Origin: Acidobacteriota bacterium | Lineage (GTDB): Bacteria > Acidobacteriota > Thermoanaerobaculia > Multivoradales > Multivoraceae | Reading direction: 5' to 3' | DNA: 64,000 nt | NCBI GenBank assembly: GCA_029263415.1 | Contig: JAJCXN010000051.1 | Location: 248,001-312,000, forward strand | In this document: positions 1 through 64,000 of the stretch, piece by piece | Layout: every line of letters begins with the position of its first letter | How positions within the stretch are numbered: position 1 is the stretch's first letter | Program-made: the position numbers and the translations under genes | Notes under the pieces: generated by a model | The model's database searches: none | What the model was told of the DNA's origin: nothing | The model's input: only the letters and a program-made list of their open reading frames with translations

Positions 1-98
1 GCAACGGTTGCGAGGGCGCAGAACAGGCCCACAGCAACCACCCGACCTAGCCGCACATCGCAGCTGCGTGACCGTTCGTTCTCGTTGAAACTGCCCAT
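1..98 (-). CDS. N-terminus of a secreted or membrane protein, cut by the left edge
   Basis: Reading leftwards from an ATG at 96-98 there is an open frame to the edge of the window, giving 32 codons. The start is preceded by a strong purine-rich ribosome binding site (complement of 101-109, read as AAGGGGAGCG). The short peptide has a charged N-terminus with several Arg residues followed by a hydrophobic stretch (RVVAVGLFCALATV), which looks like a signal peptide or a first membrane segment. Too little is present to name a family. It would be transcribed away from the sigma-factor operon. Confidence 0.55.
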   Translation of the reverse strand, partial: MGSFNENERSRSCDVRLGRVVAVGLFCALATV

Positions 99-883
99 GT
101 CGCTCCCCTTCGCCATAGTCGGGTTGCTGCCGGGCTGCCGGTCCGTGAGAAGGCCACGAACTTGCAGCCAAGCATCTAGTCTTCTGAAGATCCTACCTTT
201 CAGAGTACACGACACCGGTACAACCCTCAAGCGGCGCCCCAGGCCACTGCGACGCGAGCGCAAGAGACCTCTTAGCGATCTCGGCGCCCTTCGTGGATCC
301 CGATCTCGGGCTAGCCGTTCTTTTCGTCACCGAGAACGAGGTCGTCGTCCACGTTTCTGTGACGCGTCGTCGGGGTGCACTGCCACCGAGCCCCAGCTGT
401 TACGGCGCTTCGGCCATACCCTGGGCTCGCAGCTGTCGTCGTCTCAGGAGAACACCGACGCTAGGCGTGATGTCGATCGCTTTCCAATCGAAGCGCGTTT
501 ACAAATTGAGAAGACTGAATGGCTCTCGTGACGCAACTGGCTCTGACCGGTCACTCCATTGAATCTCTCTCGGCTGCCGAGCAAGCTGGCGCGGCCGAAC
601 TCAAGCACCAGAACGCCCATTGGTTCGGCCTCTGGCTGGCGACGACCAGCTCCCAACCGGCAGCCTTTGAGGCTGCCAACCGATGCGTTGCGCAAAGCCA
701 ACGCAACCCTTTCGCGGTCTCGCACGTCATGCGGGTTGACAGAAACGAACCCTGGGCCGCGCGACTCTGGCTACTTAAGACGAGACCGTTTTGAAACCAC
801 GAATACAACAGACGCCACCCGCCAATTGCGATGCAAGCCCGCGCAAGGTGGACCCGGACGGAGAGAAGACGGGTTCTGAAGAG
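99..883. other. Long intergenic stretch before the sigma factor gene
   Basis: About 780 bases with no convincing gene. Several open frames exist on both strands, but their products are Arg/Ser-rich, of low complexity, and unlike any family I know, as expected of chance frames in GC-rich DNA. It should contain divergent promoters for the leftward gene at 98 and for the sigma factor. A TTGACA lies at 736-741, but no well-spaced -10 box follows it, so I do not call a promoter. Confidence 0.4.
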
Positions 884-1375
884 ATGGTCTGCTGGGAGAC
901 GCTGTATGCAGAGGTCGGCGAACGCGTCTTCCGTCTGCTTCACCGAATGATGGGCTGTTCAGAAGAAGCGGCAGATTTGACCCACGATGCGTTTGTCCGC
1001 TTGCACCAGGCAAAGCGCCAGTTTGATCAGCGCGGCCCACTCCATGCGTGGGCATTTCGCATCGCCGCCAACGTCGGACGGGACGCGTTGCGCAGTCGCA
1101 GAGTGCGAAGTGATCACGCTCGAACCGTGGTGCGTGACGCACCGATACAGCTGAGGTCCACGCCCCCGAAGCACTCGGAGAGATCGCTGGGACTCAAGCA
1201 GGCACTCTTGGACCTACACCACAGTTACCGAGCAGTGCTGCTGCTCCACGATGTCGACGGATACACCCATCAAGAGATCGCAGAGATGCTCGCGATCGCG
1301 GTAGGAACTTCGAAGGCCCGCCTCTCACGAGCTCGGCATGCGATGAGGCTTACTCTGGAGGAAACGAGACAATGA
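884..1375 (+). CDS. ECF-type RNA polymerase sigma factor
   Basis: 163-residue sigma-70 family protein of extracytoplasmic-function size. Region 2 covers about residues 4-70, with the helix VFRLLHRMMG, an acidic DLTHDAFVRLHQA segment and the FRIAANVGRDALR core-binding/-10 part. Region 4 covers about 105-155, with the helix-turn-helix GYTHQEIAEMLAIAVGTSKARLSRAR. I chose the ATG at 884 because region 2 begins directly after it; an upstream in-frame TTG at 791 would add 31 residues that look like noise. The stop overlaps the next start by 4 bases (ATGA), so the partner at 1372 is probably translationally coupled. Sigma factors of this kind are normally held by a co-encoded anti-sigma factor. Confidence 0.9.
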   Translation: MVCWETLYAEVGERVFRLLHRMMGCSEEAADLTHDAFVRLHQAKRQFDQRGPLHAWAFRIAANVGRDALRSRRVRSDHARTVVRDAPIQLRSTPPKHSERSLGLKQALLDLHHSYRAVLLLHDVDGYTHQEIAEMLAIAVGTSKARLSRARHAMRLTLEETRQ

Positions 1376-2094
1376 ACAGTTCATCCGACAACGAATCGAA
1401 GCGCCGCCTGGCCGAGCTTCTGCACGAAACGGAGTCTTGCGCTCTCTTTGAGGCTGAGCGGATTCGATCGCAGATCAGAGACACTTTGGCCTCGGACGGC
1501 CCGATGAAGCACTCGAGCGGCCGCTCATACGCTGCTCCCGATGAGAGCGCAACACCCAACGAGGCTCGTGAACTGGATCGTCAAACGCATCGCCTGATGG
1601 ATCGCCAAGTGGGTCGCAGGTTCGTGGCAACGGCTTTGCCCAGCTCTCAACGAACAACTTCTCAACGAACCATCGCATGGGCGTTGCGCATCGCCGCAGC
1701 AGTCGCCTTCTTTACCTTGGGGCTGCTGTCAGGGAGAGGGAGCGTTCTGACTCCAGTCACCCTGGTCTCCGATACCCAATCAGTGGGGGAATCAGCAGGT
1801 GCCCCACTGTGGAACGCGAGCGCGGTGCCCAAGATGGTGAATCCCAGTGAGTTGCCGTTCTCGATTCAGACAACGGGTACCGGTTATGTCTCTTCGCTCT
1901 CTCTCTTGAGCGAGATGAAAGAACAACTCAGTCCCACAGAGCTTCAACAGGCACGAGAGGTTGCAGTCGCTGTCCTAAGCGGAGCGATCGCCGAGTTGCT
2001 GGTGTCGACAGACGGTGCTTCACAGAGCGAACTAATGGAGGTGCTGGCCGGAAGAGGGCCGTCATCCGAACCCGGGAGGTTGGGATCATGGTGA
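1372..2094 (+). CDS. Putative anti-sigma factor, single-pass membrane protein
   Basis: 240-residue protein with no recognised catalytic domain. It has a polar, charged N-terminal part (about residues 1-100), one clear membrane segment at about 102-122 (WALRIAAAVAFFTLGLLSGRG), and an outer domain of about 110 residues. This is the layout of a single-pass anti-sigma factor, and its start overlaps the sigma factor stop. I see no HxxxCxxC zinc anti-sigma motif, so it is not a standard ZAS protein; the assignment rests on position and topology. It shares 7 bases with the following PDZ gene. Confidence 0.6.
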   Translation: MNSSSDNESKRRLAELLHETESCALFEAERIRSQIRDTLASDGPMKHSSGRSYAAPDESATPNEARELDRQTHRLMDRQVGRRFVATALPSSQRTTSQRTIAWALRIAAAVAFFTLGLLSGRGSVLTPVTLVSDTQSVGESAGAPLWNASAVPKMVNPSELPFSIQTTGTGYVSSLSLLSEMKEQLSPTELQQAREVAVAVLSGAIAELLVSTDGASQSELMEVLAGRGPSSEPGRLGSW

Positions 2095-3530
2095 TCGAAG
2101 CTAGAGGCCCCCGTCGTCAACCAGGTCAGTTGACGTCCACGACTTTGCGGCCAACGGCTTTCGGCTCGTGCCTACTGGCCGCCACAGTGCTCGCCCTAGC
2201 AGTCCTGCCGGCGACTGCCCTTTCCGCAAGTGCCCTCTCCTCAAACGCAGAGACAACCCCGTGCTCCAACGAGTCCTGGAACTGGATCGGCGCCGACGTC
2301 TTCCACTGCCCCGGCGGAACCTGCGTTTTCGACGCTGCAGATTCCGGCGATTCCCTACGCTTCCGTTTCTCAGCTGAACCCTGGATACGTGCGATCGACC
2401 CCGAAGGCCCAGCGATGAATGTGCTGATCGAAGGCGATGTTCTTGTTGCCATCAACGGCTTGTTGATCACCACGGCAAGCGGTGGCCGCGAACTGGGAGG
2501 TCTCGAGAAGGGCCGAGACGCGCGCATCACCATTCGTCGTGGCGATCGTTTGCTTGACGTCGAGATTCGGCCCGAGCCGCGCTGCGGCGGGCCCTTGATG
2601 CTAGTCGGTAGTTCGCGGCTCGAACTGCCCAACGCGCGGCAGCGCGAGTTCACGGTGAGCGCTCGAGCGGTCGGCGACGGCACGCTCATCGATTTCACGA
2701 CGCCTCACCGGGTCGGAGAAACAGCGCTTGATCTTTCCTTAGGCATGACCGTTCGATGCACGGATTGCGTCATGCGCCGTGATGAGCAACGGTGGATCAT
2801 CAGGGCCTACCCGACCGTCGAAAGCCTCAACGGAGATGGCGTCGCTCACGAGGCCGGTCTCCGCGTGGGCGACAGCATCGTCGAGATCAGCGGCCATGAC
2901 CTACTCACGCGCGCCGGTGGCGAGCTCATGTTTTCGCCCCCGCGCGGTGATTTCAAGATCCGCTACACCCGGGGCGACCAAGAGCAGATGGCGCCCATCA
3001 ACCGCCGAATCATCGATCAACGCATTCGAGTCACGTCCCATCGCAGCGAGCGGGTCAAGGTTCAGATCCGCCCTGGAAAGGATGGATGGAGTCCAGGCGT
3101 CCTCGGAGCCCTGACCCAATGGTGGAGCGACCTACGCAGACAGAGTCGTGGCGACACCGACGCGAGCCTGTCGATTCCAGGCATGGACCAGCGCTGGATC
3201 GCCAGCGGCGACGCCTGGGGACTCGCCTCCCTCGGTCTGCTCTTCGAAGCGAAGGACGGACGTTTCTTCGTGCCCCGGGGTCAGGGCGAAACGGTCCAGA
3301 TGCGGCTGCTCACCGAGCCGGTTGTCGCGGACGTCATCGAAGGCGGTGCAGGTGAGTCCGCGGGCCTAGAGGTTGGAGACGTAATTTTGAGAGTCGATGG
3401 TCACCCAGTGCTGGGCTCGAATGGTTCATATCGCATGCTCTTTCCACAGCCCAACAAACGAATCCAGTTCCATTTTTCGCGCGACGGAAAGACCAAGCGC
3501 ACAACGCTATTGCCGAAGGAGACACCATGA
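2088..3530 (+). CDS. Secreted protein with three PDZ-like domains
   Basis: 480 residues. An N-terminal signal segment of about 25-50 residues (LAATVLALAVLPATALSASA) predicts export. Three PDZ-like modules can be seen: about 88-155 (DVLVAINGLLI), about 240-305 (AHEAGLRVGDSIVEISGHDL) and about 400-475 (ESAGLEVGDVILRVDGHPV). The first module is preceded by a Cys-containing segment (CPGGTC), and a CTDC pair lies before the second. There is no protease triad, so this is a PDZ-only protein; PDZ domains bind protein C-termini or exposed hydrophobic ends. It overlaps the gene before it by 7 bases and the hydrolase after it by 4 (ATGA). It could be an envelope sensor or adaptor acting with the sigma/anti-sigma pair or with the peptidase. 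Confidence 0.75.
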   Translation: MVIEARGPRRQPGQLTSTTLRPTAFGSCLLAATVLALAVLPATALSASALSSNAETTPCSNESWNWIGADVFHCPGGTCVFDAADSGDSLRFRFSAEPWIRAIDPEGPAMNVLIEGDVLVAINGLLITTASGGRELGGLEKGRDARITIRRGDRLLDVEIRPEPRCGGPLMLVGSSRLELPNARQREFTVSARAVGDGTLIDFTTPHRVGETALDLSLGMTVRCTDCVMRRDEQRWIIRAYPTVESLNGDGVAHEAGLRVGDSIVEISGHDLLTRAGGELMFSPPRGDFKIRYTRGDQEQMAPINRRIIDQRIRVTSHRSERVKVQIRPGKDGWSPGVLGALTQWWSDLRRQSRGDTDASLSIPGMDQRWIASGDAWGLASLGLLFEAKDGRFFVPRGQGETVQMRLLTEPVVADVIEGGAGESAGLEVGDVILRVDGHPVLGSNGSYRMLFPQPNKRIQFHFSRDGKTKRTTLLPKETP

Positions 3531-5059
3531 AGTTCCACCAATATCTCAAGACAGGAGTCGCTGTCCTCGCAACCCTGTCCGCCCTCCCCTGCTTAGCCTC
3601 AACACTTGAGTCTCAAGACGGCCAAGAGGAACGGCGGGCAGGAACGCTCACCATCGAGAAACGAACCCTTCAAATTTCAGAGACCGAAAGCATCGAAGCC
3701 GAAGAGGGTCGCCTGTTGGTGCCAGAGAACCGCAACAAGAAGGACAGCCGTTTGATCGAGCTCGCCTTCGTGCGGATCCCTTCAACGGGTGCATCTCCGG
3801 GTCCGCCGACGGTTTACCTCAGCGGCGGACCTGGCCAATCGGTGCTCGGATCGCTGTCGCGCACCGGGGCTGTGAGGCGCTGGCTCGAGCTGCTCGAGGT
3901 GGGTGACATGGTTCTCATTGACCAGCGAGGAACCGGGCTATCAACGCCCAACCTCAGCTTTCCGTGGAAAGGAGAAACACCAGTTAATCAGTTCCGCAAC
4001 CTTGCCGATTCGGCCCCCTATTTTCAGGAGATTGCTGATCAGGCCACAGAGCACTTTCGCGCCCAGGGGGTCGATTTGGACGGCTACACCTCCGAACAGA
4101 GCGCCGATGATCTCAACGATCTTCGCATCGCTCTTGGGGTCAAAAAGCTCAACCTGTTCGGTTTCAGTTACGGCACCCATCTTGGGCTCTCGGCGATTCG
4201 CCGACACGGAGAACACCTAGAGAACGTCGTTCTGCTGGGGGTCGAGGGGCCGAACCACACCTACAAGTTGCCCAGTACCATGGACGTGCAGTTCAACAAG
4301 TTGGCACTGATGGCAAAGGAAGATCCCGCTATCGCCTCCAAGGTGCCCGACCTCAACGCACTGCTGGATCGAGTGCTTGACAAGTTGAGGTCGAACCCGA
4401 TGCTGGTTTCCGTTCGTGATCCAAAAGGCGGCGGTCCATTGCAGATCCCAATCGGTGCCGATGGACTGCTCTTCTTACTACGCCGAGACATCGGTGATGC
4501 CAGCGACCTTCCCGTATTTCCGCGCCTGCTCTATTCGATTGATCAAGGCGACTCCCGCATGCTCGAGTGGTTCGCGCGCAAGCGCTTTCGGTTCGGTGCC
4601 AACGCAATGTCGACAATCATGGACGCCGCCTCAGGGGCCTCAAGCGAGCGGCTCCGTCGAATTCGCGAGGAAGCTTCGCAGAGCCGATTCGGAAACGTCA
4701 TGAACCATCCGTATCCACAGATCGCAGAGCTTTGGAGCGCTCCTGATCTCGGTGACGACTATCGCGCCCCGATCGCGAGTCCAGTGCGCACGCTCTTCTT
4801 GTCTGGCACCCTGGATTGGAACACGCCACCCTTCCAGGCCGAGGAGGTTCGTTGGGGCTTCCCGAACAGCTCGCACATCATCGTTAGGAATGCAGGTCAC
4901 GAGCAAGTGCTCGGACACCGTAATGTGCAGCGAGCGATCCTCGATTTTCTAAGTGGAAAGAACGTAGACGATGCGACCGCGAGTTTCCCCGCAATGCGTT
5001 TCGTACCGCTTGATGGGTATCACCCCGGCAATACCCATGCAAGCGTGCCGCGCGACTGA
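3527..5059 (+). CDS. Secreted alpha/beta-hydrolase, S33/tripeptidyl aminopeptidase type
   Basis: 510 residues with an N-terminal signal peptide (VAVLATLSALPCLAS). The alpha/beta-hydrolase fold is marked by the oxyanion motif GGPGQS near residue 101, DQRGTGLS near 132, the nucleophile elbow GFSYGT (Ser about 214), the acid region SGTLDWNTP and the catalytic His in NAGHEQ near the C-terminus. This arrangement fits prolyl/tripeptidyl aminopeptidases (MEROPS S33) and the TAP-like C-terminal domain. It probably removes N-terminal residues from exported peptides. It is the last gene of the overlapping four-gene set that starts with the ECF sigma factor. Confidence 0.85.
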   Translation: MKFHQYLKTGVAVLATLSALPCLASTLESQDGQEERRAGTLTIEKRTLQISETESIEAEEGRLLVPENRNKKDSRLIELAFVRIPSTGASPGPPTVYLSGGPGQSVLGSLSRTGAVRRWLELLEVGDMVLIDQRGTGLSTPNLSFPWKGETPVNQFRNLADSAPYFQEIADQATEHFRAQGVDLDGYTSEQSADDLNDLRIALGVKKLNLFGFSYGTHLGLSAIRRHGEHLENVVLLGVEGPNHTYKLPSTMDVQFNKLALMAKEDPAIASKVPDLNALLDRVLDKLRSNPMLVSVRDPKGGGPLQIPIGADGLLFLLRRDIGDASDLPVFPRLLYSIDQGDSRMLEWFARKRFRFGANAMSTIMDAASGASSERLRRIREEASQSRFGNVMNHPYPQIAELWSAPDLGDDYRAPIASPVRTLFLSGTLDWNTPPFQAEEVRWGFPNSSHIIVRNAGHEQVLGHRNVQRAILDFLSGKNVDDATASFPAMRFVPLDGYHPGNTHASVPRD

Positions 5060-5622
5060 GGCAACTAGACGGGTCTAGCGCGCGAGCAGACAGCGCGGGC
5101 ACTAAACCACCAACCGGGTTCGCCGGGCCTTTTTCGCGCAGGGGTGAGTTCCCACACAGCGGAGCCACCTTCTTCGCTCCCTCAAGATTCTTCTCAAGCC
5201 GTTGATGTGCGTCGGGCGGTCTTGGACCCACTCACTTCGCAGTCGATGCCGCGCGGTAGGTATCTGCTGATGTGCAGTTCTACCGATGAATCGTCATCTC
5301 CAGGACCGGGTTGATGCTCGGGTTTCGGTGCGCCTCGGTCGGGCGTTGGAACGAGACAGCGCTCAGGCGCACGCTCATGGCAAAATCAAATTGCGATCGC
5401 CGTAGTTCAAGGTGGACTACTCCCAATGGTTGCTACGTAGGCATCATGGACTCATTACGATGCCGTTCGAATCAGGAGGTGTCCGTCGCATCACGTCAGC
5501 GGTGGCCGCTCGCGTTAGCACGTTCCGCTATCCTGTGGGGAATGAGTGGCCCTCTTCCAACTTCAGCGAGCCCGTCAGCGGAGCAGCTGAGCTAAATCCG
5601 TTCTGCGGCCTAAGGGGAAAGC
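5060..5622. other. Intergenic region after the sigma/PDZ/peptidase operon
   Basis: About 560 bases without a supported gene. A weak terminator-like element lies near 5112-5133: CCGG pairs with CCGG across a GTTCG loop and is followed by GCC and a run of T. It could end the upstream operon, but the stem is only 4 bp. The rest contains only chance open frames. Confidence 0.35.
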
Positions 5623-6012
5623 ATGGGTTACAAGTTGTACAAAGGAGGGCTGTTCGCGGCCCTCCTCGTTGTGGGCTTTGGTGGGCCAAGGGCGGTCCGA
5701 CTCGGAGTTCTCGCCGTGGTTTGCTGCCACGCTCTGCTGGGGGCTTTGCGGGCAGCGGCTATGCGCCGACCTTTGCTCAGCCTAAGCCTGGCCTCTTATC
5801 TCGGCGCAGCGCTGTCCTTCGGCTACATCTTGCTCGAGGGAGCCCAGCACTTCGACAGGTGGGGCACCTTCATGTTGGTGTTCTTGTTGGCGGCCACCCT
5901 TCTCTGGGCAAGGTCGATTCGGCACGTTGGGCCCCTGACGGCGCGTCCTTTCTCGGACCGAAGCCTTTGGGAGCTGCTTGCGTTCCAGTGGTTGGATCGG
6001 CGGGCCTCGTGA
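5623..6012 (+). CDS. Small multi-pass membrane protein, unknown function
   Basis: 129 residues, preceded by a good ribosome binding site (AAGGGGA, about 5612-5618). Four hydrophobic stretches can be seen: GGLFAALLVVGFGG near the start, LGVLAVVCCHALLGAL, LSLSLASYLGAALSFGYILL and FMLVFLLAATLLWA. The C-terminus is charged (FQWLDRRAS). I do not recognise the family. The neighbours, a small secreted protein and a DUF2238-like membrane protein, give no functional clue. An overlapping frame from 5412 to 6038 is probably a shadow. Confidence 0.6.
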   Translation: MGYKLYKGGLFAALLVVGFGGPRAVRLGVLAVVCCHALLGALRAAAMRRPLLSLSLASYLGAALSFGYILLEGAQHFDRWGTFMLVFLLAATLLWARSIRHVGPLTARPFSDRSLWELLAFQWLDRRAS

Positions 6013-6139
6013 GGCAGCAGAACAACCAGGGCCTGTGAGCTGTGTGGGTCACAAGATCCGTTCCAAGTCGCGGGAGCAGTTCGCCCCATCACTCCTGCAG
6101 GCACCGTTTCCGCCCACGCTTTCGGCGAGCCTTTTCGAG

Positions 6140-6703
6140 ATGAAGAGCTCAAAATCAAACCCTACATGCCGCCCGGCGGCGCAACTGAGCTCAGGCCCGT
6201 TGGTGGTTGCACAGAGACTGCTGGTCGCCTGGGCGCTGGTGTGCTTGATGGCGGGGCCGGTCGTCTGTGAATCGAGGGAATCCTTAGTAGAGAGGCCCCG
6301 TTCGCTGCTGGGGAATACAGAGGCTAGCGTTGAAAGAGCGCTTGGGAAGCCGCTGTATCGGACTGTCGAGAAGAGTGAGAACTGGCACCACCCACTAGCG
6401 CTTGATGATCGTATTGTTCTTTACTACTCCGGTTTGACGGTGGTTCTGCGGTTCGCTCGGCCCGTCGCCAAGTCGTTTCTAACCGGCATAGTGGTCAGCG
6501 ACCCGAATGCGACAGCGAAGCTGGGAGTGGTCCTTCCGGCGTCCGAAGCCGCAGTGAGGAAAGAACTGGGTGCGCCACAAAGCGAGGGTGAAGAGGGACT
6601 CGTTTACACCGGGCGGGAGAGCCCGATCGGGGAAGACTCCTTGGTGGTGGTGTTCCGGAGGGGCGAACTAGCGGCCCTGGTCTGGAGGTTCGCGCTTGAC
6701 TGA
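6140..6703 (+). CDS. Small secreted protein, unknown function
   Basis: 187 residues from the ATG at 6140. The open frame extends upstream to 5978, but that part overlaps the preceding gene and looks unlike a protein. A hydrophobic signal-like segment (RLLVAWALVCLMAGPVVC) is followed by a soluble domain of about 130 residues. This holds two short similar stretches, LLGNTEASVERALGKP and ASEAAVRKELGAPQ, each followed by beta-strand-like sequence. The pattern resembles small periplasmic proteins with a repeated alpha/beta unit, as in the SmpA/OmlA or BLIP folds, but this is only a visual likeness. The Cys after the hydrophobic part is not in a clear lipobox. Confidence 0.55.
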   Translation: MKSSKSNPTCRPAAQLSSGPLVVAQRLLVAWALVCLMAGPVVCESRESLVERPRSLLGNTEASVERALGKPLYRTVEKSENWHHPLALDDRIVLYYSGLTVVLRFARPVAKSFLTGIVVSDPNATAKLGVVLPASEAAVRKELGAPQSEGEEGLVYTGRESPIGEDSLVVVFRRGELAALVWRFALD

Positions 6704-6828
6704 TCTCTTCGCACCACCGAGCAACCAATTCCAACGGCCCGACGCCAAGGCGCTCCGAACGCACGCCGCCTGCCAGGTCAACATTCGCCCGTTGAGGAGC
6801 AAGCATTCGATATCAACTAGCAGCCACG

Positions 6829-7410
6829 GTGGCGCTCTCGCTCTTGTTGGGCTTTTCGCTGCTCCGCCCTATCTATCCTCGTGAACAGTTCCTCCAGCAC
6901 GGGCCCACGGCACTCGCCATCGCAGCGCTGTTGGTGGCCGCCCGGAAGCAGTGGCTGTCAAGCACCGCGATGACTTGTGTCTTGGCGTTTCTGCTGTTCC
7001 ACGTTGTTGGAGCACGGTACATCTATTCCTATGTACCGTTTGGCGAGCAACTGTCCTGGCTCTCTTTGGGCGACGAGGCGCCTGGTCGAAACCACTACGA
7101 CCGACTTGTGCACCTTGCGTTCGGCTTGCTGGCCATGCAGCCGCTGGCGGAGGTCTCGCGTCGGCATGGTGGCCTAACGTTCTGGTGGAGCTGTTCCTTC
7201 GCAGGCTGCTTCGTGCTTGGAGTCAGCGCTCTGTACGAAGTGTTCGAGTGGCTGCTCACCGTGGTGGCTGCGCCTGAGTACGCAGACAACTACAACGGCC
7301 AGCAAGGTGACGGTTGGGATACTCAAAAGGACATGGTTCTAGCCGGCCTCGGAGCGCTGGGCGCGCTTCCCCTTGTGTGGATCGGCCACAAACGACGCGA
7401 CTCTCAGTAG
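6829..7410 (+). CDS. DUF2238 (YjdF-type) integral membrane protein
   Basis: 193 residues from a GTG start. The family signatures are clear: NHYDRLVHLAFGLL in the middle, ALYEVFEW about 50 residues later, and QGDGWDTQKDM before the last membrane helix. This matches the inner membrane proteins related to E. coli YjdF (DUF2238). About five to six membrane segments are present. The biochemical role of the family is not established. The gene stands alone, with about 350 bases on its 3' side. Confidence 0.85.
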   Translation: MALSLLLGFSLLRPIYPREQFLQHGPTALAIAALLVAARKQWLSSTAMTCVLAFLLFHVVGARYIYSYVPFGEQLSWLSLGDEAPGRNHYDRLVHLAFGLLAMQPLAEVSRRHGGLTFWWSCSFAGCFVLGVSALYEVFEWLLTVVAAPEYADNYNGQQGDGWDTQKDMVLAGLGALGALPLVWIGHKRRDSQ

Positions 7411-7759
7411 CTTGGCGGCCAAGCCGCCAGAGCTGAGATGCCTCGCGGGCTCAAGGTGCCGGGCGGACCGACCGGCAACACGCCCTGCGCTCCGTCGGTG
7501 GAACCGTCCAAGTGCTCAGGGCGGCGGCACCTGATGCCCGAAGCCTTGTCGGACCTATGCAGTCGCGGCGCCGGCCCTAGCGACGAGATCCCGTTTGCCG
7601 TGGCCCTAGAAGTCTGGTCACACGCTCTAAACAGGGGGATTGTCGGTTGGTTCAATACCGTTGCTCTGTCGGAGTAGCCGGGCACCAAGAAACCCACCAG
7701 CTATGCCTGCGTAGTGATGTGGAGCCACACGGCTCAGACCAATCCTCGGGAGAATCCCT
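7411..7759. other. Intergenic region before the DUF4097 gene
   Basis: About 350 bases without a gene that I can support. A short GC-rich hairpin lies right after the DUF2238 stop (GGCGG pairing with CCGCC, about 7414-7428) but lacks a T-run. The remaining open frames have no family character. Confidence 0.4.
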
Positions 7760-8722
7760 ATGCGCATCCGAAACCAGACAACCGTCCTTCGCACACTGCT
7801 CGTTCTTGCCGCCCTGGCACTCGTTGCAGCTGTCCCCGCTACAGCAGAGATCGAACGCAGCTTTGATACCGGAGGCGGCGGTGCGCTCAAACTCAGCGCC
7901 GATGGCGCGTCGGTCACAGTTGAGACCAACAACGGCAACACCACCACGGTGTTGATCGAACGTCGCCGGGGCAGCGAACGGATCGAAAACGACTTCGACG
8001 TTTCTTTCGATCACGATGGCCGAGATCTCGTGGTCAGAATTGAGAAGCGCGACAAGATCAACTGGGGGCGCAACAACGGCCTCAAGGTGACGGTTGCCCT
8101 ACCGCAGCAGTTCGACCTCGACATCTCGACCTCGGGTGGCTCTCTTGCGGTCACCGATCTTGACGGCGAGATCGTCGCTCGAACGTCGGGCGGCAGCATC
8201 TCCTTGGGCCGCGTGGAAGGCACCGTTGACGCGAAGTCTTCGGGTGGTTCGATCAATCTCGAAAGCAGTTCGGTCAGTGCGAATCTCTCTACTTCCGGTG
8301 GCGGGATCACCGCAGGCGACGTGGCAGGCACGGTGAAAGCGCGCACCTCTGGCGGTTCAATCCAGATCGATCGAGCCGACGGCGACATCGACGTTTCCAC
8401 CTCTGGTGGCTCGATCAGGCTGGGCGAGATTGCGGGCTCGATCGACGCCAAGACTTCTGGTGGCTCGATCACCGCGACTTTCACCAAGCAGCCCTCCAAC
8501 GACAGCGAACTGTCGACCAGCGGTGGCAGTGTGCGGGTGAGCGTTGCCTCAGGCATCGGCTTTGACTTGGATGCTCGTAGCTCGAGCGGTGTGACTACTG
8601 ATGTGCCGATCCAGGTGCGCGGCAAGATCGAGCGTAGCCAGGTGCAGGGTACGGTCAATGGCGGCGGACCCGCCTTGGTGCTGCGGGCATCCGGCGGCAG
8701 GATTGTGATCTCGGAGAGCTAG
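7760..8722 (+). CDS. Secreted DUF4097-type beta-strand repeat protein
   Basis: 320 residues. A signal peptide at about residues 1-29 (LLVLAALALVAAVPATAE) is followed by a head domain and then by a run of about 20-24-residue repeats. Each contains a T/S-SGGSI core (TSGGSISL, SSGGSINL, TSGGSIQI, TSGGSIRL and so on, eight copies), predicted to stack as a right-handed beta-helix or solenoid. This is the pattern of the DUF4097/DUF4098 'adhesin' family, whose members are often next to anti-sigma or envelope genes. It probably acts outside the cytoplasm; no enzyme motif is visible. A strong terminator follows at 8751. Confidence 0.8.
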   Translation: MRIRNQTTVLRTLLVLAALALVAAVPATAEIERSFDTGGGGALKLSADGASVTVETNNGNTTTVLIERRRGSERIENDFDVSFDHDGRDLVVRIEKRDKINWGRNNGLKVTVALPQQFDLDISTSGGSLAVTDLDGEIVARTSGGSISLGRVEGTVDAKSSGGSINLESSSVSANLSTSGGGITAGDVAGTVKARTSGGSIQIDRADGDIDVSTSGGSIRLGEIAGSIDAKTSGGSITATFTKQPSNDSELSTSGGSVRVSVASGIGFDLDARSSSGVTTDVPIQVRGKIERSQVQGTVNGGGPALVLRASGGRIVISES

Positions 8723-8750
8723 CGGCTCAGCACTCCATCTGGGCATCGAC

Positions 8751-8786
8751 AAAGCCGCTCGCTCTTTTAGGGTCGAGCGGCTTTTT
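8751..8786 (+). terminator. Rho-independent terminator after the DUF4097 gene
   Basis: The arms AAAGCCGCTCG (8751-8761) and CGAGCGGCTTT (8774-8784) form an 11-bp perfect stem with a 12-base loop, followed by a T-run to 8786. Confidence 0.9.
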
Positions 8787-8846
8787 CGTGCGCACTTCGG
8801 TTCTCCGCGCTACGCTATTCGCAACTACCCATAGAGGGGGCCTTAG

Positions 8847-8933
8847 ATGAAACGCGTTGAAGCACCTTCAGTCGACGGCAAGACGCGGAGCGGCCGGCAC
8901 TTCAGGCTCTATCGTGAGAGGAACTCACCTTGA
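8847..8933 (+). CDS. 28-codon leader ORF coupled to the DUF4336 gene
   Basis: A short frame starting at ATG 8847 with a good ribosome binding site (GAGGGGG, 8834-8840) encodes a basic 28-residue peptide (MKRVEAPSVDGKTRSGRHFR...). Its TGA (8931-8933) overlaps the TTG start of the next gene at 8930 (TTGA). It may be a leader whose translation sets initiation of the downstream gene; the peptide itself is unlike any family I know. Confidence 0.4.
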   Translation: MKRVEAPSVDGKTRSGRHFRLYRERNSP

Positions 8934-9607
8934 CCCGCGTTGTCGAAGGCATTCATCGGTTCAGCTGTTCGGTTAGCCCTGGAGCTGGCGTTCACATGAG
9001 CACCCGCTCATTCGTTCTGCAGTTGGGCAATCAAGAAGCACTGGTGCTGTCTCCGATCGCGTTCTCCGAGGGCGAACTCGAAGAAATCGCGGCGGTGGGA
9101 CCGGTGACGCATTTGGTGGCACCCAACCTCTTCCACCATCTCTGGCTCGCGGACGCGCAAGAGCGATGGCCCAACGCAACGGTTTGGGGGCCAGACGGCC
9201 TCGAAACCAAGAGCGAGGCCATCACCGATTATCGGCGCTTGAGCGCGAGGCCGGAAGCGCCTTGGCCGAAGGACCTGCAGTGCGTAGAGGTGCGTGGCAT
9301 GCCACGCTTTCGCGAATGGGCCCTGTTCCACGCCGGCTCGAGAACGCTGTTTGTTACCGACCTGGTCTTCAACCAGCCTACCGCTCACACTGCAACCACA
9401 CGGTTCTTTCTGCGGATGACCGGGGTCTACGGCAAGTGTGCCGTCAGCCGTCTCTTCCGCGGCATGATCCGCGACAAAGAGGCCTTCGCTGAAAGCTGTA
9501 GAGCGATCCTTGCCCTGCCCTTTGAACGCGTGGTGATGGCTCACGGCGAGACTATCGAGCTCAACGCCAAGGCCACGCTGACCAAGGCGCTGGCGCGCTG
9601 GGTTTGA
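8930..9607 (+). CDS. DUF4336 protein, metallo-beta-lactamase-like fold
   Basis: 225 residues from a TTG start with GAGAGG at 8915-8920 as ribosome binding site. The sequence follows the DUF4336 pattern: a strand-rich N-terminus, THLVAPNLFHHLWLADAQ near residue 60, WGPDGLETK, and a late AHGETIELNA. This family is related to metallo-beta-lactamase-fold hydrolases. The classical HxHxDH motif is absent; His residues occur at NLFHHLW and in VVMAHGE. The substrate is unknown. It is preceded by a coupled 28-codon ORF and faces the AbgT gene convergently. Confidence 0.75.
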   Translation: MTRVVEGIHRFSCSVSPGAGVHMSTRSFVLQLGNQEALVLSPIAFSEGELEEIAAVGPVTHLVAPNLFHHLWLADAQERWPNATVWGPDGLETKSEAITDYRRLSARPEAPWPKDLQCVEVRGMPRFREWALFHAGSRTLFVTDLVFNQPTAHTATTRFFLRMTGVYGKCAVSRLFRGMIRDKEAFAESCRAILALPFERVVMAHGETIELNAKATLTKALARWV

Positions 9608-9693
9608 CCAGCCCGCTAGAGCACCGCTGAACGGCCCAGCCGCAGAGGTGCCCGCCAACGCGGACCCGGCCAAGGAGGCCCCGGCTGCTTTGA

Positions 9694-11349
9694 TCAGCCG
9701 CCGAGGTAGTAGGTCGGTGTGCCCGGTCCCACCGGGAGCTTGAGCACGAACACCCACAAGTAGAAGAGGATCATCCAGCCGGTCAGGAAACTGATCGAGT
9801 AAGGAATCATGGTGGAGATCAGGGTGCCAATGCCGAGCTTCTTGTCGTAGCGCATGGCGAAAGCCAGAATCAATCCGAAGTAGCTCATCATCGGCGTGAT
9901 GATGTTGGTGGTGGAATCACCGATGCGGTAGGCCGCCTGGATGACCTGCGGGCTGTAGCCGATGGTCATCAGCATGGGAACAAAGATCGGCGCGGTCACT
10001 GCCCATTGAGCCGAGGCGCTGCCTAACATCAAGTTCACAACGCAGCACATCAAAATGAACGGAATGAAGACCGCTGGTCCAGTGAGGTTCAAGTCGATTA
10101 GGACATCGGCACCGGTGACCGCTGTGATGGTGCCGAGGTTGGTCCACTTAAAGAAGGCCACGAACTGGGCTGCGAAGAACACCAATACCAGGTAGAGGCC
10201 CATCGAACTCATTGACTTGGCCATGCCGTCGATCACGTCACGATCGTTCTTGATCGAGCCGGTGACCTTGCCGTAGATGACCGAGGGGATGAAGAAGAAG
10301 GCAAAGATCATCGCGACGACACTCTTGAGCAACGGCTTGAGCTCTTGCAGGAGACTGCCGTCTACAGCAGGATCGCGAAACCAGCCGGCGCCGAGCCAGC
10401 CGTTGCTCGGGAGCGCAGTCCACACCAGGCCGATGGTCATCAGCAATACTGCGAGGCCAGCAAGCTTGAGGCCCTTGCGCTCGACCGCCGAGAGAGCGCC
10501 CATACTCTTGGTGGTCTCTTCGATGCCGTCCTCCGCGCGGCTCGGATCGTAAGGACCCAGCTTGGGCTCGACCAGCTTAGTGGTCACCACGGTTCCGATG
10601 ACGGTGATCATCAGGGTACTGACGATCATGAACCACCAGTTCGCGGTCGGCAGCACTTCCATCGCACCACCGACTGCAAACGCAGGGTCGATGATGCTCG
10701 CAGCCTCCGTGGTGATGCCTGAAAGCAAAGGATCGACGGTACCGATCAGCAGGTTGGCGGAGTAGCCACCCGAGACTCCGGCAAAAGCCGCCGCCAGGCC
10801 CGCTAAGGGATTGCGACCGACGGCGTGGAACACCACGGCCGCCAACGGAATCAAGACAACGTAGCCCATTTCAGAAGCAGTGTTTGACACCACCGCCGCG
10901 AACACCACGACCATCGTCAACAGCGATCGTGGCGCCCCTAGAATCATCCCGCGCACTACCGCTGCAAGCAGGCCTGAGCGCTCGGCGACGCCAACGCCGA
11001 GCAACGCGACCAGCACCGTCCCGAGCGGGGCAAAGCCGGTGAAGTTGGTGACCAGCCCCATAGTGATGCGGCGGAACCCTTCGGCATTGAGCAAGCTCAC
11101 CGCCCGAATGATCCCATCGGCGGAGCGACCGGCAGCCCCTTCAGGGCGCGGGTCGATCACCTGCCAGCCCAACAGGCCCGCGAGGCCCGAGACGGCCAGA
11201 ACCACCATGCAGATGATGGCGAACAAGGTCACCGGGTGTGGCAGTAGATTGCCGAGCCACTCGACGAGGTCTAAGAAGCGGGCAAACAAGCCGGGCTTGC
11301 TTGCCGTCCGCTTGCTAGGAGAAGGACTGTTGGGCTTTGTTTCGTTCAT
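9694..11349 (-). CDS. AbgT-family transporter
   Basis: 551 residues counted from the ATG at 11349 (MNETKPNSP...); an in-frame upstream start at 11415 is less likely. The product is a polytopic membrane protein with about 11-13 hydrophobic segments. Recognisable blocks are LVEWLGNLLPHPVTLFAI at the N-terminus, FAGVSGGYSANLLIGTVDPLLSGI, SASAQWAVTAPIFVPM and YRIGDSTTNIITPMMSYFGLI near the C-terminus. They match AbgT (p-aminobenzoyl-glutamate importer) and MtrF, which can also export antifolates. The substrate here cannot be fixed from sequence. The gene is transcribed alone. Confidence 0.92.
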   Translation of the reverse strand: MNETKPNSPSPSKRTASKPGLFARFLDLVEWLGNLLPHPVTLFAIICMVVLAVSGLAGLLGWQVIDPRPEGAAGRSADGIIRAVSLLNAEGFRRITMGLVTNFTGFAPLGTVLVALLGVGVAERSGLLAAVVRGMILGAPRSLLTMVVVFAAVVSNTASEMGYVVLIPLAAVVFHAVGRNPLAGLAAAFAGVSGGYSANLLIGTVDPLLSGITTEAASIIDPAFAVGGAMEVLPTANWWFMIVSTLMITVIGTVVTTKLVEPKLGPYDPSRAEDGIEETTKSMGALSAVERKGLKLAGLAVLLMTIGLVWTALPSNGWLGAGWFRDPAVDGSLLQELKPLLKSVVAMIFAFFFIPSVIYGKVTGSIKNDRDVIDGMAKSMSSMGLYLVLVFFAAQFVAFFKWTNLGTITAVTGADVLIDLNLTGPAVFIPFILMCCVVNLMLGSASAQWAVTAPIFVPMLMTIGYSPQVIQAAYRIGDSTTNIITPMMSYFGLILAFAMRYDKKLGIGTLISTMIPYSISFLTGWMILFYLWVFVLKLPVGPGTPTYYLGG

Positions 11350-11524
11350 GACGGGAACCTTAGTCGATTGGCCACGCGGTGTGGATGCCGTCCACCCCAT
11401 CGCTTGAGTGGGCAAGCTCGTAGGCAGCCGGCCGGTGCACGGTAGCTGACAGCCTCAGCTTGCTTGGTGGTCTTGTCCCACCGAACATAGCGCGACTCGC
11501 GTCACATTCCGAGTGCGCCCGAAA

Positions 11525-14152
11525 CTAGTCCGCCTTGAGCGCCTGGGTGGGCGAAATGCGCTGGGCGCGCAGCGCGGGCACCACACACGCAGCGGTCCCT
11601 GCAACCGCGAACGCCGCTAGCACCACCGGCAAGATCCACGGCTCGCCCGCGGGCAACCGCGCGGCGAGCATCTGATCCTGCAAGCGCACAAAGGCCAATC
11701 CCAATCCGGTGCCGATCACTCCGCCCAGAAGCAGAGTCCTGCCTGCTCTGCGCAGGACTGAGCGGAGCACTCCGACCCGCGAGGCTCCCAACGCCAAGCG
11801 AACGCCGATCTCTCGCGTGCGCTGGGTGATGGAGAGGCTGATCATGGCGTAGAGCCCGAGTAAGGAGAGCACCAACGCTAGGACACCGATCGCACTGAGG
11901 GTTGCGCCCATGCCTGCCTGAAATGCACGCTCTTCGCCGTTCACCTCGCTCAACAACTGGACGCGCGAGACCACTAGCTCGGGGTCGAGTTCGAGCAGCG
12001 ACGAGCGCAAAGAAGGGGCCAGGGTCTCGGGCCCAGATGCGCTGAGAAGGCTTAGATAGAAGTATCTACGGCTGGTATGCCCGGGCGTGTAGTACCCGGC
12101 AGCAAACTCTTCAGCGCCGCCGCCCAGTCCCAGGTCGGGGACCACGCCAACGATCTTGAGCCACGGACCGTGGCCTTCTTCAGTGTTCTCTGCAAGGGTC
12201 CTAAACCGTGCACCCACAGGATTCGAGCCGCCAAAGAAGCGCGCAACGAACGGTTCATTCACCACCGTTACGGCTCCTGCGTCGATTGCAAAATCTTCAG
12301 GCACCAGAAGCCTGCCTGCGACCAGCCTCGCGCGCAGCGATTCGAGGAAACCCTCGCTCACCATTGCTCGAGTGGCTTGACCAGCGGCCCCCAAAGCGCC
12401 GTTGCCGCCCCTAGCCTCAACTTCGATCGCTGAGGCTGGCGCGTCGTAGCGCGGAAGGTGGTCTGCAGTACCAGAAGCAAGCACACCCGGGATCTCAGCG
12501 ATCGCGCGCGCGACCCGCTCGGGAGCTGGCAACCGCTCATCGTCGGCTGACGGAGGTGGCGTCGTGATCTGGGCGGTGAGCACTTGCTGGTCGGGCAGTT
12601 CCAAGTCGCTACCGGCGGCTGACCACAGACCACGCGCCATCACCAGCGCGCCGCTCAACAGAGCGACCGCCAGCGCCATCTGCGTGACCATCATCGCCGC
12701 ACCGAAGCGACTGACATCAAAGGCCTGCCCCCCTGAAGCGATGGTCTGCTGCAAACTGACTCGAGTCGCGCGCAAGGCGGGAAGCGCGCCGCACACTGCA
12801 GCAACCAACAGCGCCACCAAGATCGCGAAGCCGAAGGTTCTGGGACTCGCGGTCAGATCGATCCAATAGGGCGCCTCAGTAATCGCGGCATCGATCCAGC
12901 GCAACGCCACCACTGCGCAGCCGGTACCTAGAGCCGCTGCCAAGGAACCCATCAGCGCTGACTCCAGCGTCAACTGCGCGATCAGTCGCGCACGCGGCGC
13001 CCCCAATACCGTGCGCACGCTCAGTTCGCGAGTGCGCGAGGCGGTGCGCGCCTGAACCAGATTGGCTACGTTGAGCGCGATCACCAAGACCACCAGCAAA
13101 GGGACCAGTACGCCGATCAAGCGTTGGATGCCGATCGGACCGGGCACTTCAGTGAAACGCTGGACTCCGATTGCTAGACGGTCTCTCGCTTCAACTTGGC
13201 TTGCGGCTTCGGGGCTGTGTACCAGGTTCGCGAGCGAGTTGATCTCTACTTCGGCCGACGCGGCGTCGGTACCCGGTGCGAGGATGCCAAAAAGTGACAG
13301 TGGCTCAAGCACCTGTGTGCCTGCGGGTTCAATTGAGTGAGGCAGCCAGACCTCGCCTCCCGAGGGGAATAGGAAGGTGTCGGGCATCACCCCGACGATC
13401 TCGTACTTGGAACCCGCAATGCTCAACTCACCACCCAGGGCTGAGGCGCTCGAGCGATACATCCTCTGCCACATGGCTGCCCTGATCACAGCAGCCGGCG
13501 GCGCTCCAATCGCGGCGTCGCTCTCGAGTAGTGCACGGCCGAGCAGCGGCACATCGTCCAAGTACATGAGCGACGAGGGAGTGATCCGAGCAACGCCAAC
13601 GGTCTCGATCGACCCGGCTCCGTGCCGCACGTTGCTGCGCTGTGCCGAGATCGCTCCGATGTGTTCGAAGGCGGCTGTTTGCTGCTGGAGCAACCGGAAG
13701 TGGTCGCCGTTGAGCTGAGCTTGCTCGCCCGCTTGGGTGCGCACGTCGAAACGGACGAAGCGGTCGCCATCCTGCATAGGAAGACTGCCGTTCAGCATCT
13801 GATCGACCATGGTGAAGCCGATGGCCGACACCGCGATACCGGCAGCCAAGGACACCACTGCGGTGGCAGAAAGAAAGGGCTGCTTGCGCAGCAAGCGAAC
13901 CGCCAACAAGAACTCGAGCCTCGAAAGTAGGCGCAACGACCAATCCTTTTCACGAAGCCAGATGATGAGAAAGGCTAGGGCGATCCAGACTGAGTTGATT
14001 GTTGTCACGGCTGCAGCAGCAAGCGCACCAAGCCGCGCGCGCCTGCGTTGGTGAAGTTCCTCCAAATCGCCAATGACATCTTCCCGACGATCGCTTGGCA
14101 GCAGCAATTCCAGCGCTCGAACAACGGCTCGCGGAGTCTTGAGTGCGCTCAT
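11525..14152 (-). CDS. ADOP-type duplicated MacB/FtsX permease
   Basis: 875 residues from the ATG at 14152. It starts with a 'permease prefix' segment (LELLLPSDRREDVIGDLEELHQRR), then one membrane helix, a MacB-like periplasmic core, three FtsX helices around residues 360-490, a second periplasmic domain and a second FtsX domain at the C-terminus (QRTREIGVRLALGAS). This duplicated architecture without its own ATPase is the acidobacterial duplicated orphan permease family (TIGR03434). No ABC ATPase gene is nearby. The start overlaps the stop of the PadR gene by 4 bases, so regulator and permease are coupled. The substrate is unknown. Confidence 0.93.
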   Translation of the reverse strand: MSALKTPRAVVRALELLLPSDRREDVIGDLEELHQRRRARLGALAAAAVTTINSVWIALAFLIIWLREKDWSLRLLSRLEFLLAVRLLRKQPFLSATAVVSLAAGIAVSAIGFTMVDQMLNGSLPMQDGDRFVRFDVRTQAGEQAQLNGDHFRLLQQQTAAFEHIGAISAQRSNVRHGAGSIETVGVARITPSSLMYLDDVPLLGRALLESDAAIGAPPAAVIRAAMWQRMYRSSASALGGELSIAGSKYEIVGVMPDTFLFPSGGEVWLPHSIEPAGTQVLEPLSLFGILAPGTDAASAEVEINSLANLVHSPEAASQVEARDRLAIGVQRFTEVPGPIGIQRLIGVLVPLLVVLVIALNVANLVQARTASRTRELSVRTVLGAPRARLIAQLTLESALMGSLAAALGTGCAVVALRWIDAAITEAPYWIDLTASPRTFGFAILVALLVAAVCGALPALRATRVSLQQTIASGGQAFDVSRFGAAMMVTQMALAVALLSGALVMARGLWSAAGSDLELPDQQVLTAQITTPPPSADDERLPAPERVARAIAEIPGVLASGTADHLPRYDAPASAIEVEARGGNGALGAAGQATRAMVSEGFLESLRARLVAGRLLVPEDFAIDAGAVTVVNEPFVARFFGGSNPVGARFRTLAENTEEGHGPWLKIVGVVPDLGLGGGAEEFAAGYYTPGHTSRRYFYLSLLSASGPETLAPSLRSSLLELDPELVVSRVQLLSEVNGEERAFQAGMGATLSAIGVLALVLSLLGLYAMISLSITQRTREIGVRLALGASRVGVLRSVLRRAGRTLLLGGVIGTGLGLAFVRLQDQMLAARLPAGEPWILPVVLAAFAVAGTAACVVPALRAQRISPTQALKAD

Positions 14153-14487
14153 TGGGACGAGTCCTCCAGCGCCGAGCCCAATCCATGCCACATGCTCATC
14201 AAGGCGCTGCGCGTGTCTTTGACCGCCGCTTGGCCGGCTCCTTCAACGGCCACCAGTCGGCGCGCTTTGCCGCCACGCTCAGGCACTGGGTCGCCAAGCC
14301 GGGTGACAACCAGTCCCTTCTTTTCGAGTCGCTGTAGGGCGACGTACACCGCAGCGCGCTGGACGGTGCGGGTTGCTCGGCGTTCAATCTCATCCACAAT
14401 CGACACGGCATACGCGCGGTCAGGACCGAGTCGCAGGGCGGCCAAGAGGACCAGCAGTTCGAACTCTCCGAGGTTAGGGCGCGGCAT
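14149..14487 (-). CDS. PadR-family transcriptional regulator
   Basis: 112 residues counted from the ATG at 14487, which has GGAAGGG just upstream; an in-frame extension to 14562 is less likely. The winged-helix PadR domain is clear: GEFELLVLLAALRLGPDRAY, SIVDEIERRATRTVQRAAVY and LQRLEKKGLVVTRLGD. PadR proteins of this size pair with ADOP permeases and usually repress their own operon. A perfect 12-bp palindrome at 14502-14513 lies directly upstream of the ribosome binding site and is a plausible operator. Confidence 0.92.
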   Translation of the reverse strand: MPRPNLGEFELLVLLAALRLGPDRAYAVSIVDEIERRATRTVQRAAVYVALQRLEKKGLVVTRLGDPVPERGGKARRLVAVEGAGQAAVKDTRSALMSMWHGLGSALEDSSQ

Positions 14488-14501
14488 AGGGATCCCTTCC
14501 G

Positions 14502-14513
14502 GACCTATAGGTC
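14502..14513. promoter_or_regulatory. Palindromic candidate operator of the PadR/ADOP pair
   Basis: GACCTATAGGTC is a perfect inverted repeat 15 bases upstream of the PadR start, immediately before the Shine-Dalgarno sequence. Its position suits autorepression by a dimeric winged-helix protein. Binding is inferred. Confidence 0.5.
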
Positions 14514-14678
14514 TCAAGTAAATGCATCTTTTGCTACTAATATCACGACCGTTTCTACGCATCCTAAGCGGTGCAGGTTGCAGCGATGTCGGCGGCGCCC
14601 GCTGATAGCCTGCTTAAAGTCCGAGAATCGTCCTAAGGATCACAGGCAGCGGCTTTTCCGCTGACAGGGGTATTGAGC

Positions 14679-15710
14679 TTGGCCGCAAAGAAGAAAACCG
14701 CGACGAAGGCACCGGCAAAGGCCGGAACCAAGAAAGCCACCAAGAAGAAGGCGACCGCCGGCAGCCTCAAGAACGTCGTCGTGTTCGGCGCTTCGCGGGT
14801 CGCAGTGGCAAGCCTCGAGGCCTTGGTCGAGGCCGGATTTTCTCCGTCGACCGTGTTGACCCACCGGGTCATGGACACCGAAACCTGGGAACGGACCGAG
14901 GTCTCACCGGTGTCGCGCTGGGCAAAACGCAACGACCGCACCGCGGTGCTGCCTGAAAAGACCGACAAGTCCGAGTGGCTTCAACCGCTGCTCGATGATC
15001 CGCCAGACTTGGTACTCACCATCGGCTGGGGGCTGCCGCTCCCCAAAGAGCTGCTCGGGGTGCCGCGGCTGGGTTGTGTCGGCATCCATACGTCGAACCT
15101 GCCGAAGTATCGCGGTGCTAACCCAGTGCGCGCTGCCCTCGCGGGCGGCGAGAAAATCACCGGCGTCACCGTCTACAAGATCGAAGGCTCAGAGTGGGAC
15201 GGCCCAATCCTGCACAACGAGCAGATCGACATCGGACCGACCGAGATCCATGGCGAACTCGAACCGCGCATGCGGGAGTTGTGCGCGCAGGTCACCGTCA
15301 AGGTCGCCGAGAAGTACGCTGCTGGCCGCAAGTTTCAAGAGAAGAAGCAAGAGGAGAAGCGCTCGAGCACCACCACCCGACTCGACCGCAGACACCGTCG
15401 CGCTCCGTGGTGGCTGACTGCACAGGAAGCCTACGACCGACTGCGCGCCTATTCCCCTGAACCCGGGCTTGAGACGTTCATCGGCGCAAAGCGCGTGGAG
15501 ATCTTGGGCGGCAAGCCGATGGACTGGATGAAGCCAACCTTTGGCGACACCGGCACCTTCTTGGGCATCCGTAGCGGGCGCATGGCGATTCTGTGCGATC
15601 AGTCGACCGTGTTCGGCATCGACCGGTTGAGGCTGCTGGGCGGCGAGCCGGAGAATGCGGCCGATTACGCGCGTCGGATCGAACTCTCGATCGGTTCAGG
15701 CTTGGTCTAG
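14679..15710 (+). CDS. Methionyl-tRNA formyltransferase-like protein with altered active site
   Basis: 343 residues if TTG 14679 is used (GACAGGGG about 8 bases upstream); TTG 14673 would add two. A Lys/Ala-rich, histone-like tail of about 30 residues precedes a formyltransferase domain (about 30-210) and an Fmt-type C-terminal domain (about 240-340, RLRAYSPEPGLETFIGAKRV). The signature LPKYRGANPVRAAL is present. Aligned by eye to E. coli Fmt, the catalytic His is kept (GIHTSNLP), but Asn106 is replaced by Gly and Asp144 by Trp, with an Asp one place later. It may formylate something else, or not be catalytic. No def gene is adjacent. Confidence 0.75.
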   Translation: MAAKKKTATKAPAKAGTKKATKKKATAGSLKNVVVFGASRVAVASLEALVEAGFSPSTVLTHRVMDTETWERTEVSPVSRWAKRNDRTAVLPEKTDKSEWLQPLLDDPPDLVLTIGWGLPLPKELLGVPRLGCVGIHTSNLPKYRGANPVRAALAGGEKITGVTVYKIEGSEWDGPILHNEQIDIGPTEIHGELEPRMRELCAQVTVKVAEKYAAGRKFQEKKQEEKRSSTTTRLDRRHRRAPWWLTAQEAYDRLRAYSPEPGLETFIGAKRVEILGGKPMDWMKPTFGDTGTFLGIRSGRMAILCDQSTVFGIDRLRLLGGEPENAADYARRIELSIGSGLV

Positions 15711-15844
15711 CGTAGCCGGAGGCACACCAATGCCGTCGCGAGACGGCCCGGGTGAGACGGTTCGGACTTGGGCGGCTCGGACTTGGGCCGTTCGGGCATA
15801 GGGCTGTTCGGGCGACACAGCGTGAACGAGGCCGTGCGGACGGA

Positions 15845-16411
15845 CTAGGAAGCAGGCTTCCCGGGCTCAAACGCCCACAGATCGCGGTCGAGCATCTGCC
15901 CCCACTTTTTGTCGAAGGGGTGCACCTCGCGCACGGTGTGCTCGCCGCGAACCACGGAATGGCCTGCGTTCGCCCACTCGAAGATCGATCCTTCCAGGTT
16001 GGCGACGTTTTCGATGCCGGCGGCCATGAGTGCCTTGGCGGTCTTGGACGATCTATAGCCAACGGCGCAATAGACCACCACCGGGCGATCGCCAGCCGCG
16101 CGCGCAAGCGCCAACGCTTGTTTGCCGGAAGCTTGAACCGCCCCCGGCAAGTGACTGACCGCGAACTCGTCGGCGGCGCGTACGTCGATCAGAAGGGGCT
16201 GTTGGTCGGCACCCGTGGCTTTGAGTTGCGCGACGAGTTCGTCGACCTGGAGCTGGTGGACCTCGGGAAAGCGCTTGCGGATTGTCTGTTTGGTCTCATC
16301 AAACTCGGTCACGGTTTCTCCCGCACAGCTAATGCTGAGGCAAGCGAACGCTGCGCTCAACATCGCTACGGTCAAGGCAACACGCCGTCGCTGTCTGGCT
16401 CTTGTTAACAC
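15845..16411 (-). CDS. Secreted rhodanese-like lipoprotein
   Basis: 188 residues from a GTG start. The N-terminus is a lipoprotein signal (VALTVAMLSAAFACLSISCAG) with Cys at about residue 29. The rhodanese domain spans about 55-160: LLIDVRAADEFAVSHLPGA, then the active-site loop YCAVGYRSS with the catalytic Cys, then LEGSIFEWANAG. Rhodaneses transfer sulfane sulfur or act as thiol-persulfide carriers; here the site would be in the periplasm. The tail continues past the domain (HPFDKKWGQMLDRDLWAFEPG), as in many single-domain periplasmic rhodaneses. Confidence 0.88.
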   Translation of the reverse strand: MLTRARQRRRVALTVAMLSAAFACLSISCAGETVTEFDETKQTIRKRFPEVHQLQVDELVAQLKATGADQQPLLIDVRAADEFAVSHLPGAVQASGKQALALARAAGDRPVVVYCAVGYRSSKTAKALMAAGIENVANLEGSIFEWANAGHSVVRGEHTVREVHPFDKKWGQMLDRDLWAFEPGKPAS

Positions 16412-16447
16412 TATGCCTAGCCTACCCCGGACCGGGACCGCCGTTCG

Positions 16448-17782
16448 CTAGTCTATTGCGTTCCGCGCCAGTTGAGGCGGCAGCAAGCCCGCAGGCAGTC
16501 GCAAGGTGAGGGCGCCGCGCGCGCGACGGACCCTCCAGTGTTCAGGATCTGCAGGTAGGAAGGTCAGCGTCGCGACATCGCCCTCAACGGAGATCACGGG
16601 TGCAGCCCAGGTGAGCTCTGCTGACGGCACGTCGATCGTGGTCGCGATGCATTCGGCGGCACGTGCACACCGGGCCTGTCGAATTGCGTAGCGAGTCAGT
16701 TCCCACGCGGCCACATGTTCGGCCCCGTAGAGCGCCTCCCCTTGAGGGTCGATCGCAAGGATCTGCTCCATGATGTCGTGTTCCAGCCACCGCGCCGGCA
16801 ACGGCGTGACCGGCGCGGCCGGCACTGAACCGCTCCGCCCTGAGGCCTCGAGCGCGGCGCCGCCAAAGACAGCCAGGGCATCGGCCATCATGCCCCCTGC
16901 GTTGTCACCCAGTACGCGCTCCACCAAAGTGGGTTGATAGGGGTAGAGGTCGCGCCACGAGGTAACCAACGAACCTTCGGCTGCGATCGCCTCGGCAAAG
17001 GACGCCTTGGCCTCCGCCAGCCGTAGGACCGCAGCATCTAGCGCCACCCATTGGACCTGCGTGCCGCAACGACCGAAGAGCTCGGCCTCTGCGAGCTGTT
17101 GGATCGCCTGGTAGAACTGCTTCTCGAGCGCCGTTCCAACCAACCAATAGAGACGATGTGCCTCACTACTAAACACCAACGCCATGCGCTCGAGCGACAC
17201 GGCTTTGGCGCCAGCACGTTGGCACTCGCCCTGCTGCGCAAGCCACGCGACCTGCGCGCTGCGGAAGCGAGCTGCGGACATCGCCATCAGGACTGAGTCG
17301 CCCAGCTCCGGTTCATGTTCGAGGCGTGTTTCAGTGAACTCCTCCAAGGCATCCATCGACCGCGAGAGCCGGGCTTGCTGCTCGACGATCTGTCTGAGCG
17401 CCTCAAGATCATCTGTCGTCAACGGCTCTTCGTTGGCTCCGTTGAGGTTTTCTCCAAACAACCGTTGGCCAACGTCGATCGCCCGCTGGTAGTCCTCGCT
17501 CTTCAAGAACGGATCCGTCGCGATCGCCTGGACCGCAACTGCCAAGTTGATCTCGTCTGGAATCTTGGGCCGCAGGTAGGCCTCCGGTTCGAGCGAGCCC
17601 ACATGCTCTTGGTACCAGGCCTCTGTTAGCTCAAACTGCCGATCCCACTGCTGGCGCAGGATCGAACCGAACAACAACGCCACGAACCCCAAGACCAGGA
17701 CCGCAACCAATAGCGCTGGCAGCGCGCTCACCACCCGGGCTAGCCAACGGCGAGTGAAGGGGCGATCGAATGGGATCTTCAT
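16448..17782 (-). CDS. Membrane-anchored protein of unknown family
   Basis: 444 residues. One membrane segment lies near the N-terminus (VSALPALLVAVLVLGFVALLFG, about residues 18-40) after a basic cytoplasmic end, so most of the protein should be outside the cytoplasm. The body is largely helical. Two later Cys pairs (QGECQR with LFGRCGT, and ARCARAAEC) could form disulfides. The last 90 residues look beta-rich (VISVEGDVATLTFLPADPEHWRV). I do not recognise a family. It is transcribed leftwards, away from the riboswitch region. Confidence 0.6.
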   Translation of the reverse strand: MKIPFDRPFTRRWLARVVSALPALLVAVLVLGFVALLFGSILRQQWDRQFELTEAWYQEHVGSLEPEAYLRPKIPDEINLAVAVQAIATDPFLKSEDYQRAIDVGQRLFGENLNGANEEPLTTDDLEALRQIVEQQARLSRSMDALEEFTETRLEHEPELGDSVLMAMSAARFRSAQVAWLAQQGECQRAGAKAVSLERMALVFSSEAHRLYWLVGTALEKQFYQAIQQLAEAELFGRCGTQVQWVALDAAVLRLAEAKASFAEAIAAEGSLVTSWRDLYPYQPTLVERVLGDNAGGMMADALAVFGGAALEASGRSGSVPAAPVTPLPARWLEHDIMEQILAIDPQGEALYGAEHVAAWELTRYAIRQARCARAAECIATTIDVPSAELTWAAPVISVEGDVATLTFLPADPEHWRVRRARGALTLRLPAGLLPPQLARNAID

Positions 17783-17843
17783 CGCTCCTCGGGAGCATGG
17801 CAGGACGTTGTAGATGCGGTGGACATTGTCTTTCTACGAGAGA

Positions 17844-17894
17844 GCGACCGCTGAGATTCCACCGCCGAGCGGTCGCGCCGTGAGCGGCGCGACC
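17844..17894. other. Two mutually exclusive GC-rich hairpins
   Basis: GCGACCGCT (17844-17852) can pair with AGCGGTCGC (17868-17876). GGTCGCGCCG (17871-17880) can instead pair with CGGCGCGACC (17885-17894) across a TGAG loop. The two stems share bases 17871-17876, so they exclude each other. There is no T-run. The element lies between the divergent start at 17782 and the cobalamin riboswitch. Confidence 0.45.
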
Positions 17895-17984
17895 CTGACA
17901 GTGGCGGCCGCGGAGAGCACCTGCGGCGCTGGGAAGGAAGGGGCTTGCGCACCGCGTCGAACGGGCAGGCCTGCGATATCGTCA

Positions 17985-18205
17985 CCAAGTGCCGCCGCCT
18001 CTGCGGAGGGCACGTGAATCACCGCGAGCCGAAGCAAGGGAAGTGGAGTGAAACTCTCCCACCGCCCCGCGACTGTAACCGTGACGAACGCCGCACCGAG
18101 GTGGGCTACTTAAGCTCCCCTCGAGCCACTGTCTTTGAAGGCATCTTCAACGATGGGAAGGCGCGGCAAGTAGGACGATCGGGAGTCAGGAGACCTGGTC
18201 GGCTC
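17985..18205 (+). promoter_or_regulatory. Cobalamin riboswitch
   Basis: The conserved B12-box order is visible: AAGTGCCGCC at the 5' end (about 17986-17997), AAGGGAAGTGGAGTGAAACTC near 18035-18055, the core CCGCGACTGTAACCG near 18066-18080, GATGGGAAGGC near 18152-18162, and GGAGTCAGGAGACCTG at about 18183-18198. These are the hallmarks of the adenosylcobalamin-class aptamer. It directly precedes a BtuB-like receptor gene, whose expression it should switch off when B12 is plentiful. A GC-rich hairpin (about 18222-18240) between the aptamer and the ribosome binding site is the likely expression platform. Confidence 0.93.
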
Positions 18206-18221
18206 GTTCCACCTTTAGCGA

Positions 18222-18243
18222 CTTTCCCCGAAGGGGGGAAAAG
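18222..18243 (+). promoter_or_regulatory. Hairpin next to the btuB ribosome binding site
   Basis: TTTCCCC pairs with GGGG(GG)AAA across a short CGAA loop, and the purine-rich AAAAGGAG ribosome binding site follows immediately. The position between the B12 aptamer and the ATG at 18253 suits translational control by the riboswitch. The pairing choice is inferred. Confidence 0.45.
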
Positions 18244-18252
18244 GAGCCAGCC

Positions 18253-20151
18253 ATGACGTCCCCGTCATTCGGGCAATTGCCCGCGCCATCCTTTGCATGG
18301 CCACTCAGCCGTGCCTTATCGTTTGTAGCCAACTCGTTCTTTTGCGTTTCTGCTTTGTTCACCGGAACAAGCTCGCTCAGCGCCCAGCAACCGCTGCCGC
18401 TCGAAGACACCGTCACGGTCAGCGCCAACCGCCAACCGGCAAGCAAGGGCACCGTCGGCAGTTCGGTCACGGTGGTCGAGCGTGAAGAGATCGAGCGGCG
18501 TAACCCGCTCCTGATTGCAGACCTCCTGCGCACCATCCCCGGCGTTGAGATCACCCAGAGCGGCGGGCCCGGCCAGGTGGCGAGCCTCCGGGTCAGAGGT
18601 GGTACCGCAGCCCAGGTCCTAGTGCTGCTCGACGGCGTGCGCATCAACACCGTGACCAATGGCGATGTGGATTTTTCACACCTCGACGCCTCGACCCTCG
18701 AGCGCGTGGAGGTCCTCCGAGGGCCACAGGCTGCCTACGGCTCTGAAGCGATGTCCGGAGTGATCAGCTTGACCACCAAGCGAGGCACAGACGGACTCGG
18801 CGGGCAGCTCAAAGCTGAAGTGGGGTCCCGCGATCATCGCCGGGTGGAAGCAGGAGTCTCGGGCGGCAAAACAACGGGCGAACGACGTTTGCACTGGCGA
18901 GCCAACGCCAGCGACATCGAGACCGATGCGGTGTCGCAACTTTCTCCCGAACGCGGCGGTACCGAAAATGACCCCTATGAGAACCGCACTTACGCCGGAT
19001 CGATCGGCGGCGCCTGGTCAGCAGCCGGTGCTCAGCTACGTGTGCACGATTACCAAGGCAACATTTCGCTCGACGGGTTTGGTGTCGAAGACTTCAATGC
19101 AACGGCGTCGACGTCGGGGCGCACTGTTTCAGCGATCCTCGAAGCTCAACCCAGTGAGCGCTGGCTGCAAACGCTGCGACTGGCTCAGACCGAGACCGAC
19201 ATTCTTGGCGAAGACCCAGACACCTTCTTTAGCAACTACGCAATCGGCTCAGAAACTCTGCTCGCCGAAACGCAGGCCGACGTCGCCCTGAATCCCAGCC
19301 ACACACTTAACATCGGCCTGTCCCACGAAGAGCGCGACGGCTTCAATCGCAACAGTTTCGATGAGTCGGCAGAACTGCAGGCGGCCTACTTGCAGTACCA
19401 ATGGTCGAGCGGCAACAACCTGCACCTGACCGCCGGCGCGCGCTCAGACGAGCACTCGGTGTTCGGGAGTGAGACCAGCTACCGCGCGACCGGTAGCGCA
19501 GCGTTCGCTCAAGGCAAGACGCGCGTCCTTAGCAGCTACGGCACCGCCTTTCGCGCGCCCAATTTCAACGAGCTTTACTTCCCCTTCGCTGGTGATCCAA
19601 CGCTGCGCCCTGAAACCAGTACGGGCTGGGACGTGGGTCTGGTTCAGCGCCTGGGCGCGCGCACGACGCTCGACCTCTCGGTCTTCGACCTGCGTTTTGA
19701 CGACCTGATCCAGTTTGATCTCGACACCTTCCTCTTTGGCAACATCGCCGACGCGTCATCGTCCGGCGTCGAAGCGACCTTGCGCATCAGGCCGACGGCC
19801 GTAATCGAGCTGTCGTTCGCTCACACCTTCAACGACACCGAGGATCGCGCCACCGGCAAGGCGCTGGCGCGGCGGCCACGCCATCGCACTGTAGCGATCG
19901 CACAGTGGTCGCCGAGAAAGCGGATCAGCGCATCGATCGCGGCCTTCTCGGTCAGGGACCGGATCGACTCCAACGGACTAGAGATGGACAACTATGTGCG
20001 CGTCGATCTCAGCTTGCGCTATCGCGCGGCCGACTGGATCACGCCGTTCTTGCGCGCCGAGAGCCTGTTCGACGAAAGTTATGAAGAGGTCCCTGGGTTT
20101 ACCACTCCAGGAGCGACTGTGATGGCGGGAGTCTCGCTCCGCCCGTTCTGA
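18253..20151 (+). CDS. btuB: TonB-dependent vitamin B12 receptor (BtuB-like)
   Basis: 632 residues, ATG preceded by AGGAG. A long signal region ends near residue 44, followed by a TonB-box-like EDTVTVSA. The plug domain (about 55-170) has DLLRTIPGVEITQSGG, LRVRGG, LLDGVRIN and VEVLRGPQAAYGSEAMSGVI. The rest is a 22-strand-type barrel, with YGTAFRAPNFNELYFP and a C-terminal Phe. The cobalamin riboswitch directly upstream is the main reason to call it a corrinoid receptor rather than a siderophore receptor. No BtuCDF genes are in the window. Confidence 0.9.
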   Translation: MTSPSFGQLPAPSFAWPLSRALSFVANSFFCVSALFTGTSSLSAQQPLPLEDTVTVSANRQPASKGTVGSSVTVVEREEIERRNPLLIADLLRTIPGVEITQSGGPGQVASLRVRGGTAAQVLVLLDGVRINTVTNGDVDFSHLDASTLERVEVLRGPQAAYGSEAMSGVISLTTKRGTDGLGGQLKAEVGSRDHRRVEAGVSGGKTTGERRLHWRANASDIETDAVSQLSPERGGTENDPYENRTYAGSIGGAWSAAGAQLRVHDYQGNISLDGFGVEDFNATASTSGRTVSAILEAQPSERWLQTLRLAQTETDILGEDPDTFFSNYAIGSETLLAETQADVALNPSHTLNIGLSHEERDGFNRNSFDESAELQAAYLQYQWSSGNNLHLTAGARSDEHSVFGSETSYRATGSAAFAQGKTRVLSSYGTAFRAPNFNELYFPFAGDPTLRPETSTGWDVGLVQRLGARTTLDLSVFDLRFDDLIQFDLDTFLFGNIADASSSGVEATLRIRPTAVIELSFAHTFNDTEDRATGKALARRPRHRTVAIAQWSPRKRISASIAAFSVRDRIDSNGLEMDNYVRVDLSLRYRAADWITPFLRAESLFDESYEEVPGFTTPGATVMAGVSLRPF

Positions 20152-20294
20152 CGGTCGCCTGAGCAGCGGCGCCACGGGTTCGCGACTGCCCGCGCAGGCG
20201 GACACCCCGAGCCCGCACAGCCACAATTCGATACCGTGGCGCCGCACCCGTCAACTTTCGCCTGCAATCAACCGCCAGCCCAAGGAGTCCACCG

Positions 20295-20597
20295 ATGACC
20301 GTTCACTTTGTTGCCCACTTCACCGTCAACGACAAAGAGGGATACCACGTCTACGAGAAAGGGTTCTTCCCCATCCTCAAGGCGCACGGCGGGCGCTTCG
20401 TGACCTTTGACGACAACGTCACGGTGCTTGAGGGCGAGCGCGCGGACGGGCGCACGGTGATCATTGAGTTCGACAACGAGGAGGCATGCATGGGCTGGTG
20501 GAACTCGCCCGAGTACCAAGAGCTGGCCGAGCACCGCAAAGTGTCGACCACTAGTCATGCAATTTTTGTCGCCCATCCGATTCCGTCGCGGTCCTAG
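20295..20597 (+). CDS. DUF1330 family protein
   Basis: 100 residues, a ferredoxin-like alpha+beta fold typical of DUF1330 (dimeric alpha-beta barrel superfamily). Typical blocks: YHVYEKGFFPILKAHGGRFV, VLEGERADGRTVIIEFDNEE and WWNSPEYQELAEHRKVST. AAGGAG lies just upstream of the ATG. No catalytic function is established for the family. It follows btuB on the same strand after about 140 bases, but there is no sign that the riboswitch controls it. Confidence 0.85.
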   Translation: MTVHFVAHFTVNDKEGYHVYEKGFFPILKAHGGRFVTFDDNVTVLEGERADGRTVIIEFDNEEACMGWWNSPEYQELAEHRKVSTTSHAIFVAHPIPSRS

Positions 20598-20700
20598 CGG
20601 GATGACCGCGGCTTCCGCACAGCGCTAGCTGCTGGTCTAAACTCGCTACCCCAAGCACCCCACGAACTTCGCGCCGTCCTGTGTAGACACCGCCCAGTAA

Positions 20701-20738
20701 ACGCCGCTTCAACAGACGCCGCTTCAACAGACGCCGCT
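20701..20738 (+). repeat. 15-bp tandem repeat upstream of the symporter gene
   Basis: ACGCCGCTTCAACAG occurs twice in direct succession (20701-20715, 20716-20730), with a partial third copy (20731-20738). The repeat ends just before the AAGGAGA ribosome binding site of the gene at 20758. Confidence 0.8.
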
Positions 20739-20757
20739 CGCAAGGAGATTCCGCTTT

Positions 20758-22086
20758 ATGCCCTGGTACCGCAAACTGCATTGGCAGATCATCGCCGGAC
20801 TCATCCTTGGTATCGCCTATGGCCTAGTGGCCGCAGCTTCGGGGTGGGGCAAGTTCACCGACGACTGGGTCGCGCCGTTCGGCCAGGTTTTCTTGAATGC
20901 TCTGCAACTGATCGCCGTGCCATTGGTGCTGGGTTCGCTGGTGACCGGCGTTGCATCGCTGTCTGATCTCAGCAAGCTGTCGCGCATCGGCGGCAAGACG
21001 CTCGCGATCTACATCGGCACCACCGCTCTGGCCGTGACCATCGGCCTTTTGATCGTCAACGTCTTGCAACCCGGCAAGCGCGTGCCCGAACAAACCCGCA
21101 TCCAACTGCAAGAGCAGTTCAGCGACGACGCTGCTGCGCGCACGTCGGAGGCGAGCGTGGTTGAGGATCGCGGACCGCTGCAAATCTTGGTCGACATCGT
21201 GCCGTCGAACTTCTTTGCTTCGGCGTCCAGCAACCGCAACATGTTGCAAGTGGTCTTTGTGTCATTGATCCTAGGGGTCGGACTCCTGCAGCTGGCGCCT
21301 GACAAGTCGAAACCGCTGCTGGATGTCTTTGAAAGCTTGACCGCGCTGGTGATACGCCTGGTGGACCTGATCATGCTGATGGCGCCATTGGGGGTGTTCG
21401 CCTTAATGGCGCGCACCATCACCGGTCTAGCGGGGGATGATGTCGGACAGATCTTGGATCTGCTCGCAGCGCTCGGCTTCTATTGCATCGCGGTGATTCT
21501 GGGGCTTTTCTTGCACATGTCGATCACCTACTTCGGCTTGCTCAAGCTCTTTACCCCGTTGAAGATCGGCACCTTCTTGAAGGGGCTCGCTCCCGCACAG
21601 TTGGTTGCATTTTCCACCAGTTCAAGTGGCGCCACCCTGCCAGTGACCATGGAACGCTGTGAAGAAAAGCTCGGGGTTTCGGAGGAGGTCTCGAGTTTTG
21701 TACTGCCGCTGGGCGCGACCGTGAACATGGACGGTACCGCGCTCTATCAAGCGGTGGCCGCGGTCTTCATTGCGCAAACTCTGGGCATGGAGATCGGCCT
21801 CGGCGGCCAGCTCACCATCATCTTGACCGCAGTGCTTGCGTCGATTGGCACGGCCGCTGTACCCGGCGCTGGCATCATCATGTTGGTGATCATTCTGCAA
21901 TCGGTGGGCGTGCCCACCGCTGGGATCGCCTTGATCCTAGGAGTCGATCGCATCCTCGACATGCTGCGCACGGTGACCAACATCACCGGCGACGCCACGG
22001 TCGCGTGTGTGGTTGCTGCGAGCGAAGGCCAGCTGGGCGAACCCAACCTGAGCGAAGATGCGGACCGTATCCGTTCGCGCCGATAG
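20758..22086 (+). CDS. Dicarboxylate/amino acid:cation symporter (DAACS family)
   Basis: 442 residues, close to the usual size of GltP/DctA/GltPh proteins. Family motifs are all present: NALQLIAVPLVLGSLVTGVA, the serine-rich re-entrant hairpin FSTSSSGATLPVTM, LPLGATVNMDGTALYQ and, near the end, LGVDRILDMLRTVTNITGDATVACVVA, which holds the substrate-binding Asp/Thr/Asn cluster. It should import glutamate, aspartate or C4-dicarboxylates with Na+ or H+. There is a good ribosome binding site (AAGGAGA). Upstream lies a short tandem repeat; downstream, 15 bases on, is the dCMP deaminase gene. Confidence 0.95.
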   Translation: MPWYRKLHWQIIAGLILGIAYGLVAAASGWGKFTDDWVAPFGQVFLNALQLIAVPLVLGSLVTGVASLSDLSKLSRIGGKTLAIYIGTTALAVTIGLLIVNVLQPGKRVPEQTRIQLQEQFSDDAAARTSEASVVEDRGPLQILVDIVPSNFFASASSNRNMLQVVFVSLILGVGLLQLAPDKSKPLLDVFESLTALVIRLVDLIMLMAPLGVFALMARTITGLAGDDVGQILDLLAALGFYCIAVILGLFLHMSITYFGLLKLFTPLKIGTFLKGLAPAQLVAFSTSSSGATLPVTMERCEEKLGVSEEVSSFVLPLGATVNMDGTALYQAVAAVFIAQTLGMEIGLGGQLTIILTAVLASIGTAAVPGAGIIMLVIILQSVGVPTAGIALILGVDRILDMLRTVTNITGDATVACVVAASEGQLGEPNLSEDADRIRSRR

Positions 22087-22101
22087 CCGAACAGCCTCGC
22101 A

Positions 22102-22584
22102 GTGAAAGAGAAGCACATCAGCATCCGCATCGAGCAGTGCTTGACACTGTCGCGTGCGTCGAACTGCCCGCGTCGGAAGTTCGGCGCCATGCTGCTCGAC
22201 CCCGAGCGCAATGTGGTGTTGATGGATGGCTACAACGGTGGGCCGCGCGGGGGCGGCGAGCTGTGCGGCGGAGACACCTGTGTGCGCGACGACCGCGATA
22301 TCACTTCCGGGCAACGCATGGAGGTGGGATGCCATCACGCCGAGATGAACGTGGTGTGCAACTGCGCCGCCTCGGGCGTGCCCACCAAGGGCGCCTGGCT
22401 GCTCGTCACCGGCGAGCCGTGTGTCCTTTGCGCCAAGCTGATTCACCACGCGGGGATCGCAAAAGTGATTGTGGTCGGTGGTGGCTACGCGGGCGAGAAT
22501 GGGGTCGAATATCTGCGCGCTCACGACATCGCGGTCGACACCGTGGACGGCCCTCGTGACCAACGCTTGGTCGAGGTGGGGTAG
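22102..22584 (+). CDS. dCMP/cytidine deaminase family protein (ComEB-like)
   Basis: 160 residues from a GTG start. The zinc-dependent deaminase fold is marked by HHAEMNVVCNCA (zinc-binding His and catalytic Glu) and PCVLCAKLIHHAG (two zinc-binding Cys). The additional Cys-rich insert ELCGGDTCVRDDR before the HAE motif is typical of deoxycytidylate deaminases. The likely reaction is dCMP to dUMP, feeding thymidylate synthesis. It follows the symporter closely on the same strand, though a functional link is not obvious. Confidence 0.85.
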   Translation: MKEKHISIRIEQCLTLSRASNCPRRKFGAMLLDPERNVVLMDGYNGGPRGGGELCGGDTCVRDDRDITSGQRMEVGCHHAEMNVVCNCAASGVPTKGAWLLVTGEPCVLCAKLIHHAGIAKVIVVGGGYAGENGVEYLRAHDIAVDTVDGPRDQRLVEVG

Positions 22585-22696
22585 CGCTGTCGGTCTTTGC
22601 TCTCGCGGGCGCGACTGGAATATCTTTGCAGAACAGTGGTCCCTCCGATCGCCGATCTCGCCTTCGGCCTCTCGTCACCCCTGGACCATTGGGAAC

Positions 22697-23140
22697 ATGA
22701 CCGTAACTAGCGAGCACGCTGACCCCGAGTCGTCTCCAGCCGCGGAACCGAGCCTCGACGGTGCGATGAACGAGGATGGCATCGACCTCACGTTGATTCG
22801 TTGGTCCTTGTCGCTATCTCCACTCGAACGCCTAGAGGCTGCGCAGAGCTTGGTCGATTTGGCCTGGGCGGCGCGAAACAGCGGAACGCGCCAGCCCTTG
22901 AGCAAACTCGATTATCTCGCTTTGATGCGGCGGCTCACCGAGGCCAAGATCGAGTTCGCTGTGGTTGGTGGTGTGGCCTCGATTCTCAACGGAGCACCGG
23001 TCACAACGTTCGATTGGACCTTGTGTACCGAACGACAAAGGAGCGAATCACAAGAGCCGACCCTTGACCAACTGAGTCGTTTGTTCTTCGCCTCGCCGGC
23101 GGCTACTAGCGCACACTCAAGACAGTTCGCACTCAGCTGA
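22697..23140 (+). pseudogene. Decayed nucleotidyltransferase-type gene with a frameshift
   Basis: The frame from ATG 22697 reads like a standalone nucleotidyltransferase domain protein: IRWSLSLSPLERLEAAQSLVDLAWAAR, then FAVVGGVASILNGAPVTTFD. At that point the expected DxD continues in another frame: from 23014 the +1 frame reads LDLVYRTTKERITR and stops at 23067. Adding one T near 23012-23016 would rejoin the two as TTFDLDLVYRTTKE. The catalytic Asp pair is therefore broken and the C-terminal part is missing. The original frame runs on to a stop at 23140 as nonsense. Related proteins are usually MNT-like or toxin/antitoxin-associated. Confidence 0.7.
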
Positions 23141-23717
23141 GGCGCGGGAAGTAGCGCGGCACCCGCTGCTTGTAGGCAACGTACTCTGCGCCAAACCGCT
23201 GCTCAAGCTCGGGCTCTTCAAGCAACACGATGACGTGGATCAGTGGCACCGTCAGTATCGCGACAACGAAGGCGCCCACATAGTTCGAGAACAGCGCGTA
23301 GGCGAACACCGCCAGGACAACCTCGACATATCGCGGGTTGCGAACGCGTGCGTAGACGCCTTGGGTGAGCAAAACGCCTCCCCCGCCATCCGCTGCAACC
23401 TCCGGCACCCCAGTCAACGTCCTCGACTTCAAGTGCTTGCGCCGCAATGAACCCAGCGCGACGGCGGCCACCGCTAGGGTCACACCAGCGCTCACACCGG
23501 GCCAGGAGAGCCCAAGGTCGTGGCCGACCAGAAGATCGCGCAACAGAAACAGCGATGCCATGGTTAGGACCGAAATGGTGGTGACGATGATCATCGTCCA
23601 GCGCACGCCGAGGCGTCGCCAGGTATCGACAAACGGGTGGATCAGGAACCACCATAGGATGCCAGGCGGCATGCCGATGACGATGAGAACTGCGACCACA
23701 TACCTTGCTGTATCCAT
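23133..23717 (-). CDS. Isoprenylcysteine methyltransferase/PEMT-like membrane protein
   Basis: 194 residues from the ATG at 23717, preceded by AGGAGGG; the longer frame to 23804 lacks such a site. About five hydrophobic helices. The C-terminal half has the ICMT/PEMT signature: LLTQGVYARVRNPRYVEVVLAVFAYAL, then LLEEPELEQRFGAEYVAYKQRVPRYFP. This is the membrane-embedded SAM-binding region (RHPxY and EExxL-type motifs) of the superfamily. The substrate is unknown; bacterial members methylate lipids, isoprenoids or small molecules. It ends inside the 3' remnant of the pseudogene on the other strand. Confidence 0.8.
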   Translation of the reverse strand: MDTARYVVAVLIVIGMPPGILWWFLIHPFVDTWRRLGVRWTMIIVTTISVLTMASLFLLRDLLVGHDLGLSWPGVSAGVTLAVAAVALGSLRRKHLKSRTLTGVPEVAADGGGGVLLTQGVYARVRNPRYVEVVLAVFAYALFSNYVGAFVVAILTVPLIHVIVLLEEPELEQRFGAEYVAYKQRVPRYFPRLS

Positions 23718-24004
23718 CCGTGATCCCTCCTGAGCTGGCTCGGCGAAGACGAAACCCCCTCTATCACCTACTCTACGCTTCGCCGCGCGATGTCTCGTGT
23801 CCACCGAGTTCGCCCACTAACTGGCCGGTCGGTCAATAATGCGTTACACTGGTTGCACTCGCGCTTGCACAGCGTGTGCTTCGCGTGTGGAAACACCATG
23901 CGCCAGTCTTTCGTCAGTTTTTAGCACCCGGTTCCGCTGTTGATGACGCACTTAGAGTCACACCAACACTCTCACGGTGGCACCCACAACCCTCGGAGGC
24001 TTCA

Positions 24005-25360
24005 ATGCTCAAGAAAACACTCCTCGGATTCGCGCTCCTTGCGCTGGTTTCAACAGCCATCGGCGCGGCTCCGCCGAACACAACTAACACCGCAGACGCC
24101 GGCGCGGCCACCTGGGCCGATGACATCGCGCCGTTGCTCTACGAGAATTGCGTCACCTGCCATCGGCCTGGCCAAGTCGCGCCAATGTCGCTGCTGAGCT
24201 ACAACGAAGCCCGTCCGTGGGCCAAGTCAATCCGCAACGCGGTCAGCACCGGCACCATGCCGCCGTGGTTCGCCAATCCGGCCCATGGCGACTTCGTTGA
24301 AGACCCCCGCCTCACCGACAAGCAAATCGACGCGATCAATCGCTGGGTTGCTGCTGGTGCACCGGCTGGCGATCTCTCCAAGGCTCCTGAGGCCCCGAGC
24401 TTCGACTCAGAGTGGCGCATCGGCACGCCCGACCTAGTCTTGACCATGAAACCCTTCACCGTAACCGACGAGATGGAAGACCACTATGAGTGGATCAAGG
24501 TCGAGAACACGCTCGACCGCGATCGCTGGATCAAGGGTTTCGAAATCAAGCCGTCGTTCATGGCTGGCGCCCATCACAATCTGACCTACTTGGCGCCCGC
24601 CGAGTTCGGCATCGGTGACATCCAGGGTATCGGCCGGATGAAGATGGACTACATTGGTGGCTGGGCCCCGGGCGTGATGCCCGCTGAGTACGCCGAAGGC
24701 TACGGTCAGCTGATGCCCGCGAACAGCGCCGTGTTCTTCCAGATGCACTACCACAAGACCCCAGGCCCCGGCACCGGCGGCGTTGATCAGACCGCTGTGG
24801 CAATCCAGTTTCACGACGAAGAGCCTGAGAACAAGCTCACCACCATGTGGATCGTTGATCCGGTCTTGAACATCCCGCCAGGCGAGGCCAACTATCAGTC
24901 CGGCTCCGAGTACACCTTCCCGCATGAAGCGGTGGTGTTCGACTTCACCCCACACATGCATCTGCGTGGCAAGGCTATGAAGTTCACTGCGACCTATCCT
25001 GACGGCAAGGAAGATGTCTTGTTGGACGTACCCAACTACGACTTCAACTGGCAGCTCACCTACACCCCGAAAGAGCGGCTCGTCGTTCCGGCGGGCACCA
25101 AGATCGCGGTCGCGGCAGTGTTTGACAACTCCACCGAGAACGAGGCCAACCCTGACCCGAACCGAACCGTTACCTGGGGCGAGAAGACAACCGACGAAAT
25201 GATGATCGGCTTCATGCACTATAGCTATACGGATCGCGCCAACCAAGACGACATGGAAACCCATGCCGTGCCACCGAAGCTTAGGGAACAGATGGAGAAG
25301 ATGCGCGAACTACGTCGCAAGACCGATCCGCCTGCTAAGGAATCGGCTGGCGAACGCTAG
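24005..25360 (+). CDS. Secreted cytochrome c with copper monooxygenase-like domain
   Basis: 451 residues from the ATG at 24005 (GGAGG upstream). A signal peptide at about 1-21 is followed by a small c-type haem domain (CVTCH at about 49-53, MPPWFANP nearby). Then comes a long domain with His/Met clusters like those of copper type II ascorbate-dependent monooxygenases: AHHNLTY, FFQMHYHKT, FTPHMHLRGKA and MMIGFMHYSY. In the PHM/DBM fold, HH and HxH motifs and a late Met bind two coppers; the match is by pattern only. The haem domain could deliver electrons. It ends with a good terminator. The substrate is unknown. Confidence 0.75.
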   Translation: MLKKTLLGFALLALVSTAIGAAPPNTTNTADAGAATWADDIAPLLYENCVTCHRPGQVAPMSLLSYNEARPWAKSIRNAVSTGTMPPWFANPAHGDFVEDPRLTDKQIDAINRWVAAGAPAGDLSKAPEAPSFDSEWRIGTPDLVLTMKPFTVTDEMEDHYEWIKVENTLDRDRWIKGFEIKPSFMAGAHHNLTYLAPAEFGIGDIQGIGRMKMDYIGGWAPGVMPAEYAEGYGQLMPANSAVFFQMHYHKTPGPGTGGVDQTAVAIQFHDEEPENKLTTMWIVDPVLNIPPGEANYQSGSEYTFPHEAVVFDFTPHMHLRGKAMKFTATYPDGKEDVLLDVPNYDFNWQLTYTPKERLVVPAGTKIAVAAVFDNSTENEANPDPNRTVTWGEKTTDEMMIGFMHYSYTDRANQDDMETHAVPPKLREQMEKMRELRRKTDPPAKESAGER

Positions 25361-25401
25361 GCGCTCATCAGCGCATCGCCCCGGTTGTCGAGGGGCACAC
25401 A

Positions 25402-25432
25402 GAAAGGCCGGTCCTTAGGGGTCGGCCTTTTT
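25402..25432 (+). terminator. Rho-independent terminator after the cytochrome/copper protein gene
   Basis: AAAGGCCG (25403-25410) pairs with CGGCCTTT (25423-25430), with a 12-base loop and a T-run to 25432. Confidence 0.85.
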
Positions 25433-25623
25433 GCGTTCGGCCGAAGCAAACCTTTCCAAAACAATCGCGCGCTACGATCAGTCCTGCTCTTCACGGGGCC
25501 TCGGTTCCCTCGTGACCCCTCTGCAATGGTTGTGGCCCGCCCACTCTCATCTGCGCAACAACTTCGGTAACCTGTGCACAGCCCGCACCTGTCGAACCGC
25601 CTGAAGAATCCTGGAGAAGCACC

Positions 25624-27261
25624 ATGCGCATCCTGATGGTCACTTGTCTGCTCGCATACCTCGGCGCTAGCGCCGCATCCGCCCAAGCGCCGGCAACCTT
25701 AGTCGACCTCGTTCCTGATCGCGCCGAAGGCGAAGGTCCACACCAGCGACTGATCCTCCGCGGCGGCACCATCGTCGACGGCACCGGCGCGCCGCCCTAT
25801 GGCCCGGCCGACGTGGTGATCGAGAACGACCGGATCACCGCAATCAAAGTGGTGGGAACGCCACGAGGCGGTGCGCATGAAAAGGGGCGACCGCGAGCGA
25901 CCGAAGGCACTGTGGAGATCGACGTCGAGGGCATGTTTATCCTGCCTGGATTCATCGACCTGCACGGTCATCAGCACACCGAGAGTTCAGGCCAAGGCGT
26001 GCCGGCCACTTACATTCACAAGCTCTGGATGGGGCACGGCATCACCACCTCTGCCGACCTCGGCAACTTTGACGTCGACTGGCTGATGTACCACAAGCAA
26101 CGTTCGGCCAACAATGAGATCACCGCCCCTCGGCTTTATGCCTACGTCGTCTTTGGCAACGGCTGGGAGGAACCGATCACCAGTCCCGAACAAGCTCGAG
26201 AGTGGGTTCGATGGGTCAAAGGCAAAGGGGCTGATGGCATCAAGTTCTTTGGCGCTGCGCCCGAGATCTTGGTCGCCGCATTGGACGAGGCCAAAACCCA
26301 AGGCCTGCGCACCACCGAGCACCACGCCCAGCTGGACGTCACGCGCATGAATGTGCTCAAGACCGCGAACGCGGGCCTCACCTCCATGCAGCACTGGTAT
26401 GGCCTGCCCGAAGCGATGTTTGAAGACAAGCGCGTGCAGGACTACCCGGTCGACTACAACTATCAAGACGAAGCCGATCGCTTCCGCGAGGCGGGCAAGC
26501 TGTGGAAGCAGGCCGCCGAGCCCTACAGCGAGAAGTGGAACGCCGTGATGAACGAGCTCTTGGAGCTCGATTTCACCATCGTGCCAACCTGGGTCGCTTA
26601 CCTTGCGAGTCGCGATCTGATGAAGCAGTCGCGCAACGAGTGGCACTCGGTGTACACCCTGCCGCAGTTGTGGGACTTCTATCGACCGAGCCCAACCTCG
26701 CACGGATCGTACTGGTTCGACTGGACCACTCAAGACGAGATCGACTGGCAGCAAAACTACAAACTGTGGATGACCTTCGTCAACGAATACAAGAATCGCG
26801 GTGGCCGGGTCGGGCTGGGCAGCGACTCAGGCTACATCTACAACCTCTATGGCTTTGGCTACATCCAAGAAATGGAGCTGTTCTTAGAAGCCGGTTTTCA
26901 CCCGCTCGAGGTGATCCGCTCGGCGACCTTGATGGGTGCAGAAGCGATCGGTGCCGACGCCGACTTGGGCTCTATTCAAGTCGGCAAGCTCGCCGATTTC
27001 GTGGTGGTGCCGGACAACCCCTTAAAGAACATCAAGAACTTGTTTGCCACGGGCGCACTGCACTACGACCAAGAGAGCGGCGAGATGGTGCGCATAGGCG
27101 GTGTGCGCTACACCATCAAGAACGGCGTGGTCTACGACGCCCGCGAAATGCTCGCTGATGTGCGCGAGATGGTTAAGCAAGCCCGCAAGGAGCGCGGCAT
27201 GCCGCCACCGCCGATGCCGATGTTCATCGATTCGGACTACGACAAAGGCATGGAGCACTAG
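25624..27261 (+). CDS. Secreted amidohydrolase, imidazolonepropionase-like
   Basis: 545 residues with a signal peptide (MRILMVTCLLAYLGASAASAQ). Amidohydrolase superfamily marks: a composite beta domain (LILRGGTIVDGTGAPPYGPADVVIENDRI), metal-binding DLHGHQH (HxH), GIKFFGAAPE around the expected bridging Lys, EHHA and MQHW His ligands, and GLGSDSG with the late metal Asp. The C-terminal part returns to the beta domain (GSIQVGKLADFVVVPDNPLKNI). It probably hydrolyses a C-N bond in a peptide- or amide-like compound outside the cytoplasm. Five bases separate it from the BNR propeller gene, so they likely form one transcript. Confidence 0.9.
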   Translation: MRILMVTCLLAYLGASAASAQAPATLVDLVPDRAEGEGPHQRLILRGGTIVDGTGAPPYGPADVVIENDRITAIKVVGTPRGGAHEKGRPRATEGTVEIDVEGMFILPGFIDLHGHQHTESSGQGVPATYIHKLWMGHGITTSADLGNFDVDWLMYHKQRSANNEITAPRLYAYVVFGNGWEEPITSPEQAREWVRWVKGKGADGIKFFGAAPEILVAALDEAKTQGLRTTEHHAQLDVTRMNVLKTANAGLTSMQHWYGLPEAMFEDKRVQDYPVDYNYQDEADRFREAGKLWKQAAEPYSEKWNAVMNELLELDFTIVPTWVAYLASRDLMKQSRNEWHSVYTLPQLWDFYRPSPTSHGSYWFDWTTQDEIDWQQNYKLWMTFVNEYKNRGGRVGLGSDSGYIYNLYGFGYIQEMELFLEAGFHPLEVIRSATLMGAEAIGADADLGSIQVGKLADFVVVPDNPLKNIKNLFATGALHYDQESGEMVRIGGVRYTIKNGVVYDAREMLADVREMVKQARKERGMPPPPMPMFIDSDYDKGMEH

Positions 27262-27266
27262 GCCCG

Positions 27267-30167
27267 ATGCGCGGGTTCCCCCGAACCAAGGCCAATACCG
27301 CTCCGAATGAGCCGCGACGACCTGCATCTTTGCGTGCAGGGTTGGCCGCCGTCTTACTGTCGATCGCGGCGGTCGCCATGGTGCAACCCCAAGAACCCAA
27401 CGACGAGCAACTCGCCGAGCTCTTCGCTTCTTTTGAACTGCGCAACGTTGGCCCCTTCCGCCAGGGCTCTTGGATCACCGCGCTCGCCGCTCCGGAAGTT
27501 GATCCACTCGGCCCCAACCGCCAGCATCGCCATACCTACTACGCCGGAGCGCGCAACGGTGGCGTGTGGAAGACCATCAATCGGGGAGTCACGTTCGCGA
27601 ACGTGACCGACGCTGTTGGCATTGCGGCGGTAGGCTCCCTCGCGGTTTCCAGTAGCGACCCCAACACGGTTTGGGTCGGCACAGGCGACGCCGAGGTTGC
27701 ACGTAGTTCGTACTCCGGCACAGGAGTCTGGCGATCGCTCGATGCCGGAGCGACCTGGGAGAACCGTGGGCTCACCGATTCTCACCATGTTGCCCGCATT
27801 GTGATTCACCCCACTGATGCAAACACGGTGTGGGTGGCGTCGATGGGTCACTTGTTCTCGAGCAACACCGAGCGCGGCGTCTTCCGCACCCGCGACGACG
27901 GCGAGACCTGGGAACACGTGCTCGACTTGGGCCCCGAAGTGGGAGTCATCGACATGGTGATCGATGAGGCCGATCCCAATCGTCTGTGGGCCACCGCCTA
28001 CGACAAGGTCCGCTTGCCCTGGCATCTCGAAGCCGGTGGCGAGCGCTCCGGAATCTACGCCACCAGCGATGGCGGCGACAGCTGGCGGCTTCAGCCCAAC
28101 GGCATGGCCACGGGCACCTTGGGCCGCATCGGCATCGACCGTTTTCGGAACCGGCGTCTGAAACTGAGCAACCCTGGCCCAAGTCCCGATGTTCTCTACG
28201 CGATCGTCGAGAACCTCAACCAGCGACCGCCCACCGAGGAGGAGGCCGTAGCCGATCGCAAGGCTGGCAAGGACCCTGAGCCGCGACCGATCGGCAACCA
28301 GGTTTATGCAACCCGCAACGGCGGCGAACGTTGGCTGCAAGTGAGTCCTGAAGACCTCGCTGTCGGTTCCAAATCGGCCTACGCCTTCAACGAGATCCGG
28401 GTCGACCCGTGGGATCCGAATACCCTCTACGTTCTCTCCGAGACCTTGATCTCGAGCATCGACGGCGGCAAGTCGTACCGCGATGTGAACTGGCCGATGG
28501 AGACGCTCTACTCCACGATCTTCGGTGACGTGCGTTCGATGTGGATCAACCCGCGCGACCCCGAGCACATCCTGCTCGGTTCAGACGGCGGAGTGTTCCC
28601 GTCCTACGACGGTGGCAAGACAGCGGACCACCTGCTCAACCTGCCGTTGTCCGAGGTCTATGACATCGCGGTCGACGATGCCGATCCATACAACGTCTAC
28701 GCCGGCTTGCAAGATCACGAAACCTGGCGTGCACCGATCAATGCGTGGTCTGGGTCGGTGGGGGTTGAAGACTGGGTGATGGTTGGTCGATGGGATGGCA
28801 TGGTCAGCGCTGTCTCGCCCGACGGGCGCTGGTACTACGCCACCACTCAGTTCGGCAATCATCTGCGAGTCGACCTCGCCACCGGCCAACGCGCCGACAT
28901 CGTGCCCAAAGCTGCTGCCGAGGAACCCGAGTACCGCTACACTTGGACCACGCCGCTTGAGATCTCTCCACACGACCCGGACGTGATCTGGACCGGATCA
29001 CAGAAGCTCCTGCGCTCGTCAGATCGCGGCGCGACCTGGGAAGAGCGCAGCCCTGATCTCACCGACAACGACGCTGAAAAGATCGCAGGCAAGGGCCACG
29101 TTCGCTACTGCACCATCACCACTCACGCGGAGTCGCACTTAACGCGAGGTCTGGTCTGGGCGGGCACCGATGACGGCCGCGTTTGGCTGACAAAAGACGG
29201 TGGCGAAAACTGGACCGAGACCACCCAGGCACTGACCCGCGCCGGCGCCCCACGCGACCGGTGGACCTCGCGGGTAGTGCCCTCGCGCCATTCAGCACAG
29301 CGCGCCTATGTTGCGAAGTCGGGCTACCGCCGCGACGACTTCGAGCCCTACCTCTATCGCACCGATGACGAGGGCAAGAGCTGGCGGCGCATCGTTGGCC
29401 GAGGCAGCCACGCGCTACCCAAGGCACCGATCTCGGTGGTGCTCGAAGATCCCGTCAACCCAGACCTGCTCTTCGCCGGCACCGATCTCGGCGTGTGGGC
29501 GTCGCTCGACGCTGGCCAGCGCTGGTTTCGTTTCAGCGAGGGCCTGCCAACAGTGCCGGTGCGCGATCTTGCCATCCAGGAACGCGAAGCGGATCTAGCG
29601 ATAGGAACATACGGGCGCGGAGCTTGGGTCGGCGATATCCGGCCGCTGCAAGCCGCGACCAAAGAGAACCTGTCCAAGGCGGTGCACCTGTTCGAGGTCG
29701 AGTCCAAACCGCTCAACTTCACCGAACGGGACGAATGGGGCGCCCACGAGCTCTATGGCGACGCGGTGGTACGCATCCCCAACGAGCGCGACGGTCTTTC
29801 GATCAACTACTGGCTCAGTCAAGATGTCGCAGAGGCCACTCTGCGCGTGGTGCGCACCGCGGACGGCGTGCAGCTCGGGATATTCGACGCGCCAAGCACT
29901 GGGGGCCTTCACCGCGTACCATTCCCCTTCCCCGAACCACAGGATCCAAAGATGCTTTCGCATACCGACGAAGGTGACACGGGCGAGGGCCGCGTAGGCG
30001 AAGAGGCCGCTGGCCCGGACGACACTGACCCAGACGGCGTTGGCCCAGACGACACCGCGCCGCGGCTCGAACCGGGCGAGGTCGAGATTCAACTACTCAC
30101 AGCAGGCTCCACCCTTCGCAGGCGGGCACGCCTACTGCCAATGCCTGCTCAGCCAATCACTCCGTGA
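27267..30167 (+). CDS. Large secreted BNR-repeat (sortilin/VPS10-like) beta-propeller protein
   Basis: 966 residues. A signal segment (LRAGLAAVLLSIAAVAMVQ) follows a basic N-terminus. At least nine Asp-box (BNR) motifs of the S-x-D-G-G-x-T-W type occur along the chain, such as SLDAGATWE, TRDDGETWE, TSDGGDSWR, TRNGGERW, SSDRGATWE, TKDGGENWT and SLDAGQRW. This predicts tandem beta-propellers of the 'VPS10/sortilin' or 'glycosyl hydrolase BNR' kind common in secreted proteins of Acidobacteriota. The C-terminus is a beta domain followed by an Asp/Glu/Gly/Pro-rich linker. No catalytic residues can be assigned. It is probably co-transcribed with the amidohydrolase. Confidence 0.88.
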   Translation: MRGFPRTKANTAPNEPRRPASLRAGLAAVLLSIAAVAMVQPQEPNDEQLAELFASFELRNVGPFRQGSWITALAAPEVDPLGPNRQHRHTYYAGARNGGVWKTINRGVTFANVTDAVGIAAVGSLAVSSSDPNTVWVGTGDAEVARSSYSGTGVWRSLDAGATWENRGLTDSHHVARIVIHPTDANTVWVASMGHLFSSNTERGVFRTRDDGETWEHVLDLGPEVGVIDMVIDEADPNRLWATAYDKVRLPWHLEAGGERSGIYATSDGGDSWRLQPNGMATGTLGRIGIDRFRNRRLKLSNPGPSPDVLYAIVENLNQRPPTEEEAVADRKAGKDPEPRPIGNQVYATRNGGERWLQVSPEDLAVGSKSAYAFNEIRVDPWDPNTLYVLSETLISSIDGGKSYRDVNWPMETLYSTIFGDVRSMWINPRDPEHILLGSDGGVFPSYDGGKTADHLLNLPLSEVYDIAVDDADPYNVYAGLQDHETWRAPINAWSGSVGVEDWVMVGRWDGMVSAVSPDGRWYYATTQFGNHLRVDLATGQRADIVPKAAAEEPEYRYTWTTPLEISPHDPDVIWTGSQKLLRSSDRGATWEERSPDLTDNDAEKIAGKGHVRYCTITTHAESHLTRGLVWAGTDDGRVWLTKDGGENWTETTQALTRAGAPRDRWTSRVVPSRHSAQRAYVAKSGYRRDDFEPYLYRTDDEGKSWRRIVGRGSHALPKAPISVVLEDPVNPDLLFAGTDLGVWASLDAGQRWFRFSEGLPTVPVRDLAIQEREADLAIGTYGRGAWVGDIRPLQAATKENLSKAVHLFEVESKPLNFTERDEWGAHELYGDAVVRIPNERDGLSINYWLSQDVAEATLRVVRTADGVQLGIFDAPSTGGLHRVPFPFPEPQDPKMLSHTDEGDTGEGRVGEEAAGPDDTDPDGVGPDDTAPRLEPGEVEIQLLTAGSTLRRRARLLPMPAQPITP

Positions 30168-30203
30168 GCCTCGAAGCGGGCCTGAGCCCGCGATCGATCA
30201 CTC

Positions 30204-30815
30204 TTAGTTGACGGTGACCTTGGTGATGTAAATAGGCTCGGTTGGCACGTCGCGCATCGGACTGCCGCGCCCCTGGTAGATGTCGGTCTGGCTTGCCGCG
30301 ATCGCATCCACAACATCCATGCCCTCAACGACCCGGCCAAAGACCGTGTAGCCCCAGCTACTACCGCGAACATCAAGGCTGTCGTTGTCCACATGGTTGA
30401 TGTAGAACTGCGCGGTGGCACTGTGCGGATCGAGGGTGCGCGCCATGGCAATGGTGCCTCGCGCATTGGACAAGCCGTTCTTTGACTCGTTGTCGACCGG
30501 CGCGCGCACATCCTTCTTGCTCATCTCGTCGGTGAAGCCACCGCCTTGGATCATGAAGCCAGAGATTACGCGGTGAAAGATCGTGCCGTCATAAAAGCCG
30601 TCCTTCGCGTACTGAACGAAGTTCGCCACGCTCTTAGGTGCGGCCTCCGCATCCAATTCGATGAGGATCACGCCCTTGGAGGTTTCAACAGTGACCTGCT
30701 GCGCAGCCGCTGGTGAAGCGCCGGCGATTAATACCAAGACAGCGAGGCCGACCAGCAGTACAGCGGTGGTTTTGAAAGGGAGAGCCCCATCTAGGGCTGG
30801 TCGGAATGTTCTCAT
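30204..30815 (-). CDS. Exported cyclophilin-type peptidyl-prolyl isomerase
   Basis: 203 residues from the ATG at 30815 (AGAGGATC upstream). A hydrophobic signal (TTAVLLVGLAVLVLIAGASPAAA) precedes a complete cyclophilin domain: VTVETSKGVILIELDAEAAP, the active-site region FHRVISGFMIQGG with catalytic Arg and Phe/Met, FYINHVDNDSLD and YTVFGRVVEGMDVVDAI. It should speed Xaa-Pro isomerisation during folding of periplasmic proteins. It is divergent from mobA across about 230 bases. Confidence 0.94.
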   Translation of the reverse strand: MRTFRPALDGALPFKTTAVLLVGLAVLVLIAGASPAAAQQVTVETSKGVILIELDAEAAPKSVANFVQYAKDGFYDGTIFHRVISGFMIQGGGFTDEMSKKDVRAPVDNESKNGLSNARGTIAMARTLDPHSATAQFYINHVDNDSLDVRGSSWGYTVFGRVVEGMDVVDAIAASQTDIYQGRGSPMRDVPTEPIYITKVTVN

Positions 30816-31045
30816 GGTTGCTTGATCCTCTTTCTGGACAGTGACGTCTTCGGGACGGTGACGTAGAGCTTCGGTGGCGCTGCGCAATGCTGCAGTTTAC
30901 CGGCTCTCGACTTCCTCGTCACACTCTTCAACTCGGATCGGACTCTGTCTGTTCCACAACTTTCGACTCGGCGCAGCCAAACAATGCCGCAGGACGCCCC
31001 CTGCTACTTGGTACGGTCGCGGCCACGATTAGTATTCCAAGCCCT

Positions 31046-31711
31046 ATGAAACAGCGCACTGACACCGCCACCGCCTCCTCGTTCTCCTCCTTGTTCGCTG
31101 TCGCGGTTCTCGCTGGCGGCGAGTCGCGCCGCATGGGCTTCGACAAACGCCAACTGGAGATGGGTGGACAAACCTTGCTCGCGCGCACACTCTCTTTGGT
31201 CGAAGGACTCCACTTGCAAATCTTGCTTGCGGCACCCAAAGAGCAGGCTCCTCCAGGGCTCTCCGTGACGGTCTGTGAAGACGGCCCCGGTCGCGGACCA
31301 GCTGCGGGGCTCTTAGGAGCCGCGCGCTTGATGCCTCAAGCGACTTTGCTTGCCGTTGCTTGCGATTTGCCCCTCTTGTCGCTCGACCTGCTGCAAGCGC
31401 TGCTTCGCGAAGCGACGGCTACAGCCTGTGACATCGCAGTTCCGATCGTTGGGCGTCAACTTCATCCACTGACAGCCACCTACACACCGCGCGCCATCGA
31501 ACACCTGAAACAGCGGGTAGGTCGAGAGCAATTCGGGCTCAAGGGGTTGATCAAGGATGCCGGTCACCCGCTTACCGCAGGACTGCACACCTTGCCTCTG
31601 ACCGCCAAGCGACTCCGGATGGGCGCAGCCGATCTGGAACGCCAGCTCGCCAACTGCAATACCCCCGCCGACTGGCAGCGAGTGCAGCAGCTGACTGCGC
31701 AAGCACCCTAA
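31046..31711 (+). CDS. mobA: Molybdenum cofactor guanylyltransferase (MobA)
   Basis: 221 residues from the ATG at 31046; an in-frame region reaching 30887 looks non-coding. The nucleotide-binding signature LAGGESRRMGFDK lies at about 24-36, then EDGPGRGPAAGLLGA and CDLPLLSLDLLQ (the metal-binding Asp of GT-A-like nucleotidyltransferases). MobA attaches GMP to molybdopterin, giving the bis-MGD cofactor of DMSO-reductase-family enzymes. The middle contains LHPLTATYTPRAIEHLKQRV, as usual for MobA. No other molybdopterin genes are nearby. Confidence is slightly reduced because MobA and related sugar-phosphate transferases share this fold. Confidence 0.87.
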   Translation: MKQRTDTATASSFSSLFAVAVLAGGESRRMGFDKRQLEMGGQTLLARTLSLVEGLHLQILLAAPKEQAPPGLSVTVCEDGPGRGPAAGLLGAARLMPQATLLAVACDLPLLSLDLLQALLREATATACDIAVPIVGRQLHPLTATYTPRAIEHLKQRVGREQFGLKGLIKDAGHPLTAGLHTLPLTAKRLRMGAADLERQLANCNTPADWQRVQQLTAQAP

Positions 31712-31730
31712 GGGGAGGCCGGGGCCTACC

Positions 31731-32900
31731 TCATTTGGCGGCGTGCATCGCCACCTGGTCGCCACCGGCGTTCTTGGCCTTATAGAGAGCTCGGTCTGCG
31801 TCTTTGAGCGCCTCGTAGACGGAGTGGTGGTCCGGCGCAAGGGACACAACGCCGAAGCTGGCGGTTACCGGTACCCGAATTCCATCGCTTACCAACTGGG
31901 CCTCCGTGAGCTGGCGCCGAACGCGCTCGACGATCTCGTACGCGGTTTCTCGATCCGCCCACAAGAGCATGGCGAACTCGTCACCGCCCAACCGAGCCAC
32001 AATGTCTCCGGTTCGAACCCCGCGCACCAAGTTCTCGGCGAACGCGCGCAGAGCCCGATCACCAGCCGCATGCCCGTACCCGTCATTGACCGCCTTGAAG
32101 CGATCAAGATCCGCCATCGCCACGCACACGGGTTTTTTGAAGCGGCGGGCTAGGGCTGCAGCCCGCGCCGAATTCTGTTCGAAGCCGCGTCGGTTCAGCA
32201 CTCCGGTAAGTTGGTCCGATAGCGCGAGGCTTCTCATGCGATCGGCGAGGTCATCAGCAACAATCAAAACCGTGAACAGCCCGACCCCGATAAACATCGC
32301 GGGCAGCGCTAGGAAGTTGATCTGCCGGTAGATCTCGAGGTAGTGCTCGTTGCTTTGGGCCCCTTGCATCAGAGCAGCGGCGCCGACAAAGATCTGCGCA
32401 AACGAATAGAGGCCGAAGATCGTGGCAGCCCCCCACTCTGGAGGCCGCAGCGGCCGGCCCGGCTTGAGCAGAGTCCACGCACAAGCCGCCAACAGAACCG
32501 TGCCCGACCAAGGGATCAAGACCATTCGCAGGCCTTGGTGAACGGCGACCACGGTGAACCAAATCACCAGCAGTTCGACCACAACCAAGCCGGCGACGAG
32601 GTAGCGCGGCCAGCCGCGCAAACCTGCCCGCTGGCGAAAGCCGGCCCAAGCAAGGCCTTGCACGCACAACGAAAGCGCGTTGACCACGATCCAGTAGACA
32701 TCACGCGCTGAGCCCTCCCACGCGAGCAGGTTTGCCAGGGCGTTGAGGCAGTACTGCAGGGTCGCCACACCGAAGAGAATGGTCCAGCTCAGCGTGTGCG
32801 GCCTCGGCTCGACGGTGCGCCACGCCAAGAAGAACACAACTGTCAACATCAGACTCGCGAAGAACTGCGCGACGAATAGGTATTCGAGCCCGGTCAGCAC
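31731..32900 (-). CDS. Membrane-bound diguanylate cyclase (GGDEF)
   Basis: 389 residues from a GTG start. Six to seven hydrophobic helices (about residues 5-215) form an N-terminal membrane sensor. The C-terminal GGDEF domain is complete: DQLTGVLNRRGFEQN, MADLDRFKAVNDGYGHAAGD (metal site) and the active loop RLGGDEFAMLL. An RTGD motif five residues before GGDEF is a canonical inhibitory I-site (RxxD), so product feedback is expected. It makes c-di-GMP from two GTP. There is no EAL or HD-GYP domain. It lies convergent with mobA, with only 19 bases between the stops. Confidence 0.95.
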   Translation of the reverse strand: MLTGLEYLFVAQFFASLMLTVVFFLAWRTVEPRPHTLSWTILFGVATLQYCLNALANLLAWEGSARDVYWIVVNALSLCVQGLAWAGFRQRAGLRGWPRYLVAGLVVVELLVIWFTVVAVHQGLRMVLIPWSGTVLLAACAWTLLKPGRPLRPPEWGAATIFGLYSFAQIFVGAAALMQGAQSNEHYLEIYRQINFLALPAMFIGVGLFTVLIVADDLADRMRSLALSDQLTGVLNRRGFEQNSARAAALARRFKKPVCVAMADLDRFKAVNDGYGHAAGDRALRAFAENLVRGVRTGDIVARLGGDEFAMLLWADRETAYEIVERVRRQLTEAQLVSDGIRVPVTASFGVVSLAPDHHSVYEALKDADRALYKAKNAGGDQVAMHAAK

Positions 32901-33204
32901 ACGGCAAGCCCCACCGAGCAGCGCCGGTTGTCGGTCTTCGTTCCTGAATTCACGGTGATCACTGGCTGGCAGATCCGTTGTCGAGAGGTGTCTCTACTGT
33001 AGCCGACGTCCGCGCCGCCCAACGAGGAACGCTTCCGCTCCTTGTGGGTCCTCTCCCGAACACGGCGTACTTGGTTTGGCCTGGCGCGCTGCCAAGTCTG
33101 CCATCATCCGACCCTGCACACAAAAGTGGCCAAACAGGGCTGAACCTAAACAAGGCGACGGCCTAACAAGGCAGCTCCCAACATCAAACTCCTCAGGACT
33201 TCGT
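32901..33204. other. Intergenic region between the GGDEF and DUF971 genes
   Basis: About 300 bases between divergent genes. No gene, clear promoter box or structured element can be supported; it should hold the promoters of both neighbours. Confidence 0.4.
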
Positions 33205-33567
33205 GTGACCACCAAGCACTATCCCACCAAGGTCGAACGCCACGACCAACGCTCAGAACTCGAGATCACTTGGCAAGACGGTGGTCGCTCGGTGATCCCC
33301 TATGCCGAGCTGCGTGGCTATTGCCCTTGTGCCGGCTGCCAAGGGCACATGGTGCGGGAGATTCGCTTCAGGCCGGCCCGCGCGGCTGTTCAACCGCTGG
33401 TGGTCTCTGCGGTCGGCAACTACGCCCTCTCGATTCTTTGGTCCGACAGTCACAGCACCGGCATCTATCGGTTCGACTTTCTTGCCGATATCCCCAACCG
33501 CACCCGCGAGCGACTAGCGCGAGAGACGCAGCACGCCGAGCAGGACGGTTCAAGCCAGCCAAACTAG
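33205..33567 (+). CDS. DUF971 (GBBH-like N-terminal domain) protein
   Basis: 120 residues from a GTG start, preceded by CAGGA. Typical for the family: LEITWQDGGRSVIPYAELRGYCPCAGCQG, then QPLVVSAVGNYALSILWSDSHSTGIYRFDFL. The CxCxxC cluster suggests metal or Fe-S binding. The same domain occurs at the N-terminus of gamma-butyrobetaine hydroxylase and next to Mrp/ApbC Fe-S carriers, and standalone bacterial copies are often associated with Fe-S or metal-handling genes. Exact function unknown. It ends 4 bases before the NCS1 permease start, so the two are likely one operon. Confidence 0.87.
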   Translation: MTTKHYPTKVERHDQRSELEITWQDGGRSVIPYAELRGYCPCAGCQGHMVREIRFRPARAAVQPLVVSAVGNYALSILWSDSHSTGIYRFDFLADIPNRTRERLARETQHAEQDGSSQPN

Positions 33568-33571
33568 ACCT

Positions 33572-34885
33572 GTGGGCCAAAGACCAAACGACAGCGCGAG
33601 CGAGGCCAGGGGCGGGGGCGTCGCGTCGTCCTACGACCTTAAGCCCGTGCCAGCCGATCGGCGCAGCGCGTCGACCCTCGATGTAGCACTCCTCTTCGCG
33701 GGCGCCAACGTGGTCACCTCGACCCTAATCACCGGCGGAACGCTGGGGCTGATGGGCGGCAGCGTCAAACAGCTGGTTGGTATCGCCCTGCTCGGTGTGG
33801 TGATCGGCACTTTGCCGATCGCAATCCTTGCCCGACTCGGACCGCGCACTGGGTTGCCAACAATGGTGTTGCTTCGTCAACCGTTCGGGCTGATGGGGGC
33901 AGGCGCGATTGCTTTTCTGCTAGTGATCACCAACTTCGCTTGGATCGCGCTGAACAATGTGGTCGCAGCGCAAGCGATGACAGCGATCGTTGGCGGCGAA
34001 CAATGGGCCTGGTCGCTCATTGTGGGCGTCGCCGCGACCGTTCTTGCGCTCGGCGGCGAACGCGTCATGGCACTCTTCGACCGAGTCGCGGTTCCCCTGT
34101 TGGCTGTTCTCGGCGTCTGGCTGACCTGGAAGCTGGTGGGGATGATTGGTAGCGACGGTGGGCTAGCAGAGCCTCAGACCAGGGCACGAGTAGCCCCTCT
34201 TCTCGCTCTTGATTTGGTGGTGGGGTACCAGGTCTCTTGGAGCTTGATGTTCGCCGACTACACCCGCTTTCAGCGACGCGAATCACAAGCGACGCGCAGC
34301 GTGTTGTTCGGTCTAAGCGCGACCAGCGTGTGGCTGATGATCGTCGGGCTTGCCGCTGCTAGACACACCGGCGATGGCGCTAATGACCCGACGTCGATGA
34401 TCTTGGGGCTGGGGTTGCCAGTCACCGCGCTCGCCTTGGTTGCTCTTTCAACCATCACCACGAATTTCGTCAACCTCTTCCTCTCTGGCCTGGCCGTGCG
34501 CAATCTGGTGCCGCGCGCACGTCCGGTTCCGGTGGTGGTTGCAATCGGCGTGATCGGTACAGCGCTCGGAATCGTCTCGGGGGGCTTCCTCGACAGCTAC
34601 GCAGGCTTCATGGGAACGCTCGCGACCTTGCTGCTGCCGATTGTCGCTGTCGCCTTGGTGCACTTCTTCGGCGGCGGTACCCGCGCCTCCGCCCAAAGCG
34701 AGCCTGCGCTGCCCAGCTTGCATTGGCGCGGCGTGCTCGCCTGGATGGCCGGCTGCGCGACCTATCAAGCCTGCGTAGCCCTCGGTTGGGGCGCGACCCT
34801 GCCGACGCTTTTAGTGGCGGGTGGGATCTACGCGTTGACGACACGCGGCGTGCATCGGCAGTCGCAGCCGCTACCGAACAACTAG
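33572..34885 (+). CDS. NCS1-family nucleobase/cation symporter
   Basis: 437 residues from a GTG start 4 bases after the previous stop. About 12 membrane helices. The sequence pattern STLDVALLFAGANVVTSTLITGGTLGLMGG, GPRTGLPTMVLLRQPFGLMG, FAWIALNNVVAAQAM and SWSLMFADYTRFQRRES fits cytosine/purine permeases of the CodB/CytX branch. It may take up cytosine, a purine, hydantoin or a thiamine-related pyrimidine; no riboswitch or pathway gene nearby decides this. It ends with a 4-base overlap into the convergent yidD-like gene. Confidence 0.88.
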   Translation: MGQRPNDSASEARGGGVASSYDLKPVPADRRSASTLDVALLFAGANVVTSTLITGGTLGLMGGSVKQLVGIALLGVVIGTLPIAILARLGPRTGLPTMVLLRQPFGLMGAGAIAFLLVITNFAWIALNNVVAAQAMTAIVGGEQWAWSLIVGVAATVLALGGERVMALFDRVAVPLLAVLGVWLTWKLVGMIGSDGGLAEPQTRARVAPLLALDLVVGYQVSWSLMFADYTRFQRRESQATRSVLFGLSATSVWLMIVGLAAARHTGDGANDPTSMILGLGLPVTALALVALSTITTNFVNLFLSGLAVRNLVPRARPVPVVVAIGVIGTALGIVSGGFLDSYAGFMGTLATLLLPIVAVALVHFFGGGTRASAQSEPALPSLHWRGVLAWMAGCATYQACVALGWGATLPTLLVAGGIYALTTRGVHRQSQPLPNN

Positions 34886-35340
34886 GGCGGCGAGCCCGCA
34901 GGCTGGATCGATCCCGAAGGCCCGGGAGGCGGATCAACCGTTCCTACAGGCGTCCACGGCGCGCAGCGGGCAATACGCTTCGCAGCCAGCCAGCCGCCAG
35001 GGACCAGGCCCCGGTGCTTGATCGCCGCATGTCCATAGTGACTGCAGGTGGGCTCAAAACGACAGCTCACGCCCACGCGCTCGAAGGTCGGCGAGACGGT
35101 CGCTTGATAAGCGGAGATCGCAGCGAGCGCGGCACCCACGCCGAACTGGTCTGCCGGTGCGCGCTGGCCGTCCACCGCAAGAGCGACGACCGCCATCAAC
35201 ATGACGGCGATCGCGAGGCGTCCCCAGCGCGAGCTGGCCCAGCGCGAGTTGGCCCAGCGGCGGACAAGGCTGCGGCGCGGTGACCGAGGCGGCGCGGGAT
35301 CCGATGAACGATCGCCCAGACCATCCGGCTGATCGTTCAC
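34882..35340 (-). CDS. Second YidD-like protein with an N-terminal membrane extension
   Basis: 152 residues. The C-terminal 80 residues are a YidD domain: ISAYQATVSPTFERVGVSCRFEPTCSHYGHAAI, KHRGLVPGGWLAAKRIARCAPW, with the usual three Cys. Before it lie about 70 extra residues: a Pro/Arg/Ser-rich start and a membrane helix (LAIAVMLMAVVALAVDG). The standard YidD of this genome sits at 59510, between rnpA and yidC, so this is a divergent paralog. YidD assists membrane protein insertion by YidC. In the linker, WA-SRW-type residues occur as short imperfect repeats. It runs convergently into the NCS1 gene. Confidence 0.85.
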   Translation of the reverse strand: MNDQPDGLGDRSSDPAPPRSPRRSLVRRWANSRWASSRWGRLAIAVMLMAVVALAVDGQRAPADQFGVGAALAAISAYQATVSPTFERVGVSCRFEPTCSHYGHAAIKHRGLVPGGWLAAKRIARCAPWTPVGTVDPPPGPSGSIQPAGSPP

Positions 35341-35378
35341 CGCTTCATCGCCTCATCGCTTCACCGTCCGTAAGGCAA

Positions 35379-35786
35379 CTAGAACTTGTCGGCGAACGAT
35401 GAAATGCCGGGCAGAATCAGGCGTTCGCCCTGGTTGCCCTTGACGATGGCCACGATCCGAACGACGAACAGCGCAAAATGCAGCAATGCCCAGACGGGCG
35501 CAAGCAAGCATCCGATCACGCCCACCGAAAGAACGGTGAAAGCGACGGCAAGTAGCAGGTCGGCGCCCAGGAGTATCAGGCCGTGCTTAGCGTGCCATTG
35601 AACTTCTTTGTCGTCCTTCTCCACAAACAGCGGGACCAAGCAGAAGAAGTACAGGTACGAGAGGATAACCATCAGCATACGGTTGTCGCCACCGGTCGAT
35701 CCGCCCGTTGGTTCTACCACCGGCGGGGGAGGAGGAGGAGGAGCTTGCTCGTCTGCAGGGGAATCGCTGGAGTGTTCGTCGGTCAT
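35379..35786 (-). CDS. DUF4870-type small membrane protein
   Basis: 135 residues. An acidic start and a run of seven Pro (PPPPPPP, about residues 17-23) precede membrane helices: MLMVILSYLYFFCLVPLFV, then KHGLILLGADLLLAVAFTVLSVG and LHFALFVVRIVAIVKG. The block EVQWHAKHGLIL between helices is the usual mark of DUF4870/Tic20-like small membrane proteins. No biochemical role is known. It lies upstream of the yidD paralog on the same strand, with only 38 bases between, so they may be co-transcribed. Confidence 0.75.
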   Translation of the reverse strand: MTDEHSSDSPADEQAPPPPPPPVVEPTGGSTGGDNRMLMVILSYLYFFCLVPLFVEKDDKEVQWHAKHGLILLGADLLLAVAFTVLSVGVIGCLLAPVWALLHFALFVVRIVAIVKGNQGERLILPGISSFADKF

Positions 35787-35973
35787 GGCTTCTTAAGCTC
35801 CGAGGTTGAGTTGACGCAGTGTGGATCACTGGGTGAATGCACAGCAGTTTAGCAGCGCACGCTGGTCGCTCTCACGTGCGCCGTGGCCGTTGCAGCACTG
35901 TGCGACTGACAACGGAACGTAAGGCGTTTGAGTTTCAGCCCTTGCGGCTCATCCAGCGGCTCAACCAAGGCCG

Positions 35974-37152
35974 CTACTCGGCGGGCGGCGACAACACTTG
36001 CCGGTATACAGCGAGGTAGCGCTCGAGCACCGACTCAACCGAGAAACGTTGCTTGGCTTGCTGGCGCCCCGCCGCACTCATCGCGCACCAGCTCTCTGGG
36101 CGGCTCAAAATCCCGTGAGCCGCTTCCGCGATCAGTTCGGGCAGGTCATCGTCGGTACCGCTCACCAGCCGGCCGGTTTCACCGTCTGTAACCACGTCGT
36201 CGAGACCGCCAACGCGGGTGCATACCACCGGTAGACCCGCAGCGAGCGCTTCAAGCGCAGCCAGGCCAAACGACTCTTGGCGCGACGCTAATAGGAACAA
36301 CGCCGCCCCGTCGAGCGCGCGTTCGATCAAAGGGTCGTTGCCCAGCCATTCGATCTGATCGGACACACCAAGCTCTTGAGCCAGAGCCATCGCCCCTTCA
36401 CGGCACGGCCCTTCGCCCACCATGCGCAGCTGACAGGGCCGCCGCTTGAGCAACTCTGCGAACGCTGAGACGATGTGCTCGGTGCGCTTGACCCGGCGAA
36501 AGTTGGAGACATGCACCAACAGCGGCCGCTCGCCCAGCCTTGGAGTGCACGCCGCAAACCGGGCGGCTTCGACGAAGTTGGGGATCACCGCGATGTCGCG
36601 TTCTAACGCGCCCTCGGCCGATCCAAACCGGTGCCGGGTTTCGGCTTCGAGCCAGGGCGACACCGCCGTCACCGCATCGCTGTTCTCGATGCTCCAGCGC
36701 GTGGTTTCGAGGTACGAGGGGTCGTTGCCAACAAGGGTGATGTCGGTACCGTGCAAAGTGGTCACCACGGGCAAGGACTGGGGCGCAAGAATCTGCTTGG
36801 CCAAGAGCGCGGACACTGCGTTCGGCACCGCATAGTGCACGTGCATCAGATCGAGCTCAAAGCGCCGCGCCACTTGCACCATCTCATTGGCAAGGGCCAG
36901 CGAGTAGGGCGGGTAGTCGAACAACGGGTACTGGCGCACCGCCACTTGGTGAAAGAACAGGCCTTCGGTTCGGGCTGGCGGACCGGGACTTTCCGCATCC
37001 ACCGCCTCGAATGCAGCACCGACCAGACGAGCCGGCAGTTCGTAGCTCAAGACGTGGACCGAGTGGCCCTCGGCGACTAAACGCAAAGCTAGCTCGCTCG
37101 CCACCACGCCCGAACCGCCGTAGGTGGGATAACAACTGATGCCGATGCGCAT
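35974..37152 (-). CDS. bshA: BshA, N-acetyl-alpha-D-glucosaminyl L-malate synthase
   Basis: 392 residues. GT4-type glycosyltransferase with the BshA-specific start MRIGISCYPTYGGSGVVASELA, then HVHYAVPNAVSALLAKQIL, TLHGTDITLVGNDPSY and the C-terminal nucleotide-sugar region ASRQESFGLAALEALAAGLPVV (EX7E). It joins UDP-GlcNAc and L-malate in the first step of bacillithiol synthesis. The start is 2 bases after the bshB1 stop, so translation is probably coupled. With bshB1 and bshC the complete pathway is present at one locus. Confidence 0.94.
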   Translation of the reverse strand: MRIGISCYPTYGGSGVVASELALRLVAEGHSVHVLSYELPARLVGAAFEAVDAESPGPPARTEGLFFHQVAVRQYPLFDYPPYSLALANEMVQVARRFELDLMHVHYAVPNAVSALLAKQILAPQSLPVVTTLHGTDITLVGNDPSYLETTRWSIENSDAVTAVSPWLEAETRHRFGSAEGALERDIAVIPNFVEAARFAACTPRLGERPLLVHVSNFRRVKRTEHIVSAFAELLKRRPCQLRMVGEGPCREGAMALAQELGVSDQIEWLGNDPLIERALDGAALFLLASRQESFGLAALEALAAGLPVVCTRVGGLDDVVTDGETGRLVSGTDDDLPELIAEAAHGILSRPESWCAMSAAGRQQAKQRFSVESVLERYLAVYRQVLSPPAE

Positions 37153-37154
37153 GC

Positions 37155-37952
37155 TCAGCCGCTGGAGTCTAGATACAGCTGGCCAAATTGCTCAGCGTTC
37201 AACCCAAGCGGGCCGCCGGTCAGAAACGGCTCAGCGAACTCAACGCCAATGCGCTGGCCGTAGTGGCGAGCGCGCCCTTCGATTGCGTCCCAGAACGAGC
37301 GCTTTGAAATCCAAGTGGCCCCCTCGTCGACGCCGACGCCAGCAGGAGCGGCGCCGCCACCATTAGCGGCAGGGAACTGGCTTTCGTGCGCGGCAAGCGC
37401 TGCGATCTTCTTGCTCCACTGGGAACTACAATCGACGATTACATCTGGGTCAAACGGGTCGTGCAACATGTAGTGCACCAGTGTCGAAGGCCTGAACGGC
37501 GGCAGGCTTTCTCCGCTGACCGGCTCGCCCTGCGGGTCGCGCGCGGCGCGCCGAATGAGACCGGAATAGAAGCTTGCGGCGCGCACCAAGGCGCCTGCTC
37601 GTTCGTGGTCGGGATGGCGATCGTGCAGCGGTGGCGCCAGCACCACATTGGGCCGTAGCTTGCGCATGAAGAACATCACCTGCTCTTCGCGCGCGCTGTC
37701 GGTGTTGAGTGAGCCGTCACCGCAGTCGAGAAAGTCGACACGGGCCGCCCCGAGGCGCTCGGCACCAGCGAGGGCCTCCGTCTTGCGCCGCTCTGCATCC
37801 CCCCGCGTCCCCGCTTCGCCGCGGGTGAGGATCAGAATTCCGACCCGCCGCCCCAGAGCCGCTTGACTCGCAACCAGGCCGCCACACCCCCACTCGACAT
37901 CGTCTGGGTGAGCACCCACCGCGAGCACATCCATCTGTTCCGTTTCGGTCAT
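37155..37952 (-). CDS. bshB1: BshB1, bacillithiol biosynthesis deacetylase
   Basis: 265 residues of the PIG-L/LmbE deacetylase family. The zinc site is visible: VGAHPDDVEWGCGG near residues 12-25 (His, two Asp) and HDRHPDHERAG near 108. The C-terminal part has DCSSQWSKKIAALAAHESQF and ISKRSFWDAIEGRARHYGQRIGVEFAEPF, specific to BshB1. It removes the acetyl group from GlcNAc-malate, the second step. No strong ribosome binding site is visible before the ATG. It follows bshC after about 200 bases. Confidence 0.94.
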   Translation of the reverse strand: MTETEQMDVLAVGAHPDDVEWGCGGLVASQAALGRRVGILILTRGEAGTRGDAERRKTEALAGAERLGAARVDFLDCGDGSLNTDSAREEQVMFFMRKLRPNVVLAPPLHDRHPDHERAGALVRAASFYSGLIRRAARDPQGEPVSGESLPPFRPSTLVHYMLHDPFDPDVIVDCSSQWSKKIAALAAHESQFPAANGGGAAPAGVGVDEGATWISKRSFWDAIEGRARHYGQRIGVEFAEPFLTGGPLGLNAEQFGQLYLDSSG

Positions 37953-38149
37953 AGGAGAAGGGGTTCTTTACAGGCGAGCGTCGTCGACGGTTGATTCAAG
38001 TGAGCAAATGGGCGTCCGACATGGCTACGTGCCACAACCCTCTTGAGTTCTAACGGTTGGGCCGCGATCTAGTTCGAGACGATCTGGCCGTCGATTCGGT
38101 TTCGCTGCGAGGGCAGTCGACAGCAACAGCCGAAACGCGGGAGTGGCTC

Positions 38150-39892
38150 TCAGGGGCGTTCCGCAGCCAACGGCAGCACCTGCAGACGGCGTGGGTCCAG
38201 CGACAACTGCTCGGCGATCTGCGGAACGGCGGCGTTGCCGAACTGGGCCGCCACCCAGAGCGAACAGAGCCTGCGCTCTTGAAGCGACCCCTGGGGCAGT
38301 GCCAGTTCGCGTAGCTTCTTGATGCGGGTACTTAGAACGCCCGCCTTCTGCGCCGCTGCGCGTTCTGAGCGGGCATGGAAGTTGTCGAAGCCCTTGGCTA
38401 GGTGTTGGTGGGTCTTTTGAAGCGCGGCTTCGAGCGATGCGTCGAGTTCGACCGCCTTGCCCTGAAGCAGAGTTAGCTGCTCAAGCGTCGCGACACGCAG
38501 CTGCGCTATACCTTCCAGAGTGCCGTTGTCGGAACGCTCGGCAAGTAGCTTCTCGAGCCCCTCCCACTTGCCAAAGAGTTCGGCGGCGGTGAACCCTGCG
38601 GTCTCGATCATCTCGAGATACTGGCGATGCATGCGCTCCGGCACAAACACCGCCTGAGGCCGCAGCGCAATGGTCGGCGGCGCGACCTCAAGCACGTCGT
38701 AGAGCGCAGCCGCCTGCGGAACGTATGCAACCTCGCCTGGGCCCAACACCTGCAGCGTGGTGCCCAGGGCGGCGTCTTGTAGAACCGGCCGAAGCACTGC
38801 CGACGGCGACATCCAAGACGGCTGCGCTTCGATCAAAGCGACCAGCTCTTCCATCGAACCCTGTTCGTCATAGCCGCGCAACGAGTAGCTCGAGCTTGCG
38901 GTTTGCCCGAATGGCGCCGCGGCTGGGTCGGGCGCATCGAGCACCACCCGATATCGACAGCCCTCGCGATGCAAGAACAAGGGCAGCACATACCCGCCGT
39001 CAGCTTGGCGCGCGGATCCGATCTGCAGCTTGAAACCCGCCGTTTCGATGTCGCGCTCGCGAAGCTCCAACGCGGCGATCGACGCTACCGATCGGCGCAC
39101 CAGCCGCCTCGCCCATTGCGCTTGCATAGCCTTGAGCACGGGGTCCTGAGAATCGAGAAGAAGTGGACAGTGCTCGCCTAAGAGCGCAGGCAGCAGCCGG
39201 GCAAAGCCTGAGGAAAAGGGCTGGCCCTGGACATAGCAGGAGCGCGCCAGTTCGAGCGCTTGCTCGAGAAATGGTGGCGTGGTGATCGCCGAACCGCATT
39301 GCGCGATGGTCTCGCCAATCTCCTTGAGCAAGCCTTCGTCAATAAGCCGCTGGCCAACCGGGCGAGTGCTGGTCTCTTGGATTTCGGCCGACAAGGTGTG
39401 TGCACCGAGGCAAGCCGAGCGCACCTCCTCGAAGTCGTGATCCTCGCTAGCTATCCAGAACACGGCCACCGCTGGCCGGCCGCTCTCGGTCAACCGCTTG
39501 GCCCACAGTGTCGCCGCGATCGCCTTGCTCAACGCGTAGATCGGACCGCCAAACAGGCCTGCTTGCTGACCGGTGACCACCACCTCCGTCTCGGGGTTCC
39601 CGAGCAGGTTGCACTGGGTTTCCGTGTTGGGGTTTTGCACCTCGGCGTTGAAGCTCCTCAATGACTGAGAAAGCCGTGTGCGATCGAATGAAGGGGAGCG
39701 ACCGGGGACCTGCGGCAGCGGGCTCTCAAGACACGGGTCTTGCATTGCGAGAGGCGCCAGCAGGCCGGCCTGTTCGCCGGCAAGAAGCGCTCGGACCAAG
39801 GGCCCAATCCAAGGATCGATCGCAGGGTTCGGACATGGACTAGACACGGAAGGGATTGACCTGTTGAGAGAAGAGGGGCCGGCGGTTCGCAA
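38150..39892 (-). CDS. bshC: BshC, putative cysteine-adding bacillithiol synthase
   Basis: 580 residues. Diagnostic stretches are VVTGQQAGLFGGPIYALSKAI and FWIASEDHDFEEVRSA, which form the nucleotide-binding-like site of BshC, followed by a long coiled C-terminal region. BshC completes bacillithiol by adding Cys to GlcN-malate. The open frame begins at a TTG; a GTG at 39847 is a possible alternative, and start choice is uncertain. bshC, bshB1 and bshA are in this order on the minus strand. The gene is divergent from dusB across about 88 bases. Confidence 0.92.
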   Translation of the reverse strand: MRTAGPSSLNRSIPSVSSPCPNPAIDPWIGPLVRALLAGEQAGLLAPLAMQDPCLESPLPQVPGRSPSFDRTRLSQSLRSFNAEVQNPNTETQCNLLGNPETEVVVTGQQAGLFGGPIYALSKAIAATLWAKRLTESGRPAVAVFWIASEDHDFEEVRSACLGAHTLSAEIQETSTRPVGQRLIDEGLLKEIGETIAQCGSAITTPPFLEQALELARSCYVQGQPFSSGFARLLPALLGEHCPLLLDSQDPVLKAMQAQWARRLVRRSVASIAALELRERDIETAGFKLQIGSARQADGGYVLPLFLHREGCRYRVVLDAPDPAAAPFGQTASSSYSLRGYDEQGSMEELVALIEAQPSWMSPSAVLRPVLQDAALGTTLQVLGPGEVAYVPQAAALYDVLEVAPPTIALRPQAVFVPERMHRQYLEMIETAGFTAAELFGKWEGLEKLLAERSDNGTLEGIAQLRVATLEQLTLLQGKAVELDASLEAALQKTHQHLAKGFDNFHARSERAAAQKAGVLSTRIKKLRELALPQGSLQERRLCSLWVAAQFGNAAVPQIAEQLSLDPRRLQVLPLAAERP

Positions 39893-39980
39893 CCGTGACT
39901 CTATTCGCCCCTCCGGGCTTTATGTTGTTGGCTGGAGCCACACCTTCACCACCCGCACCGAAGCCCGATAAGCTTCTTTG

Positions 39981-41060
39981 ATGGTCATCGAGACATCCAG
40001 CTCGGCTTCGAGCTTTGAACCCACCGCAACATCTACGGGTGAAGACTGCGGCCGGCTTGCCATTCCTGCGCTTTCCGTCGGCAATGTCGGGATGACGACG
40101 CCGTTGTTTCTCGCGCCCATGGCGGGCGTCACCGATTGCGATTTCCGCTTGATCATCCGGCGGCTCTCTGGTGTCGGCGTGGTGTCGATGGAATTCATTT
40201 CGTCGCGCGCCATCGTTGATGGTAATCAAAAGACGCGTGATCTCATGCTCTTCGCGGAAGAAGAACGCCCTTTATCGATCCAAATCTACGGCTCCGACGC
40301 GGCCACCATGGCGGACGCTGCGCGCGTGGTCGAAGAGCTGCAGCCCGACATCTGCGACATCAACATGGGGTGCCCCGCGAACAAGGTCCTTAAAGGTTGC
40401 GCCGGCGCCGCACTGATGGGTGACCTCGAACAAGCGAAGACCATCATTAGCGAGGTCAAAAAGGTGCTTTCGATACCTCTGACGGTCAAGTTCAGGCTCG
40501 GCTTAAACGAACACTCACGCAATTTCATCGAGCTCGGTCGCATCTGCGAAGGCGAAGGCGTCGCCGCGGTTGCAATCCACGGGCGCACTGCAAAGCAGGG
40601 CTACTCGGGCGAAGCCGACTGGTCACAGATCGCACAACTGGTGGAAGCGGTCAACATCCCAGTGATCGGCAACGGCGACGTGCGCAGTCCCGAAGACGCG
40701 TCTAGGATGTTCAAGGGGACCGGCTGTGCCGGAGTCATGATCGGCCGTGGAGCTACTCGCAACCCTTGGGTCTTTCGCCAGACCACGGACCACCTCGCCG
40801 GGCGCCCCTACACGGAGCCCGCTCTCGAGGATCGGCGCGACTTGATCCTCAGCCACTTCGAGCTGGTCACCTCGCGCGACATCGGCAAGTTCGCGCTGCA
40901 CAAGCTGCGCAAGTTCACCGGTTGGTACACCCATGGACTACCGGGCGGTCGCGTGCTGCGCCAGAAGATTCACTCACTGCCAGACATTCCGGCTTTCTTT
41001 CAAGCAGTCAAAGAGTACTTCGCGGAAGCGATCGACCAACGCGACCAGCGCGCAGCATAG
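39981..41060 (+). CDS. dus: tRNA-dihydrouridine synthase (DusB-like)
   Basis: 359 residues. FMN-dependent TIM-barrel of the Dus family: PLFLAPMAGVTDCDFR, INMGCPANKVLKGCAGAALM with the catalytic Cys at about residue 131, VAAVAIHGRTAKQGYSGEADW and GNGDVRSPEDASRM. The C-terminal helical domain is present (RKFTGWYTHGLPGGRVLRQKI). It reduces uridines in the tRNA D-loop. I chose ATG 39981; a TTG directly before it is also open. About 35 residues precede the usual start of the fold. The nearest bacterial relatives by motif are DusB types. Confidence 0.93.
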   Translation: MVIETSSSASSFEPTATSTGEDCGRLAIPALSVGNVGMTTPLFLAPMAGVTDCDFRLIIRRLSGVGVVSMEFISSRAIVDGNQKTRDLMLFAEEERPLSIQIYGSDAATMADAARVVEELQPDICDINMGCPANKVLKGCAGAALMGDLEQAKTIISEVKKVLSIPLTVKFRLGLNEHSRNFIELGRICEGEGVAAVAIHGRTAKQGYSGEADWSQIAQLVEAVNIPVIGNGDVRSPEDASRMFKGTGCAGVMIGRGATRNPWVFRQTTDHLAGRPYTEPALEDRRDLILSHFELVTSRDIGKFALHKLRKFTGWYTHGLPGGRVLRQKIHSLPDIPAFFQAVKEYFAEAIDQRDQRAA

Positions 41061-41071
41061 GAAGGGTCCTG

Positions 41072-41587
41072 ATGAAGAGCAAGAAGCGCCCCTCGACGGT
41101 CGAAGGCGGTCGCGACGGCGAGCCTGCCTCGGTACGTGTGCCGGTGTCTTCAGAGATCGCTCTTGAAGCAGCAGAAGAAGCGGTCAGGCTTTGGGGGGGC
41201 GAATGGCGACGCGACGGTACCGGCGGTTCTTTGGAGCTGCCCGTTGCTGCCGGCGTTCGCCGCGGTCACCTGGCAGGCTCGCTCTCGACAGCGAGTGCAG
41301 GCAGCGATCACACCACGGTGACGGTCGAGGTCTCTGCCGAGGACTACCGACTGCAAGGCCGCGAAGTGATGGTGTTGCTGATGGGCGCCTTCGGCGGATT
41401 GTTCTTGGTCGCCGCGCCCTTTAGCCCTCAGCTCTTCGACTTAATCCCGCTGGCCGGACTTCTGCTGCTGCTTGCCTGGTTTCTGGTGGTCTCGCGCTTG
41501 AGGTACCGCGGGGTGGTCGAGTTTCTCGACGAGGTATTGGACCTGACCGAGACCGTCGACCCGCAAGGCCTGGAGCCCGAAGCCTAG
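41072..41587 (+). CDS. Small membrane protein downstream of dus, unknown function
   Basis: 171 residues, ATG at 41072 preceded by GAAGGG and 11 bases after the dus stop, so likely co-transcribed. A soluble N-terminal domain of about 90 residues (SSEIALEAAEEAVRLWGGEW..., beta-rich) is followed by two membrane helices, MVLLMGAFGGLFLVAAPF and LIPLAGLLLLLAWFLVV, and a short acidic tail. I do not recognise the family; it may be a local accessory of the inner membrane. Confidence 0.6.
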   Translation: MKSKKRPSTVEGGRDGEPASVRVPVSSEIALEAAEEAVRLWGGEWRRDGTGGSLELPVAAGVRRGHLAGSLSTASAGSDHTTVTVEVSAEDYRLQGREVMVLLMGAFGGLFLVAAPFSPQLFDLIPLAGLLLLLAWFLVVSRLRYRGVVEFLDEVLDLTETVDPQGLEPEA

Positions 41588-41649
41588 AGCGCCTCCTTGC
41601 CCAGTTGGCTCGTGCTATCAGCCGGCCGCTACAGAGCCCGCCCATGGAA

Positions 41650-41678
41650 TCAACACAACCGGTCGCGCGTTCTATACA
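41650..41678 (+). promoter_or_regulatory. Candidate sigma-70 promoter of the tmRNA gene
   Basis: A -10-like TATACA (41673-41678) stands 10 bases before the mature tmRNA 5' end. A weak -35-like TCAACA (41650-41655) is 17 bases upstream of it. Confidence 0.5.
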
Positions 41679-41688
41679 CTAGACCGCT

Positions 41689-42045
41689 GGGGGCGTCTGG
41701 TTTCGACGGGAAATCATACGTGTTCGAGGTTGCGTGTCGAGGGCTTTCCGCTCGTTATCACGGAAAGAAAACACAACTGCCAACGATAATTTGGCTCTGG
41801 CGGCTTAGCCGTCACGCTGTTCCTGATCTTGTGAGTCGCTAGAACGGGAAATCAGCGCTACTAACGCGATTTGATGGCCTCTCGATTGCTCCGCTACAGA
41901 GGCCAGATACTTAGCAGAGCTAGCAGCATCGTGGGTGGCTCACTACCCAAGCGTTGTTTGCGAAACTCAAACTAGAGAGACACACACGTAGATGCCTCGT
42001 CGACGGATTTTTCGGACGTGGGTTCGATTCCCACCGCCTCCACCA
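41689..42045 (+). ncRNA. ssrA: Transfer-messenger RNA (tmRNA)
   Basis: 357 bases. The 5' part GGGGGCGTCTGGTTTCGACGGG is the conserved tmRNA start, and the 3' end GTTCGATTCCCACCGCCTCCACCA is the T-loop and acceptor with encoded CCA. The acceptor pairs 41689-41695 with the 3' strand. The tag reading frame at 41779-41808 encodes ANDNLALAA and a TAG stop. The tRNA-like part has no anticodon. With SmpB it rescues ribosomes stalled on broken mRNAs and marks the product for proteolysis. It is in one piece, not a permuted two-piece form. Confidence 0.97.
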
Positions 42046-42079
42046 GATTTCAGCCTGCTGAATAGCAGGCTGAAATCTG
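42044..42079 (+). terminator. Very strong hairpin at the tmRNA 3' end
   Basis: Bases 42044-42059 pair perfectly with 42064-42079 over a GAAT loop (16 bp). It begins with the last two bases of the tmRNA CCA and has no T-run. It could be a 3' processing signal, a terminator of unusual type or a barrier; its role is inferred. Confidence 0.6.
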
Positions 42080-42167
42080 GGCCCCCTATGGCTCCGCTCG
42101 CAAGCTTCGCGGCAGCGAGCCTGACCAAAGCTGAAAGGCCATTCCGCCTGGCCGGCACGTCCCGGCC

Positions 42168-43232
42168 CTAAGCAGCAGCGCGAGCGAAGGCGGCTGCGAT
42201 CGACTCTTCATAGGGCGCACGCAGGACACCTTGCTCGGTGATAATGGCGGTGACCAGTTCGGCAGGAGTGACGTCAAACGCGATGTTGAGCGCTTCGGTA
42301 CCGCTGGGCGTCATGTCTTTGCCTGCGATCATCGAGACCTCTGCTGACGCGCGTTCTTCGATCGGGATGTCGTTGCCGGTTGGGGTAGACCGGTCGATAG
42401 TTGAGAGTGGGGCTGCGACGTAGAACGGTACGCCGTGACGGTGGGCCATCACTGCGGCGGTATAGGTGCCGATCTTATTGGCCACGTCGCCATTGGCTGC
42501 AATACGGTCGGACCCGACTACGCAACGGTCGACCAGGCTCCGGCTCATCAGCGCGCCGACACTCGAGTCGGTGACCAGCTGGTGTGGGATTCCGAGGCGC
42601 TTGAGCTCCCAAGTGGTCAGCCTCGCACCCTGCAGCAGAGGCCGGGTCTCATCGACCCACACCGAACCGAGCCGGCCAGCTTCAAACGCAGCTTGCACGA
42701 CACCGACGGCAGTGCCAAAGCCCGCGGTGGCCAACGCTCCGGCATTGCAATGAGTGAGCACTCGGTCAGCTTGAGCAAACAGTTCCTTGCCATGCTCGCC
42801 GATGCGCCGGTTGGTCTCCGCGTCTTCAACGTGGAGCTTCTGCGCCCAAGCGATCAGCCCCGCGTGCAGGTCCTTGGCGGGCATCTCCTGCTCAAGGTCG
42901 CGGCCCAAATCAAGCGCCCACCGCAAGTTGACTGCGGTTGGGCGTGTGGCCATCAACGTTTGGTACGCCGCATCAAATGACTCAGGGCCAGAGTTGCCGA
43001 CCGCGACCGCCAACCCGTAAGCGGCTGCAACCCCGATCGCCGGCGCACCGCGCACCGCCAAGCGTTTGATGGCGTCGCAAACGATCTCAAGATCGGTGCA
43101 GTGGATCCACGTCTCTTCTTGAGGCAACAGCGTCTGGTCCAGAAGAAAGAACTGGTTGTCCGTCCAGCGGATCGGCGAAAAGAAGTCCAGCTCTAGGCTG
43201 GTGGCGTACTCTGTCGTGTGCGAGCTGCTCAA
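42168..43232 (-). CDS. mtnA: S-methyl-5-thioribose-1-phosphate isomerase
   Basis: 354 residues from the TTG at 43232, which has GAAGGG at a good distance; TTG 43265 and GTG 43262 are also open but without such a site. eIF2B-like fold: RLAVRGAPAIGVAAAYGLAVAV, the active Cys in HCNAGALATAGFGTAVG and the catalytic Asp in GSDRIAANGDVANKIGTY, then YVAAPLSTIDRSTPTGNDIPIEER. MtnA converts methylthioribose-1-phosphate to methylthioribulose-1-phosphate in methionine salvage. No other mtn genes are in the window. It is divergent from the PLP enzyme gene at 43400. Confidence 0.95.
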   Translation of the reverse strand: MSSSHTTEYATSLELDFFSPIRWTDNQFFLLDQTLLPQEETWIHCTDLEIVCDAIKRLAVRGAPAIGVAAAYGLAVAVGNSGPESFDAAYQTLMATRPTAVNLRWALDLGRDLEQEMPAKDLHAGLIAWAQKLHVEDAETNRRIGEHGKELFAQADRVLTHCNAGALATAGFGTAVGVVQAAFEAGRLGSVWVDETRPLLQGARLTTWELKRLGIPHQLVTDSSVGALMSRSLVDRCVVGSDRIAANGDVANKIGTYTAAVMAHRHGVPFYVAAPLSTIDRSTPTGNDIPIEERASAEVSMIAGKDMTPSGTEALNIAFDVTPAELVTAIITEQGVLRAPYEESIAAAFARAAA

Positions 43233-43399
43233 TCGAAGTTTCCCTTCACGCCCAAGATTCACCAAACGGCGTTGCTCCCAGCGGGCGAATGTGGTGTGCT
43301 CCCCCTAAATCGAGAGCGATGTTACGCGACCTTCTAGTCGCGGTCGGCGCGCCTCTCAATCATTGGCGACCAAAGCAACTTTAGAGAAGGAAAAGTTCG

Positions 43400-44563
43400 A
43401 TGAAGGGCGATACCAGCAAGAAACGCTTCGGCACCCGCGCTATCCACGCGGGCCAAGCTCCCGAGCCCGTTACCGGAGCGGTGGCGGTGCCGATCTTTCA
43501 GACCTCGACGTATGTCCAACCGGCACTCGATGAGATCAGCAAGTACGACTACGCCCGCAGCGTAAACCCCACACGCGAAGCGCTTGAGCAGAACGTAGCG
43601 TCTCTTGAGAACGGGGTGGACGCACAGGCCTTCTCGTCGGGCATGGCAGCGATCACCACCTTGATGACCTTGGTTGGCGCCGATGAGCACGCGGTGTTCT
43701 CGCAGAATGTGTACGGCGGCACGTACCGTCTGCTGAACCAGGTTCTCAATCGCTACCGCGTGCGCTCGTCGTGGGTTGATACCACCGACCTAGACGCCCT
43801 CCGCGTCTCGCTCACCCCTGCGACAAAGCTGGTTTTCCTCGAGTCGCCGACCAACCCGATGATGGAGATCACCGATATTTCGGCGGTGTGCGAGATCGCA
43901 CATGAGCAAGGAGTGAAGGTCGCGGTCGACAACACCTTTCTCTCGCCCTACGTGCAGCGACCGCTCGACTTGGGTGCCGATTTTGTGGTGCATTCAACCA
44001 CCAAGTTTCTCAACGGCCACTCCGACTCGATCGGCGGCGTGCTCATCTCAAAAGACCAAGAGGACGCCGACTGGTTTCAGTTCGCCCTCAAATCGTCGGG
44101 GGCGATCCTGGCCCCGTTCGACTGCTTCTTGACCATGCGTGGCATCAAGACTCTGGCCGTGCGCATGGATCGTCACGAGAGCAACACGCAGCAGATCGTG
44201 GCCTTGCTCAAAGACCACCCGGCAGTGAAGACGACCCTGTATCCGGGTTTGCCCGACTTCCCGGGTCACGAGATTCAAAAGCGCCAAGCGTCCGGTTTCG
44301 GTGCAATGGTGTCCTTCGACGTCGGCAGCTATGCGCGTGCGCACAGCGTGTTGGGTTCGGTCGAAGTGTTCTCGCTGGCCGAGAGCTTAGGCGGCGTCGA
44401 GTCGTTGATTTCACATCCCGCGTCGATGACCCACGCCTCGATCCCCGAAGAGCGGCGGCAAGCACTGGGAATCACGGATGGTCTGGTGCGCATTTCGGTC
44501 GGCATCGAGGATGCTGAGGATCTGGTGGACGACCTCAAGGCCGCGCTCGACGGGCTCGACTGA
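43400..44563 (+). CDS. PLP-dependent Cys/Met metabolism enzyme (cystathionine gamma-synthase/lyase type)
   Basis: 387 residues, GAAGGAAAAG upstream of the ATG. Fold type I PLP enzyme of the trans-sulfuration family: [28 protein letters not shown]-like [46 protein letters not shown] and [17 protein letters not shown] with the PLP Lys. The C-terminal substrate loop [20 protein letters not shown] is also canonical. It could be cystathionine gamma-synthase, cystathionine gamma-lyase or methionine gamma-lyase; these cannot be split reliably by eye. Beside mtnA it suggests sulfur amino acid metabolism. Confidence 0.93.
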
Positions 44564-44661
44564 CAAAAACTCCGAGTGGCAGAGACTCCGACTGAGAGGG
44601 ACTCCGACCGGCTGAACCGAGAGAGCTTGAGGTCCGACCGATGAAGCTGGTGGATCGCGTT

Positions 44662-44976
44662 TTAGTCTGTGGTGGTGGTCGCTCGACCGACCCACTCGAG
44701 ATACGCCGGGTGCCCCGCAAGGACCGGCAGCACCAGAAGATCCGGGACCTCGTCGCTGTGGAGAGCGACATAGCGGCGAGCTAGCTTGTCGAGTCGGCCG
44801 CGAGTTGTCTTCATCACCAATACGGTTTCCAGTTCGTCGCAGATCCTGCCTTGCCATCGGTGGATCGAGCGCGCCCGAGCCAGCAGACTGACGCGCCCGA
44901 CCAACCGCTCGGCCACCAGCGTTCGGGCAAGCTCGGAGGCTTCTCGTTCGGGCGCGGTACCCATAGCGATCACCAC
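44662..44976 (-). CDS. cutA: CutA1-family protein
   Basis: 104 residues if the GTG at 44976 is used; the frame is open much further upstream, with another GTG at 45051. Homology to CutA covers the whole short form: PEREASELARTLVAERLVGRVSLL, SIHRWQGRICDELETVLVMKTTRGRLDKLA and YVALHSDEVPDLLVLPVLAGHPAYLEWV. CutA1 is a trimeric ferredoxin-like protein linked to divalent-cation tolerance, with no fixed enzymatic role. The Cys usually near strand one appears as Ala-Met here (VVIAMGTAP). Upstream of it is about 340 bases of unassigned DNA. Confidence 0.87.
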   Translation of the reverse strand: MVIAMGTAPEREASELARTLVAERLVGRVSLLARARSIHRWQGRICDELETVLVMKTTRGRLDKLARRYVALHSDEVPDLLVLPVLAGHPAYLEWVGRATTTTD

Positions 44977-45320
44977 CTCGGTGGGACAGCGCGGCCGTTG
45001 GCCTTGGGGTTCGTATGGTCCTTGAGACTGAGCGATGAGGGTCCTGATCACAGGATACGACGGGTGCTGTGAAGGCCGCTCTGAGCAGCGGCTCGCCGAA
45101 TCGGTCGCCGCCAGCCGCGGCAGCGCCAGCCGCGAGGGGAGTCGCAAGAGTCCAGGACCGACCGCCCGATGAAGTAGGCCCGGGATGGGCCTGCGGCGCT
45201 GCGAGCTGCTCACTGCGGAGTCGTCGGTGGGCCGCGGTTGAAGGCGATTTCTAGCCTGGCAAGCGGTCCGTGATCGACACTGGCGCGTGGTGTTGAACCG
45301 CCGCGTGGTGTTGATGGGCA
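44977..45320. other. Unassigned DNA between the pseudopilin and cutA genes
   Basis: About 340 bases. The frame of cutA is open through it, but the translation is Arg/Ser/Pro-rich and not protein-like. Near 45283-45314, CGCGTGGTGTTGA occurs twice, 19 bases apart. No RNA gene or terminator recognised. Confidence 0.4.
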
Positions 45321-45971
45321 TCATTTCCAAATCTCCTGTTGGCGGTCATAACGAAGAACCTGGACCTTGCCGGCGCGGTTGCGGACCCGCACCGCAAACG
45401 CACGGCGCCCGTCGGTGAGGTAAACGGTGCCCGGGGTCGCAGTGCCCGCTGCAGCGAACGACGCCATGTCCGAGCGGTTGAAGCGAATGGGGTCGTCGAG
45501 GCGGTCGAGCCGCCGGCGACTATTGGGCGCGCGAGGCGGGCGGCCCGAAGCGTCGCGCGGGATACCGAAACGGATGTCCTTTCCCATGTGTTCGAGCGGC
45601 TGTCGCGGCGCGAGTTGTGGGTCGATTCCGCGGTCAATGTCGACACTGCGGACACCGTCGGAGTCGCCATCGGTGTAGAGCGCATAGGTGGTTGGTCCGC
45701 CCTCTTGGGTGAAGAACTTGACGCCGACGTTGTGACCCTTTAGGCGCGCGTGCTGATGCGCTCGGCGCAACGCTACGGCGACCTCGCTGGCGGCCGCGTC
45801 TAGGCGCGCAGTGGCACTGATCCGAGCGATGTTCGGGATGCCAACGACCAGCAACAACCCGATGACTCCGCTCACAACGATAATCTCGATCAAGGTCATG
45901 CCGGCGGTTGTGTGTCGACGCGGCCGGGCAAGGGCGGTGGCTAGTGGTCTTTCAAACGGCGAAGAATTCAT
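45321..45971 (-). CDS. GspH/FimT-type pseudopilin
   Basis: 216 residues from the ATG at 45971 (AGGAG upstream). A type IV prepilin leader is present: RRHTTAG|MTLIEIIVVSGVIGLLLVVGI, with the cleavage Gly and Glu at +5 of the mature protein. It then follows the GspH pattern: ARISATARLDAAASEVAVALRRAHQHARLKGHNVGV and a C-terminal beta domain that includes GTVYLTDGRRAFAVRV. Minor pseudopilins cap type II secretion or type IV pilus fibres. No other pilus or secretion genes are nearby, so it is an orphan copy. It is downstream of the ComEA-like gene on the same strand. Confidence 0.88.
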   Translation of the reverse strand: MNSSPFERPLATALARPRRHTTAGMTLIEIIVVSGVIGLLLVVGIPNIARISATARLDAAASEVAVALRRAHQHARLKGHNVGVKFFTQEGGPTTYALYTDGDSDGVRSVDIDRGIDPQLAPRQPLEHMGKDIRFGIPRDASGRPPRAPNSRRRLDRLDDPIRFNRSDMASFAAAGTATPGTVYLTDGRRAFAVRVRNRAGKVQVLRYDRQQEIWK

Positions 45972-46046
45972 TGGACAAGGGGCTCCTGGGGGATGGCGCG
46001 CTGGTTCGAACACACAGGGGGGACAAGCCTCACGGACATGTCGAAA

Positions 46047-46088
46047 CGGGGCCTTCGACGCTCCCTTTGGAGTGAGCCGAAGGCCCCG
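46047..46088. terminator. Long hairpin between comEA-like and pseudopilin genes
   Basis: CGGGGCCTTCG (46047-46057) pairs with CGAAGGCCCCG (46078-46088), 11 bp perfect, with a second small stem inside the loop. No T-run on either strand. It could be a Rho-independent-like end of the ComEA transcript or a processing site. Confidence 0.5.
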
Positions 46089-46105
46089 TACCCGACAGCC
46101 AACGA

Positions 46106-46492
46106 CTAGCCGTTGTCGCCGTTAGGTTCCGCGTTCGCGGGGTCCTTGGCCGAGCTGCTACGTGGTACACGCACCTTCTCGGTGAGCGTGGTCTTGCCCT
46201 CGACAGTGACGTGCGCTTCCATCAGCTCGTAGGTCTTCTCGCCAATGCCTCGCACCTGCATGAGATCGGTGGCAGCTGCGAACTTGCCGTTGCTGTTCCG
46301 GAACTCGATGATCCGTAAAGCCACCGCGGGCCCGATTCGGGGCAAGAGCTCCAGGGTCTGTTGGTCAGCGTCATTGATGTTGACGACGCCGGTCGCTGCA
46401 AAGGCAGGCACGGTTGCCGCGCACAAGACCATGGCGAAGGCCAGCAAGCTGGCAGCGAAGTGACGGGTCGCGGTTGATTTCAGTCCATTCAT
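46106..46492 (-). CDS. Exported ComEA-like helix-hairpin-helix protein
   Basis: 128 residues with a signal peptide (FAASLLAFAMVLCAATVPAFAA). The mature part has the two HhH units of ComEA: VVNINDADQQTLELLPRIGPAVALRIIEFRNS and DLMQVRGIGEKTYELMEAHV. ComEA proteins bind DNA during uptake; short secreted HhH proteins of this type also occur outside competence systems. A low-complexity hydrophilic tail follows. GGAGATAG lies upstream of the ATG. The neighbouring pseudopilin could belong to the same DNA-uptake or fibre machinery, but comEC and pil genes are absent here. Confidence 0.85.
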   Translation of the reverse strand: MNGLKSTATRHFAASLLAFAMVLCAATVPAFAATGVVNINDADQQTLELLPRIGPAVALRIIEFRNSNGKFAAATDLMQVRGIGEKTYELMEAHVTVEGKTTLTEKVRVPRSSSAKDPANAEPNGDNG

Positions 46493-47112
46493 TATTTCTA
46501 TCTCCTGTCGTTAACCGAGAAGCGCGGAATTGCGCTGGCGGTCGTTGGTGAGTTGGCAATCGACGACCATCGACGACTGCCCTGAATCTGAGTCGAGCCG
46601 ATCAAGGCTCCTTTGATGCAAGCGCTCGGCAGCCAACGCCGAGCCTTGTGTTTTTGCCTGTGGGGTCGAGGTGTGGCGACGCCTCCCTTCCTCGTCGGTT
46701 GCTGAGGCGCTAATGGCCTCCGGTGGTGTGCCGAGCGCTCTTGCTCGGTTGCCCGACGTCGTGCCGGACGCATAGGAGATAGAGCACGCCCGCTGCCAAC
46801 CACAACAGTTTTCGAGAAATGGTGGCCAAACGCCCACCCAGCTTGGGTTTGCGCCGGGGTTGAGGGCTGTCGTTGAGCCGCGGCTGGCCCGAGCCAGGGT
46901 CAAACCAACTGGACGCCATGTAGGCTGCGGCCCCGGCTAATCGCGCGAATCCCCAACGGGGCCGGGGCTCTTTGGTGCCTGTCAAACGATCTGGACGGCC
47001 GCAAAATCCTTTGACAAGCTTCGCGGCCCTCTCGGCAAGAGGGTCACGATCCCAACTTTGATCGCCCTGAAGCACCCTAGGGGCGGGGCCCTTCCAGTAG
47101 ATTAGGCGGCCT
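46493..47112. other. Intergenic region before the signal peptidase pair
   Basis: About 620 bases. The best candidate is a minus-strand frame from about 46920 to 46710 (70 residues, with one hydrophobic stretch LLWLAAGVLYLLCVRHD), but it has no good ribosome binding site and no known relative, so I do not call it. No RNA gene recognised. Confidence 0.4.
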
Positions 47113-47859
47113 ATGTCGACATCAACGCCCAAGGTCGCGACCGCCAAGCCGGCCGCCGCCAACGATCAACGTCACTCCATGTTCCGTGAGTACCTAGAAG
47201 CTCTCTTGGTTGCAGCCATCTTCCTTGGCTTCACCAACACCTTCGTTTTCAAGACCTTCTACATCCCGAGCGAATCGATGGTCGACACCTTGCTGATCGG
47301 CGATCACCTGTTCGTCAATCGCTACATCTATGGGCCCAAGGCCACCGGGCTAGAGCGAGCACTACTGCCCGGCCGGGAGCCTCGCCGCGGTGACATCGTG
47401 ATTTTCCGCTCTCCAGAAACTCCCGAGCTCGACTTAATCAAGCGTTGCGTTGCCATCGGCGGCGACCAAGTCCAGGTGATCGACAAGCAGTTGTTCATCA
47501 ATGGAGATCGTGTTGACGACGAGGCTTATGTGCACCACGTCGACCCTCGCCTCTTTAGACGCAATAGCCCCTACATCGACGGTCGGCGGCGCGACAATAT
47601 GTCGACATTCACCGTGCCAGAAGACCACCTCTTCTGCATGGGCGACAACCGCGACGAATCCCACGACTCGCGATACTTCGGCGCGGTTCCCATCGCGCAG
47701 GTCAAGGGCCGCGCTGGACTGATCTATTGGTCGTACGGGGGCGAAACCCCAGATGGGACCTGGCACGGATGGGGTCACCGGATTGGCCAGCTGTCGCGAA
47801 CGGCTCTCGGGTTCGTCACCAAAACCCGATGGGGCCGCACCTTTCAGGCCATCCAATGA
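47113..47859 (+). CDS. lepB: Type I signal peptidase
   Basis: 248 residues. One membrane helix (about 27-45), then the catalytic Ser in FYIPSESMVDTL (Ser about 55), the general-base Lys in LDLIKRCVAIGGD (Lys about 111) and the C-terminal box MGDNRDESHDSRYFG. These form the S26 Ser/Lys dyad peptidase that removes signal peptides on the periplasmic side. The ATG lies 3 codons before low-complexity STP/Lys residues. It is followed, with an ATGA overlap, by a second signal peptidase gene. Confidence 0.96.
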   Translation: MSTSTPKVATAKPAAANDQRHSMFREYLEALLVAAIFLGFTNTFVFKTFYIPSESMVDTLLIGDHLFVNRYIYGPKATGLERALLPGREPRRGDIVIFRSPETPELDLIKRCVAIGGDQVQVIDKQLFINGDRVDDEAYVHHVDPRLFRRNSPYIDGRRRDNMSTFTVPEDHLFCMGDNRDESHDSRYFGAVPIAQVKGRAGLIYWSYGGETPDGTWHGWGHRIGQLSRTALGFVTKTRWGRTFQAIQ

Positions 47860-48455
47860 GCCGACTCGGGCTGCTCGCCCGAGATGCTCTAGACGCGGCC
47901 ATCTTGGCCGTGCTTTTGGGACTGCTCGTACGAACCTTTGTGGTCCAGCTGTATCGCGTGCCGAGCGATTCGATGGAACCGCAACTGCGCGCAGGCGACT
48001 TCGTTGTGGTCAACAAGTTGATGCTGCGGCCGCCAAGTCGCTCGACGCTAAACCCTTGGCTGCCTCAACGCCGGCCGGCTGATGGCGATGTGCTTGTGTT
48101 CCCCCACCCACTTGATCGCGCGCGTCTGTTGATCAAGCGTTGCGTTGCCGGGTCCGGCGAGGTGTTGCAGATCAAGGACAAAGCACTCTTGGTCGATCGC
48201 GAACTGGTTCTTGAGTCGTACATTCAGCATAGCGATCCAAACGTCTACCCGGCCTCGAGCTTCCTGCCAGAAGAAGTCCGGGTGCGCGATCAGTTCGGAC
48301 CATTGGTGATCGCTGAGGGCGGTCTGTTTTGCCTTGGAGACAACCGTGACCGATCCCTTGATTCTCGCCATTGGGGCGCAATCGAGTCCTCATCGGTCGT
48401 CGGCCAGGCCATCGTTGGCGTCAGAGGCCCGGCACTTCCCTTTCGGATTCAGTAA
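47856..48455 (+). CDS. lepB: Second type I signal peptidase
   Basis: 199 residues, starting inside the stop of the previous lepB (ATGA). It keeps the full S26 signature: membrane helix LDAAILAVLLGLLVRTFVV, catalytic Ser in YRVPSDSMEPQL (Ser about 39), Lys in LLIKRCVAGSGEV (Lys about 94), and LGDNRDRSLDSRHWG. It is shorter than its neighbour, with a different insert between Ser and Lys. Two non-identical peptidases in one transcript suggest different substrate sets or redundancy. The sequences have diverged well beyond a recent duplication. Confidence 0.95.
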   Translation: MSRLGLLARDALDAAILAVLLGLLVRTFVVQLYRVPSDSMEPQLRAGDFVVVNKLMLRPPSRSTLNPWLPQRRPADGDVLVFPHPLDRARLLIKRCVAGSGEVLQIKDKALLVDRELVLESYIQHSDPNVYPASSFLPEEVRVRDQFGPLVIAEGGLFCLGDNRDRSLDSRHWGAIESSSVVGQAIVGVRGPALPFRIQ

Positions 48456-48551
48456 TGACGAGTTAGCATTCGGGGTGCCGCTCGCTTCCCGGAGTGGTTC
48501 ATCGAGCGCTCGGCCCGTCATCGGGCCAGCGACACACAGTGAGGTTCAAGC

Positions 48552-48962
48552 ATGATTCCATCCAGCGCATCACCACCATCACGTCTTCGCCAAGCTAGGT
48601 CACGCCAAGCCGGTGAGGGGCGCTTTCAGGCGGTCATTTGGCTGATCATCATCGTATGGGTGTTCCTCGCAGGCTTCGAGTTCATCCCGACCCGCTACCG
48701 CGTTTCCGAGTTCGAGGACGCGGTTCGAGCAGCCGGGGAACGCGCCGGGCAGGTCGGCGGCAGTGCCGCCAAGATCAAAGGCCAGCTGTTATGGGAGGCG
48801 AATCAACTCGATCTTCCAGTTAACAAGGACAACCTGAACGTGGTCGCCAACACCAGCTTTGTGCGCATCGACGCCGCGTACACGGTGCCGATCAAGCTGC
48901 CGCTCTACACTTACAATTGGCAAGTAACACACGAGCTGCGACGCAAGGTGTTCCGCTTCTAA
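48552..48962 (+). CDS. DUF4845-like single-pass membrane protein
   Basis: 136 residues. A basic N-terminus, one membrane helix (FQAVIWLIIIVWVFLAGFEF, about 25-45), and an outer domain: YRVSEFEDAVRAAGERA, then ANQLDLPVNKDNLNVVAN and IDAAYTVPIKLPLYTYNWQVTHELR. This resembles DUF4845, which is typically encoded just after lepB in other bacteria, and the position here agrees. The function is not known. It ends the lepB group; pyrF is on the other strand after 45 bases. Confidence 0.7.
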   Translation: MIPSSASPPSRLRQARSRQAGEGRFQAVIWLIIIVWVFLAGFEFIPTRYRVSEFEDAVRAAGERAGQVGGSAAKIKGQLLWEANQLDLPVNKDNLNVVANTSFVRIDAAYTVPIKLPLYTYNWQVTHELRRKVFRF

Positions 48963-49007
48963 GAGCTTGCTAAGAATGTCTGGCGGTGCGCTCGAGCCGC
49001 CGATGCT

Positions 49008-49742
49008 TCAGGCAGGCTTTGGCGCCGCGATGTCCTCGACGATCGCCTCGAGTGTCTTGATCGGGTCCTCGGCCTGGGTGAGAGGCCGCCCAATGACCAG
49101 CAGGTCCGCTCCATCCGCGATCGCTTGGGCCGGCGTCGCAACCCGTTTCTGGTCGCCGAGGGCTGCGCCTTGAGGTCTGATTCCGGGGGTGACCAGTAGC
49201 GCCTCTGCTGGCAACGCAGCGCGCAGCGACGACGCCTCGAGCGCGGAGCCAACAATGCCCGCACAACCGGCTGTGAGGGCCATGGTGGCCCAGGCGAGGA
49301 CCCGTTCAGACGCTGTGCCGGGCATCGCGAGTCGCTTGAGTTCTTCCGCGTCGAGACTGGTCAAGACGGTGACCGCGAGGATGTCTAGGCCGTCGCCCGC
49401 GGCTTCAGCTGCGGCTGCGAGTTGAGCTTTGCCGCCGCCCGCATGTACGGTAACGAAGTGAACTCCCAAAGAGCGTACCGACGCAACCGCCCCTGCGACG
49501 GTGTTGGGAATGTCGTGGAGCTTGAGATCGAGGAACACTCGACCGCCCGCCTCAAGCGCGGTATCTACGGCCTTGGGGCCCCATCGCACATACGCTTCAA
49601 GCCCCACCTTGAGACAGCCAACGCGGGGCCCAAAGACACCACACCAACTCTCGAAAGTGGGCCAGTCAGCGGTGTCGAGTGCGACTGCAATATGGTCGCT
49701 TGCGCGCGTCACGCCTCCTCTGTTCGATTGCTGCAAACCCAT
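49008..49742 (-). CDS. pyrF: Orotidine 5'-phosphate decarboxylase
   Basis: 244 residues from the ATG at 49742, which has AAGGAGC upstream; the longer frame overlaps pyrD. TIM-barrel OMP decarboxylase: HIAVALDTADWPTFESW, LKVGLEAYVRWGP, RVFLDLKLHDIPNTV (catalytic Lys/Asp cluster) and LLVTPGIRPQGAALGDQKRVATPAQAI, DLLVIGRPLTQAEDP. It makes UMP from OMP. It is the third gene of pyrK-pyrD-pyrF, starting 13 bases after the pyrD stop. Confidence 0.95.
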   Translation of the reverse strand: MGLQQSNRGGVTRASDHIAVALDTADWPTFESWCGVFGPRVGCLKVGLEAYVRWGPKAVDTALEAGGRVFLDLKLHDIPNTVAGAVASVRSLGVHFVTVHAGGGKAQLAAAAEAAGDGLDILAVTVLTSLDAEELKRLAMPGTASERVLAWATMALTAGCAGIVGSALEASSLRAALPAEALLVTPGIRPQGAALGDQKRVATPAQAIADGADLLVIGRPLTQAEDPIKTLEAIVEDIAAPKPA

Positions 49743-49755
49743 CGGCTGGCGCTCC

Positions 49756-50676
49756 TTATTCAATGTTGATCGCACCGATGAGTTCTCTAACAGAACCAAC
49801 GCCTTCGGAGACAAGTCGCTGCTCGAGGTCCTGCAAGATGCGGTTCGGTTGCATCGGGTCGCGAAACAGGGCGGTGCCGATTTGCACAGCCGACGCGCCG
49901 GCCAGCATGAACTCAAGCACGTCATCCGCGGTCTCTGCGCCCCCGATGCCGATCACCGGGAGGCCGACCTCGCGCGCCACGTCATAGACGATCCGCACCG
50001 CAACAGGTCGAATCGCAGGGCCTGACAGGCCGCCCTTGATGGTGTGCAGTCTGGGGCGTCGTGTGCGGGTGTCGATTGCCATGCCGATCACGGTGTTGAT
50101 CGCAGACAAGATGTCTGCGCCACCATCTCGAGCCGCCTTGCCCAGCGCTACCGGCGAAGTGACATTGGGAGACAGCTTGACGATCAGCGGTTTGCTGGTC
50201 GCCTTGCGAACGCTCGCGACCAGTTCCTCGAGTTGCCCTGGATCGTGGCCGAACTGAATCCCGCCGCGCTTGACGTTCGGGCACGACACGTTGAGTTCCA
50301 CCGCAGCGACATGCTCAACCGCGTCGACTCGCGCCGCCAAGGTCGAGTAATCCTCGCGCTCGTAGCCAAACAAGTTCACGACGACCTTGGGCGGAAAGTC
50401 GGCCAGGCCAGGCAGGACGTCACTCAAGAACGCCTCGATACCGATGTTCTGTAGGCCGATGGAGTTGAGCATCCCGCCGCGTGTCTCGAAGATCCTGGGC
50501 GCAGGGTTGCCACGCAACGGTTCGAGCGATAGCCCCTTGGTCACCAGGCCGCCGAACCGCTCAAGCCGGGTCAAGGGGGCGAATTCCAAGCCGTAGCCGA
50601 AGGTTCCGCTGGCGGACAGTACCGGGTTGGCCAGCTCGAGCGGGCCGACTTTGACCGACAGATCGACCGTGCTCAC
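49756..50676 (-). CDS. pyrD: Dihydroorotate dehydrogenase, catalytic subunit (class 1B)
   Basis: 306 residues from the GTG at 50676, whose first bases overlap the pyrK stop (GTGA). FMN TIM-barrel: NPVLSASGTFGYGLEF, TKGLSLEPLRGNPAPRI, NSIGLQNIGIEAF, AVELNVSCPNVKRGG with the active-site Cys and IVKLSPNVTSPVALG, then GIGGAETADDVLEFMLAGASAVQIGTA. Class 1B enzymes work as a heterotetramer with the PyrK electron-transfer subunit, using NAD+; pyrK is directly upstream. It oxidises dihydroorotate to orotate. Confidence 0.95.
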   Translation of the reverse strand: MSTVDLSVKVGPLELANPVLSASGTFGYGLEFAPLTRLERFGGLVTKGLSLEPLRGNPAPRIFETRGGMLNSIGLQNIGIEAFLSDVLPGLADFPPKVVVNLFGYEREDYSTLAARVDAVEHVAAVELNVSCPNVKRGGIQFGHDPGQLEELVASVRKATSKPLIVKLSPNVTSPVALGKAARDGGADILSAINTVIGMAIDTRTRRPRLHTIKGGLSGPAIRPVAVRIVYDVAREVGLPVIGIGGAETADDVLEFMLAGASAVQIGTALFRDPMQPNRILQDLEQRLVSEGVGSVRELIGAINIE

Positions 50677-51524
50677 CACACCACCTCGTCCAGCGCGAAC
50701 ACCGGCCCGTCCTTGCAGCACAAGCGAAAACGGCCGTCTTGATGCGCTACCGCGCAACCCAAGCAGGCGCCATAGCCGCAGCCCATCTCGGTCTCAAGGG
50801 CTGCTTGCCCTGGGACCTGGTATTGAGAGCCGAGCGCTGCGACTTTCGCCATCAAGCCCTCCGGGCCACAGGTGTAGAGCGCGCCATAGCGACCCTGGGC
50901 GAGTGCCTGTTCTAGCGGCTCGGTGATGTAGCCGTGATGCCCGCGATGCCCGCTTTCGGTGGCGCAGATGAGTTCTCCGCCGCTCGCGCGGGCGAGCTCT
51001 TCGAAGCGCTCGCTTAGCGCGAGGTCGCATGCGGCGTAGCCACCGTAGTAGAAGTCGAACGCTTCGCCCTGCTCGAGCAACGCTCGCGCCCAGAGCAACA
51101 GAGCGGCCGAACCAATCCCGCCGGCAATCAACGCTGACGGTTTCACCGTAGGTGAGGCAGATCTGGTGAAGCCCTGGCCGAGCGGCCCCAACAAAGGCAC
51201 CTCTTTGCCTGGCTCCAGTCGCGCCAGCCCCTCGGTGCCGAGCCCGATGACCTTGCCAAATATTTCGATCTGCGTGGTGTTTGCATCCGTCCGGATATCA
51301 AAGACCGAGAACGCTCGACGCAGGTACGGCTCGAGCCCGAACTCAGCCAAGGTCATGACGAACTGGCCGGGTGTGCAGTTCGCGAACTTCTGCTCGCCGT
51401 TGGCAAACGGGACTTCCAGCGTCACCGTGAAGTAGGGCCAGGGGTGGTGATCCACCGCAACCACTACGGCTCTGTGGTCGGCGAAGCCGGCAGTGGGCGG
51501 TCCTTGGTGGGTGGCAGTTTCCAT
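50673..51524 (-). CDS. pyrK: Dihydroorotate dehydrogenase electron-transfer subunit
   Basis: 283 residues from the ATG at 51524 (an ATG at 51548 is also open). A ferredoxin-reductase-type FAD domain (PYLRRAFSVFDIRTD, GLGTEGLARLEPGKEVPLLGPLGQGF), then an NAD domain (IAGGIGSAALLLWARALL, YTCGPEGLMAKVA) and at the C-terminus the 2Fe-2S ligands CGYGACLGCAVAH and CCKDGPVF. It passes electrons from PyrD to NAD+. A long gap to the gene on the other strand at 51694 holds two imperfect 31-bp repeats. Confidence 0.93.
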   Translation of the reverse strand: METATHQGPPTAGFADHRAVVVAVDHHPWPYFTVTLEVPFANGEQKFANCTPGQFVMTLAEFGLEPYLRRAFSVFDIRTDANTTQIEIFGKVIGLGTEGLARLEPGKEVPLLGPLGQGFTRSASPTVKPSALIAGGIGSAALLLWARALLEQGEAFDFYYGGYAACDLALSERFEELARASGGELICATESGHRGHHGYITEPLEQALAQGRYGALYTCGPEGLMAKVAALGSQYQVPGQAALETEMGCGYGACLGCAVAHQDGRFRLCCKDGPVFALDEVVW

Positions 51525-51597
51525 CGCGGCGAAACGGTAGCACGCCACCGCGGTGGATCAGCAATCGCGCGCGCTCCGCGCCAGGACTTCCTCAAAT

Positions 51598-51655
51598 GGT
51601 GCTGGTTCTCGACCAGTACCTCTTTAGTGGCGCTGGTTCTCGCCCAGTACCTCAT
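51598..51655. repeat. Two imperfect 31-bp repeats, each with a dyad
   Basis: GCTGGTTCTCG(A/C)CCAGTACCTC occurs at 51601 and at 51632, period 31. The first copy holds GGTGCTGGT (51598-51606) pairing with ACCAGTACC (51612-51620), 9 bp including one G-T pair; the second copy keeps CTGG/CCAG only. It lies between the divergent pyrK and alkaline-phosphatase-like genes and could be an operator pair or 5' UTR hairpins. Confidence 0.6.
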
Positions 51656-51693
51656 AGGCAATCACCGCGCGACTCGGATAGCCTCACACATCC

Positions 51694-53535
51694 ATGTCCG
51701 CACATCTTCCAGGCATGCTCGCCGAACCACCTTACACATCGAGCTCGCGCATCACCAAGGCGCTGGTGCCGGTGGTGTGCTCGCTGCTGCCCGGGTTCCT
51801 CGCCGGGATTCAGTTGGCCGGCCTTCTGTTCTTCTTGAATCCGCACTGGCCGTTCGAGGCCAGCGCACTGCTGCGGACCACCGCTCTATATTCGGTGCTG
51901 CTCGCGAGCGGTTCAGCGCTGTTGGTCTTGCCCTTCACCTGGGGCCGCCCCGACCGCGCCCGCCGGATCTTGCCGTGGGCGCTTTTTATTGCGTTTGCCA
52001 CCGCCGGCGTGGTGCACTGGGTGCACGCCGCTCGCTTCAATTTCTTCTTGCCTGCAGGCATCAATCGCCGCTTGATCAAGGCTGCGCTTTGGCTCTCGCT
52101 TGCAGCGGTGATCACTTTTTACACCGCACTCTTGCACTCACTACAGCAACGCAGCTACGGGCGCCGCAGCAAGGCCGGCTTCGTGCTGATCGCGCTCCTT
52201 GCGAGCTACGTCGTGTTCGAGCGGCGGGACGCCTTCAAACCGCAATCCGAACCGGCCCCTCGGTCCTCGACCATTCCGACCCTAGAACACCCAACCTTGC
52301 TGGTCGTCGGCATTGAGGGACTAACGCTCGACGTGGTCTTGCCACTTGCCGAGCAAGGCGAATTGCCGTTCCTTGCCCAACTCCGCAGGCAAGGTAGCGC
52401 TGGCCGGCTGGCAGGCATCGCGCCCTCTCAACGCATCCCCTCATGGTTCACTCTGGCCACCGCGAAATTTCCCTTTCGTCACGGCATGGTAGGGGATCGT
52501 CGCTACTCCGCAGGCTTCGTCCAAGAAGGCCTGGAGTTCCACCTGACCCCCGTTGGTCTCGGTTTTAGACGATGGGGAATTCCCGGAGGCGAATTACCGG
52601 GCAATACGCCTCCCTCGGACAGCGCCCTGGCCCTGTGGCAGATCACTGCCGGGCTCGGTATTGACACCGCTGTACTCGACTGGCCGGGCGCGGCCTTGGC
52701 GGCGTCGTCACAACAGGTCCTCGGCCTCAACGCGACGCTGTTCGCGGCGGAAACCGCTGCTGTCGATCCCGAACAACTCTCTGAGAGCCCCGCGGTGTTG
52801 GCTGGGTCGCCGCTGTCTGACCGATTAGCCTTTGCCCAGGATGTGGAGATCGCGGAGCGGGCCCACTTGTGGCTCGCGCGTGGCCAGCGCCCAAGTGCGG
52901 TGTCGCTTGACTCGGAACTCGCGTCGCCAGGAGGTCGCACACCTTCTGAGCCAGTGGCCGAGCCAGTGGCCGATCTGGCCGCCGAGATCGACTCCGCAAC
53001 AACCAGTGGTCGAGCGCTGTTTGTCACTTTGAGCGGAGTGCTTGAGATTAGTCGTGACACGTTCGGCGCCTACTCGAGCGTCCAGTTTGAAGGACTGCTC
53101 GGCGATGAGCGCGAGCGGCAGGCCGAACGATTGCGGGCGTACTACCGGGCCCTTGACGACGTTCTCCGCGATCTCTGGGCAGAGGTTCCCGAACCGCGCT
53201 GGATGGTGATCGTCTCGCCCTACGGACTCCGGTCGCGCGAGGGCGCAGAACGGCTCGGCTCGTTGATCAGGCCGCAGCGCGATTTCGAAGGGAAGACCAG
53301 CAACGCGCCCGACGGGGCCTTCCTCGCCTATGGACCAGCGATTGAGCCGGGCCGCTTCGTTTCGCGCATGGAGATCACCGATCTCGCGCCTACCATCCTC
53401 TATGGTACAGGGCTGCCTGCGGCTCGCGATTTTGACGGTCGCGTGCGCACCGAGGTGTTTCGCACCGATTGGCTCAAGCAACACCCCATCACCTACGTTC
53501 CGTCATACGAAACGGGGCTCCGGGGTCCGCCTTAG
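51694..53535 (+). CDS. Polytopic membrane protein with degenerate alkaline-phosphatase/phosphodiesterase domain
   Basis: 613 residues. Five hydrophobic helices (about residues 20-185) are followed by an alkaline-phosphatase-superfamily domain: LLVVGIEGLTLDVVLPLAEQ, then GSAGRLAGIAPSQRIPSWFTLAT and FPFRHGM, matching the start of the type I phosphodiesterase fold. The metal ligands look changed: GID is GIE; the usual SDHG is SPYG (VSPYGLRS); and the late GxH before the PEG/PDG turn is TSNAPDG without His. So it may be a pseudoenzyme. It may act on or sense lipid head groups in the envelope. A PVAEPVAD-type short repeat lies at about 420. Confidence 0.7.
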   Translation: MSAHLPGMLAEPPYTSSSRITKALVPVVCSLLPGFLAGIQLAGLLFFLNPHWPFEASALLRTTALYSVLLASGSALLVLPFTWGRPDRARRILPWALFIAFATAGVVHWVHAARFNFFLPAGINRRLIKAALWLSLAAVITFYTALLHSLQQRSYGRRSKAGFVLIALLASYVVFERRDAFKPQSEPAPRSSTIPTLEHPTLLVVGIEGLTLDVVLPLAEQGELPFLAQLRRQGSAGRLAGIAPSQRIPSWFTLATAKFPFRHGMVGDRRYSAGFVQEGLEFHLTPVGLGFRRWGIPGGELPGNTPPSDSALALWQITAGLGIDTAVLDWPGAALAASSQQVLGLNATLFAAETAAVDPEQLSESPAVLAGSPLSDRLAFAQDVEIAERAHLWLARGQRPSAVSLDSELASPGGRTPSEPVAEPVADLAAEIDSATTSGRALFVTLSGVLEISRDTFGAYSSVQFEGLLGDERERQAERLRAYYRALDDVLRDLWAEVPEPRWMVIVSPYGLRSREGAERLGSLIRPQRDFEGKTSNAPDGAFLAYGPAIEPGRFVSRMEITDLAPTILYGTGLPAARDFDGRVRTEVFRTDWLKQHPITYVPSYETGLRGPP

Positions 53536-53550
53536 CGGCCCTGCGGCACT

Positions 53551-53991
53551 CTAAGAAGCGGTCTTGACGAGCTCGGGCTTGCGATCATGGGCGGCCTTGC
53601 CCTCCTCGTGGCCGCCGTCGGCAGATCTCGAACCGATGGCAGACGAATCGGGGCCGCCACCAGTGATACACCGGCCGTCCATCTTCGCCCCTTCCTCGAT
53701 CACCATCGTCGGACTGGTCAAGGTGGCCTCGACGCGGGCGCTCGACGCCAGCTCGATCCGCCTGCTTGCTCGAACCTCGCCGGTCAAAGTGCCCGAGACA
53801 AACAAGCGGCCGACCTCAACGTCGGCTTCGATCACGCCTTGCTCGCCAACCACGAGGTCGCCCTCCGACCGTATCGTGCCGGTGAGCTTGCCGTCGACGC
53901 GGAAAGTGTCCTCGAAGACCAACTCGCCTTGAATGTGACTGCCTGCGTCGAGAAAGCCATTGAGCTCTCCAGAGCGATCGCCTTTGAACAT
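53551..53991 (-). CDS. Bactofilin
   Basis: 146 residues, DUF583 bactofilin core: FLDAGSHIQGELVFEDTFRVDGKLTGTI, then repeated beta-helix strands such as EGDLVVGEQGVIEADVEVGRLFVSGTLTGEV and RRIELASSARVEATLTSPTMVIEEGAKM. Bactofilins polymerise without nucleotide into filaments that position proteins or shape the cell. The hydrophilic tail is short. It follows parB on the same strand, 38 bases after the parB stop, which recalls bacteria where bactofilins are linked to ParABS-based chromosome organisation. Confidence 0.94.
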   Translation of the reverse strand: MFKGDRSGELNGFLDAGSHIQGELVFEDTFRVDGKLTGTIRSEGDLVVGEQGVIEADVEVGRLFVSGTLTGEVRASRRIELASSARVEATLTSPTMVIEEGAKMDGRCITGGGPDSSAIGSRSADGGHEEGKAAHDRKPELVKTAS

Positions 53992-54029
53992 GACCTAAGG
54001 GGCTCCTTTGTTGGCAGCGCTGATGCGTT

Positions 54030-54905
54030 TCAGCGCCCGATCACGAATTCGTAGAGGCGCATGAGCTCCTCTTCTGAGTGGAAGTGTATGCGGAGTTCTC
54101 CACCCGCACCGCGCCGGCGGATCTCAACCTTTGATTGCAGAGCTTGAGTCAAGCGTTGCTCAGCGGCCAACGCGTTAGCATCTGCGGCCTTGGCCTTGTG
54201 TTTGGCAGGCTGTGCAGGGAGCGCTCCGGAAACGGCAGCTTCGATATCGCGCGCGGACAAACCGTGCTCCACGGCCTTGGTGGCCAAAGCAATCTGGCGA
54301 TCGACCGCCGAAAGCGACAGCAGTGGTCTTGCTTGGCCTGGGGTCAAAGCTCCCTCGCGGAGGAGCTCGCGAACCTCCTCGGGCAGGCGCAAGAGGCGGA
54401 GCGCATTGGTCACAGTGGAACGGGCCTTGCCGACCTGTTCGGCGATCTGCGCCTGCGACGATCCGAACCGTTCGCGTAGCACCTGATAAGCCTCGGCTTC
54501 TTCGAGTGGGTTGAGGTCGGCGCGCTGGAGGTTCTCAACCAGCGCTAGCTCAAGGCGGTGCTGGTCGGAGTCAACCTCGCGTACGAGGATCGGCACCTTG
54601 GTCAGACCCGCCCGCTGGGCGGCTCGCCAACGGCGCTCACCAGCCAGGATCATGAAGTCACCGCCCGGCTCTTCCGTGACCACAATCGGCTGAATGATGC
54701 CCTGCGCCGCGATCGACGCAGCCAGGGCCTCTAGCTCAGCGTTGTCGAATTCGGTCCGGGGCTGCTCTTTGTTCGGCCGAACGCGCGTCACCGCAACCTC
54801 GTGAGCACCACCGCTTCTCTTTCGGGCCGCAGGTGGCGCGAGAGCGCCGGTGTCGCCCAACAGAGCGTCAAGGCCGCGGCCTAGACCCCGCTTTCGGGCG
54901 CTCAA
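54030..54905 (-). CDS. parB: Chromosome partitioning protein ParB
   Basis: 291 residues from a TTG whose bases overlap the parA stop (TTGA). N-terminal RGLGRGLDALLGD, then the CTPase/ParB motif region VTRVRPNKEQPRTEFDNAELEALAASI and GERRWRAAQRAGLTKVPILVR, then the helix-turn-helix that reads parS (AQIAEQVGKARSTVTNALRLLRLP, plus LTPGQARPLLSL). The C-terminal dimerisation part is short. With ParA and the parS site at 56482 it forms a chromosomal ParABS system. Confidence 0.96.
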   Translation of the reverse strand: MSARKRGLGRGLDALLGDTGALAPPAARKRSGGAHEVAVTRVRPNKEQPRTEFDNAELEALAASIAAQGIIQPIVVTEEPGGDFMILAGERRWRAAQRAGLTKVPILVREVDSDQHRLELALVENLQRADLNPLEEAEAYQVLRERFGSSQAQIAEQVGKARSTVTNALRLLRLPEEVRELLREGALTPGQARPLLSLSAVDRQIALATKAVEHGLSARDIEAAVSGALPAQPAKHKAKAADANALAAEQRLTQALQSKVEIRRRGAGGELRIHFHSEEELMRLYEFVIGR

Positions 54906-55723
54906 CGCCTGGTCCTCGCCAAGACCTCCCGCGCTAGCGAGAGGTAGGCCTGGGCTCCACGAGACTTGATGTCGTACTCAAGGACCGAGATCCCATGGCT
55001 CGGCGCTTCGGCAAGCCTCACATTGCGCGGCACGACGGTGTCGAAAACCCGGTCCGGAAAGTGACGGCGGATCTCGCGGACAACATCGCGCGCCAGGTTG
55101 ATTCGGTCGTCATACATGGTCAACAACACTCCAAGAATCCCCAACGACGGGTTGTGCCCGCCCTGAATCCTGGCGACCGTCGACGCCAGCTCGCTGACTC
55201 CTTCGAGCGCGAAGTACTCGCACTGGATCGGCACCAACACGTCGGTAGCTGCAACCAGCGCCATCACTGTCAGGTGCCCGAGCGACGGCGGGCAGTCAAT
55301 CAGGATGTAGTCATAGTTCTTGCGCACGGCGCCGAGAACCTCTCCGGCGGTGCGCTCCCACCCCTCCTGGCCCACGAACTCCACCTCGGCACCCACCAGC
55401 TCGCGATTCGCCGGAAGGAGGTCTAGATGCGGGAAGCCGCTCGGCCGCGTGGCCTCGGCGGCGCCCACCTCGCCGGACAACACGTCATAAAAGAGCGGCC
55501 CCTCCCCATCCCAGCCCAGGCCGCGACTGGCGTTGCCCTGCGGGTCGCTATCGACGATCAAGACTCGCCGCTCAAGAGCGCCCAGCGCTGCACCCAGGTT
55601 GATCGCGGACGTGGTTTTGCCCACGCCGCCCTTTTGGTTGACCACGGCCACGATCCGTCCCAATCGCCTGGGGGGGTTGGCCGTGGCTGCGGGCGCGCTC
55701 GGCGGCTGAGAGAAGTGGCTCAT
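54902..55723 (-). CDS. parA: Chromosome partitioning ATPase ParA
   Basis: 273 residues. Deviant Walker A NQKGGVGKTTSAINLGAAL near residue 29-47, Walker B YDYILIDCPPSLGHLTVMAL and DVLVPIQCEYFALEGVSEL. These are typical of the Soj/ParA family. It forms a nucleoid-associated gradient that moves ParB-parS complexes. A Pro/Ala-rich N-terminus of about 20 residues precedes the fold. It sits between rsmG and parB on the same strand in the classic origin-proximal order. Confidence 0.96.
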   Translation of the reverse strand: MSHFSQPPSAPAATANPPRRLGRIVAVVNQKGGVGKTTSAINLGAALGALERRVLIVDSDPQGNASRGLGWDGEGPLFYDVLSGEVGAAEATRPSGFPHLDLLPANRELVGAEVEFVGQEGWERTAGEVLGAVRKNYDYILIDCPPSLGHLTVMALVAATDVLVPIQCEYFALEGVSELASTVARIQGGHNPSLGILGVLLTMYDDRINLARDVVREIRRHFPDRVFDTVVPRNVRLAEAPSHGISVLEYDIKSRGAQAYLSLAREVLARTRR

Positions 55724-55768
55724 GTCACGGCCTGCTGGTCATAGTGTCGCTGGGCCAACGGCGCCCCG

Positions 55769-56413
55769 CTAGGGTTTTTGGAAATGAAGAATGCGCCGAC
55801 TGTGGCTGGCCGCCAAGGGCACCTCGCCAACCAATTCGAGCTGATCGACTGGCGGTCGTTCGGCCCCCGCCCAGACCAAAACCCGGCCACCGCTAGGCAC
55901 TCGCTCACACAGCGCGCCCCAAATCGCGGCGGGGAATCGAATGGCCCGGGCAGTTAAGCAGTCTATGGCGTCGGGCAGCCGGCTGGAAAGGGGTTTCTGC
56001 ACGCGTTCCTGAAGAACCGCAATGGACACCCCCATCTGCCGTGCAGCCGCGCGCAGAAACACTGCTTTTCGCAGGCGCGACTCCACGAGTGCGCACTCGA
56101 GCGCGGGCACCATCGCGGCGATTACCAGACCAGGAAAGCCCGCCCCGCTACCCACATCCACCAGCACCCCGGAAGCCGGCAAGAGGGGTGCAGCGGCCAG
56201 GCTCTCCCCGAAGTGCCGCTCGACCACAACGTCTGCCGTTCCCGCGCCCACCAGCGCCAGGCGCGGCGACCACTGCCGTAGCGCAGTGTAGTACTGCCAC
56301 AGCGCCTCAACCAGGGCTTCGCGATGCGTCGCGTCAAGCGCAAGAGCGCCTAGGGGGTCCGCTAGGCGATGGGCGATGGCTGCGCGACCCAGCGCAGGCA
56401 GTTCAGCCGACAT
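55769..56413 (-). CDS. rsmG: 16S rRNA (guanine527-N7)-methyltransferase
   Basis: 214 residues of the GidB/RsmG family. The SAM-binding motif VDVGSGAGFPGLVIAAMVP lies near residues 85-105, followed by ALVESRLRKAVFLRAAARQMG and LTARAIRFP. It methylates N7 of G527 in 16S rRNA; loss gives low-level streptomycin resistance in other bacteria. The usual upstream partner mnmG is not present here; the gene before it on this strand is jag, with a parS site between them. Confidence 0.94.
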   Translation of the reverse strand: MSAELPALGRAAIAHRLADPLGALALDATHREALVEALWQYYTALRQWSPRLALVGAGTADVVVERHFGESLAAAPLLPASGVLVDVGSGAGFPGLVIAAMVPALECALVESRLRKAVFLRAAARQMGVSIAVLQERVQKPLSSRLPDAIDCLTARAIRFPAAIWGALCERVPSGGRVLVWAGAERPPVDQLELVGEVPLAASHSRRILHFQKP

Positions 56414-56481
56414 AGCGCCCTCGAGCGGGCGGAGTGGCGAGCGCCCGGGGGCCAGGGGGGCTGCGGAACCGCGAGGACAGA

Positions 56482-56497
56482 TGTTTCACGTGAAACA
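56482..56497. promoter_or_regulatory. parS centromere-like site
   Basis: TGTTTCACGTGAAACA matches the universal parS consensus. It is embedded in a 22-bp perfect palindrome (56479-56500). It lies between rsmG and jag, within 2.5 kb of the parA/parB genes. ParB should bind and spread from here. I noticed no other copy in the window. Confidence 0.95.
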
Positions 56498-56557
56498 TCT
56501 GCCTCCGATCGGCCTGCGCGCCCGCTGTCAACGCGCTTCTCGGAGCCCGAGACTCAA

Positions 56558-57559
56558 TCAGTTCCCGCGAATCGAGACGCGCTTGAAGAATCCGCGCCCC
56601 AGGCTTTCCGTGCGCACCAGCTCGTTGTCCGCGAGCACCAGGTGCACGATCCGCCGATCTGCGGGGTGCATTGGGTCAAGGGTCACCTCCCTATGCTCCG
56701 CCGCCGCCTCCGCCGCGGCCCCCAGGGCCTGGGCCCGCAAGCGCTCTTCGTGCAGCTCGCGGAAATCGTTGCAGTCGACTTTGCAGTGCACCGACTCGCC
56801 AACGGTTCCGAGCATTAACCGGGGCAGAAGATGCTGAATCGAACGCAGGACTTCGCCGCCGTCCTCAACCGCGACCTCCGCGTCTGCGCCGCCGAGATGC
56901 ACCTCAAGCTCACCGTCGCGCTCATAAATCTCGACATCCAGGGACAACGAGGCAACACGCAGCAGTGACTCCGTCCACCTGCGGGCAGCTTGTTCCAGCG
57001 GCCCGGTCGCCTGGCTCCAGCTTCGGCGCGCCTCGGCGGAGGTGCGTGGCAGGTCCGTCATGTCCTCGCTAAGCTGCGGGGCGGCCCCTTCTTGAGCAGC
57101 CGGTGCCGCCGACACTTCGACGGCCGGCTCCAGGGCGGGCGCGTCTGCTTCGGCCGGCTCTTCGGCCAGATCCTCGGCGGCCTCCTCCTCCGGCTCCGCG
57201 GCTTGCGCCGCCTCTGGTTCCTCGACCTGCTCGTCGTTGGAGGAGGCGTGCTCGGGCTCGGGCTCGACGGGCGCCGCCGTTTCGGCGTCGTCCGCTGCGA
57301 TCTCCGCGGCAGAGGCCACTGGCGCGGCTTCAGGCGCTGCCTCCTCGACCGCCGGCTCTAGCTCGGCCGGGTCGGGTGCAAGCGCGGGGGCTGCCGGATC
57401 GACCTTGATTGAAACTTTGCCGCGCGAGGCAACACCCCGCTTCTCCAGCTTGCTGTATGCCAGCTGGTCGGGCTCGAGCCCGTAGTGACCTGCTGCCTCA
57501 AGCACCGCTCGCTCGAGCGTGGTGCTGGAAAAGAAGCGTCGTTTTGTGGTCTCGCTCAT
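56558..57559 (-). CDS. jag: Jag/KhpB-like RNA-binding protein with long acidic linker
   Basis: 333 residues. A Jag N-terminal domain (about 1-50: FSSTTLERAVLEAAGHYGLE) is followed by an extended Ala/Glu/Pro-rich low-complexity linker of about 120 residues, then a KH domain and a C-terminal R3H domain (DRRIVHLVLADNELVRTESLG). Jag/KhpB proteins bind RNA and are linked to cell division and membrane biogenesis. The linker is much longer than in short Jag proteins. It follows yidC on the same strand, as in many bacteria. Confidence 0.92.
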   Translation of the reverse strand: MSETTKRRFFSSTTLERAVLEAAGHYGLEPDQLAYSKLEKRGVASRGKVSIKVDPAAPALAPDPAELEPAVEEAAPEAAPVASAAEIAADDAETAAPVEPEPEHASSNDEQVEEPEAAQAAEPEEEAAEDLAEEPAEADAPALEPAVEVSAAPAAQEGAAPQLSEDMTDLPRTSAEARRSWSQATGPLEQAARRWTESLLRVASLSLDVEIYERDGELEVHLGGADAEVAVEDGGEVLRSIQHLLPRLMLGTVGESVHCKVDCNDFRELHEERLRAQALGAAAEAAAEHREVTLDPMHPADRRIVHLVLADNELVRTESLGRGFFKRVSIRGN

Positions 57560-57679
57560 CTTGCCTACCGCCTTTTTTGATGTGGGCCTTTGATGGTGGG
57601 CGCCCGTGAATCGGTGAGGGGCGCCGGTCTTCGGAATCGAATGCGTGGGGAGCCTGAGGCGCTAGTTCGCCCCTTGGCC

Positions 57680-59470
57680 TTAGTCGGCCTTGTCTCTTTT
57701 AGCCGATTTGTTGGAGCTCTTTTTGGGTGGCTCGTCAGTGCCGCCAAGATAGCCCGCCTTCTTCAGCTGGTTATAGCCACCCTGCTGGACGATGGTCAAC
57801 ACGTTGTTGGTCAACCAGTAAAGGACCAAGCCGGACGGGAACGTAAACGCGAAGAAGGTGAACCAGATCGGCATCGTGTTCATCAAGATGCGCTGTGTGG
57901 GATTGGTCGCCGGGGGCATGGTCTTCGTCTGCAAGAACTGGGTCGCGCCCATCAGCAGCGGCAAGGCTTTGTAGGGGTCCTGCAGTGACAGGTCGGCGAT
58001 CCAGCCCACCCATGGCGCACCCTGCAACTCAACCGCTTGGCTCAACAGTCGATAGAACGCGAAAAAGACCGGCATCTGGATCAGCAGAGGCAAGCAACCC
58101 ATCGCCGGGTTGACGCCCTCCTCCTTGAAAAGGCCCTGAATCTCCTCGTTCATCTTGCGCTGCATCTCAAGATTGGGCTTGCCCTGCTTGTCCCGGAGCT
58201 TGGGCCTGAACTTGCCGCGAATGCTCTCCATGCGCGGGTTGAGCTTCTGCATCTTCTGCATCGAGATGTAGCTCTTGTGGCGCAGGGGAAACAGAACCAA
58301 GTTGATCGCGAAAGTCATCAGCACGATCGACCAGCCCCAGTTGGAGGTCACGTTGCTGTGAATCCAGCGCAGGCCATACAAGAGAGGCCTGGCGATCACA
58401 CCAAACATGCCGAACCGCACGGTTTCCTCGAGGCCGTAAGGCAGCGCGCGTAGCTCGGTGTATTCCTTTGCGCCCCAAAAGGACGTGCCTGAGAGCGCGG
58501 CTCCTTGCGGGCTGGCCACCAGCCCCACTCCCGCCGGACCCTCTACGGTCAAGTCGTCGGCAAGGCGAACGTAGCCCTGCAGGCCCTCTTCCTCCGAGCC
58601 TGTCGTCCGGACCGGAATGAATGCAATCTCCGCCACCTGTTGATCGGGCACGATCGCCATCAGAAAGTACTTATCTTCGAGACTAAACCAGGACGCGCCC
58701 GCGCCGCTCATGATCTCTGTCTCTTCGACCTTGCTGCTCTGCCGGCTCTCCATCTCCTCGCGCATCACGCTTGCCTGCCGCGCTGTCTTAGAAAACCGAT
58801 CGTCGAAGTCGGCCCATTCCGGGTTCGCCACCCCAGGACCAAACCATAGCGACCACGAGGCTGGAGCGCTAACCGCGATGTCGTAGCCCAGCAGGCCTCG
58901 TTCATCAATGTTGAAGGTCTTGGTGACGTCACCTTCGGCACCCCGATAGCGGAACACCAGTTGGTCGCGAGAGCGTTCGGTAATCGCGAACGGTACCGAG
59001 TCCAGCGCGAGCGGCAGGCCGCTCCGGTCAACCGTGGAGAACGGATATGGCTGGTTGCTCTCGCGAGGCCGGACGAGTTCGACTGGGCTGCCGTCAGCCC
59101 CGTGACGCTTGAGCAGTGTCATCGAAATGAGGCGGGCGCCGGTCGCGTCGAACACCGCGTGCCAGCGATCGGTCGCGAGCTCCGCACGGGCACCCGCAGA
59201 ACCCACGATCGGATCGAGAATCTCGGCAGCCTCGGCCGCTGGCGTCTCGGCCTGGCTTGCGACCGGGCCAGAGGCCGCTCCGGCCTCCGTGACTGTCGCG
59301 CCAGCAGTACCGCTCGGCGTCGATTGGGCCCCGCCCCGGAGCGAATCGAACCCGGCCGCCTCGACTTCAGGGGCAGGCTCGACCAGCGGCGGCGGCGGAA
59401 AAAGCGCCTGCCACCCCATCAGCACGGCCAGCGACAAAAGGGCGGCCATCAAGAGTCTTCGTGTTTCCAA
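57680..59470 (-). CDS. yidC: Membrane protein insertase YidC
   Basis: 596 residues from a TTG with AGGACT upstream. N-terminal helix (LLMAALLSLAVLMGWQALFP), then a large periplasmic beta domain of the Gram-negative type, then the five-helix insertase core: LLYGLRWIHSNVTSNWGWSIVLMTFAINLVLFPL, GCLPLLIQMPVFFAFYRLL, PTQRILMNTMPIWFTFFAF and GLVLYWLTNNVLTIVQQ. A Lys-rich tail follows. It inserts membrane proteins with SecYEG and alone. It follows yidD after about 40 bases. Confidence 0.97.
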   Translation of the reverse strand: METRRLLMAALLSLAVLMGWQALFPPPPLVEPAPEVEAAGFDSLRGGAQSTPSGTAGATVTEAGAASGPVASQAETPAAEAAEILDPIVGSAGARAELATDRWHAVFDATGARLISMTLLKRHGADGSPVELVRPRESNQPYPFSTVDRSGLPLALDSVPFAITERSRDQLVFRYRGAEGDVTKTFNIDERGLLGYDIAVSAPASWSLWFGPGVANPEWADFDDRFSKTARQASVMREEMESRQSSKVEETEIMSGAGASWFSLEDKYFLMAIVPDQQVAEIAFIPVRTTGSEEEGLQGYVRLADDLTVEGPAGVGLVASPQGAALSGTSFWGAKEYTELRALPYGLEETVRFGMFGVIARPLLYGLRWIHSNVTSNWGWSIVLMTFAINLVLFPLRHKSYISMQKMQKLNPRMESIRGKFRPKLRDKQGKPNLEMQRKMNEEIQGLFKEEGVNPAMGCLPLLIQMPVFFAFYRLLSQAVELQGAPWVGWIADLSLQDPYKALPLLMGATQFLQTKTMPPATNPTQRILMNTMPIWFTFFAFTFPSGLVLYWLTNNVLTIVQQGGYNQLKKAGYLGGTDEPPKKSSNKSAKRDKAD

Positions 59471-59509
59471 TGGAATGAGTCCTGTTGTAACGAACGGTAG
59501 GGGCGCCGC

Positions 59510-59716
59510 CTAGGGCAGGTCGATCCCGCCTGCTGACAGTGGCGAACAGCGCGCAACGCGCCACACGGCCTTCAAAGATCCGCGCAACGCCCCGTGGCGC
59601 AGCACACACAACCACGCGTATTCGGAGCAGCTCGGCGAGAAGCGGCACGCTCGAGGCAAAAGCGGCGACACAAGGCGCTTGTACAGGCGAAGCGAGCCCA
59701 TGAGGGCAGCGCTCAA
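59510..59716 (-). CDS. yidD: Membrane protein insertion efficiency factor YidD
   Basis: 68 residues if the TTG at 59716 is used; its bases overlap the rnpA stop (TTGA), which I take as the start signal. The standard YidD signature is complete: LRLYKRLVSPLLPRACRFSPSCSEYAW, LRHGALRGSLKAVWRVARCSPLSAGGID. A small amphipathic membrane-associated protein acting with YidC. A second, longer YidD-like gene lies at 34882. Confidence 0.92.
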   Translation of the reverse strand: MSAALMGSLRLYKRLVSPLLPRACRFSPSCSEYAWLCVLRHGALRGSLKAVWRVARCSPLSAGGIDLP

Positions 59717-60087
59717 CGGCGTCGCCTTCGCGGCACGGAACTCTGTCTCGGTCGCGCGCGCAAGTGGGCCCAAAGCTCTTGTTCTACCTGTTGGAATGTT
59801 GCTGGTGTGTTGTGGGGAAAGAAATGAACCACGAAATCCCGCGCTGGCAATCCCCGGCGGTGCGGAGAACGACGGAAAAGCTCACGGACCCACCGTTTCA
59901 GCCGGTTGCGCTGGTGCGCTCTGCCGACCTTGCGGCTAACCGTAATGCCTAGCCTGGCCTGACCCGCGTCATTTGCTGCTGACGTGACCATCAAGATCTC
60001 GCCGCGACTCCGCCAACCGCGATAGCACGCCTGGTACTCGGAGGGCTTGTGAAGTCGATCAGAAGGCTTGAATGCTTGGTCGTACAT
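59713..60087 (-). CDS. rnpA: Ribonuclease P protein component
   Basis: 124 residues from the ATG at 60087. The RnpA core is clear: FKPSDRLHKPSEYQACYRGWRSRGE, ARLGITVSRKVGRAHQRNRLKRWVRELFR (the RNR motif), then DFVVHFFPHNTPATFQQVEQEL. It binds the RNase P RNA and aids tRNA 5' maturation. The tail ends in five Arg. Its stop overlaps the yidD start. Between rpmH and rnpA lies a short direct repeat (about 60124-60158). Confidence 0.94.
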   Translation of the reverse strand: MYDQAFKPSDRLHKPSEYQACYRGWRSRGEILMVTSAANDAGQARLGITVSRKVGRAHQRNRLKRWVRELFRRSPHRRGLPARDFVVHFFPHNTPATFQQVEQELWAHLRARPRQSSVPRRRRR

Positions 60088-60205
60088 GCCGCAACCGTTC
60101 CCTGCGTTGAGGTTCCGGCTCAGATTTCTCGGACTCCGGTTTCTCGGACTCCGGTTTCTCTTCCCGTAAGGCTCAGAACAGAGCTCGACCGGGCCCGGGA
60201 ACCGA

Positions 60206-60340
60206 TCAAACGGAGACGCGCTTGCGCCCCTTGCGACGGCGGCGCGAAAGGATGGCACGACCGTGACGGGTCTTCATGCGGGAGCGAAAGCCGTGCTTCT
60301 TGGCGCGGCGGCGATTGTTGGGCTGAAAGGTCCTCTTCAT
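60206..60340 (-). CDS. rpmH: 50S ribosomal protein bL34
   Basis: 44 residues: [20 protein letters not shown], then [20 protein letters not shown], nearly identical to bL34 of other bacteria. A strong AAGGAGC lies upstream of the ATG. In most bacteria dnaA is next to or divergent from rpmH; here two tRNA-Ser genes lie on that side. Confidence 0.98.
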
Positions 60341-60418
60341 GACCTGCTCCTTGGCGAGCGCGCTCTGCGTTCTCGCTGATCTGTGCTGAGTGGTTGTTGA
60401 TGGCCCAAGAGCGGGCTC

Positions 60419-60509
<91 letters not shown>

Positions 60510-60627
60510 GTTTCAATGAACTAACCTGACTCTGAACTCGTGAACTTCTCTCTAACTTCGTCTCGCTGCGACCTTGACGGCGAAACACTGGGCTCTCGCG
60601 CTGGTCTAGTTTGCGCTTGAGCCCCTA

Positions 60628-60721
<94 letters not shown>

Positions 60722-60759
60722 TATCCGAGGAGCGCGGAACAACTCCACGACGACTCCAT

Positions 60760-61221
60760 CTAGCGCGTCCTCAGCCGCGAGAAAAATTCTCGCAACATCT
60801 GTGCGGACGCCTCGGCACCTACTCCGGAAACAACCTCCAGCCGATGATTCAGCCGCGAATCGCGGACGATATCACCGAGCGAACCGCAGAACCCCCCCTT
60901 CGGATCATGTGCTCCGAAGACCAATCGCCGCACTCTGGCGTTGACCAGTGCGCCGGCACACATCGCACATGGTTCGAGGGTGACGTATATATCGCACCCC
61001 TCCAGGCGCCAGCTGCCGACCGCTTGCGCGGCGTCCGCGACAGCCAAGATTTCAGCGTGGGCTGTCGGGTTTCCTGAGGTCTCTCGCAGGTTGTGGGCTT
61101 TAGCCAGAAGGCGCTGATCGCGAACGATCACCGCCCCAACAGGCACCTCCCCATTCTCCGCAGCCGAACCGGCCTCCTCGAGCGCCAGCTGCATCCAAGC
61201 ATCATCAACTAGGTCAGACAC
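60760..61221 (-). CDS. tadA: tRNA-specific adenosine deaminase TadA
   Basis: 153 residues. Zn-deaminase motif: TAHAEILAVADAA with the catalytic Glu, and PCAMCAGALVNARVRRLVFGAHDPKGG with two Cys ligands. N-terminus: DDAWMQLALEEAGSAAENGEVPVGAVIV. It converts A34 to inosine in tRNA-Arg(ACG). It stands between tRNA-Ser genes and the SRP RNA gene, a neighbourhood seen in many bacteria. Confidence 0.95.
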   Translation of the reverse strand: MSDLVDDAWMQLALEEAGSAAENGEVPVGAVIVRDQRLLAKAHNLRETSGNPTAHAEILAVADAAQAVGSWRLEGCDIYVTLEPCAMCAGALVNARVRRLVFGAHDPKGGFCGSLGDIVRDSRLNHRLEVVSGVGAEASAQMLREFFSRLRTR

Positions 61222-61450
61222 TTAACAGCTTTTGTACATGAGAAGTCCAGGCCCGAAGACCGACGGCGCATTGTAGCAGCCCGGTCTCGAACTTTCGAGG
61301 GTTTCTTCGGCAGAATCCCGCTTGGTCCGCCTCTGGCCAATACTCCAGTTCCTCGACCACCAGGCCGTGATCCAGGATCGATGTTTACTTTGCCGCAGGC
61401 ACTGCGTACCATCACGGGCTCGACGCGCTCGACGGTCGCTTAAGACCGAC

Positions 61451-61579
61451 GAGCGTCGAGTGAAGGGTCCGGGCCCTGTGCATCGGTCGGCTCCGAACCT
61501 CGTCAGGCCCGGAAGGGAGCAGCGCTAAGGTGTTCGCACCGAGTGCCGCAGACAAGTCGGGGCCCTTCACTCGGCGCTC
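61451..61579 (+). ncRNA. ffs: Signal recognition particle RNA (4.5S type)
   Basis: The conserved tip GTCAGGCCCGGAAGGGAGCAGC (about 61502-61523) is the Ffh-binding SRP RNA core. A long hairpin arm closes it: 61451-61467 pairs with 61563-61579, with one G-T pair, and the stem continues inward with GGGTCC against GGGCCC. It lies just upstream of dnaX, as in many bacteria. The exact ends are inferred from the pairing. Confidence 0.92.
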
Positions 61580-61625
61580 GAAAGAGACAAGCGCAGTCCA
61601 TCAGCCCGAGAGGAACAATCCGTCG

Positions 61626-63101
61626 ATGGCATACCAGGTCCTCGCACGCAAGTGGCGACCCCAAGACTTCACCGGGCTGATCGGCCAAGAGGCCATCGTC
61701 ACCGCGCTGCGCAACGCATTGCGCGACGACAAGATCGCTCAGGCATATCTGTTCTCAGGGATTCGCGGCGTGGGCAAGACCACCGCTGCACGACTCTTGG
61801 CCAAGGCGCTCAACTGCGAGAACGGCCCCGCCGCTGATCCGTGCAACGCCTGCAGCTCGTGCACCGAGATCACCGCCGGCGGCAATCTCGACGTCTTAGA
61901 AATCGACGCAGCGACCTACTCAAAAGTCGAACAGGTTCGTGAACTCACCGAGAGCTTGCGCTACGCGCCGGCGCGCGCGCGCCGCAAGGTGGTGGTGCTC
62001 GATGAGGTTCACCGGCTCTCTCGCCAGGCGTTCGACGCACTTTTAAAGATCGTCGAAGAGCCGCCCTCGCACCTAACCTTCATCTTCGCGACCACCGAGA
62101 TCGAAGCGGTGCCCGCCACCATTCTCTCTCGCTGCCAGGAATTTCATTTCCGCCGCGTCCCGGCCAAGGAGCTGGTCGACTACTTGGCGACCATCGCAAA
62201 AGCTGAAGACATCACAGCGTCAGACACCGCTCTGCGCTTGATCGCGCGAGCAGGCGAAGGCAGCGTTCGCGATTCGGTCGCGCTCTTGGACCAACTTGCT
62301 ACATTCGGCGGCGGTGCGGTTCCCGAAGAAGATGCTGCGCGCCTCCTTGGCGGCCTCGACACCGCTCTTTTTGAGCGCGCCTTGCTCGCCATCTTGGCGG
62401 GCGACGGCATCACCCTCTCGGGACTCGTCGCTCAGATCGAAGACCGCGGCTACGACCCGCGCAGCGCCTTTGCCCAGTTCCTGGATTACCTGCGTGACGC
62501 CCTACACCTATCAATGGGCGGACAAGATGCGGCCGAGCGGGTCGACCTTCCTGCAGACGAGTGTCGACGCCTAGAGAAGATCGCGGCCGAGGCCGGTTCA
62601 GAGAATCTGTTACGGCTCCTACATCTCCTGCTCTCGAGCGAGCCGCTCTTGCGACGGGTAGAAGCGCCGGCGCTCGCGCTCGAGGTGTGCTGGCTACGCG
62701 CTGCGGAGTTGCCCAAGCTGGTCGCACTTGAGCGCGCCATCGCGGGCGGCTCAGACGGCTCGACCCCCATTGAAGTCCAAGGCCTCGGTGATCGCGAGGC
62801 CGGAAACAATAGCGCCGCCGCACCGGCCCGCGATGCCGACGTCAAAGCGGCGGCTGGCGCACGCGTGCCAACAACAGATCTGGCACCTTCCACTGCGCCC
62901 ACAAAGGCTGTCGCCGCCCCCCCGGAAGCGAGAGCAGAGGCCGCACCCGAGGCCAAAGCCACAACCAAGCCTGTGCCAGCACCCGCAGAGGCGACCGACC
63001 CTGGCGTTCTGGCAAAAGCCGCTGAGCATCCGAGTGTGCAGGCGGTGCTAACAGTGTTCGGCGGCAACGTCGAGGCGGTTGAAGACATCGACCAACCTTA
63101 G
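61626..63101 (+). CDS. dnaX: DNA polymerase III subunit gamma/tau
   Basis: 491 residues from the ATG at 61626 (GAGAGGA upstream); the frame is open to 61530 but that part lies within the SRP RNA gene. AAA+ clamp loader: MAYQVLARKWRPQDFTGLIGQ, Walker A GIRGVGKTTAARLLAKALNC, zinc-module CNACSSC, VLDEVHRLSRQAFDALLK, sensor 1 FATTEIEAVPATILSRCQEFHF. The C-terminal third is Ala/Pro/Glu-rich low complexity, so a tau-type interaction domain is not obvious. First gene of dnaX-ybaB-recR. Confidence 0.97.
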   Translation: MAYQVLARKWRPQDFTGLIGQEAIVTALRNALRDDKIAQAYLFSGIRGVGKTTAARLLAKALNCENGPAADPCNACSSCTEITAGGNLDVLEIDAATYSKVEQVRELTESLRYAPARARRKVVVLDEVHRLSRQAFDALLKIVEEPPSHLTFIFATTEIEAVPATILSRCQEFHFRRVPAKELVDYLATIAKAEDITASDTALRLIARAGEGSVRDSVALLDQLATFGGGAVPEEDAARLLGGLDTALFERALLAILAGDGITLSGLVAQIEDRGYDPRSAFAQFLDYLRDALHLSMGGQDAAERVDLPADECRRLEKIAAEAGSENLLRLLHLLLSSEPLLRRVEAPALALEVCWLRAAELPKLVALERAIAGGSDGSTPIEVQGLGDREAGNNSAAAPARDADVKAAAGARVPTTDLAPSTAPTKAVAAPPEARAEAAPEAKATTKPVPAPAEATDPGVLAKAAEHPSVQAVLTVFGGNVEAVEDIDQP

Positions 63102-63163
63102 GCCTTCGGTATCTACACTGCCGCCTCCCTATCCAACCACAAACTCATAGAAGACTATTAGCA

Positions 63164-63469
63164 ATGAACATTGCCAAGCTAATGCAGCAAGCGCAGGAAA
63201 TGCAGTCGCGCATGCAAGACACGGTCAAGGACATTTGCGTCGAGCAGAGTGTTGCTGGCGGCATGGTCACCGTGCGCATGTCGGGCGACAAGACCCTGAC
63301 CGCCATCACCATCGACCCCGAACTGCTCGACCCTCAAGACCCAGCGATGGTCCAAGACTTGGTCCTCTCCGCGGTGAACGAAGCGGCATCGAAGGTCGAC
63401 GAGCAACTCAAGGGCGCCATGGGCGGCATGGCGGCGGGCATGGGCATACCTGGGCTGCCCGGCCTCTAG
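63164..63469 (+). CDS. ybaB: YbaB/EbfC nucleoid-associated protein
   Basis: 101 residues: MNIAKLMQQAQEMQSRMQDT, then VTVRMSGDKTLTAITIDPELLD and a Gly/Met-rich C-terminus (GAMGGMAAGMG). This is the dimeric YbaB fold. It binds DNA with low specificity. It lies between dnaX and recR, as in most bacteria, and 11 bases before the recR start. Confidence 0.95.
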   Translation: MNIAKLMQQAQEMQSRMQDTVKDICVEQSVAGGMVTVRMSGDKTLTAITIDPELLDPQDPAMVQDLVLSAVNEAASKVDEQLKGAMGGMAAGMGIPGLPGL

Positions 63470-63479
63470 TAGGCGTTCG

Positions 63480-64000
63480 ATGTCGTTTCACGAAGCTTCT
63501 TCGGACGCCACAAAAGGACCGCTAGCGACGCTCGTCGGCGAACTCTCGCGGTTGCCCGGCGTCGGCAAGAAGACCGCGGGCCGACTCGCTCACCACCTGC
63601 TCAAGGTCGAGCGCTCAGAAGCTGCGGCGCTGGCCGATGCCATCATCGACATCAAAGACAAGCTGTTTCACTGCTCGGTGTGCAACGCCATCACCGATGT
63701 TGAACCGTGCTCCTTGTGTACAGACCCGACGCGGGACCGCACGCGCATCTGCGTAGTGGAAGAGCCGTTCAACATTGCCCCGATCGAACGCACCGCTGAG
63801 TTCCACGGCCTCTACCATGTACTGCTCGGCGCGCTGGCGCCGCAACGCGGCATTGGCCCGGACCAGATCGCCACTGCGGCACTGCTCGGGCGGCTTGAAG
63901 GCGTCAAAGAGGTGGTGCTCGCGACGAACCCAAACGTCGAAGGCGAAGCAACCGCACTCTACCTCGCGCGGATTCTCGCGCCCTATGGAGTCAAGACCAC
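63480..64000 (+). CDS. recR: Recombination protein RecR, 3' end beyond the window
   Basis: 173 codons are visible from the ATG at 63480 before the edge. Helix-hairpin-helix region LSRLPGVGKKTAGRLAHHLL, four-Cys zinc motif CSVCNAITDVEPCSLC, then the Toprim region ICVVEEPFNIAPIERT and ATNPNVEGEATALYLARIL. RecR works with RecO/RecF in gap repair. About 25-30 residues are missing at the C-terminus by comparison with the usual length of about 200. Confidence 0.96.
   Translation, partial: MSFHEASSDATKGPLATLVGELSRLPGVGKKTAGRLAHHLLKVERSEAAALADAIIDIKDKLFHCSVCNAITDVEPCSLCTDPTRDRTRICVVEEPFNIAPIERTAEFHGLYHVLLGALAPQRGIGPDQIATAALLGRLEGVKEVVLATNPNVEGEATALYLARILAPYGVKT

Follow-up and report, generated by a model that had tools for sequence, protein, structure and literature searches.

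The rpoE-rseA-rseB-rseC operon of Escherichia coli and its associated proteases DegS and RseP comprise an ECF sigma factor, a single-pass inner-membrane anti-sigma factor of the non-zinc type and a co-encoded periplasmic protein. A similar set is predicted for a four-gene operon in the window (the whole 64,000-nucleotide stretch of Acidobacteriota DNA analysed here), and an RseP-type site-2 protease is likewise encoded elsewhere in its genome. The two systems differ in that the predicted periplasmic protein of the window is a multi-PDZ protein rather than an RseB-like one, its PDZ domains are not fused to a protease as they are in DegS and RseP, and a hydrolase is encoded by gene four. Furthermore, no sequence homology was detected between RseA and the anti-sigma candidate of the window. 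The Pseudomonas algU-mucA-mucB genes encode a sigma factor, an anti-sigma factor and a periplasmic regulator, an order matched in the window by the genes for the sigma factor, anti-sigma candidate and PDZ protein. PDZ recognition of protein C-termini occurs in the MucA/MucB pathway through AlgW (PMC10202637). There the PDZ domain forms part of the AlgW protease, whereas the window has a free-standing PDZ protein, encoded after the anti-sigma candidate. The sigE/rseA-htrA-tatB region of Mycobacterium tuberculosis is comparable in that the genes for a sigma factor and an anti-sigma factor are followed by a gene of the PDZ-bearing HtrA type. HtrA, however, includes a protease domain, which is lacking in the PDZ protein of the window, and the M. 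tuberculosis RseA is of the zinc type, unlike the window candidate. The sigE and rseA genes are, moreover, not cotranscribed in M. tuberculosis (PMC10027907). Finally, the fourth gene product resembles Hip1/CaeA and other TAP/S33-like hydrolases, with predicted secretion, a TAP-like C-terminal domain and an intact catalytic triad, but its similarity to these enzymes is low outside the catalytic core and it is coupled to a sigma factor operon. A literature search, with most subscription papers outside its coverage, retrieved no description of a trio of sigma factor, membrane protein and PDZ protein genes.

The four-gene operon and its promoter

Four co-directional genes are located on the forward strand between positions 884 and 5059, encoding an ECF sigma factor (884-1375), a single-pass membrane protein (1372-2094), a secreted three-PDZ protein (2088-3530) and a secreted S33/TAP-type alpha/beta hydrolase (3527-5059). 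The sigma factor and membrane protein genes overlap by four bases (ATGA), as do those for the PDZ protein and hydrolase (ATGA), with an intervening overlap of seven bases (ATGGTGA; four if translation starts from the in-frame GTG at 2091) between the membrane protein and PDZ genes. The open reading frames and these overlaps bear out the initial annotation of a single translationally coupled unit. Orthologues of the four proteins in a relative of another genus of the same family (G003) share ~65-67, 42, 49 and ~69-70 % identity, respectively, with the sigma factor, membrane protein, PDZ protein and hydrolase. Comparison with these orthologues gives pN/pS values of 0.31-0.60 across all four genes, which on this measure are thus real coding genes under constraint at the protein level.

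The sigma factor gene begins with the ATG at 884, in a frame that is open back to a TTG at 791, and encodes a protein of 163 amino acids. Pfam distinguishes Sigma70_r2 (residues 7-73; E 6e-16) and Sigma70_r4_2 (residues 104-152; E 2e-13) domains, and the presence of regions 2 and 4 (4.2) only, with neither region 1 nor region 3, places the protein among the ECF sigma factors. A contig search with the sigma factor alignment retrieved general ECF relatives and, beyond these, the G003 contig only.

The interval 884-5059, as originally delimited, leaves out a conserved ECF-type promoter at 704-733 on the same strand. This consists of two blocks upstream of the sigma factor gene, CAACCCTT-N13-CGTCATGCG, with a -35 element CAACC(CTT) and a -10 element CGTC(ATGCG) separated by a spacer of 16 nt, counted from CAACC to CGTC. 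The identical 10-mer and 9-mer are found, in the same register and with the same spacing, upstream of the orthologous sigma factor gene of G003, and paired conserved blocks arose by chance in 0/3000 shuffles. The boxes AAC (-35) and CGT (-10) are hallmarks of ECF promoters (PMC8103513), and the CAACC-N16-CGTC arrangement in two genera has the form of an autoregulatory promoter of this AAC/CGT type. When up to two mismatches were allowed, one further promoter-like site was found in the genome of the window and one in that of G003, approximately the control count. Further motif sites are few and scarcely more numerous than in the reversed-pattern control, and the motif search of these two genomes yielded no nameable wider regulon. 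The sole other perfect match in the window's genome lies inside an open frame. That the promoter is conserved, and that neither genome has a second convincing copy of it, suggests that the operon is probably transcribed by its own sigma factor, and thus autoregulated. Scans for sigma-70 promoters and terminators produced nothing above chance.

A different overlapping operon (L105:6450-8636) encodes a sigma factor, a zinc anti-sigma factor and a secreted serine/glycine-repeat protein. A lone repeat protein similar to the latter is encoded at 7760-8722 of the window.

Conservation of the gene order and the anti-sigma candidate

At the family level, the gene set was found in one of sixty relatives, namely G003 (contig JANQPS010000322.1; Thermoanaerobaculia MAG). 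Its contig C636 encodes the sigma factor, membrane protein and PDZ protein in order and ends inside the PDZ gene, while contig C1209 begins with the hydrolase orthologue at residue 224. As both contigs end inside the operon, the place of the fourth gene is read across the contig ends, and the four-gene order is likely in G003. A search with the outer module of the membrane protein identified G223, which belongs to a distant family (f25) of the phylum, and thence G067. In both, a sigma factor gene is followed by one for a single-TM protein that has this outer module and one for a secreted protein with two PDZ domains, and no hydrolase gene adjoins the trio. As in the PDZ protein of the window, a CxDC element precedes a PDZ domain in the PDZ proteins of G223 and G067, and the G067 protein matches that of the window with a BLASTP E-value of 6e-14. 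Four genomes, from two families that are only distantly related, thus carry the trio. This count represents a lower bound, as the membrane protein used as query evolves fast and the number of candidates scored in each genome was small. Most of the genomes searched yielded no trio, although searches with this protein are insensitive. The initial annotation would have been undermined by an order conserved nowhere else, and the trios in G003, G223 and G067 remove this objection. Since G223 and G067 carry the trio without a hydrolase, the conserved core, judged by gene order, is the sigma factor-membrane protein-PDZ protein trio, with the hydrolase as an add-on. A CAACCAT element is also kept just 5' of the sigma factor gene in G223 and G067, with a clear CGT box absent, and is at most suggestive of a counterpart to the window promoter.

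Hydropathy and sequence place a single TM segment in the membrane protein encoded at 1372-2094 (the 1372 protein), spanning residues 96-125 with its flanks (1657-1746; TM itself ~100-122). This is followed by a predicted extracytoplasmic helical module (residues 158-212; 1843-2007), the best-conserved part of the protein, with 67 % identity between genera as against 37 % in the cytoplasmic part. The module aligns with the G223 and G067 proteins in a profile comparison (HHalign E 1.6e-6), the N-terminal part remaining unaligned. Sigma-adjoining orthologues thus occur in G003 and, on the basis of the C-terminal module, also in G223 and G067. Pfam, NCBIfam and PDB sequence searches returned no anti-sigma domain, and the last of these no match to any solved chain. 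A contig scan with the 1372 protein found nothing, and its one weak match in its own genome (C56), a tetratricopeptide-like protein, was rejected. Class I anti-sigma factors are marked by an N-terminal domain of four helices, and class II (CnrY-like) ones by a very short helical segment that binds sigma ahead of a single TM. An unreliable AF2 model based on a two-row alignment (pLDDT 42) has a predicted helical N-terminus. The E-value of 0.03 to LTXXQ/CpxP-type sensors, obtained with the G003 protein only, is not taken as a link.

The initial annotation correctly recorded the absence of the Hx3Cx2C zinc motif, although this absence is not a distinguishing feature, as the motif is present in ~56 % of class I anti-sigma domains (ASDI), is lacking in ~44 % and is not required (PMC7406223). 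The gene was also rightly placed in the canonical anti-sigma position, directly after the sigma factor gene and overlapping it. Classical zinc anti-sigma genes occupy this gene-2 slot beside the next-nearest sigma factors. Furthermore, the N-terminal segment of the G223 and G067 proteins is common to a membrane protein (L174) with a YCII-like C-terminus, encoded directly after a sigma factor gene. Taken together, these two features make it most likely that the second gene encodes an anti-sigma factor. Single-TM proteins with a G223-like short N-terminus and a YCII-like C-terminal part are encoded at L174:1147-1710 and L173:1126-1719, and this N-terminus may possibly represent a mobile short anti-sigma domain outside Pfam.

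The PDZ protein and the proposed sigma switch

The PDZ protein begins with a signal-peptide-like stretch and includes the cysteine motifs HCPGGTC and RCTDC. In agreement with the initial annotation, three PDZ stretches (Pfam/NCBIfam and sequence) and no protease match could be distinguished, with only the PDZ regions of the DegS, HtrA and RseP models being matched. The nearest solved structures to the third PDZ domain are the PDZ domains of RseP-type site-2 proteases. An AF2 model of the protein from a two-row alignment reached a pLDDT of only 30 and is uninformative. In separate families the PDZ gene has stayed beside the gene of the anti-sigma candidate, whose outer module is conserved along with it. 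This suggests contact between the two gene products, and the PDZ protein probably belongs to the sigma switch. The initial proposal of a signalling set is thus upheld by gene order as far as the PDZ protein is concerned, but its S33 trimming step is not, given the trios without a hydrolase.

The operon probably represents an autoregulated switch between an ECF sigma factor and a membrane anti-sigma factor. The explanation that we favour, by a modest degree, is that the protease-free PDZ protein acts in the periplasm on the outer module of the anti-sigma factor; here we infer the anti-sigma activity, the PDZ contact, the ligand, the proteolysis and the role of the hydrolase. Under unstressed conditions the membrane protein would hold the sigma factor at the inner membrane face, and the PDZ protein would either bind the anti-sigma factor at its outer part, in the manner of RseB with RseA, or scaffold its proteolysis. 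Exposed protein C-termini or another ligand would then fill the PDZ domains and change this contact. General proteases, among them the RseP-type site-2 protease encoded elsewhere in the genome, would cleave the anti-sigma factor, and the freed sigma factor would transcribe its own operon from 704-733, giving rise to more PDZ protein and hydrolase. If RseB/RseA and the DegS PDZ domain are taken as models (PMC10202637), the PDZ protein would gate anti-sigma proteolysis. If confirmed, PDZ peptide recognition and the proteolytic step would reside in separate proteins of an ECF pathway. The contribution of PDZ domains to sigma release, which in DegS and RseP is always bound up with catalysis, could then be studied alone, and a first handle would be gained on Acidobacteriota anti-sigma factors that are missed by standard profiles.

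Rather less probable is that the PDZ protein and hydrolase are outputs of the regulon only, serving in envelope maintenance with the PDZ protein as a chaperone-like holder and with no role in sensing. Target genes are common in ECF sigma factor operons, all four genes would be transcribed from the conserved promoter, and the hydrolase is dispensable in G223 and G067; the rseA, htrA and tatB genes of M. tuberculosis similarly share one operon for no known reason (PMC10027907). The position of the PDZ gene, which remains third in distant families even as the other cargo varies, nevertheless argues against this, as does the conservation of the anti-sigma outer module together with the PDZ gene.

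A more specific version of the favoured PDZ-based switch, put forward tentatively, is that the free-standing multi-PDZ protein is a peptide sensor which would bind the outer module or tail of the anti-sigma factor, be displaced by the C-termini of unfolded proteins, and take the place of RseB as well as of the DegS PDZ domain. Of the four anti-sigma candidates, three have aromatic tails (window ...RLGSW, G223 ...RKVFWF, G067 ...RKVFWN), which would then be built-in PDZ ligands. The G223 and G067 tails are conserved after a variable linker, but the G003 tail (...TQDVR) does not fit, and the final Trp of the 1372 protein may be a consequence of the gene overlap. The conserved RKVFW(F/N) ends of anti-sigma candidates, which follow a variable linker (L170:4510-4527 and L172:1498-1515), resemble a C-terminal ligand of the PDZ type.

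That the 1372 protein partners the PDZ protein rather than acting as an anti-sigma factor, with the sigma factor controlled by transcription only or by another protein, would accord with its undetected anti-sigma domain and weakly conserved cytoplasmic part, but is improbable in view of its single TM and canonical overlapping position, the zinc anti-sigma genes in the same slot at the next-nearest sigma loci, and the N-terminal segment shared by G223, G067 and the sigma-adjoining YCII-like protein.

The secreted hydrolase and its relatives

The fourth gene product contains an Abhydrolase_1 domain (E 9e-15) and a TAP-like C-terminal domain (E 3e-7). Its triad is intact, with Ser214 (codon 4166), Asp430 (4814) and His458 (4898), so that the abhydrolase fold, GxSxG nucleophile, Asp, His and TAP-like C-terminus of the S33/TAP type are all present. 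Its nearest solved relatives are enzymes of the Hip1/CaeA and TnmK2 types, and PADLOC returned a generic TAP-like match only. The S33/TAP family also includes esterases. The substrates of family members vary, and the aminopeptidase activity of an S33 peptidase is putative here.

Sixty-one family members with neighbouring genes could be surveyed in the window and sixty related genomes. A sigma factor gene lies within ~400 bases downstream on the same strand of 10/61 of these; by comparison, the entire 6.9-Mb genome of the window encodes ~57 sigma factors (PF08281 above cut-off). The sigma-linked hydrolases fall on at least three separate tree branches and include a second operon in the same genome. 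These branches comprise the window/G003 pair, a seven-member clade spanning four families, L126, and the L134/L148 pair, the last not being counted as clear operons because an unrelated small frame separates hydrolase and sigma factor. In the clade of seven, which includes G000:C48:250296, the hydrolase and sigma factor genes are followed, where the contig allows, by one for a small membrane protein. No homologue of the window PDZ protein was found within 2.5 kb of the sigma factor in the separate hydrolase-sigma operons, and their membrane protein is unrelated. The window hydrolase's own branch is rich in members adjoining 7TM-type histidine kinase/LytTR pairs. The association of the hydrolase with signalling genes thus recurs, with differing partners.

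In the initial annotation, the PDZ protein was envisaged as capturing peptides, which the S33 enzyme trims to a product controlling sigma release. The overlap of all four genes, the sigma linkage of such hydrolases on at least three branches and the histidine kinase/LytTR linkage on the window's branch are in keeping with this, but it is now quite unlikely, as the trio occurs without a hydrolase in G223 and G067, the other hydrolase-sigma operons lack a nearby PDZ homologue and a related membrane protein, and substrates vary within the hydrolase family, the nearest solved relatives being Hip1/CaeA and TnmK2. Because a distant family carries the trio without the hydrolase, the switch does not require trimming as a step. 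Most likely, the hydrolase serves the envelope response as an output or accessory enzyme and is not obligatory in sensing.

Several of the surveyed loci have features of their own. In the second operon of the same genome (L055:6213-8706; G000:C48, ~250.2-252.7 kb), a hydrolase gene overlaps an ECF sigma factor gene by four bases and is followed by a gene for a two-TM protein, an arrangement that three families of the order retain (L047, L050-L052). A conserved SRTP(T/S)LRAIERRLAxLE motif lies at the end of this two-TM protein, which gave no Pfam match above the cut-off. The small frame of L134 (2281-2658), like that in the equivalent place in L148, is Cys-rich and lies on the opposite strand. 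Related hydrolases in L041 and L043-L046 are transcribed divergently from a gene for a multi-TM protein, which is a histidine kinase (PF06580) where checked (L041, L044 and L046), with a LytTR response regulator in L041 and L046.

Follow-up and report, generated by a model that had tools for sequence, protein, structure and literature searches.

The window, the whole 64,000-nucleotide stretch analysed here, derives from a 6.9 Mb Acidobacteriota genome in 60 contigs and carries on its forward strand an ATG-initiated open reading frame (51694..53535) with a 613-aa product. The reading frame, its domain match, its genome matches and the selection acting on it describe a gene for a five-helix membrane protein with an apparently inactive type I phosphodiesterase (NPP-type) domain. 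PF01663 (type I phosphodiesterase/nucleotide pyrophosphatase) is the sole Pfam family above its cut-off in this protein (E 4.1e-14; 53.4 bits against a gathering cut-off of 23; residues 202-530) and is matched by 32 of the 33 members of alignment A3, while NCBIfam returned zero families for the protein at E values up to 1. All 60 genomes of the family and order, its own included, contain a match (weakest best E 1.9e-52), which rules out a chance or misread frame.

The searches covered Acidobacteriota, plus whatever was brought in by an A1 search of named genome contigs. A single-protein search of those contigs returned 0 loci, and its repeat with A1 returned 57, which are counted at the order level because A1 recovered them; they are mostly titled Thermoanaerobaculia or Acidobacteriota and mostly metagenome-assembled, and it is from these relatives that the class of the window's genome is deduced. 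Holophagales, Vicinamibacteraceae and a Deltaproteobacteria bin also occur among the titles. With 30 loci (L095-L124) excluded beforehand, there were 154 loci with a match; dropping rows that agreed completely across 300 residues left 126, and the exclusion of L088, which was too short, left 125. The tally of 121/125 includes paralog matches and is not an ortholog count.

Downstream of the gene, on the opposite strand, lies a bactofilin-parB-parA run (window 53551-55723), convergent with it. Each of these three genes occupies the same place in 51 of the 57 named loci, the sets differing per gene (L091 is without bactofilin, and L072 ends before parB) and some absences being contig ends. A bactofilin-Par link is known from Myxococcus and may, by analogy, exist here too. 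The signal peptidase gene lepB is found upstream on the same strand in 51/57 named loci, and is non-adjacent where pyr genes intervene. Upstream of the gene, on the other strand, the window has pyrK, as do 14 of the 19 other-class loci examined for context and 8 of 20 from elsewhere in the class; this common position supports orthology for those loci, and for the remainder orthology rests on sequence. Since the neighbours are convergent or divergent, no transcript is shared with them, and the arrangement speaks for an old locus.

Several further features were observed around the gene. Between lepB and the pyr genes the window encodes a 136-aa protein (48552-48962), and the same protein precedes the gene in 32 of the 57 named loci; it has no Pfam match, and its identification as DUF4845 is unsupported. 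Two 22-base direct repeats (51601-51622 and 51632-51653) lie between pyrK and the 613-aa gene. They are identical at 21 of 22 positions, are spaced 31 bases apart and each contain a CTGG..CCAG palindrome; there are no other copies in the genome at up to two mismatches, and the corresponding stretch of L038 and L082 has no repeated 12-mer. The pair could represent a local duplication or serve as an operator. A sigma-70 promoter scan for the gene found 0 sites (0.2 expected). Two adjoining tRNA-Ser genes (cga, gga; minus strand; 60420-60721) and a tmRNA gene (41689-42045) are also present in the window.

Predicted fold and membrane topology

An AlphaFold2 model built with 25 orthologs (pLDDT 76, pTM 0.73) places five long helices at residues 17-179 (51742..52230 on the forward strand), followed by an alpha/beta domain of which parts of 337-421 are poorly modelled. 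The helices span residues 17-48, 56-82, 86-114, 121-151 and 157-179, and are predicted to cross the membrane on the basis of the models and the loop charges. Averaged over 60 rows, net charge is +0.75 at the N-terminus, -0.28, +2.65, +0.07 and +4.50 in loops 1-2, 2-3, 3-4 and 4-5, respectively, and +0.53 after the last helix. This pattern fits a predicted topology with the N-terminus inside and the fold domain outside, in the periplasm.

The domain at residues 196-601 (52279..53496, forward strand) has an NPP/alkaline-phosphatase-type fold according to Pfam, AlphaFold2 and VIA. Foldseek matched it to nucleotide pyrophosphatases/phosphodiesterases (NPPs) in the PDB at E 1.5e-9. In the VIA comparison with the PDB, the alkaline phosphatase PafA ranked first (Z 27.2; 318 residues; 3.3 A) and NPPs took ranks 3-20 (Z 25.9-26.6; 273-287 residues; rmsd 2.8-3.9 A), a Z gap of only 1-2 units that is too small for ranking the two against each other. 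The first-pass annotation, made from the sequence alone, had described an alkaline-phosphatase-type fold and five membrane helices. The PF01663 match and the NPP matches of the predicted structure bear out the former, and the helices are present in the model as predictions.

Modelled alone, the helix part reached a pLDDT of 88.7, and the PDB search with it gave no clear match (best Foldseek E 0.40; best VIA Z 8.8, to unrelated helical folds). PbgA, EptA and LtaS are absent among the 50 PDB matches listed for each helix-domain search, an absence that excludes no kinship with the helix domain of YejM, EptA or LtaS.

Catalytic positions in the window protein and its relatives

As the yardstick for the catalytic site we used relatives that look active, drawn from the window's own genome and order (L003, L005/L007, L008, L163 and L164). 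They form six rows and five distinct genes, L002 being a second piece of L008; weaker own-genome matches such as L006 lie outside the set. All five genes have 7/7 catalytic residues, namely those of GxDG, the Ser nucleophile, the D..H pair, SDHG and a C-terminal His. Two of the active-looking proteins, L003 (G000:C51 near 12-14 kb) and L007 (G000:C3 near 60-62 kb), also have long C-terminal extensions that by eye resemble TPR repeats.

The window protein has 0/7 of these residues, lacking the nucleophile and all six Asp/His metal ligands. E208 (52315..52317) stands at the metal-ligand Asp of GxDG, and R247 (52432..52434) at the nucleophile Ser/Thr. The Asp and His of the D..H metal motif are replaced by L450 (53041..53043) and R454 (53053..53055), the Asp-His of SDHG by P509-Y510 (53218..53223), and the C-terminal metal-ligand His by N537 (53302..53304), all on the forward strand. 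Every one of these assignments comes from the alignment and from an hhalign profile-profile comparison of A1 with the five active proteins (probability 100, E 5.6e-39), which is independent of the main alignment and gave the same residue pairings. phmmer additionally placed R247 opposite the Thr of autotaxin KTFPN, which we take to be the nucleophile. The GIE, the SPYG and the absent His reported earlier are therefore as described, and the list of losses grows by the nucleophile and the D..H pair. A shifted nucleophile was considered and rejected: a Ser/Thr occurs within one column in just 15 of 60 order-level rows and is no conserved feature.

Relatives in the order and class are similarly depleted. 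Among the 60 order-level rows, window protein included, 18 keep none of the seven residues, 34 keep one and 8 keep two; the residue mostly kept is the GxDG Asp (34/60). A further 25 rows from the class keep none (24 rows) or one (1 row), so that the maximum over all 85 class rows, again with the window protein, is 2/7. The proposal that this is a pseudoenzyme is strongly supported at the sequence level, by 0-2/7 residues in 60/60 order-level rows and 0-1/7 in 25/25 class rows against 7/7 in the five active genes, and by the average conservation of the old catalytic columns. The canonical catalytic mechanism has very probably been lost. The losses are conserved across the ortholog alignment of the class, and the GIE substitution is variable: it is present in the window protein and no fixed feature, and because Asp persists there in so many order-level rows GIE alone is weak evidence, the other losses being firm.

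The 34 rows from other Acidobacteriota classes are more graded, with 0, 1, 2, 3, 4 and 5 of the seven residues kept in 2, 5, 4, 6, 11 and 6 rows, respectively. The SDHG Asp is missing in all 119 rows. Ser/Thr at the nucleophile column is found in 6/119, comprising 1/60 order-level rows (L091, oddly aligned), 0/25 class rows and 5/34 rows of other classes (L154, L178, L181, L182 and L184); in 38/60 order-level rows this column is Arg. An Asp/His/His triad formed by the D..H pair and the C-terminal His is kept in 0/60 order-level, 0/25 class and 20/34 other-class rows (L146-L152, L154-L156, L158, L166-L172, L177 and L181). All 20 lack the SDHG Asp, and 18 of them lack the nucleophile Ser/Thr. 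Judged by their residues, these relatives are possible one-metal binding proteins, and the two that combine triad and nucleophile Ser/Thr (L154 and L181) might still be partly functional. The last His of the triad keepers lies two residues farther from the following Gly than in L003/L005; as three of the five active genes have a His at both places, equivalence of the shifted His is likely, though unproven.

In an unrooted tree, loss of the triad corresponds to 6 changes (gains and losses pooled), of which at least 3 are forced by well-supported branches. This tree comprises 87 rows, including 23 of the 60 order-level rows, and was built by a quick method; its root is arbitrary, several of its deep forks are weak, and one row (L185) is very long. 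The suggestion of several independent losses is partly right: within the class the catalytic loss is inherited, mostly by common descent, and the 6 changes concern the phylum. The active site seems to have decayed in steps.

Constraint and conserved positions

Purifying selection acts on the gene in one related group, a close set of 19 loci chosen by eye. Of the 171 pairs in this set, which are not independent of one another, 127 survived the dS filter, with a median dN/dS of 0.155 in the fold domain and 0.159 in the helix part. Medians for usable subsets of neighbouring genes were 0.129 for parA (71 pairs), 0.175 for parB (25), 0.237 for pyrK (43) and 0.241 for rsmG (63). A gene decaying on its way out of these genomes is very improbable: the varying number of catalytic residues across the phylum and an internal stop in one listed match (G038) would fit it, but a dN/dS of ~0.16 in both halves, in that one group, and the presence of a match in 60/60 genomes speak against it.

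The seven old catalytic columns lie at conservation percentiles 56, 46, 34, 33, 64, 50 and 21 within the domain, i.e., they are of average conservation. Low dN/dS combined with average catalytic columns indicates that the protein is maintained for some reason other than its former catalysis. The top 70 conserved positions are spread over the fold and the helices and include none of the seven catalytic places; the high triad conservation in the column scoring arises by construction. Strongly conserved positions in the helix part are P33, G34, G38, N49-P50 and L119-P120-G122, the last two groups on the predicted outer side, while H148, R153, Y155 and S159 are found at a charged loop (149-160) predicted to lie inside. 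After the helices, R177-R178, D579, D581-G582 and P603-S604-Y605 stand out. The juxtamembrane Arg177-Arg178 pair (52222..52227, forward strand) is RR in 59/60 order-level and 14/25 class rows; in other classes, the six commonest pairs at these positions (29 of 34 rows listed) do not include RR.

The spread of the conserved positions, away from the catalytic places, could also be expected of a structural scaffold, in which the inactive domain would offer a periplasmic protein-docking surface, for example to the neighbouring signal peptidase or an envelope machine, and bind no small ligand. The recurrent company of lepB on the same strand and of bactofilin, parB and parA on the opposite strand agrees with such a role. 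However, synteny by itself is no proof of interaction, the bactofilin-parB-parA run is convergent and the pyr genes divergent, leaving no common transcript, and lepB is not always adjacent. We regard a scaffold as a somewhat unlikely explanation.

Other conserved positions bear on whether the protein could still be an enzyme or metal binder, with a site rebuilt in the domain or located in the helix part. The DxDG motif (D579-x-D581-G582; 53428..53439, forward strand) is conserved in the family, with D579 in 58/60 and D581 in 57/60 order-level rows, the latter also in 17/25 class rows. The active paralogs have P, T, P, A and P at 581, and thus no Asp in any of the five. Position 466 is acidic in 51/60 and position 590 in 55/60 order-level rows, and in most active paralogs neither is. 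H111 (55/60) and H148 (60/60) are conserved in the helix part, where an Asp-His dyad has been suggested as a site in PbgA (PMC7018646). The triad kept in 20/34 other-class rows means that partly built sites can persist. Against a rebuilt site, each of the five active paralogs also has H263, D488 and D563, and four of them have D579, which makes these residues look structural; the nucleophile column is mostly Arg among old catalytic columns of only average conservation. A surviving or rebuilt active site is improbable on this evidence. D581 appears to be the best candidate for something new, and the DxDG motif, being absent from the active paralogs, would leave some room for a new binding site.

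Candidate role and comparison with known systems

With its catalytic residues lost, the protein probably binds or senses something instead. The explanation that we tentatively favour, with a little less than even confidence, is an inner-membrane pseudo-phosphodiesterase that faces the periplasm, is anchored by five helices and would bind its target without cleaving it; it may be a sensor of envelope lipids with an architecture like that of YejM/PbgA. The five N-terminal helices would hold the NPP-type domain at the periplasmic side, and the domain, which lacks what its family needs to form the two-metal site and the phospho-enzyme intermediate, would bind a phosphate-bearing envelope molecule, such as a lipid or lipid-linked precursor in the outer leaflet of the inner membrane, and would not cut it. 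The helix bundle and the conserved charged loop might then signal ligand binding to a partner controlling the synthesis of the envelope. This mechanism is drawn by analogy with YejM, and the binding-sensor role itself is put forward as one possibility, somewhat short of probable. The host genome encodes LpxC.

A broader and rather doubtful proposal is that an envelope regulator arose Acidobacteriota-wide from an NPP-type phosphodiesterase, independently of YejM, by stepwise dismantling of the two-metal site, giving a receptor for a lipid or other phosphate compound, perhaps around DxDG. The nucleophile is missing in 113 of the 119 rows. Pseudoenzymes are common, so the protein is ordinary in kind; what is unusual is the class-wide occurrence, the fixed locus, the complete loss and the partly intact relatives. 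The latter, in sister classes, would let the dismantling of a two-metal site be read. Among the titles and abstract openings listed from open-licence literature, none concerned such a protein in Acidobacteriota. For this phylum, which has been little studied, the protein would offer a specific candidate for a sensor or scaffold in the membrane.

NPPs of the PF01663 family (Xac NPP, ENPPs) and PafA share the fold of the window protein over about residues 196-601, and differ from it in that it lacks the nucleophile and the six metal ligands and has five helices in front. The active phosphodiesterases of its own genome (L003, L005/L007 and L008) have a homologous domain, and their catalytic set is complete where that of the window protein is empty. 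The membrane helices of LtaS, EptA and MCR-1 also number five. Like the window protein, these enzymes combine membrane helices with an outside domain of the alkaline phosphatase superfamily; they are active, with a Thr nucleophile and metal ligands (PMC7576196), whereas the window protein has lost those columns, the comparison being one by description.

YejM/PbgA/LapC resembles the window protein in having a 5TM domain, then a periplasmic alkaline-phosphatase-superfamily domain (predicted here), and a basic region after the helices. YejM belongs to the sulfatase/LtaS branch of the superfamily and not to PF01663. DUF3413 (PF11893) had no match in the whole genome at E 0.001, nor in the Pfam scan of the protein, with a positive E. 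coli control. LapB-ribbon had one match in the genome, in a 461-aa frame that we take to be more likely RadA. With no DUF3413 and no clear LapB, the YejM-LapB-FtsH circuit is probably absent, and a partner would differ.

YejM/PbgA is reported to consist of a 5TM domain and a periplasmic alkaline phosphatase superfamily domain in which catalysis is lost or debated (PMC7018646, PMC7576196, PMC6921655). For YejM, a role in sensing lipid A together with LapB has been proposed (PMC7773988), and its helix part is reported to be essential and the basic region behind the helices to bind lipid phosphates (PMC6921655). Another group reports that YejM has bound metal and metal ligands, a Thr nucleophile and an Mg-dependent phosphatase activity requiring the 5TM domain (PMC7576196); the residues reported include Thr302 and Asp268, and the window protein has a counterpart of neither. 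A protein reported to be active and to have metal ligands is thus an imperfect precedent for one that has apparently lost both. Among the membrane-anchored members of the alkaline phosphatase superfamily whose catalysis is lost or debated, YejM/PbgA is, to our knowledge, the best known; the window protein would be a second such case, from the PF01663 branch and found in every sampled genome of its order.
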